A stretch of 14,355 nt of DNA, from contig CAJQOK010000489.1 in the NCBI GenBank assembly GCA_905479905.1, positions 1-14,355 on the forward strand. The letters are read 5' to 3'. Under the pieces are notes generated by a model, which was given only the letters and a program-made list of their open reading frames with translations, was not told where the DNA came from and did no database searches. Both the position numbers and the translations under genes were made by a program. Shown here piece by piece: positions 1-14,355 of this stretch. The stretch comes from an uncultured Aliterella sp. (GTDB taxonomy: Bacteria > Cyanobacteriota > Cyanobacteriia > Cyanobacteriales > Chroococcidiopsidaceae). Each line of letters begins with the position of its first letter. Position 1 is the stretch's first letter.

Positions 1-39
1 TTTTACTTAACAAGTACCGACGGAATTACAGAGGTAAAA

Positions 40-786
40 GTGACAAACATTAATAACAGTGAAGAATCGAGCCTAATTGATGTAGCGGTAACTGTTGCAA
101 AATTACCAATTAAAGGTGTGATTTTTGACTTGGATGGAGTGTTAACAGACACTTCTGAGTATCACTACCGAGGTTGGAAACAGTTGGCGGATGAAGAAGG
201 GATTGCTTTTGATCGCCAAGCTAATGAGGCAATGCGCGGTTTGGCAAGGCGTGATTCTTTACTGCATTTACTGGGCGATGTTTCTATTCCTGAAGCTGAC
301 ATTCAAGCAATGATGGCGCGGAAAAATAGCTATTATGAAGCCTTTATTCAAGATTTGAGTCCGGCGGATTTATTGCCTGGAGTATTGCCTTTGTTAGAGG
401 AATTACAAGCAGCAGGGATTAAAATGGCGATCGGATCTTCTAGCAAAAATGCTCATTTAGTAACAAAATTATTGGGGATAGGCGATCGCATTGCCGCTAT
501 TAGTGATGGTTATAGTGTCGATCGCCACAAACCCGCCCCTGATGTGTTTCTTCATGCCGCAATGCAGCTAGGATTAGACCCCTCAGAATGCGTAGTAGTA
601 GAAGATGCGGCGGCGGGTGTTGAAGCTGGTTTAGCGGCGGGAATGTGGGTTGTAGGACTTGGGCCTGTAGAAAGATTTGCCGCCGCCCACGTCATCCGCG
701 ATAGCTTGGCTAACTCCTCTTGGGCTGATTTATTAGCGGCGATTGAAGCAACAAAGATTATTTGCTTACCAATGGTTGTTAGCTAA
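40..786 (+). CDS. pgmB: Beta-phosphoglucomutase (HAD superfamily)
   Basis: Likely interconverts beta-glucose 1-phosphate and glucose 6-phosphate in the cytoplasm, downstream of a disaccharide phosphorylase. HAD motif I is FDLDGVLTD, with nucleophile Asp30 and acid/base Asp32. Motif II is the GSSS stretch near 132-135, motif III is Lys164 in HKPAPD, and motif IV is VVVEDA with Glu188 and Asp189. The cap carries RGLARRDSL (66-74), the beta-phosphoglucomutase signature also present in the Lactococcus enzyme; YHYRGW and LSPADLLPG also match that family. The 248-residue length exceeds the usual ~220 because of a ~24-residue N-terminal extension. The GTG start at 40 has GAGGT four bases upstream. 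However, the frame stays open to base 1, so this could be the C-terminal domain of a longer fusion, for example with a GH65 phosphorylase. It converges on the next gene with 10 bp between stops. The function is well supported, but the start is less certain. Confidence 0.88.
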   Translation: MTNINNSEESSLIDVAVTVAKLPIKGVIFDLDGVLTDTSEYHYRGWKQLADEEGIAFDRQANEAMRGLARRDSLLHLLGDVSIPEADIQAMMARKNSYYEAFIQDLSPADLLPGVLPLLEELQAAGIKMAIGSSSKNAHLVTKLLGIGDRIAAISDGYSVDRHKPAPDVFLHAAMQLGLDPSECVVVEDAAAGVEAGLAAGMWVVGLGPVERFAAAHVIRDSLANSSWADLLAAIEATKIICLPMVVS

Positions 787-796
787 TAAGCTTGAT

Positions 797-2746
797 TTAA
801 TTAGCAATATTACTAGCTAATTCACTAATTGCTAAGGCTAACTTGTGGGGTTCGATGGGTTTAGATAGGTGCATTTGAAAACCATTAGAAATCGCGCGCT
901 GACGGTCTTCATCTCTAGCGTAAGCTGTTAGCGCGATCGCCCCAATTGGTTTTAATCCTTGGCTAATTTCCCAATCTCTAATTTTTTTAATCAACTTATA
1001 ACCGTCTTCGTCAGGCATTCCAATGTCACTAACGATCGCATCTAAATTCCCTTGGGTAACTATTTTCATCGCCGCCATTGCACAATTGGCAGTTATTACT
1101 TTAATGTTGTACTCCTGCAATGCCAAAGTAATAATTTCACGGTTATCGTCTTCATCATCGACTACCAAAACTTGCAACCCCTGAAGCTGAGGTAAGTTAT
1201 CTAAAGGTAAGTAATTAGAGTTAATTTCCTGACTTGTCCGCGCGATTGGGTTTTCTATATTTTCTAATTGCTCACTTATTAAAGGTAGCTCGATTGTAAA
1301 CGTTGATCCTTGTCCTTCCCCTTTACTTTGAGCAAGCAACGTTCCGCCGTGCAGTTCTACTAATTGACGGGCGATCGCAAGCCCCAATCCCAAACCGCCA
1401 TAAGAGCGCGTCATTGAAGCATCAGCTTGACGAAAGCGATCAAATACATGGGGCAGAAATTCGGCACTAATCCCGCAACCTGTATCGATTATCTGAATTT
1501 GAGCGACGGGAGAAATAACCGATAATCGCACTTCAATAGAGCCACCGGAAGGGGTAAACTTAATGGCATTTGATAGCAAATTCCAAATTACTTGTTGAGT
1601 GCGATCGCTATCTGCCGATACCATTCCGATTGTTGGCTCAAAATTGGTCACTATTTGAATTTTTTTTGCTTGCGCTGCTAATAATACTGTTTCAATTGCC
1701 TCTTCAATCGGAACTTTTAATTGAATGGGACGAGCAATTAGCCGAATTGTCCCGCGAATAATTCGGGAAATATCTAGCAAATCCTCAATCATTTGGACTT
1801 GCAACAAAGCATTACGCTCGATAGTTTCTATTGCCCGATCGCGTACCGAATCTGCTAAGACGCGCGTTCGCATGAGCCTAGCCCAGCCTAGAATTGCATT
1901 TAAAGGCGATCGCAGTTCGTGGGACACAATCGCCAAAAATTCGTCCTTCATGCGGCTATTAGCCTCCGCTTGTTCGCGGGCGGCTTGTTCGCGTTGCAAT
2001 AGCTCGGTACGCTCAGTAATATCGGTAAAAACTTGGACTGTACCTGTAACGCCACTTTTACTTAAAATTGGATCAACTTTGACTTCAAACCAGCGTTGAT
2101 TGATTTGGATTTCTTGACTTTGACGACGGGTAGGATCGAGGCGATCGCACAAAAACTCGCACATCGCTTCATTGTCCACATTTTGCCATAATTCGCCGCA
2201 GCTACGACCAATAATTTCTTGAGCCGACTTCCCTAAAATATTTGCCATTGCTTGATTGCAACGGACTATTTTGGCTTGATCGAGTAAGCAAACCCCGTCA
2301 GAAATAGAGTCAAAGGTTATTTGCCATTGCGTCGCCGAACAAATCGCGGTTTCCTCCGCTTGACGCATCCGCAGCAAAGCATTAACTGTAGCAATCAATT
2401 CACGCGATTCTACAGGTTGAGTTAAATAGCCGTCTGCGCCACCTTCTAAAGCTTCGGCTTTATCTTCCATTTGGATAAAACTAGCGGATAAATGCAGCAC
2501 GGGAATTGAGGCTGTGGCGGGATCGTTTTTAATTTTTCGGCACACTTCAAACCCATGAATATCAGGAAGTTTGACATCTAGCACAATTAAGTCTGGCTTA
2601 ATTTCTGCGACTAGCTGCAATGCTTGCGCCCCTGTACTTGCTTCAATAACATTAAATCCTGCCCTTTGAAGCATCCGCGTATGAACGTAACGATTAGCCT
2701 CATCATCGTCTACGTGCAAAATACTTATTGGTTGCTGCTTAGGCAT
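797..2746 (-). CDS. Hybrid sensor kinase REC-PAS-HisKA-HATPase-REC
   Basis: Last gene of the rsb operon, 649 residues, soluble (no membrane segment seen). Domain order: receiver 1 (about 8-125, acceptor Asp57 in IVLDVKLPD), PAS (about 138-245, ending in VFTDITERTELL), a short coiled linker, HisKA with phospho-accepting His276 in SHELRSPLNAILGW, and HATPase with N box Asn393, G1 box DTGCGIS (421-427) and G2 box GGLGLGLA (450-457). Receiver 2 (about 524-645) has Asp574 in IVSDIGMPDEDG and Lys629. Receiver 1 has Gln110 where receivers normally have the conserved lysine (YLTQPVE), whereas receiver 2 keeps it (LSKPIE). No DNA-binding or other output domain is present, so it must act on another protein. 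The start lies 12 bp after the preceding stop with no clear Shine-Dalgarno, which suggests translational coupling. Domain calls are sound; the signal sensed is unknown. Confidence 0.9.
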   Translation of the reverse strand: MPKQQPISILHVDDDEANRYVHTRMLQRAGFNVIEASTGAQALQLVAEIKPDLIVLDVKLPDIHGFEVCRKIKNDPATASIPVLHLSASFIQMEDKAEALEGGADGYLTQPVESRELIATVNALLRMRQAEETAICSATQWQITFDSISDGVCLLDQAKIVRCNQAMANILGKSAQEIIGRSCGELWQNVDNEAMCEFLCDRLDPTRRQSQEIQINQRWFEVKVDPILSKSGVTGTVQVFTDITERTELLQREQAAREQAEANSRMKDEFLAIVSHELRSPLNAILGWARLMRTRVLADSVRDRAIETIERNALLQVQMIEDLLDISRIIRGTIRLIARPIQLKVPIEEAIETVLLAAQAKKIQIVTNFEPTIGMVSADSDRTQQVIWNLLSNAIKFTPSGGSIEVRLSVISPVAQIQIIDTGCGISAEFLPHVFDRFRQADASMTRSYGGLGLGLAIARQLVELHGGTLLAQSKGEGQGSTFTIELPLISEQLENIENPIARTSQEINSNYLPLDNLPQLQGLQVLVVDDEDDNREIITLALQEYNIKVITANCAMAAMKIVTQGNLDAIVSDIGMPDEDGYKLIKKIRDWEISQGLKPIGAIALTAYARDEDRQRAISNGFQMHLSKPIEPHKLALAISELASNIAN

Positions 2747-2758
2747 AGTTGCTTGTGC

Positions 2759-4489
2759 TTATATATTTAAGTGGAGTCCGGCTTTAAGCAATACTTGACG
2801 GATTATTACACTAGCATCAGGGCGATCTAGGTCTTTAGATAATATTGCCACGACCTTAGCATTAATTAGGCGATCGCGTTCTTCTGGTTCTAATTGCTTT
2901 GAAGTATGAATAATTACCGGAATGTGCTGAGTTGTGAGATTAGCTTTTAATTGCTCTAAAACCTCAAATCCGCTTAATCCGGGCATTACTAAGTCTAAAA
3001 AGATTACTTGCGGCTGTTCTAAGATAGCTTTAATTACTCCTTCACTACCATTAATTGCTTCTATCACCTTGATACTGCGACTTTTTAGTAGTTCTTTGAG
3101 CAAATAGCGAGAGATATCCTGATCATCAATTATCAAAACTTTAATCGGCGTTTGTGGCGATGCCTCCTTGACTTCCGCATAAATGCAGGGCAAAGTAACT
3201 GTAAAAATAGAGCCTACTTCTAATTTACTCTCTACAGCGATCGATCCTCCTAGTAACTGCGCTAGTTGGCGGCAAAGTGGCAAACCTAAACCCGTTCCTT
3301 TAAATTGACTTTGCAAGGGGTTTTCAATTTGGACAAATTCTTCAAAAATAAGTTCTAGATCGTTAGGTGCAATGCCAATTCCCGTATCAGCAACAGTAAA
3401 AACTATCGTGCGCTCTTGTTGCAAAGCACTGACACGGATTTCGCCCCTAGGAGTGAATTTTAGAGCATTAGAAATCAAATTTCTTAAAATTTGCGAAACT
3501 TTACCTTCATCAGTATACATCGGCAAGTTTTGGGGTTGAGCAAAAACTAGATTAACCTCTGATTGATTAAGTAGGGGACGTAGTATGCCTTTTAAAGCAT
3601 TAAATAAATCGCTAACTTCAAATTGCTGGGGACGAATAGTTACTTTACCCGCTTCAACTTTGGCTATATCTAATAAATCGTTGACTAATTCCGAAAGCCC
3701 TAGCGCCGAAGTGCGAATAAAATTTACTTGTTTTTCTTGCTCCGAATTTAACTCCCCATCTAGCCGCTCTAAAAGTAGCTGAGAAAGGCTGAGAATTGCA
3801 TTTAAAGGGGTGCGAAATTCGTGACTCATGTTTGATAAAAAACGAGTTTTCATTTCGCTAGCTTTTTGCCAAGACTCCGCGCGATCGTCTAATTCGGCAT
3901 AAAGAGTTACTACACCACGATTTGTATCTTCTAGTTGACTATTTAGACGCGCAAGTTCACTTGATCTGCTTTGCAACTCCTCCATAGTGCGTAAAAGCTC
4001 TTGATTTTGCTGCTGTACTTCTTGGTATAAATTTTCTGGAGTTTTCTGAGCTAATTCTTGAGCAATTTTCTGGAAAATTTCTGGAGTTATCGGTGTTTGT
4101 TTGGGTAAGAATTTGGTTAGCGTTGCCGTAGTTTCATTGGCGACAGATTCAATTACAAACTTATCCATCAGTCGTTTTGCGCCAATAATCCCTAATCCCA
4201 TCCCTGTAGTAGAAGTATAGCGCCCAGCTAAAATTGCCTCCACATCTTTAATTCCCCCACCTTTGTCGCTAACTTTAATAACTAACGCCGCATCTTGAAC
4301 TATAAATTCAACTCTCCCACCATTGCCATACTGAAAGGCATTGCGAGAAATTTCTGATACTGCCGTAGCTATGCGCGTTTGGGATTGCAAGTCAAAACCG
4401 AGTAAACTAGCTATTTGACGCGATCGCCCTCTTGCCAATACTACATCTTGTTCAAAGCGCACCTCCACTGTTAGAAGCCTAATATCCAT
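2759..4489 (-). CDS. RsbT-like ATPase / histidine kinase / receiver fusion
   Basis: A 576-residue soluble protein with two GHKL ATPase domains. Residues 1-130 resemble the RsbT/RsbW switch kinases: N box SEISRNAFQYG with Asn50, KVSDKGGGI with Asp75, and glycine box TTGMGLGIIGAKRLMDKF. A coiled coil follows (about 150-215), then HisKA with His223 in SNMSHEFRTPLNAIL. The second HATPase has Asn341, VADTGIGIA (367-375) and GTGLGLPL (398-405). The C-terminal receiver (about 449-570) has Asp499 in IFLDLVMPG and Lys552 in LSKDLD. It starts 4 bp after the stop of the phosphatase fusion gene, so the two are probably translationally coupled. Known family: sensor kinases with an N-terminal RsbT-like domain encoded next to RsbRST modules. 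Inference: the RsbT-like part docks on the RsbR/RsbS scaffold or competes with RsbT, and the kinase part passes the signal on. The target of the receiver is not visible. Confidence 0.9.
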   Translation of the reverse strand: MDIRLLTVEVRFEQDVVLARGRSRQIASLLGFDLQSQTRIATAVSEISRNAFQYGNGGRVEFIVQDAALVIKVSDKGGGIKDVEAILAGRYTSTTGMGLGIIGAKRLMDKFVIESVANETTATLTKFLPKQTPITPEIFQKIAQELAQKTPENLYQEVQQQNQELLRTMEELQSRSSELARLNSQLEDTNRGVVTLYAELDDRAESWQKASEMKTRFLSNMSHEFRTPLNAILSLSQLLLERLDGELNSEQEKQVNFIRTSALGLSELVNDLLDIAKVEAGKVTIRPQQFEVSDLFNALKGILRPLLNQSEVNLVFAQPQNLPMYTDEGKVSQILRNLISNALKFTPRGEIRVSALQQERTIVFTVADTGIGIAPNDLELIFEEFVQIENPLQSQFKGTGLGLPLCRQLAQLLGGSIAVESKLEVGSIFTVTLPCIYAEVKEASPQTPIKVLIIDDQDISRYLLKELLKSRSIKVIEAINGSEGVIKAILEQPQVIFLDLVMPGLSGFEVLEQLKANLTTQHIPVIIHTSKQLEPEERDRLINAKVVAILSKDLDRPDASVIIRQVLLKAGLHLNI

Positions 4490-4493
4490 AACA

Positions 4494-5489
4494 TTATTGC
4501 CTAACTACTACGACGCTAACATCATCTCGTAGGCGCTTAAAATCTCGATATAATACTCCAGCAATCAAGCTTGGATGCTTGACAATTAAACCGTTATAGC
4601 GATCTATTCTCCACCCCGTAGCCAAGCCATCAGAGCTTAAAACTAACGTTGCACCGGGGGGAAAAGGATAAGTAAATTCTTGTAATTTGTGAATTTGATA
4701 GCCCACAATACCATTGTAAGAAACCATGCTGCGACTTTCAGGGGCGATGATACTTGCGGCAATATTGCCTACCCCCGCAAAAAGGACAGATTGTTGATTA
4801 AAGTCAAGTTGAGCGATCGCTACTGCCGCACCGCGCGTACTTCGCAATACTCTGTGCATCAATTCTAAAATCTCTTTAGGAGAACATTGAGAATTTTCTT
4901 GAGCGACTCTAATCGCCGCAGAAGATGCCTCAAAAGCTAGTTCACCGTGTCCCAACCCATCAGCAACAACTACCAACTGTCGCCCAGTATCGGTTTCAAT
5001 TACTGCCCAAGCGTCGCCGCAAATTTGCTCACTGGCTAAGGGAATATTCACCGCACCGATTTTTAAACTGACTAAATTTTTCGGTGGTGGAGTTGCCCAT
5101 AGGTGCGCCACTACTGCTGTACCTATAGAAGGGATAGAATAAATGTCAAAAAAATCTGCCAACCTAGAAATCGATCCTAAGCCTGTCCCAGGAGTTCCAC
5201 CCGTCGAAAAGCCATCGCGGAGACACTCGCCAACATTCTCCATCCCCGCGCCTTTATCTAAAGCCAAAATTTCTAAGCCGTTAAGATCGCCAATGTGGAG
5301 GGAGCGTAGTAGCAATTCGCCGTCTTGGGCGTGTTTAATTAAATTCCCGGCAATTTCTGTAACAACAATACCCACTCTACCGCGCTCGGTTTCTTTAAAA
5401 TTTAATTGAGAGGCGAAGTCCATAGCCCTGCGGCGCGCTTCTCCAACTTGGCTACTTTCTACCACAGGAATCAGGATATTTTGGATCAT
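4494..5489 (-). CDS. RsbT-like ATPase fused to RsbX-like PP2C phosphatase
   Basis: A 331-residue soluble protein. Residues 1-130 form an anti-sigma/RsbT-type ATPase with N box TEIAGNLIKHA (Asn49), LALDKGAGM (Asp78) and glycine box STGGTPGTGLG (95-105). Residues about 140-331 form a SpoIIE/PP2C-type phosphatase. The metal ligands expected for the family are visible: CGDAW (Asp159), VVADGLGHG (Asp177), SSDGLATG (Asp287) and RDDVSVVVV (Asp322/Asp323). The phosphatase half closely follows Bacillus RsbX in motif order, including ADGLGHGELAFEASSAAI, RGAAVAI and FAGVGNIAASII. RsbX dephosphorylates RsbR and RsbS to reset the stressosome, and that is the likely role here. It lies 26 bp after rsbT and 4 bp before the kinase fusion. 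The upstream Shine-Dalgarno is weak. Kinase and phosphatase activities in one chain could make it a bifunctional switch, which is an inference. Confidence 0.9.
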   Translation of the reverse strand: MIQNILIPVVESSQVGEARRRAMDFASQLNFKETERGRVGIVVTEIAGNLIKHAQDGELLLRSLHIGDLNGLEILALDKGAGMENVGECLRDGFSTGGTPGTGLGSISRLADFFDIYSIPSIGTAVVAHLWATPPPKNLVSLKIGAVNIPLASEQICGDAWAVIETDTGRQLVVVADGLGHGELAFEASSAAIRVAQENSQCSPKEILELMHRVLRSTRGAAVAIAQLDFNQQSVLFAGVGNIAASIIAPESRSMVSYNGIVGYQIHKLQEFTYPFPPGATLVLSSDGLATGWRIDRYNGLIVKHPSLIAGVLYRDFKRLRDDVSVVVVRQ

Positions 5490-5515
5490 TTAGCTATTTC
5501 CCGCTATCCCTGGTT

Positions 5516-5926
5516 TTACTTCCATTTTATAATTTTAACTTGAGTTCCTTCGCCCACACGAGAACTAATCTCAAACTCGCTCATCAACCGTTTTGTGCCG
5601 CTTAAACCCATTCCTAAGCCTCCTCCGGTTGTATAGCCATCTTTGAGCGCCAATTCAATATCGCTAATTCCTGCTCCTCGATCGCTAAAAACTAAGCATA
5701 GACCTTGACGATAGCCGACTTCAATTACTTCTAGCGTTAATGTTCCCCCACCGCCATAAGTTAAGGTATTACGAGCAAGTTCGCTAGAAGCGGTAATAAT
5801 TTTAGTTTGATCTACCAAACTAAAACCTAATTCTATCGCCCAAGTGCGGACAGTTTTTCTGACTAAGACAATATCACTGGAAGAATAAATGTCTATTTCC
5901 TGCTTTTGTCCTTCGGGGGCTGCCAT
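5516..5926 (-). CDS. rsbT: RsbT-type serine/threonine switch kinase
   Basis: A 136-residue single-domain GHKL kinase, close to the ~133 residues of Bacillus RsbT. The N box is SSELARNTLTYGGGG with Asn53, the G1 motif is FSDRGAGISDIE with Asp82, and the glycine box is TTGGGLGMGLSGTKRLM (99-115). All look catalytically intact. In the family, RsbT is held by RsbR-RsbS, phosphorylates their STAS domains under stress, and is then released to activate a downstream partner, RsbU in Bacillus; no RsbU is encoded here. The ATG has a near-perfect Shine-Dalgarno, AAAGGAGG (5937-5930), three bases upstream and overlapping the stop of rsbS. This predicts strong, coupled translation. It is also the simplest of three RsbT-like domains encoded by consecutive genes. 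Confidence 0.95.
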   Translation of the reverse strand: MAAPEGQKQEIDIYSSSDIVLVRKTVRTWAIELGFSLVDQTKIITASSELARNTLTYGGGGTLTLEVIEVGYRQGLCLVFSDRGAGISDIELALKDGYTTGGGLGMGLSGTKRLMSEFEISSRVGEGTQVKIIKWK

Positions 5927-5936
5927 TTGCCTCCTT

Positions 5937-6299
5937 TCAGGTGCGATTTACTAACAAATAAAGCAAATCCATACCTTTTTCGACATTCAAAGCAGTGCGT
6001 ACACCTTCCAGAGATAGCCCAAGTTCTACTAACGTAATTGCTACTGCTGGTTGCATTCCTACTACTACCGTTTCCGCATCAAGTAGGCGCGACATGGAAG
6101 CAATGTTACTGAGTATGCGCCCGATAAATGAGTCCACAATTTCTAAAGATGAAATGTCAATTAATACACATTTTGTATTCAATTCAACGATCAAGTTTGT
6201 CAAATCGTCTTGCAAAGTCATCGCCAAGCGATCGTGCATATCTACTTGGATTGTCACCAAAAGAAACCCGCCCATTTGCAATATAGGTATGCGTTCCAC
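5937..6299 (-). CDS. rsbS: RsbS stressosome STAS scaffold protein
   Basis: A 120-residue STAS protein that matches Bacillus RsbS along its length: ERIPILQMGGFLLVTIQ at the N-terminus, IDISSLEIVDSFIGRIL, GMQPAVAITLVELGLSLEGV and TALNVEKGMDLL. Ser57 in VDSF is the equivalent of the RsbT-phosphorylated Ser59 of Bacillus RsbS. It should form the core of the complex with RsbR and sequester RsbT. I chose the GTG at 6297-6299 because GGAG lies seven bases upstream (6310-6307) and the protein then starts exactly where the family does. An ATG at 6345-6347 would add 16 unrelated residues and overlap rsbR by 32 bp. With the GTG start, the gap to the rsbR stop is 16 bp. Confidence 0.92.
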   Translation of the reverse strand: MERIPILQMGGFLLVTIQVDMHDRLAMTLQDDLTNLIVELNTKCVLIDISSLEIVDSFIGRILSNIASMSRLLDAETVVVGMQPAVAITLVELGLSLEGVRTALNVEKGMDLLYLLVNRT

Positions 6300-6315
6300 C
6301 TTTAGTCTCCAAGGG

Positions 6316-7194
6316 TTACAAACGATTTTGAGGGCGCGGATCGGCAAACGTTACCGCATACCCACTACGTTTTAGAGCAACTTCAAAAGCATCTGCCATT
6401 GTCGCTTTAGTAATTACAGCAGTCAAATCTACACCCAAATGAACAATAGTTTGAGCAATTTGGGGGCGAATACCGCTAATGATGCAGTCTGCACCCATCA
6501 AGCGGGTAGCGGCGACAGTTTTAAGTAAATGCTGGGCAACTAAAGTATCAACTGTTGGTACGCCCGTAATATCAATAATTGCGATCGCGCTTCCCGTTTC
6601 GACTATTCGCTGCAACAAGTTTTCCATTACTACTTGAGTACGAGCGCTGTCAAGAGTGCCAATAAGCGGTAAAGCTAATATCCCCTCCCACAACTTAACA
6701 ACAGGGGTTGATAGTTCCATCATCTCTTGCTGCTGGCGGATAATAATTTCTTCACGGGCTTTTTGAAAAGCCTCCGTTGTCAGCAAACCTAATCTGTCTA
6801 TTAAGTCATTGGCGGTCATAATCTCTGCGGCTATTTCGCCATCGCTTCCGCATTCTTCGCGCAGCAGGCTAAACAAAGGTTTTTTCAAAGAAAAAATAAA
6901 TAAGGCTACTTGAGAAGGGCTAAAGCCTTGTTGGACGCGGCTACGGGTTATGCTAGTTAGCAGAGCTTTGATACTATTCCATTCTGAAGCTTGAAAATTA
7001 GTTAAATTACCATCTTGGCTGGCATCTCGCAGTAAGCGCAGAAATTCTCCAGATTGATCGCGCATTTCTGCTTCACGCATCAAGTCATCGCGCCGGATTC
7101 CCGCCGATAGTTGTTCCTTTAACCATTCACCTAACAGCATAGTTTCATGCTTGGCGAGAATTTCTGGAAGATGGCGATCGCCATTTTTGCTCAT
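6316..7194 (-). CDS. rsbR: RsbR-type stressosome sensor/co-antagonist
   Basis: First gene of the operon, 292 residues. The N-terminal ~150 residues are helical and resemble the RsbRD-type sensory domain (KHETMLLGEWLKEQLSAG, then SLKKPLFSLLREE); the ligand is unknown. A linker helix (about 143-160) leads to a C-terminal STAS domain (about 163-275) with VVKLWEGILALPLIGTLD, AIIDITGVPTVDTLVAQHLL and GIRPQIAQTIVHLGV. Thr217 in VDTLV and Thr249 in IAQTI appear to match the two threonines that RsbT phosphorylates in Bacillus RsbRA (Thr171, Thr205); that alignment is from memory. In the family this protein is the turret subunit that senses stress and binds RsbS and RsbT. The ATG at 7194 has AGGA about six bases upstream. 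A mobile-element-like insertion begins 46 bp upstream of the start and may carry part of the promoter. Confidence 0.93.
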   Translation of the reverse strand: MSKNGDRHLPEILAKHETMLLGEWLKEQLSAGIRRDDLMREAEMRDQSGEFLRLLRDASQDGNLTNFQASEWNSIKALLTSITRSRVQQGFSPSQVALFIFSLKKPLFSLLREECGSDGEIAAEIMTANDLIDRLGLLTTEAFQKAREEIIIRQQQEMMELSTPVVKLWEGILALPLIGTLDSARTQVVMENLLQRIVETGSAIAIIDITGVPTVDTLVAQHLLKTVAATRLMGADCIISGIRPQIAQTIVHLGVDLTAVITKATMADAFEVALKRSGYAVTFADPRPQNRL

Positions 7195-7247
7195 ACTTGT
7201 TCCTACCTTTGCCGCAAATTCCCCAGCTTAAGTGTAGAGGATATTGC

Positions 7248-7417
7248 GGCGTTGCTGAATTGGTAATGGGTAATGGGTAATGGGTAATTGGTAATTGGTA
7301 ATTGGTAATTGGTAATTGGTAATTGGTAATAATTTTAATGAATAATTCCCAATGCGGTATGAATGAGGAAGAGACAGGATTGCAGAAAGGAAAAATCATC
7401 ATAATTTCAGCAACGCC
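7248..7417. mobile_element. MITE-like insertion, 170 bp, with 8-bp target duplication
   Basis: Seen directly: a perfect 12-bp terminal inverted repeat, GGCGTTGCTGAA at 7248-7259 and TTCAGCAACGCC at 7406-7417. It is flanked by a perfect 8-bp direct repeat GATATTGC at 7240-7247 and 7418-7425. The element has no transposase and almost half of it is a heptamer array that abuts the left inverted repeat. The ends resemble, from memory, those of IS903-type IS5-family elements (GGCTTTGTTGAAT), but the parent cannot be assigned. The perfect duplication suggests a fairly recent insertion. It must have been mobilised by a transposase encoded elsewhere. Confidence 0.75.
7261..7330. repeat. Ten tandem heptamers (TGGTAAT/GGGTAAT)
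   Basis: Exactly ten head-to-tail 7-bp units with no interruption. Units 1 and 5-10 read TGGTAAT; units 2-4 read GGGTAAT, differing only at the first base. This is the type of short tandemly repeated sequence (STRR) described in cyanobacterial genomes. It lies wholly inside the insertion-like element, one base from its left inverted repeat. Copy number is likely to vary by slippage. Confidence 0.95.
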
Positions 7418-7500
7418 GATATTGCCTAGTTGACTGACAAAACTACTAACTAGGGGGAATACCTCCAAACGGAAGTCCGCTACTTTTGCGAAAACACCCT

Positions 7501-7535
7501 TAAAAGTACAAAGACACAAACTTTCGTCTGTGTCT
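7501..7535 (-). terminator. Possible terminator of the oxidoreductase gene
   Basis: The minus strand reads AGACACA, a 10-base spacer and TGTGTCT (7535-7529 with 7518-7512), followed by TTGTAC and TTTT. It begins about 11 bp after the oxidoreductase stop. The stem is short and the T run is interrupted, so this is a weak call. Confidence 0.35.
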
Positions 7536-7546
7536 GTTGCAAACTA

Positions 7547-8137
7547 TCAACTATAACGTTCTTCTGCCCAAGGTTCGCCGCGACTGTTGTAGCCATTGCG
7601 CTCCCAAAAACCTAATTCTTCTTTATCCAAAAACTCTAAGCCATTAATCCATTTAGCGCTTTTCCAGGCATAAATATGTGGAACCACTAGCCGCATTGGG
7701 CCGCCATGTTCGGCGCTTAGAGGTTCGTCAAATACTGTATGGGCAAAAAAGTTTTCTTCCCTCAAGAAGTCAGACATCGCAATATTGGTAGTATAACCGC
7801 CGTAACAGTGTTCCATCACATGAATGGCTTTCGAGTCTACCTCAATCAATTTCATGAACTCAGTAACTTTAATACCTGTCCACTTGACATCAAGCTTAGA
7901 CCAGCGCGTAACGCAGTGAAAATCGGCGGTAAACTGCTGTTGGGGTAAAGCCATAAAGTCAGCCCAGCTAAATGTTACCTCTTTTGCCAAACCCCAAACT
8001 TTAAATTGCCAAGTTTCTATACTAACTTGGGGCGTTTGCCCGTAAGTAAGCACCGGAAACCCCTTAGTTAAGTATTGACCAGGAGGAACGCGATCGCTCT
8101 GTTCCTCATTAGGTTTTTTAAAAAATTTTCCTAGCAT
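7547..8137 (-). CDS. Cytoplasmic sulfite-oxidase-type molybdopterin oxidoreductase
   Basis: A 196-residue protein of the molybdopterin-binding sulfite oxidase/YuiH-like superfamily. It is a single Mo-cofactor domain without the dimerisation or heme domains of full sulfite oxidases. The Mo-binding cysteine is Cys75 in FHCVTRWSKLDVKW. Other family marks are WTGIKVTEFM, EHCYGGYTTNIAM, the substrate-side stretch EHGGPMRLVVPHIYAWKSAKW (near 143-163) and ELGFWERNGY near the end. No Tat or Sec signal is present, so it acts in the cytoplasm, unlike periplasmic MsrP. Substrate and electron partner are unknown. It lies 59 bp downstream of rpmF on the same strand and could be read through from it. There is no obvious Shine-Dalgarno before the ATG at 8137. 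Confidence 0.88.
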   Translation of the reverse strand: MLGKFFKKPNEEQSDRVPPGQYLTKGFPVLTYGQTPQVSIETWQFKVWGLAKEVTFSWADFMALPQQQFTADFHCVTRWSKLDVKWTGIKVTEFMKLIEVDSKAIHVMEHCYGGYTTNIAMSDFLREENFFAHTVFDEPLSAEHGGPMRLVVPHIYAWKSAKWINGLEFLDKEELGFWERNGYNSRGEPWAEERYS

Positions 8138-8196
8138 TATTTCAGTTGCTTCAGCTTCTTACTTTATTGTGGAATAAAATCTTTTAAAGACAAAGT

Positions 8197-8370
8197 TTAT
8201 TCTTCTGTCTCGTCTTCGTCCTTAGTTGGGTAGACAAACTTAGAGCGTCCGCTCAAAATTGATTTACCCAAAGACAGCGCTTTTCTCGCTTCTACTACTG
8301 CTTTGTGTTTCCAGGTTGCTTTGCGCTTATCTCGTTTTGACTTCGAGGTTTTCTTCTTAGGAACTGCCAT
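8197..8370 (-). CDS. rpmF: 50S ribosomal protein L32
   Basis: A 57-residue, strongly basic protein with the universal L32 start [16 protein letters not shown], then [20 protein letters not shown] and an acidic cyanobacterial tail, DEDETEE. It has no cysteines, so it is the zinc-free form of L32. I set the start at the ATG 8368-8370 rather than at an upstream ATG at 8418, because the longer form would add 16 residues absent from the family. A possible -10 (TATACT on the minus strand, 8407-8402) would give a leader of about 25 bases. The Shine-Dalgarno is weak. Confidence 0.95.
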
Positions 8371-8401
8371 AATAGCTAATCCAATTTTTGACAACCTTTC
8401 T

Positions 8402-8407
8402 AGTATA
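8402..8407 (-). promoter_or_regulatory. Possible -10 element of rpmF
   Basis: TATACT on the minus strand, 32 bases upstream of the rpmF start codon. This 88-bp gap is the only space for a dedicated rpmF promoter. No convincing -35 lies 16-18 bases further upstream, so the call rests on the -10 hexamer alone. Confidence 0.25.
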
Positions 8408-8458
8408 AGCCCTTCCACAAAAAATGTTGTCCCGGCAAGTCTACTAGGGGTAAAAATA

Positions 8459-9217
8459 TTAAGGTTGATTTGGAGTAGTATTGACTGGATTTATTTGGGG
8501 TAAGTTTTGCGGTGTGGGAGTAGTTACCGGAGTCTCAGGGATTGGTGCAGCATTAAAATTATCCCCAGGAGAAGTTACAGGGGTTATTCCCGGCGATTGA
8601 GGGCGAGGAACCAAAGCCGGACTCCCAGGAAGGGGAGCCGCTCCAGGCGGAACATTAACAGGTTGAACAGGGGTATTATTGATAAGTTCTCTAGCACTAC
8701 CTGCTGGATTATTTGATCTTTGTCTGGGTGGTGGGGGTGGGGTTCCTTCTATATCTTCAGTAGACCTAACAGCTAAGGGTTTTTCCTCTAAACGTAATAG
8801 GCTGCGCGCACTATTGAAATAGGTGAATTTATCACTACCGCCACTCCATTGCGGACGACTTAAGCCTATCGCCAAAACGGGGGCAATTACACCCTGATTT
8901 TGACCCAAAATAACTACCGAAACGTCAGTTATTTGCGAACTGCGGTTAAATCCTTGTAAAAGGGCAGTTCGGGCGGCAGTTTCTGCTCGTTGAATTAGGC
9001 TATCGTAGGTTTCATCGGGTTGGCGGTCGATAGTAATGTCATCAATTCGAGCCGTTTCAGCTTGCGCCGTTTGTTGAAAAAGAAAACCAACTCCTGTAAG
9101 CGTTAAAGATAAGGCAGTTAGTTTAGTTGTCTCCATCAGCCATCGCCCAAAATTCGGTTTAATTTTATTTTGGTGCTGCTTGGTTTTTGAGGCTTGCTGG
9201 CAAAAAATCACCCTCAT
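8459..9217 (-). CDS. Exported proline-rich protein of unknown function
   Basis: A 252-residue protein that I do not recognise beyond a likely cyanobacterial family. A hydrophobic signal segment (about 32-48, ending in QQTAQAETA) predicts cleavage after AQA near residue 53 and export across the plasma membrane. A small mixed alpha/beta part follows (about 54-150; [39 protein letters not shown]). From about 158 to the end it is a low-complexity Pro/Asn/Thr tail, starting with PPPPPRQR, probably disordered in the periplasm or cell wall. The ATG at 9217 is preceded by AAGGAG 11 bases upstream. An internal ATG at residue 28 (9134-9136) gives a more usual signal peptide but lacks a Shine-Dalgarno. 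The gene is upstream of rpmF, 88 bp away on the same strand. Confidence 0.8.
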
Positions 9218-9484
9218 AACTGCAATTGCTCCTTAAATTGGTGACTTGAAATTAATTGCTTATGTCTAACTGTATTAACATTGCCTTACTATTTGTTGTT
9301 ACCTATAGATAGATTTATTAAAAATATTTATCTGGCTAAAAGCTCAATAAGTGGCTATTTTGGCTGGCGATGGTATATCTAACCTGTTTTGCTAATTAGC
9401 TCGTAGAGACAGGGTTTTATACTAAGAAAAATCAATAATATTTGAGTACCTAGTCACGCAAGAGTGAGAAACAAATAAAAGTTT
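9218..9484. other. Intergenic, AT-rich, no gene seen
   Basis: 267 bp between two minus-strand genes. It should hold the terminator of the nitrogenase-C-terminus gene and the promoter of the exported protein. I find no strong hairpin with a T run, no clear -35/-10 pair and no open frame worth calling. Confidence 0.5.
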
Positions 9485-9910
9485 TTAGCAGTAAGCTGTA
9501 ACATCTTCGCCGCATTCGTCAGCTAAAAAGCATAGCGCCCGAAAACGCAAAGCAACAACTTCATCGTACAGTGGGTTGAGTTTGCACATGGGGGGAATGT
9601 GAAACAATGTATGACCAAATACTGTAATATCGCGTTCAAAGGGGCATTGAGCAGGAATTAGTTGACATAAACGGTGAGCTAGTTTTGGGCTGGATACTTG
9701 AACTCTGTCTAGGCGTTGACGTAAGGCTTGGAAAATATCAAAATTTACTTTTTCCCCTAGCATCCAGTTGTTGAGAAGGAAGTCTTGGTTTGTGTGTTGC
9801 GATAAGTTCATAACGTCTCTACTTTGGTTGGTAATGGTGGGTGTTCTAAAAGTATCTACAGTTTGGAAACGAGTTTTTCGCAAGAAAGAGAAAAGTTGAT
9901 TCGTTATCAT
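9485..9910 (-). CDS. Orphan Mo-dependent nitrogenase C-terminal domain protein
   Basis: A 141-residue protein whose C-terminal part (about 58-141) matches the cyanobacterial family named 'Mo-dependent nitrogenase C-terminus': RLDRVQVSSPKLAHRLCQLI, PAQCPFERDITVFGHTLFHI, PPMCKLNPLYDEVVALRFRA and CFLADECGEDVTAYC. Cysteines at 82, 89, 109, 127, 133 and 141 could bind metal or form disulfides, which is inference. Despite the name, the family occurs as stand-alone proteins in cyanobacteria and its function is unknown; it is no evidence for nitrogenase here. The first ~45 residues look poorly conserved. An internal ATG at residue 34 (9809-9811), with AGAG a few bases upstream, is an alternative start. 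No membrane segment is seen. Confidence 0.85.
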   Translation of the reverse strand: MITNQLFSFLRKTRFQTVDTFRTPTITNQSRDVMNLSQHTNQDFLLNNWMLGEKVNFDIFQALRQRLDRVQVSSPKLAHRLCQLIPAQCPFERDITVFGHTLFHIPPMCKLNPLYDEVVALRFRALCFLADECGEDVTAYC

Positions 9911-10005
9911 CTTGCCTAAAATCGCCTAGATTCGGAATTAGAGACATCACTGAACTTTTTACCTATACATTTTTAATTTCCGTAAATGCACTCAGGGAAG
10001 TCAGC

Positions 10006-10049
10006 AAAAAATCAGGGTGGGAAGAAGCTGATAACTTCTTCCCACCCTG
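10006..10049 (-). terminator. Strong intrinsic terminator of rnj
   Basis: A perfect 15-bp stem, CAGGGTGGGAAGAAG at 10013-10027 with CTTCTTCCCACCCTG at 10035-10049, with a 7-base loop. On the minus strand it is followed by ATTTTTT (10012-10006). It lies 24 bp after the rnj stop codon and separates rnj from the gene ending at 9485. This is the clearest terminator in the window. Confidence 0.93.
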
Positions 10050-10073
10050 GGTAATTAATAGAGGTCGCCTATA

Positions 10074-11843
10074 TTAAGAGGCGGCAATTTGTGGCGCTGT
10101 CGTGCGTCGTCGTCTTCTCCCATCCAAAGCTTTAGCGGGTTCGTCAGGAGATTGTAGCAATAAAGTAACTGTTGGTTGGGTTTGCAGTTCTCGACGAATT
10201 TGGCGTTGTAGTTCTCGCTCTAGCTGTACTTGTACGCCTACCCAGTCTACTTCTACAGGTTCGCCATTGACCGATTGCGTAAAGCTCGACCAGCGATCGC
10301 CTAATACCCTTTCCATCCGCTCTTGTACCCATTGTTGTAGCATTGGGCGCTCCATAGACGAAACTACACCCCGCAGGTGTATTTCTGGTTTCATCATTAG
10401 TTTGCCTTGCCAGTCTACCGCCGCCGCAATGGTAATAATTCCTTCTCCTGCCAATTGCTGCCGCTCCTTGAGGACGCGATCGCTCACTATTCCCGTGCGT
10501 GACATATCCACAAGTTCAATTCCCGCAGGCACTTTCCCAGTGACGCGCATCGCTTCTTGTGATACTTCGATCACGTCGCCGTTTTGGATAATTAACATAT
10601 TTTCGGCGGGAATGCCTGTACTTTGAGCGGTTTGGGCGTGTTTAACTAACATCCGATGTTCGCCATGAACAGGCAAGAAAAACTTAGGCTTAGTTAGTCC
10701 GATCATCAATTTTTGGTCTTCTTGGCAACCGTGACCAGATACGTGCAATCCTTTGTCTTTGCCGTAAATAACGTTCGCACCCTGTATCATTAAGCGGTCA
10801 ATAGTATTCATAACAGCGATGGTGTTTCCCGGAATGGGGTTAGCCGAAAATACAACCGTATCGCCGGGACGAATTTTTATTTGCTGGTGTTCACCATTAG
10901 AAATCCGGGTCATGGCTGACAATGGTTCGCCTTGAGAGCCAGTTGTCAAAATCACTACTTTTTCTTCCGGTAAGTTCCGCAAGGCTTGCAATGGTTGCAG
11001 CAAGTTGTCCTCGCACTTGATATAACCCAAGTTACGAGCGTGAGCAATCAAGTTTAGCATCGAGCGCCCTACTATCCCTACTACGCGATTTTGTTTTCTG
11101 GCTATATCCAAAATCATGTTGATCCGGTGGACAGAAGACGCAAAGGTTGTAATTAAAATTCGCCCTTTAGCTTGACTAAATACCCGTTCTAGGTTTGGAT
11201 ATACCGATCTCTCTGAGGCAGTGTAGCCTGGTACTTCAGAATTTGTCGAATCGCTAAGAAGACAAAGTACACCTTTTTCGCCGTGTTCTGCTAATCTCTG
11301 GATATCAAAAAATTCGCCATCAACCGGAGTATGGTCAAACTTAAAGTCTCCAGTATGGATAATTACCCCGGCGGGTGTGTGCAAAGCAATGGTATAACTA
11401 TCGGCAATAGAGTGAGTATTGCGGATAAATTCGACAATAAATTGCGAACCTAGCCTTACTGTCTCACGAGGTCTAACACTACGCAACTCTGTGCGATCGC
11501 GCATTCCCGCTTCTTCAAGTTTACCTTCTAGCATTGCTAGTGCTAACCTTGGCCCATAAATTACCGGAATTTCTAGCTGTCTAAGGTGAAAAGCTATCCC
11601 ACCAATATGATCCTCATGTCCGTGAGTCACAATCATGCCTTTTATTTTATGGCGATTGTCACGCAGATAAGTCATATCAGGAAGCACAATATTTACTCCG
11701 TGCATTCCATCAGTGGGAAAAGCTAACCCCGCATCTAATAAAATTATTTCGTCGTTGCACTCAAATACACAGGTATTTTTACCAATTTCATGTAAGCCGC
11801 CGAGGGGAATAATTTTTACTACTGGTGATGTATTTTTTGCCAT
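10074..11843 (-). CDS. rnj: Ribonuclease J
   Basis: A 589-residue metallo-beta-lactamase/beta-CASP ribonuclease for RNA decay and rRNA/mRNA maturation, with endo- and 5'-3' exonuclease activity in the family. Metal-site motifs: HGHEDH (74-79), His144 in RNTHSIADS, and Asp166 in IIHTGDFKFD. The beta-CASP region includes LLSDSTNSE, ITTFASSVHRI and GRSMLNLIA, and ends with VSGHG (368-372) and PVHGEHR (His393). A C-terminal domain (about 450-565) follows. The last ~25 residues form a basic tail, GRRRRRTTAP. The length is slightly above the ~555 of Bacillus RNase J because of the tail. The ATG has AAAGGA six bases upstream. The gene follows dapA with a 167-bp gap that may hold its own promoter, as the order asd-dapA-rnj is common in cyanobacteria. 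A strong terminator follows it. Confidence 0.97.
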   Translation of the reverse strand: MAKNTSPVVKIIPLGGLHEIGKNTCVFECNDEIILLDAGLAFPTDGMHGVNIVLPDMTYLRDNRHKIKGMIVTHGHEDHIGGIAFHLRQLEIPVIYGPRLALAMLEGKLEEAGMRDRTELRSVRPRETVRLGSQFIVEFIRNTHSIADSYTIALHTPAGVIIHTGDFKFDHTPVDGEFFDIQRLAEHGEKGVLCLLSDSTNSEVPGYTASERSVYPNLERVFSQAKGRILITTFASSVHRINMILDIARKQNRVVGIVGRSMLNLIAHARNLGYIKCEDNLLQPLQALRNLPEEKVVILTTGSQGEPLSAMTRISNGEHQQIKIRPGDTVVFSANPIPGNTIAVMNTIDRLMIQGANVIYGKDKGLHVSGHGCQEDQKLMIGLTKPKFFLPVHGEHRMLVKHAQTAQSTGIPAENMLIIQNGDVIEVSQEAMRVTGKVPAGIELVDMSRTGIVSDRVLKERQQLAGEGIITIAAAVDWQGKLMMKPEIHLRGVVSSMERPMLQQWVQERMERVLGDRWSSFTQSVNGEPVEVDWVGVQVQLERELQRQIRRELQTQPTVTLLLQSPDEPAKALDGRRRRRTTAPQIAAS

Positions 11844-12010
11844 GTTAATCCTTTGAACGATAGGTTAATTGTGTTTAATATAAAAACTGTAGAATTTCTC
11901 ATTTTTCCCTAGGGAGCTAAGTTTCTAGCAAATTTTTTATGTAAATTTTCTGCAATTAAAGGGTGATTAAAACCTTCATTGTATTTATATCTGCCTTTAT
12001 TAAAAGGTAG

Positions 12011-12916
12011 TTAATAAGCCAAATCTTTAGTTTTGGTATCAATGTCTTGCAAAACTTTTTCTAAGGTTTTAATTATCTTGTCTTCTTCTTCGCATTGCAA
12101 TGGTAAACGAGTCGAACCCACATCCCAACCTTTGAGTTTAAGCGCCATCTTTACAGGTATTGGATTAGCAGTAATAAACAAAGCCTTAAATAAGGGAAAT
12201 AATTGCAAATGAATGTTAGTTGCCAGACCAACTTTGCCTGTTTCAAAAGCTTCAATCATTTGCTGCAACTGTGCGCCTACTAAATGACTTGCAACACTAA
12301 CTACCCCTTTAGCACCCACTGCTAACATTGGCAAAGTTAGAGAGTCATCACCAGAGTAAATTTGAAATTCTCTAGGTGTCAATCGGCTAATTTCACTTGT
12401 TTGGTCTAAACTTCCCGCCGCTTCTTTGATACCTACAATATTATCAATTTCCGCTAGACGAGCTACCGTCTCAGGAAGAAGATTTTGGCTGGTACGACTG
12501 GGGACGTTATACAACACTATAGGTAAATCGGGGCAAGCAGAAGCAATTTCCCGAAAGTGATGGTATAATCCGGCTTGGGGTGGCTTGTTATAGTAAGGAA
12601 CAACTTGTAAAGCTCCATGTACTCCTATTCTAGCTGCTTTTTGGGTTGCAGCGACAGCTTCAGTAGTCGAATTTGACCCCGTACCTGCCATTACCAAAGC
12701 TTTTCCTGCTACCGCCTGCAACACTACTTGAAATAGCTGATATTCTTCATCCCAAGTTAGCGTTGGCGATTCTCCGGTTGTCCCACACACCACGATTGTA
12801 TCGCTGCCATTGGCGGCTAAATGTGCTGCTAATTGTTCGGCTACAGCATAATTTACGCTACCGTCAGCTTTAAACGGCGTAATCATTGCCGTAATTACTT
12901 TCCCAAAATCTACCAC
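12011..12916 (-). CDS. dapA: 4-hydroxy-tetrahydrodipicolinate synthase
   Basis: Condenses pyruvate with aspartate semialdehyde, the first committed step to diaminopimelate and lysine. A 301-residue TIM-barrel lyase of normal length. Schiff-base Lys164 lies in GIKEAAGS. The catalytic triad appears as Thr47 in CGTTGES, Tyr109 in PYYNKP and Tyr136 in VLYNVPSRT, and Arg141 binds the substrate carboxylate. The start is a GTG at 12914-12916. Its Shine-Dalgarno GAGGAG is formed by the last codons of asd, nine bases upstream, and the gap to the asd stop is only 6 bp. This fits an asd-dapA operon with coupled translation, in which asd makes the substrate of dapA. Confidence 0.97.
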
Positions 12917-12922
12917 CCGTTT

Positions 12923-13981
12923 TTACTCCTCACCGTAGCTCTTTGCTGTTTGATATTCTTTCGCCGACAGTAGATTTTTTTCTACTAATAATTCTGCAAT
13001 TTGCACGGCGTTGAGGGCTGCACCTTTACGAATTTGGTCGCCACACAACCATAGTTCTAAACTGCACTCATGGGATATATCTTGACGGATGCGACCTACT
13101 AATACTTCATCAATGCCTGTAGCGTCTATAGGCATGGGAAAATAGTTTGCTTGCCAATCTTCTACAACTCGCACGCCGGGAGATGTGCTTAATATTTCTT
13201 TCGCTTCTCTGGCACTTAAGGGCGATTCAAATTCTATGTTAATTGCTTCAGAATGCGCTCGAAGTACGGGAACCCGAACACAAGTGGCACTAATTTTTAG
13301 TTCTTCGGCGTTAAAAATTTTTCGAGTTTCATTAACCATTTTCATTTCTTCTTCACAGTACCCATTAGCAGTCATGGGAGAATTGTGAGGAAATAAATTA
13401 AAGGCTAAGGGATAAGGGAAAATTTCTGGCGTGGGGGATTTTCCTGCTAAAATTTCTTTGGTTTGGTTTAATACTTCTGTCATTGCCATCGCTCCAGCAC
13501 CACTAGCCGATTGGTAGGTTGCGACAACAATGCGCTTAATTTTTCTAACTTTATACAATGGATACACCGCCACCGCCATCAATATTGTTGTGCAGTTAGG
13601 GTTTGCTATTATCCCTTGATGGTTTTTTACTGCGTCAGGATTGACTTCTGGCACTACTAAAGGAACGTGAGGGTCTAAACGAAAAGCACTAGAATTATCT
13701 ATTACTACCGCTCCTTGAGCTACAGCCACAGGTGCGAAGGTTTTGGAGATAGAACCGCCGGCCGAGGCTAGTACCAGGTCTATGTTATCAAAAGAGCGAT
13801 CGCCTGCTGGTTCAATTACTAAGTCTTCCCCTCTAAACTTCATAGTTTTTCCCGCACTGCGAGGAGAAGCTAATAGCTTTAATTGGGCTACCGGAAAGTT
13901 ACGTATTGCTAATAATTCTAGTAATTCCGTGCCTACGGCCCCGGTTGCGCCTAAAATTGCCACGCGATAGGATTTTGTCAA
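12923..13981 (-). CDS. asd: Aspartate-semialdehyde dehydrogenase
   Basis: Reduces aspartyl phosphate to aspartate semialdehyde with NADPH, the branch point to lysine, threonine and methionine. A 352-residue protein. NADP-binding GATGAVG (11-17), catalytic Cys130 in NPNCTT, Gln157 in TYQSASGAG, and Arg241 and His243 in VLRAHSEA. The start is a TTG at 13979-13981. AGGAG sits six bases upstream, an in-frame TAG lies three codons before it, and the next candidate (GTG, residue 7) would cut the first Rossmann strand. So a TTG start is well supported. First gene of the asd-dapA pair. No clear promoter is seen in the AT-rich upstream region. Confidence 0.96.
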   Translation of the reverse strand: MTKSYRVAILGATGAVGTELLELLAIRNFPVAQLKLLASPRSAGKTMKFRGEDLVIEPAGDRSFDNIDLVLASAGGSISKTFAPVAVAQGAVVIDNSSAFRLDPHVPLVVPEVNPDAVKNHQGIIANPNCTTILMAVAVYPLYKVRKIKRIVVATYQSASGAGAMAMTEVLNQTKEILAGKSPTPEIFPYPLAFNLFPHNSPMTANGYCEEEMKMVNETRKIFNAEELKISATCVRVPVLRAHSEAINIEFESPLSAREAKEILSTSPGVRVVEDWQANYFPMPIDATGIDEVLVGRIRQDISHECSLELWLCGDQIRKGAALNAVQIAELLVEKNLLSAKEYQTAKSYGEE

Positions 13982-14355
13982 GTTTTGCTCCTAGTCAATG
14001 TATTGATTTTTCTTTCTTTAAATAGATAGCCAACTTAAATATTTTTTGCTAGTAGATGATTTTAGTTAAAAAATTAAACTTTTAGTAGTGATAATGCTTT
14101 GACTAAAGACTTTGGCTATTAGCCTGGCAGATAGTTTTGTGAGTTAAGACAAGAAGTAAAAGTAGTATAGAACAAAAGTGGTAGAGATTAGGCGATCGCG
14201 TCAAATTATCGCTAAACTAAGAACTGCTCTAAACGCCACAAATTTTATCTACTCAACTAAGATATCACGTGTCGTTGAACCTGCCCTGCCAAAAACAGAG
14301 CTAAGGAAGGCAAAAAATTAGTTGCTAACGGCATACAGCTTTGACCGTCAGCAAT
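13982..14355. other. Intergenic region upstream of asd, no complete gene
   Basis: 374 bp, AT-rich, with one HIP1 octamer (14192-14199) and a terminator-like hairpin at the right edge. It must hold the asd promoter, but I cannot point to a convincing -35/-10 pair. In several cyanobacteria the divergent neighbour of asd is tig-clpP-clpX; no start of such a gene is visible here. A minus-strand frame is open from the right edge to a TAG at 14259-14257 (32 codons), too short to call a gene tail. Confidence 0.6.
14312..14354 (-). terminator. Terminator-like hairpin at the right edge
   Basis: The minus strand reads TTGCTGACGG, a 13-base loop and CCGTTAGCAA (14354-14345 with 14331-14322), ten pairs including one G-U, followed by CTAATTTTTT down to 14312. 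As an intrinsic terminator it would end a minus-strand transcript entering from beyond the window. It lies more than 330 bp upstream of asd, too far for a simple leader attenuator. Confidence 0.5.

Follow-up and report, generated by a model that had tools for sequence, protein, structure and literature searches.

A six-gene stressosome locus in a 14,355-nucleotide stretch of DNA from an uncultured Aliterella sp. (the window) encodes a hybrid histidine kinase, HK1, that begins with an RsbT-like domain, and this architecture suggests a direct way for stressosome shells to signal without the usual sigma-factor pathway. The reading we favour, which we hold tentatively, is that the locus encodes a minimal stressosome, and that HK1 docks on its shell through the RsbT-like domain and signals to the first receiver (REC1) of a second hybrid kinase, HK2. 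A preliminary description of this DNA had proposed that the stressosome signal passes into a His-Asp relay; comparison of related loci supports that proposal and sharpens it to HK1's RsbT-like domain and REC1 of gene 6.

Gene content and conserved order

When the window was read as open reading frames, six genes were found in the order rsbR-rsbS-rsbT-T'X-HK1-HK2, all on the minus strand, as are all features given below, and the ORF reading and Pfam (which covered genes up to position 8137, those beyond being read as ORFs) together bear out the previously reported gene content and gaps of 16, 10, 26, 4 and 12 bp. RsbR (6316..7194) has an RsbRD_N sensor domain and a STAS domain by Pfam, is related to solved stressosome RsbR (E 1e-33), and carries Thr217 at the position of Bacillus Thr205 and Ser183 at that of Bacillus Thr171, a substitution that is still phosphorylatable; both sites are kept in 16/16 cyanobacterial RsbR proteins. 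RsbS (5937..6299, GTG start) is a STAS-only scaffold by Pfam with phospho-site Ser57, it matches solved RsbS at E 1e-29, and its VDSF motif was found in all 15 RsbS proteins parsed. RsbT (5516..5926; Pfam HATPase_c), the switch Ser/Thr kinase, has the intact ATP site of a GHKL Ser/Thr kinase, with N-box, G1 and G2 motifs, and by these sequence features the three proteins are predicted to constitute an RsbRST stressosome. The fourth gene, T'X (4494..5489; Pfam HATPase_c_2 and SpoIIE), fuses an RsbT-like domain (about 5085-5489) to an RsbX/SpoIIE-type PP2C (4500-4988) with PP2C motifs, matches SpoIIE and RsbX of the PDB (E 5e-14), and is probably a feedback phosphatase.

Operon conservation across cyanobacteria, a point raised in the preliminary description, was found as a single-strand R-S-T-T'X-HK1 order in 16/16 loci examined, which are not independent (L072 and L073 are close to the window and to each other, and a single genus contributes five of the 16). 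This order is kept in several different neighbourhoods, and its conservation is more than chance. HK2 is less conserved, lying on the same strand in 10 of the 16 loci, convergent in one and absent from five. The six genes may well form a single operon, which had been asserted outright; the shared strand and the short gaps favour it, whereas gaps of more than 200 bp (measured between longest ORFs) in the loci of some relatives call for the softer wording. A terminator-like hairpin (7512..7535) directly downstream of the upstream oxidoreductase gene might part that gene from the rsb operon, evidence that is weak because the region has four such sites where shuffled sequence would give 6.8. A promoter scan of the region was uninformative (14 sites, 13.8 expected).

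Distribution and exchangeable effectors

RsbS and the HK1 N-terminus match the same 15 of 386 genomes of the phylum, a complete linkage in this sample, and 13 of the 15 carry the fusion. The other two (G041 and G044) are distant and have RsbU_N-type kinases beside rsbRST, at two loci in G044 and weakly in G041; both genomes are rated 7% contaminated, and these loci may therefore not belong to the phylum. The locus is absent from a genome of the same genus (G308) and from a family member (G005).

Beyond what the preliminary description had noted, the layout appears to occur across several phyla with exchangeable effectors, a spread gauged from plasmid records plus a single genome-contig scan (4 loci), which do not amount to a census. 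Plasmids of Deinococcus, Sphingomonas, Burkholderiales, Rhodobacterales and Actinomycetota carry it, with the RsbT-like domain constant and the effector varying between a HisKA kinase, an HWE kinase and a PP2C; in Streptomyces, the RsbT-like module is fused to a PP2C. Among 20 plasmid loci, 12 were chosen by their match to the HK1 N-terminus and one for its degenerate form, and the remaining seven have the domain in only two cases (L130, and a doubtful remnant in L129). Other RST loci either lack genes 4-6 or carry a SigB set. Clustering without functional coupling, through co-transfer of a signalling island, would fit this patchy distribution and the presence of related loci on plasmids, but gene order is kept across several phyla even where protein identity falls to about 30-50% and the flanks differ, and we regard this explanation as very improbable. 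Such proteins are often annotated in the plasmid records just as 'ATP-binding protein'.

The RsbT-like domain of HK1

HK1 (2759..4489; Pfam HATPase_c_2, HisKA, HATPase_c and REC) comprises a full RsbT-like domain with ATP-site motifs (4100..4489, residues 1-130), a helical stalk (3854..4030, residues 154-212) with the motif LEDTNRGVVTLYAELD, a HisKA domain (3647..3853) with His223, a HATPase_c domain (3188..3511, residues 327-434 by Pfam) and a receiver (2816..3139) with Asp499. The stalk is predicted to be one continuous helix running into the DHp domain. By fold and by ATP-site motifs the N-terminus belongs with the RsbT/SpoIIAB/RsbW group; it was modelled alone because a Foldseek search with full-length HK1 gave kinase structures among the 50 matches listed, and its grouping with RsbT has moderate support (81/77).

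On our preferred reading, the RsbR/RsbS shell and the switch kinase RsbT would form a minimal stressosome on which regulators dock through three related RsbT-type domains, namely RsbT itself, that of the T'X phosphatase and that of the output kinase HK1, the last being an input that docks in cis. At rest the HK1 domain, like RsbT, would sit on RsbS/RsbR; phosphorylation of RsbS Ser57 and of RsbR by RsbT would release or reposition HK1, the change would pass along the helical stalk to the histidine kinase, phosphotransfer would carry the signal to REC1 of HK2, the PAS-kinase-receiver part of HK2 would relay it to an unlinked regulator, and T'X would reset the shell. Docking, release, direction of control and HK1-to-REC1 transfer are steps that we infer; the sequences themselves show which genes are present and in what order, their domains and intact sites, how they are distributed, the exchange of effectors, and that some family members have lost catalytic motifs.

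The residues of the domain bear on its role. All 16 cyanobacterial HK1 proteins have intact N-box, G1 and G2 residues, and the catalytic Asn is kept in 25/31 gene-5 domains, including that of the window, so a catalytic role is possible. It is conceivable, if quite unlikely, that the domain serves chiefly as a second Ser/Thr kinase for RsbR and RsbS, making the stressosome an output of HK1 and the shell a target of the His-Asp pathway; the intact motifs would suit this role, and T'X would supply the matching phosphatase. However, in 6/15 plasmid gene-5 proteins the catalytic Asn is lost while the domain and its partner-binding Arg are kept, which fits an input better than an enzyme, as does the Streptomyces fusion of the module to a PP2C. 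Arg19, in the partner-binding helix, is present in every gene-5 domain counted, including those lacking catalytic motifs, and it is this conservation that suggests STAS-partner binding by the HK1 N-terminus.

An alternative that we consider unlikely, but the strongest of the rivals, is that the HK1 domain receives RsbT once it is released, forming a GHKL hetero-pair instead of docking on the shell, and that free RsbT activates HK1 as it does RsbU. Free RsbT keeps Arg19 in 28/28 and Asp92 in 25/28 cases, at loci nearly all of which lack RsbU, whereas gene 5 keeps Asp92 in only 1/31; the RsbU_N kinase that occupies the same slot in G044 would be activated in trans; and the solved relatives SpoIIAB and RsbW dimerise. 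Against this stands the retention of Arg19 in gene-5 domains, also where catalysis is lost, and T'X keeps Asp92 too (28/28), so this residue is no mark of effector binding alone.

The docking of HK1 on the shell has weak points of its own, because both Variovorax loci have a gene 5 with stalk and kinase that lacks the RsbT-like domain, because a Halobaculum locus has a PAS kinase in the gene-5 place, and because the stalk motif is not universal (it was found in 10/15 domain-bearing plasmid genes, and is absent from HWE-type kinases and both Paraburkholderia). More tentatively still, RsbT-type domains could be a general stressosome-docking module that each operon uses in its switch kinase, its reset phosphatase and its output effector, three clients that compete for the same STAS sites, with the output copy a cis mimic of RsbT that can lose catalysis yet dock. 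Shell, RsbT-like domain, helical linker and effector would then make a portable device, shared by Cyanobacteria, Deinococcota, Proteobacteria and Actinomycetota, that couples one stress sensor to histidine kinases, c-di-GMP synthesis or PP2C/sigma pathways.

Output routes and relation to known systems

HK2 (797..2746; Pfam REC, PAS, HisKA, HATPase_c and REC; His276, Asp57 and Asp574) begins with REC1 (2384..2722), which keeps Asp57 and has Gln110 in place of the usual Lys. REC1 is the only domain common to all 19 gene-6 proteins examined, where it is joined to a kinase, GGDEF or PP2C, and it is probably the first target of the relay. Transfer from HK1 to REC1 is the weaker because the canonical Lys, read from the alignment, is absent in 19/19 of these proteins, so that standard receiver chemistry cannot be taken for granted, and because HK2 is missing from 5/16 cyanobacterial loci. 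HK1's own receiver was rejected as an essential output, being missing in 5/16 cyanobacterial HK1 proteins and in several plasmid gene-5 proteins.

The window shows no recognisable rsbU, rsbV, rsbW or sigma gene (ORFs throughout, Pfam up to 8137), and the earlier statement that there is no sigma-factor output holds for the locus; it is unproven for the cell, because the organism's own genome (65% complete) encodes three STAS-only proteins, two RsbW-like ATPases, one GAF-PP2C and one REC-PP2C. Partner switching by these genes could be the real output, with the kinases parallel and only co-expressed, and SigF genes do lie near rsbRST in Streptomyces microflavus and NBC_01218. Against this, the genes are spread over seven separate contigs, on which ground output through a clustered partner-switch set was rejected, and HK1 and RsbS are completely linked among the 386 genomes. 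The search for RsbU_N (15 genomes, E<=0.1) gave no match in the organism's own incomplete genome; 13 matches came from the other 12 genomes with the fusion, and six of them were read. Five of the six, in frames of 193-344 aa (L108-L111 and L113), look like KaiA, whose C-terminal fold, according to the portion of PMC11372060 available, is also that of RsbU_N. The sixth, in a 1969-aa frame of G185 (L112), is not KaiA-like. One match in the 12 genomes, in G382, is barely above the cut-off (25.7 vs 25.5) and KaiA-like in appearance. With an incomplete genome and six of 13 matches read, output through an RsbU encoded elsewhere seems unlikely, and partner switching as the real output appears improbable.

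The gene arrangement, which the preliminary description had called not wholly new, is not new, because RsbRSTX genes adjoining two-component genes have been published in outline, Cyanobacteria included (Heinz 2022, PMC9237108, in the excerpts available). The addition to the published picture appears to be on the output side, in the RsbT-like domain on HK1. No RsbT-histidine kinase fusion was described by title, abstract or terms in the literature searched; Pane-Farre 2005 and 2017, the likeliest places, lie outside that literature, and priority is therefore not claimed. A downstream kinase with the shell's own client domain would reduce the output question to binding and autophosphorylation with six proteins. 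If the reading is true, RsbT joins the set of interchangeable inputs that act via helical linkers, and stressosomes gain a link to the large networks of histidine kinases in cyanobacteria.

In the excerpted text of the Heinz et al. survey, no RsbU_N domain was detected downstream at most loci, and the way the stressosome signals there is offered as a suggestion (PMC9237108, section 10). Loci of this type share with the window an RsbX-type phosphatase right after rsbT and then two-component genes (here HK1 and HK2), but their RsbX is single-domain, whereas T'X has a fused RsbT-like domain, and their RsbR (section 10) is globin-coupled, whereas that of the window has RsbRD_N. The Vibrio vulnificus rsbRSTX-D1-D2 locus is likewise a minimal RSTX set with a two-component pair, without sigB, RsbU or RsbR paralogues; as far as the available passages go, D1 is reported to have a PAS domain with no RsbU_N detected, and c-di-GMP is the presumed target of the D1-D2 pair (PMC9237108; PMC10014275). 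Its RsbX is single-domain, in contrast to the fused RsbX and the first kinase with an RsbT-like start in the window. The RsbU_N histidine kinases that follow RSTX in Proteobacteria resemble HK1 in having an RsbT-related input and a helical linker within a stressosome operon, but, in the parts of the sources drawn on, their input binds RsbT in trans, whereas that of HK1 is itself an RsbT-like domain (PMC9237108; PMC12143880). Bacillus subtilis rsbRSTUVW-sigB-rsbX shares RsbR, RsbS, RsbT and an RsbX-type phosphatase with the window, which has two hybrid kinases instead of RsbU, RsbV, RsbW and SigB. The RsbK/RsbM/RsbY route to SigB in Bacillus cereus likewise relies on a hybrid kinase to signal general stress (PMC4574943, in part), but that organism, by the portion of PMC3999984 available, has no rsbRST genes, whereas the window has them.

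Operon content and the RsbT-like domain of HK1

The preliminary description of six open reading frames on the minus strand, separated by five gaps, agrees with our reading of the window. Pfam assigns RsbRD_N and STAS to the rsbR product, STAS to that of rsbS, HATPase_c to that of rsbT, HATPase_c_2 and SpoIIE to T'X (an RsbT-like domain fused to a PP2C phosphatase), HATPase_c_2, HisKA, HATPase_c and REC to the gene 5 kinase HK1, and REC, PAS, HisKA, HATPase_c and REC to HK2, the product of gene 6. RsbR and RsbS matched solved stressosome subunits, T'X matched the solved phosphatases SpoIIE and RsbX, and SpoIIAB was matched by both RsbT and the HK1 N terminus. RsbS Ser57 and RsbR Thr217 and Ser183 are present, as would be expected of a working shell. 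The operon DNA is 95.6% identical to that of Chlorogloea sp. CCALA 695, the nearest named record found, which places the source in Cyanobacteriota; the genome itself (3.2 Mb, 593 contigs) is 65% complete, so statements of absence from it are weak.

RsbT-type domains were compared in a single alignment using Bacillus subtilis RsbT numbering, with the reference sequence verified via residue numbers. Arg19 is retained in all 31 gene 5 domains (16 cyanobacterial, 15 plasmid), 28/28 RsbT proteins and 27/28 T'X proteins, and the N-box catalytic Asn in 25/31, 28/28 and 28/28, respectively; Asp92 is found in 1/31 gene 5 domains, 25/28 RsbT proteins and 28/28 T'X proteins. When RsbT is aligned with SpoIIAB, the Arg19 position is occupied by SpoIIAB Arg20, a residue that contacts SpoIIAA. 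The Asn is missing from six domains, five of them from Actinomycetota and one from Caballeronia; if the two groups are independent, it was lost at least twice. Because the domain is kept while catalysis is lost in these relatives, its conservation points to a binding role; this main support for docking comes from relatives, and the window's own HK1 domain appears catalytically intact. A published model places Arg19, Arg23 and Asn24 in the buried RsbU interface and marks Asp92 beside RsbU Arg91 (PMC12143880).

We tentatively propose, at close to even chances, that HK1 is a dedicated stressosome client, which would dock on the stressosome via its RsbT-like domain, and that T'X is a second client that would reset the shell. 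Activation of HK1 in trans by RsbT, which itself retains Arg19 throughout and Asp92 in most proteins, seems less likely. RSTX modules with two-component neighbours are already known, Cyanobacteria included (PMC9237108; PMC10014275). Heinz et al. report no positive VvRsbT-VvD1 interaction and suggest transient phosphorylation (PMC9237108). In the literature searched, which did not extend to the Pane-Farre reviews of 2005 and 2017, we found no description of the RsbT-kinase fusion or of its effector swapping.

Distribution in Cyanobacteriota and on plasmids

The module has a patchy distribution across the phylum. A query of HK1 residues 1-212 (HK1-N) matched 15/386 genomes at E<=1e-10, and RsbS matched the identical 15 at E<=1e-6 (Fisher test, 2e-22, a value not corrected for relatedness and largely a restatement of operon linkage). 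The HK1-N match is fused to a histidine kinase in 13 of these genomes; in the other two (G041 and G044, each rated 7% contaminated) the query matched RsbT only. A member of the same genus (G308) and one of the family (G005) gave no match to RsbS, HK1-N or RsbR queries. Where surroundings were read (the matched loci plus three named ones), the order R-S-T-T'X-HK1 occurs on one strand in 16/16 cyanobacterial loci, with HK2 following HK1 in 10, convergent in 1 and absent from 5, which all belong to one genus and whose HK1 has no receiver either. One input type is likely in the three positive genomes tested with an RsbR query, since each contains a single RsbR. A molybdopterin-binding oxidoreductase lies upstream of the operon in the window (7547-8137, minus strand) and in the closely related locus L072; none was found in the stretches examined around the remaining cyanobacterial loci.

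Outside the phylum, among 72,556 plasmid records searched by tblastn, 99 matched HK1-N and 99 RsbS, mostly from Phaeobacter (58) and Deinococcus (17). The RsbT-like domain is on gene 5 in 15 of 20 plasmid regions compared (L114-L133), a sample biased by the choice of 12 for an HK1-N match and of L133 for a match to the degenerate Streptomyces form; it occurs in 2/7 loci chosen otherwise, in L130 and, as a doubtful remnant, in L129. The domain is joined to a HisKA kinase in two Deinococcus, Sphingomonas, Paraburkholderia D15, Caballeronia, Embleya and Nonomuraea (Pfam) and in D. psychrotolerans and P. aromaticivorans (similarity and annotation), to a HisKA_2/HWE kinase in Salipiger and Phaeobacter (Pfam) and Alloyangia (alignment only), and to PP2C in Streptomyces Mg1 (Pfam), microflavus and fungicidicus (annotation). 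Five loci lack it on gene 5: both Variovorax loci encode stalk and kinase only, Stenotrophomonas has a V-W-SigB set instead, Streptomyces NBC_01218 lacks genes 4-6, and on an archaeal plasmid (Halobaculum halophilum, L125) R-S-T-T'X precedes genes for a PAS histidine kinase and a response regulator of the HalX type.

The stalk motif TN.GV...YAEL and near forms, confined to gene 5 among the loci searched, link the domain to kinases and to PP2C. They occur in 16/16 cyanobacterial loci, 10/15 domain-bearing plasmid genes and both Variovorax loci, and were not found in HWE-type kinases or either Paraburkholderia.

Gene 6 and the likely first phosphotransfer

Across 8 plasmid and 11 cyanobacterial gene 6 proteins, the first receiver (REC1) is the constant part. 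The plasmid receivers are 47-59% identical to that of the window in 8/8 cases and are followed by a kinase (5), GGDEF (1) or PP2C (2). A constant REC1 with a varied remainder is what a cognate partner with exchangeable output usually looks like, which makes HK2 REC1 the likeliest first acceptor of transfer from HK1. Caution comes from the alignment as read by eye, in which the canonical Lys is absent from 19/19 receivers, although the Asp is retained in 19/19, and from the absence of gene 6 beside several gene 5 kinases. In Embleya and Nonomuraea (L120, L121) gene 6 encodes a receiver-PP2C protein, and the relay may therefore lead back to partner switching and sigma control.

RsbU_N kinases and the left edge of the window

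In G044 the kinase in the gene 5 slot begins with RsbU_N at two loci (65.2 and 58.9 bits; cut-off 25.5); in G041 the kinase gene precedes rsbR, and its product reaches just 19.1 bits against the same cut-off. In Bacillus RsbT is the binding partner of RsbU_N, and histidine kinases with this domain have already been reported close to stressosome genes (PMC9237108; PMC12143880). In one G044 locus (L064, contig C45) a second, unfused RsbT-like protein is encoded between rsbT and the gene for a stand-alone RsbX-type phosphatase (5964-6569 and 5395-6426). In the tree this protein groups as the sister of the T'X domain, and the arrangement is possibly the unfused ancestral state, in a genome rated 7% contaminated. 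Fusion-bearing genomes encode KaiA-like proteins (L108-L111, L113) that score weakly for RsbU_N, and free RsbT in these genomes retains the RsbU-contact residues Arg19 and Arg23.

The contig starts inside a plus-strand gene (1-786), so that only the last 261 residues of a GH65-like/HAD fusion are encoded, the HAD part being a Pfam assignment and the GH65 label our own reading; the fragment aligns at 97% identity with residues 716-976 of an L072 ORF of 976 aa. Compared with L072 (11695-12952), the window (786-797) is missing ~1.26 kb, including a 352-aa ORF, between HK2 and the HAD gene, either through a genuine deletion or as an artefact of assembly. The stops of HK2 and the HAD gene are 10 bp apart in the window, and an ORF resembling the 352-aa one is also present in L073, another close relative.
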